Assembly (NCBI GenBank): GCA_002686955.1
Contig: NYZA01000052.1
Span: 1-6,295, forward strand
Source of the DNA: Gemmatimonadota bacterium
GTDB lineage: Bacteria > GCA-2686955
Reading direction: 5' to 3'
Length of the DNA: 6,295 nucleotides
The position numbers and the translations under genes were made by a program. Shown here one piece after another: positions 1 through 6,295 of the stretch (position 1 is the stretch's first letter; each line of letters begins with the position of its first letter). The notes under the pieces are model-generated. The model ran no database searches. It was not told the origin of the DNA and saw nothing but the letters and a program-made list of their open reading frames with translations.

Positions 1-5
1 CGCAG

Positions 6-32
6 GGCGGGGCGCCTGGATGGCGCCCCGTC
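6..32. other. GC-rich inverted repeat (possible terminator hairpin)
   Basis: A strong stem can form from GGGGCGCC (9-16) and GGCGCCCC (22-29) around the five-base loop TGGAT, and it extends outward by C8-G30, a G7-U31 wobble and G6-C32, giving about 11 pairs. No T-run follows on the + strand, and the window ends too soon to see one on the other strand. It could be a terminator of a gene to the left, a transcript-end stabiliser, or just a GC-rich chance palindrome. No complete gene is visible to its left. Confidence 0.3.
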
Positions 33-158
33 AACGCAGAGATCGGAACGAAGGCGGATGCCGGGCGAAGCGAAGGCTGTGTGCAACAGGCTCCTAGATT
101 CGTGGTGCGAAGCGCCGTCAATGGTGTAGCTTATTGCTCTTGTGGATAACCCCGAGAC

Positions 159-162
159 GGAG
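159..162 (+). promoter_or_regulatory. Ribosome binding site of gene 1
   Basis: GGAG lies seven bases before the ATG at 170. It decides the start: an in-frame TTG at 134 would add 12 residues ahead of the signal peptide and has no comparable site in front of it. Confidence 0.6.
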
Positions 163-169
163 CTCGAAC

Positions 170-1141
170 ATGCTCGCAGGTATTGCGCACCGTAGCGCAT
201 CGATACTCTTCACACTTTCGCTCCTCCTTGCACCCCGCGCCGAAGCGAAAAGCGGCGAGGGCGTCTTGGATGAGATGGTCCATGCACTGGTGGCGATGCT
301 GGGCACCTATGAACCGAACACCGCCGTCGCCCTGTCGGGCGCAGTGGACCTGACGATCACGTCGGAGTCCCTCGGTTCCCAGCCGATCGAAATCAAGGCA
401 ACCTATAAGAGTCGTCCTCCCGCCGATTTCATGGCCGATCTTACGACGTCGCTCGGCAACTATCGGATCCGCGCCAACAGGGAGCGTTACGTATTCGAGG
501 CCACCGCGGACACGCGCTACTACCAGGGCGACCGTGCTGCCATGGAGTTCGGAAGAAAGGGGAACACAACTCCCCGCACCGCGGATTTGGAAAAGGCATT
601 TCGGGAGCTTCTTGGCGAGTTCGAGATCGTGCGAATGGACGAAGTGACCGGAGCGCCGGGGGGAAAGGCGTGGAAGCTGGATCTTCGCCCCAAGAATCCC
701 GCTGAGGCCGCCGGCATCGCGCGAAGCGATCTCTACGTGCTGCAACGCACCGGGCTGCCATGGAAAATTCAGGCCTACGCCGAGGAGGGTAGAGAACGAT
801 TCAGGGCCTCGGTCGACTACGTGGGAGACCTGCCAAGCGCCGTCAAGGCCAAGATCCACGACCACGAAGAGCCGATCGAAGCGAGATTCGATCTGAGTTT
901 CGATGCCAAGGGGGAGTTCAAGGGACTGGAGGGCACAGTCACCATGGGCAAAGAAGGCTCTCTCGATCTAAAAGCCACCAGCGAGCAGCCCCGTGGTTTG
1001 GCGGATGCCGATTTTAGCTATCGACCGGGAAGCGCGTTCAAGCCGGCGACCGAGCAAGAGATGACGGTGCTCGTGATGACCCGACTCATGGGATTGGCGT
1101 TCGGATCAGCTCTCTTGCAGGGTTTTGCGCCTTCGAAATAG
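170..1141 (+). CDS. Secreted protein of unknown function (possible LolA/LppX-like fold)
   Basis: A 323-residue exported protein of unknown function. The start at 170 has a GGAG site and puts a classical signal peptide at the N-terminus: a short polar stretch with H7-R8, a hydrophobic core around residues 11-21, and an A-E-A signal peptidase I site with cleavage expected after residue 26. The mature part has no further obvious membrane segment apart from a mildly hydrophobic C-terminal stretch (about 297-318). It alternates short polar and hydrophobic strands, with phrases such as 'FMADLTTSLGNYRIRANRER' and 'YVLQRTGLPWKIQAYAEEG' that resemble the curved beta-sheet proteins of the LolA/LolB/LppX or DUF2092 type, which bind lipids in the periplasm. 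That fold is an inference from style, not from a recognised signature. No catalytic motif or cysteine-based lipobox is visible. The gene is convergent with the DUF4249 lipoprotein gene, and its last 56 bases overlap that gene's end. No functional link to its neighbours is proven. Confidence 0.82.
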   Translation: MLAGIAHRSASILFTLSLLLAPRAEAKSGEGVLDEMVHALVAMLGTYEPNTAVALSGAVDLTITSESLGSQPIEIKATYKSRPPADFMADLTTSLGNYRIRANRERYVFEATADTRYYQGDRAAMEFGRKGNTTPRTADLEKAFRELLGEFEIVRMDEVTGAPGGKAWKLDLRPKNPAEAAGIARSDLYVLQRTGLPWKIQAYAEEGRERFRASVDYVGDLPSAVKAKIHDHEEPIEARFDLSFDAKGEFKGLEGTVTMGKEGSLDLKATSEQPRGLADADFSYRPGSAFKPATEQEMTVLVMTRLMGLAFGSALLQGFAPSK

Positions 1142-2096
1142 CGCCACCTGGAAGAATCACCAGTCCAATCGAGTCGGTGGAAGCGGAGCCCAGGAGCCCG
1201 ATCCCTCCATCTACGTGAAAAATCGGGCGTTCGAAGGCATCACCGGCGAGCCCTCCCCACCGATTGTCGGTATCAACGCCGTTCGACCGGATGTAGTCGA
1301 ACCAGTTCTCGTCGATCGCGAAGAGCCTGACTAGGTGAGGACCGCCAAAAACAATGGCGAACCAAGGCATCTTGAGGCGCCCACTGTCGATGTTCATGGG
1401 GGGAGATTGCGCTCCAAATCGAGTCTGCTCGTAAATCTCCTCCCTCGATTCCTCATCGAGGAAGCTCAGATCGATGACCGGGGGGCTCCCCTGATCGAGG
1501 CGCAAGATACCAACCTGGTATGCTGAGACATCGACCGGATCGAAACGGAGCTCCGGCAGGGCGCTTAGATAGGGAACTTGATTCTCGGGTGCACCGAATA
1601 CGCCTTCCCAATCGGTCTCCGCGAACGTGACCATCGGCCGAAGCACTTCGAGCGTCTCCTCGTCTAACAGCATCGCCTCTTCAATATGTACTCTCTCCGG
1701 CGTTACTGTTTCGGCCGATGCGCGACGACCTTCGGAATCCACGCTCAGTCGGTAGCGCGTCATGGCGTGGACAACCGGCACACCATCCGGCGGCAGATAG
1801 CGGCCCGCGGAGTCCGGATCGTCGCCGTAGATCCATATGCCTTCAGGGGTTTCGAGCACGACCGTAGCTCCGGTTACGGCCGCGGCTGTATGGCTGTAGG
1901 GTCGATCGGCCGCTAAAGTCTGTCGCACATGGAGCGGCGGCAGGGGTCGGTCGACTATCAGGATCGCGTCGAGAACCAATAGATCCGATAGTCCCGGAGC
2001 AATGAGGTCTCCTGGCTCGCGTGTTGTGTCGCACGCCGCAATCAACGACATCGCGACTACTGTGAGCGAAAGCCGGCGTGCGGACACCCTTGGCAT
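1086..2096 (-). CDS. DUF4249-type outer-membrane-associated lipoprotein
   Basis: A 336-residue lipoprotein, probably the partner of the TonB-dependent receptor encoded just upstream. The N-terminus has basic residues (R3, R7, R8), a hydrophobic core and a lipobox I-A-A-C with the acylated cysteine at residue 22. The body follows the DUF4249 plan: an early beta-rich section with a 'TGATVVLETPEG' strand (75-86), the 'YRLSVDSEGRRASAETVTPE' segment (115-134) typical of the family, and a C-terminal 'FDYIRSNG...FHVDGGIGLLGSASTDS' region (266-309). The length fits the family's usual size. DUF4249 proteins are typically encoded next to TonB-dependent receptors in Bacteroidota and their exact job is unknown. 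The start at 2096 has GAGG six bases ahead; an in-frame ATG at 2108 has no such site. The residue after the cysteine is aspartate, which in enterobacteria would favour inner-membrane retention, a rule that may not hold here. The tail after about residue 316 lies in the overlap with the convergent gene and looks unstructured. The family call is from memory of its motifs. Confidence 0.85.
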   Translation of the reverse strand: MPRVSARRLSLTVVAMSLIAACDTTREPGDLIAPGLSDLLVLDAILIVDRPLPPLHVRQTLAADRPYSHTAAAVTGATVVLETPEGIWIYGDDPDSAGRYLPPDGVPVVHAMTRYRLSVDSEGRRASAETVTPERVHIEEAMLLDEETLEVLRPMVTFAETDWEGVFGAPENQVPYLSALPELRFDPVDVSAYQVGILRLDQGSPPVIDLSFLDEESREEIYEQTRFGAQSPPMNIDSGRLKMPWFAIVFGGPHLVRLFAIDENWFDYIRSNGVDTDNRWGGLAGDAFERPIFHVDGGIGLLGSASTDSIGLVILPGGAISKAQNPARELIRTPIP

Positions 2097-2102
2097 GATC
2101 GA

Positions 2103-2106
2103 CCTC
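2103..2106 (-). promoter_or_regulatory. Ribosome binding site of the DUF4249 gene
   Basis: On the minus strand GAGG is followed by the six-base spacer TCGATC and the ATG at 2096-2094. The receptor gene's TGA stop (2115-2113) lies just before it, so a ribosome finishing the receptor ends within 16 bases of this start. This arrangement suggests translational coupling. Confidence 0.55.
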
Positions 2107-2112
2107 ATCGTT

Positions 2113-4380
2113 TCAGAAGGAGAAGTTGACCCCGATCGTAGGCAGTATCGGCAGCATTCGGACAACTTCGGGATCCACCTCAGATTCAGAAGTGTCATAC
2201 TGGACGAACCATTCGTTTCGCCGGTTGTAAGCATTGAAGGCCTGCAGATAGACTTCCCAGTCCGCGCCCAGAAACCGCAGCATTCGCTTGATGCTGAGAT
2301 CCATACGGTGATAGGGGAAGAGCCTGGCGCTGTTCTTGTCAGCGGGCAGTAGAAGATCGTCCGGCAGCATCGTTCCCAAAGCGGGAGCGCGCATGGAATA
2401 GCGGGCCGACGCCGGCGTGAATGCCTGACCGGTTGCATACACTTGGGTCAGACCGAAGACCCACTTCCCCCGGCGCAATGTCGCGACCAACGAGAAATCG
2501 TGGCGGCGATCGTATTTCGGCGGATAGGATTTCCCTTGGTTCACCTCCGCAAAGGTACGCCTAGTCCATCCAAGACCGTATCCAATCCAACCGGTCAAAG
2601 CGCCGGCTCGTTTCTGCGCGAAGATCTCGAGGCCGGTGGCGTACCCTTCGCCGTCTGTGATGAATATTTTCTCTGCTGTATTGTCCTCGTCGGCGCTGTC
2701 GCTCGCCACGCGCGTGTCGACCGCGACCAGGTCGCGTAAATCCGTGTAGTAACCTTCGGCCGAAAGCTCCCAGCTCTTCGAAGGGCTCCAATCGGTTCCC
2801 ACAGCTATCTGTATCGACTCACCCGGCCGGACCGTTTCATCCAGAGGAATCCAGACATCGCCTCCGTTGAATCCCTCGGTGGCGATGAGCTGAAGATGTT
2901 GATGGTAGCTTCCCGCCGACGCCTTCACCCTCGTCGCATCGGTAAGCGCCCGACTCAGTGACAATCGCGGATCTAGGTGGAAACGCTGCCCTTCGGAGAA
3001 ATAGGACGCGCGAAACCCGAATCTAGCGCTGGTCAACGAATCGATTCTCCACTCATCTTGGGCGTAGGTTGCAAACTCGATGGGGCGGATCGCGACATCG
3101 AGCTGATCTTCCGTGTTGAATGACTGCAGATAGTCGAAATCGAAGCGGCTCGTGATCGCACCCAGATTGAGGGTGTGATTCCGCGAGAGATAGAAGTCGA
3201 AATCCGCTTTGATGGATAGATCCGAGATCACGCTTCGGAAGAGCAGTGGTGTCTCGAACAGACTGAAAGATGTCACGCTTTGGTAACGACTCCAGGCCAG
3301 GAGGAAGTTCCCGAATACCTGCGGTGAGAAGATGTGGGTCCACTTGGTCGTCACGGCGCGGTTGCCCCACTCCAGCAGAAAAGACGTGCTCGCAGTGAGA
3401 TCGAAATCGAGTCTGTCATTGCCAAAATATCCGCTGACGCTGAGCTTGTCCGCGCTCCCCAGGTCCTGGTTGACCTTGAGATTGACGTCGTAGAAGTAGT
3501 AGTCGGGTACGTCCATGCCGGAGGCTCGCATCGCGGCGAGAACTGGGTCGAGGTGGGTCCGGCGTCCGGAGAACATCCAGGAACCGCTAGCCGTGGGGCC
3601 TTCGAGAGTCGCGCGCGTAGCGATCAGGCTCATGCCCCCGCGTCCCGCGAACCGTTTTCGGTTGCCGTCCCGGTTCGCCACATCGAGAACCGCACCGAGA
3701 CGGCCGCCATAGTTGGCCGGGTACGCGCCCTTGTGTAGACTCATGTCGCGGATCGCATCGGCATTGAAGGTGGAGAAAAAGCCGAAGGCGTGCGACGGAT
3801 TATATAGCGGAATCTGGTCCAACAAAATTAGGGTCTGGTCGGGCCCTCCTCCCCGGATGTAGAGCCCGCTCGAGAAGTCGCTCGCCGATTGCACTCCCGG
3901 CAGGAGCTGCAGCCCGCGGAGGATGTCGGTTTCGACCATGGCGGGCAACTCGCGAAAACTACGCGACTCGAGCGAAACGAATCCGGTCTGAACGGCACGC
4001 TCCTGCTCTTGACGATCCGCCGACGCGACCGCGCCCTCGATCTCGATTGGGCGCACCTCGAGCGCAACGTCGACCCGTATGCGCTGGGAAGGGCGCACCA
4101 CGACCTTCCTGGTGATCGGAGCGTACCCGACGTAGCTGAGACGTAGCGTCTGAAGTCCCGGTTCGACACCGGGAAGGGCATAGTATCCGTTGGAATTCGT
4201 GGCTGTCCCGTGGAGGGTCCCAACAATGGTGATGTTTGCCCATGCAAGTGGTTCTCCGGATTCCAGATCGGTCACGAATCCGGCGATGGTCCCGGCGGAA
4301 GCGGAGAATGGCAGGCAGAGGAAAAGAACGAGATTCCTCTGGATCTTCGAGCGCAAGGACAAAGCGGCAAGGAAGTTCAT
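2113..4380 (-). CDS. TonB-dependent outer-membrane receptor with carboxypeptidase-regulatory-like N-terminal domain
   Basis: A 755-residue outer-membrane active transporter, powered by TonB-ExbB-ExbD; the substrate is unknown. In order: a signal peptide (about 1-29, ending S-A-S-A); a carboxypeptidase-regulatory-like beta-sandwich (31-110) with the usual 'GFVTDLESGEPLAWANI', 'GTATNSNGYYALPGV' and 'LSYVGYAP' strands; a plug domain (about 143-238) with 'ILRGLQLLPGV', 'LYIRGGGPDQTLILLDQIPL', 'YNPSHAFGFFSTFNADAI' and 'YPANYGGRLGAVLDV'; then a long beta-barrel of aromatic-rich alternating strands ending in 'TIGVNFSF', whose terminal phenylalanine fits the outer-membrane assembly signal. Length is normal and the frame is intact. 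No STN domain precedes the plug, so sigma/anti-sigma signalling of the FecA kind is not indicated. The open frame continues upstream to 4506, but the ATG at 4380 gives the only convincing signal peptide; it lacks a clear Shine-Dalgarno site. It is the first gene of an operon with the DUF4249 lipoprotein. The plug style matches receptors that accompany DUF4249 genes in Bacteroidota rather than the SusC glycan receptors paired with SusD. Confidence 0.95.
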   Translation of the reverse strand: MNFLAALSLRSKIQRNLVLFLCLPFSASAGTIAGFVTDLESGEPLAWANITIVGTLHGTATNSNGYYALPGVEPGLQTLRLSYVGYAPITRKVVVRPSQRIRVDVALEVRPIEIEGAVASADRQEQERAVQTGFVSLESRSFRELPAMVETDILRGLQLLPGVQSASDFSSGLYIRGGGPDQTLILLDQIPLYNPSHAFGFFSTFNADAIRDMSLHKGAYPANYGGRLGAVLDVANRDGNRKRFAGRGGMSLIATRATLEGPTASGSWMFSGRRTHLDPVLAAMRASGMDVPDYYFYDVNLKVNQDLGSADKLSVSGYFGNDRLDFDLTASTSFLLEWGNRAVTTKWTHIFSPQVFGNFLLAWSRYQSVTSFSLFETPLLFRSVISDLSIKADFDFYLSRNHTLNLGAITSRFDFDYLQSFNTEDQLDVAIRPIEFATYAQDEWRIDSLTSARFGFRASYFSEGQRFHLDPRLSLSRALTDATRVKASAGSYHQHLQLIATEGFNGGDVWIPLDETVRPGESIQIAVGTDWSPSKSWELSAEGYYTDLRDLVAVDTRVASDSADEDNTAEKIFITDGEGYATGLEIFAQKRAGALTGWIGYGLGWTRRTFAEVNQGKSYPPKYDRRHDFSLVATLRRGKWVFGLTQVYATGQAFTPASARYSMRAPALGTMLPDDLLLPADKNSARLFPYHRMDLSIKRMLRFLGADWEVYLQAFNAYNRRNEWFVQYDTSESEVDPEVVRMLPILPTIGVNFSF

Positions 4381-4407
4381 CGTGGTTTCATGGATTGGAA
4401 TCGATCT

Positions 4408-4421
4408 TGTGTCCTGACACA
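4408..4421. promoter_or_regulatory. Perfect palindrome in the divergent intergenic region, possible operator
   Basis: TGTGTC, a two-base spacer CT, then GACACA form a perfect 6+6 inverted repeat, 28 to 41 bases upstream of the receptor start codon. The surrounding 190 bases (4381-4570) separate the receptor operon from the divergent pseudokinase gene and must carry the promoters of both. I could not find a convincing -35/-10 pair for either direction. The position suits a dimeric regulator site or a leader hairpin of the receptor mRNA, but a 12-base palindrome can arise by chance. Confidence 0.3.
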
Positions 4422-4561
4422 GAGATTCGTGCCCATAGCGTAACGACTTGCCGGCTTTCGGATATCCCTGAAACGACCGGGGGCTTTGATCTGCGCTGAA
4501 TGACAAATCCTCTGGTGGTTCGCGGGGGTTGGTGCGATGCTACGAGTCGCGCCTTCCTCAC

Positions 4562-4565
4562 GGAG
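4562..4565 (+). promoter_or_regulatory. Ribosome binding site of the pseudokinase gene
   Basis: GGAG is followed by the five-base spacer CATCG and the ATG at 4571. In-frame TTG (4529) and GTG (4532) codons further upstream are less likely starts: only a G-run lies almost on top of them, with no proper spacing. Confidence 0.6.
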
Positions 4566-4570
4566 CATCG

Positions 4571-6202
4571 ATGACATCTCCTCTCGCGTTGCCCGCCCCC
4601 TTGTCGGTCCTCCAAATGCGACTGGCCGCGGCGGAGACCAACACGTTGCGGCGAGACCGAGCCGCGACACTCTTCGAGTCGATCCTCCGGTTCGCTACCT
4701 TGGTGACCACCGCACGCTACCTGCAAATCGCGGGCCGAATCCAGGGCCAGGGAGGAATCGCAGCGAATGAGGCCCGCGTGGCCGACGTCGGGGAGCTCCT
4801 GGGAAGGGGCACCCTAGGCGCCTGGCTCGATCTGATGCATGGTTCGCTGGAGTACCTTCGTGCCCACAACGATGAGCTCCTGATTCCAGGCATTCACGGA
4901 TTCTACTTCGGCTCACGCAAGCCCGATCGCGATGCTGTCGCACGGGCGCACGATACCCTCGCGCTCGCAATCGGCGGCGAAGCTCCCGCGACTCACACCC
5001 TTGAGCGTATGGCTCGTTTCTACGCCGACCGGCGGGCAGAGAAACCCGATCTTGCCCCCTATCTACACGAAGTCGACGAGAACCTCGTGGCGGACGCACT
5101 CACCGAGGCGATTGAACAGCTGTGCGCCGAAATCGTCGCTTTGGTCCCATGTATTCCCGCGATCATGGTGGGCCACGAAGAACATCCCCGGCGCGCCTGG
5201 TTGAGACCCCTTCCTCGATCCGGCCAACCGTCCGACAAGCTGATCGAGATCAGGGTCGCCGAAGCCGATGAGCTCGCACCCCCAGGGCATCTGATGCTCA
5301 CGTGGACGGCGGGAGATTACTCCATTCTCCTCGACCTCCATCCCTTCGCGATCGTTCGTGATTCCCACATCCATTTTCTTGACCACGGAATCGATGGCGG
5401 CGCGCGATATGCCAGTCCGGTCTTGGGCATCACGGACGGCGACCAGCCTCTGTCGACCAAGACCGATCTCCTGGGTCGTTATCGCATCGTCGAGTTGCTC
5501 GGGGCCAGAAAGGCACACGCGATCGACCTGGAGAGCGGTTCAGAGCTCGAACTGTCGCTCGCAAGGCACGGGAGTGGGTCGCGAGAGGAGCGTTCCAAGG
5601 CGATCAGGGTGCTCCGAGATCGCATGCGGGCCCTGGCACCGATCCCCGGACTGCGCTGCAGCAGCGAGATCCTGGAGGTTGGACAGTGGGTCGCTTCGGT
5701 CCGTCCATGGGCCCAGGGGCGCCCCTTCCTGGATTGGGTGGAGTCGGGGCGCCGAAACGCGATCGAGGTGGCTGGCATCGTCGAGCGGGTGGCGCGAACG
5801 GTCCGAGACATGCATGCCGTGGGCCACCAGCACGGTCGGCTGACCGACAAGCGTGTGGTCATCGATGACGATGGCGCATCGGTGGTTCTCGTGAGCGGTC
5901 TCCCTCCCAGGCCCGGCTGGGATTCCGATCACCGATCGATTCTCGAAATCCTGGCCTCGGCGATACCGGCGGAGGCCGACGGTAGATTCGGGCGGCTGCG
6001 CGCCCTGGCCCAGAAACCAAGAACCACCGAGGACGATTCTGAATCCCGTGGACCTCCCTCGGGCATCGACGAGCTGATCGACGAACTAGGCGCGGCCCTC
6101 GAAAAATGGGAGGCGGAAGACCTCAGCCCGACCGCCCCGACGGGACGGCGCGAGTCTCGATGGTGGCGGCGCACCTGGGCGAAATTGCGGCGAGGTCCCT
6201 AG
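4571..6202 (+). CDS. Pseudokinase fusion protein: uncharacterised helical module plus degenerate kinase-like domain
   Basis: A 543-residue protein with no signal peptide, probably cytoplasmic. Residues about 6-195 are mainly helical and begin with a 'LPAPLSVLQMRLAAAETNTL' type segment, followed by a 'GELLGRGTLGAWLDLMH' stretch; I do not recognise a named family. Residues about 222-290 form a beta-rich section ('GHLMLTWTAGDYSILLDLHP', then 'HIHFLDHG'). From about residue 300 the protein follows the protein-kinase plan: 'DLLGRYRIVELLG' as the first strand, a helical lobe with 'VARTVRDMHAVGHQHGRLTD' at the catalytic-loop position, 'VVIDDDGASVVLVSGLPP' where the DFG strand should be, and 'DSDHRSILEILASAI' where kinases have the D-x-x-S-L-G helix. 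The glycine-rich loop, the VAIK lysine, the HRD aspartate (arginine here), the catalytic-loop asparagine (arginine here) and the DFG aspartate (valine here) are all missing, so phosphotransfer is not expected. A polar linker leads to a tail rich in tryptophan and arginine (525-543) that might touch membranes or nucleic acid. The gene is divergent from the receptor operon. A scaffold or signal-sensing role is inference. Confidence 0.85.
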   Translation: MTSPLALPAPLSVLQMRLAAAETNTLRRDRAATLFESILRFATLVTTARYLQIAGRIQGQGGIAANEARVADVGELLGRGTLGAWLDLMHGSLEYLRAHNDELLIPGIHGFYFGSRKPDRDAVARAHDTLALAIGGEAPATHTLERMARFYADRRAEKPDLAPYLHEVDENLVADALTEAIEQLCAEIVALVPCIPAIMVGHEEHPRRAWLRPLPRSGQPSDKLIEIRVAEADELAPPGHLMLTWTAGDYSILLDLHPFAIVRDSHIHFLDHGIDGGARYASPVLGITDGDQPLSTKTDLLGRYRIVELLGARKAHAIDLESGSELELSLARHGSGSREERSKAIRVLRDRMRALAPIPGLRCSSEILEVGQWVASVRPWAQGRPFLDWVESGRRNAIEVAGIVERVARTVRDMHAVGHQHGRLTDKRVVIDDDGASVVLVSGLPPRPGWDSDHRSILEILASAIPAEADGRFGRLRALAQKPRTTEDDSESRGPPSGIDELIDELGAALEKWEAEDLSPTAPTGRRESRWWRRTWAKLRRGP

Positions 6203-6238
6203 TGGGGTGTGGCAGAAATAGCCATCAGAAGTCTCTTG

Positions 6239-6247
6239 TGATATAGT
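6239..6247 (+). promoter_or_regulatory. Extended -10 promoter element
   Basis: TGATATAGT matches the extended -10 form TGnTATAAT at all but one position. No good -35 hexamer lies 17 bases upstream, as is usual for extended -10 promoters. It sits 24 bases before the proposed TTG start at 6271 and within the short gap after the pseudokinase stop, so it may drive the next gene independently. This assumes a sigma-70-like consensus in an unidentified host. Confidence 0.4.
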
Positions 6248-6259
6248 GGGGCAACTGCT

Positions 6260-6265
6260 GGAGGT
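6260..6265 (+). promoter_or_regulatory. Strong Shine-Dalgarno site of the truncated downstream gene
   Basis: GGAGGT, the strongest anti-16S match in the window, lies five bases before the TTG at 6271. It is the main reason to believe a gene begins there. Confidence 0.5.
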
Positions 6266-6270
6266 GCTCT

Positions 6271-6295
6271 TTGCGACCCGGACCCCGTCTTGCCC
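6271..6295 (+). CDS. Start of a downstream gene, cut by the window end
   Basis: Eight codons are visible from a TTG start, reading M-R-P-G-P-R-L-A, before the window stops. The call rests on the ideally spaced GGAGGT site and on the extended -10 element just upstream, not on the protein, which is too short to identify. It runs in the same direction as the pseudokinase gene, 68 bases after its stop. Confidence 0.42.

Follow-up and report, generated by a model that had tools for sequence, protein, structure and literature searches.

The window, that is, the whole stretch of DNA analysed, is a complete contig of 6295 bp from a 4.28-Mb genome (84.5% complete). It carries genes for a secreted-looking protein, a DUF4249 protein and a TonB-dependent receptor, and a 543-codon ORF whose predicted product consists of an N-terminal helical and beta module, a kinase-fold domain and a short tail (Table 1). 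A GGAG sequence sits a few bases 5′ of the ATG of this ORF. No in-frame stop is found in its frame while each of the other five frames has 5–12, none of 5000 base shuffles of the ORF stayed open, and the codon-position GC is about 0.71/0.50/0.72, steady over the entire length. On these three grounds, the ORF is a real coding sequence over its full length, and the intact frame of 543 codons reported in a preliminary description of this DNA is confirmed.

Table 1. Features of the window and of the protein encoded at its 3′ end
Feature	Position	Strand	Basis or remark
Secreted-looking protein, weakly LolA-like	134-1141	+	sub-threshold match
DUF4249 protein, directly downstream of the TonB receptor gene	1089-2438	-	26.2 bits, just below cut-off
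TonB-dependent receptor with N-terminal carboxypeptidase-regulatory domain and plug	2113-4380	-	Pfam
Whole ORF, module and predicted pseudokinase	4571..6202	+	543 aa, ATG 4571, stop 6200-6202
All-helical N-terminal part of the module (aa 7-193)	4589..5149	+	alignment, model
Site of the RN(x)4GHG motif (aa 134-165), R-N gone	4970..5065	+	alignment uncertain, pLDDT low
Beta part of the module (aa 194-292)	5150..5446	+	alignment, model
Predicted pseudokinase domain (aa 298-516)	5462..6118	+	AlphaFold2 model, Foldseek, fold search Z, hhalign
Glycine-loop site LGARKAHAI (aa 310-318), glycines gone	5498..5524	+	alignment to intact relatives
Beta3 strand ELELSLAR (aa 325-332), without catalytic Lys	5543..5566	+	model and residue mapping
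Catalytic-loop site HGRLTDKRVVI (aa 421-431), compared with HRDxKPxNILV	5831..5863	+	alignment to intact kinases
DFG site VSG (aa 441-443)	5891..5899	+	residue mapping
C-terminal tail (aa 517-543), ...SRWWRRTWAKLRRGP	6119..6199	+	aligned to the juxtamembrane tail of intact relatives

The C-terminal half of the protein is, as judged from alignments and a structural model, a Hanks-fold pseudokinase that has lost every catalytic motif. A profile of intact kinases, built without the window protein, aligned with residues about 370–540, a stretch that takes in the tail (hhalign, P 83%, E 8.6e-6). In an AlphaFold2 model made from a 19-row family alignment (mean pLDDT 72.6), residues 297–516 match Hanks kinases with Z up to 18, and Foldseek returned Hanks kinases at E about 1e-7, with Rv3910 among the top rows; since intact kinases were included in the 19-row alignment, the fold is not independent of the homology. 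A single-sequence AlphaFold2 prediction of the protein gave pLDDT 37 and was rejected. The kinase layout proposed earlier for this half is thus borne out by hhalign, the model and Foldseek.

Mapping to intact relatives places each loss at the position given in the preliminary description, and a misalignment, which had been considered there, was not found. The LGxGxxG of the glycine loop is replaced by L310-GARKAHAI. The alignments in beta3 and alphaC are uncertain: the beta3 Lys corresponds to R332 by alignment or to S329 if ungapped, and the alphaC Glu to R351. HRDxKPxN reads H421-G-R-L-T-D-K-R428, with R423 for the HRD Asp, T425 for the Lys and R428 for the Asn, and V441 takes the place of the DFG Asp in a site that reads V441-S-G. 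The activation segment from past the DFG site to alphaF, including the APE motif, is essentially gone, while the start of the D-x-x-S helix is kept as D453-H-R-S456. By fold and homology, therefore, this half goes with the Hanks-type kinases, from which it departs in the catalytic Lys, the HRD Asp and the DFG Asp.

Bacterial Ser/Thr pseudokinases have been defined as kinases without at least one of the beta3 Lys, HRD Asp and DFG Asp, a definition under which the window protein falls, and those lacking all three motifs are relatively common according to the same source (PMC12599244). A dead kinase alone is for this reason ordinary. For example, MviN/Rv3910 of Mycobacterium tuberculosis (ActPs3 family) is likewise a Hanks-fold pseudokinase with all three motifs gone; its domain is carried on a lipid II flippase, whereas the window protein is most likely soluble and has a different N-terminal module. 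The beta3 Lys, HRD Asp and/or DFG Asp are also lost in the ActPs1/2, GLW, CP1, DLHK and EssB/YukC families, of which DLHK shares with the window protein the arginines in the pocket and EssB the shortened activation loop; in the available part of that survey, none of them is reported with this N-terminal module, and HGRLTDKR and VSG, compared with the printed motifs alone, are unlike theirs (PMC12599244).

Curated libraries and direct searches returned little. The window protein has no match in NCBIfam or among PDB sequences, and its kinase half is not reported by Pfam PF00069. No orthologue was found in 386 genomes, a GTDB contig scan, plasmids and viral contigs; the 386 include one genome of the same family (83% complete), in which the gene is absent. 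Homologue searches with the single sequence yielded nothing convincing: three short matches proved to be antisense noise over a FabH-like gene, an unrelated repeat-rich protein and a subtilase (as judged by eye), and a fourth is a plain kinase. From a divergent alignment of five rows, no search patterns of use could be drawn.

The N-terminus of the window protein resembles a region that recurs at the N-terminus of bacterial Ser/Thr kinases. The bait was a consensus invented after the window had been read and not derived from it. This bait fetched real proteins, which led to further ones; with plasmids (tblastn of the invented consensus) and viral contigs, no relatives of the module were obtained. 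The key tests of membership use real sequences only, with the window left out, and an hhalign comparison of the window with A7 was circular and was left unused for that reason. With hhalign, the window N-terminus aligned to three of the proteins found at P 86% and E 5.1e-6, and both LPxPL and LGxW fell in register. An HMM of 18 found modules gave 27.1 bits on the window, the best of 500 shuffles reaching 3.8. The significant stretch of the match covers about aa 7–118, and the beta part rests on collinear alignment. The family signature LPxPxA...(R)P(S/T)LGxW reads LPAPLS...RGTLGAW in the helical part, and L(H/D)PxLV...YFLN...EYLSYxTG is represented by LDLHPFAI...HFLDHG...YASPVLG in the beta part. 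The order of helical part, beta part, kinase and basic tail is that of the module-kinase family in both alignment and model. The N-terminus is thus, by these sequence comparisons, a divergent copy of a recurrent kinase-associated module. The earlier statement that it matches no family is correct for Pfam, NCBIfam and PADLOC, from all of which the module is absent, and incorrect in substance, a profile-supported family being at hand.

The module comprises roughly 250–300 residues with helical and beta parts, and the fetched loci contain 63 non-redundant ORFs of the family. A scan of 84,980 genomes gave 19 module loci, which belong to Planctomycetota, to Polyangium and a further MAG of the Myxococcales, to Kuenenia and to Bacteroidales; one more was located in an unclassified MAG. 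At least one module match is present in 23 of 199 genomes from the phylum of the genome of L040, and one Planctomycetota genome (G387, the genome of L028) has 15. Mostly, the module precedes a canonical Ser/Thr kinase (L028, L029, L031, L033, L034, L040, L041–L045), twice in tandem in L040, and in L050 (G349:C549) it lies between two Ser/Thr kinase domains in one frame. Elsewhere it is joined to TPR (L027, L030, L035–L038) or, as read by eye from the sequence, to a Clp-type ATPase (L017, L025) or a STAND-type NTPase (L052, L053 and L104). HRD..N is intact in 31 of 36 kinase-bearing members, and among the remaining five are truncated or frameshifted frames as well as L087, in which the script overlooked the motif. 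The module-Hanks kinases of Planctomycetota and Kuenenia (L028, L040, L043, L045) have the same helical and beta module, kinase and basic juxtamembrane tail as the window protein, which is collinear with them over its full length. They differ from it in keeping GxGxxG, VALK, HRDxKPxN, D(F/L)G, APE and RN(x)4GHG, all gone in the window, and in extending past the tail with a hydrophobic helix, apparently a transmembrane one, and further sequence; the window protein ends where this helix would start. A consistent operon was sought in the neighbourhoods of the relatives and none was found.

Some further arrangements were observed in the family. Three module proteins lie in tandem in G504:C292, which is from a planctomycete genome other than G387. 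On a Bacteroidales contig (L030), two module proteins are encoded near each other at 21–3086 and 4066–6388 of the plus strand, one module being followed by an AAA/NACHT-like NTPase region and the other by TPR and membrane segments. A remote subgroup (L095–L100) has RNDFIGHA instead of RNxxxGHG and consists of large proteins with no recognised kinase downstream within the available stretch.

The module carries a short, near-invariant motif. The pattern R[NDH]...[GAS]H is present in 55 of the 63 non-redundant ORFs, and R, N, G, H and G are invariant in the 14-row module alignment. HEPN domains are marked by Rx4-6H with a polar residue after R (PMC3710099), a form that the RN(x)4GH motif of the relatives has and that most of them show. 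At motif level, this suggests that the module may be a HEPN domain. Its N-terminal part is predicted to be all-helical (AlphaFold2). The module gave no supporting match to Pfam HEPN, PADLOC or PDB sequences, and no HEPN fold appeared in a PDB fold search of the whole model, a search that effectively covered the kinase domain. In the window, R-N is gone at the aligned motif site in either alignment, and H142 may remain. A shifted motif was considered in the RDx5H string at aa 120–127, the only such string, and rejected because it lies about one helix before the equivalent site. Two predicted active sites, that of the kinase and that of the module motif, are therefore gone in the window protein.

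If the module is HEPN, the relatives would be like Ire1 and RNase L, KEN/HEPN RNases that join a kinase fold to an Rx4-6H-type domain. These two are, however, eukaryotic and have the kinase first and HEPN last, whereas here the module comes first and its motif is gone in the window.

Probably, the gene encodes a soluble module-pseudokinase with a non-catalytic role, that of a scaffold or decoy which docks on a partner. The ancestor would have been an apparently membrane-anchored bacterial Ser/Thr kinase with the N-terminal module. The module of the present protein would bind the same target as that of the active relatives, and the kinase-fold lobe would dock on a partner and be controlled by it, the simplest candidates being the products of the other Hanks-kinase loci, of which the genome has 11. 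This mode of working may be likened to that of the M. tuberculosis pseudokinase MviN/Rv3910, which recruits FhaA once PknB has phosphorylated it (PMC6180346). ATP may be bound without the canonical residues. Counted against the soluble regulator, no neighbour or operon on the 6.3-kb contig points to a partner, and the missing orthologue means that nothing shows the pseudokinase state to be conserved. A second module copy is also missing: a module profile without the window (A9, 14 rows), run on the own genome (84.5% complete) in six frames, matched the window ORF alone (E 1.5e-6), and none of the other Hanks kinases of this genome has the module.

A decaying gene is the first alternative: a former module-kinase, now without its membrane part and both active sites, would be drifting with a frame unbroken so far. 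Two independent active sites and the usual following membrane segment are gone, the gene is single in its genome, and the one same-family genome lacks it. Nevertheless, the 543 codons are free of stops and frameshifts, coding composition is uniform over all domains, and LGxW, LHP, the hydrophobic pattern, the HxxG loop, DHRS and the tail are kept where the catalytic positions are gone, so that decay appears rather unlikely. Another reading takes the arginines seriously: the kinase-fold half may be active by other chemistry or bind a nucleotide without metal through a basic pocket of R332, R351, R423 and R428, which occupy four catalytic positions in the alignment. An arginine-lined, metal-independent pocket and SelO/SidJ provide precedents, and a basic pocket of this sort is found in models of DLHK pseudokinases and in descriptions of ULK4 (PMC12599244). 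The pattern may be due to chance, however, because the C-terminal half is already 14% Arg and because alignment is uncertain at beta3 and alphaC, and no orthologue was found that shows these arginines conserved; we consider such activity unlikely. Little credence is likewise given to the boldest combination, in which the parent family would be a counterpart of Ire1 and RNase L in reversed order, a kinase-controlled HEPN-type RNase, and the window protein a double-loss regulator whose arginine pocket senses an anionic ligand without metal.

Two database matches lead to other identities. The sole Pfam match of the protein is PF06293 (Kdo; E 0.0056–0.015, 15.2–16.6 bits), as if the C-terminal half belonged to the Kdo/WaaP lipopolysaccharide kinases or a similar kinase-like family and not to the Hanks kinases. 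The score lies below the cut-off of 21.3 bits and covers 32 catalytic-loop residues, a stretch common to many kinase families, and an intact family member (L045) is likewise a weak Kdo match. Module, order and tail all fit the Hanks-kinase family, and a Kdo/WaaP origin is hardly credible. PADLOC gave Mokosh MkoA at E 0.0017 in the kinase region alone, and L052 and L053 (by eye L104 as well) join the module to NTPase regions, while in L030 it adjoins one, as might be expected if the protein served in anti-phage defence or another conflict system as effector or sensor. An identity with MkoA was rejected, for 14 bits fall on 69 residues of a profile of length 1607 and no helicase match occurs in the 543 aa. 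Moreover, none of the PADLOC models matched the module in 14 members, the neighbours of several relatives are ordinary, and the window has no defence neighbours. A defence role is therefore very unlikely, and the soluble scaffold or decoy stays as the preferred account of the window gene.

What is new here is the N-terminal module family; the dead Hanks kinase itself is of a known kind, and the parent family is more interesting than the dead kinase. The module, marked by its near-invariant RN(x)4GH, recurs in fusions with Ser/Thr kinases, TPR proteins, Clp-type ATPases and STAND-type NTPases. Should it prove to be a HEPN RNase, kinase-RNase fusions comparable to Ire1 and RNase L would exist in bacteria, and the window protein would be a natural double-dead version for probing the module without catalysis.

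The genome of the window also has, on the minus strand of another contig (L015, G000:C5:12547-13260), a kinase-fold protein with the catalytic loop HGCLDIDTVLL and the DFG site GFG. It is likely a second pseudokinase of the same genome, with a C-terminus that looks Roadblock/LC7-like by eye.
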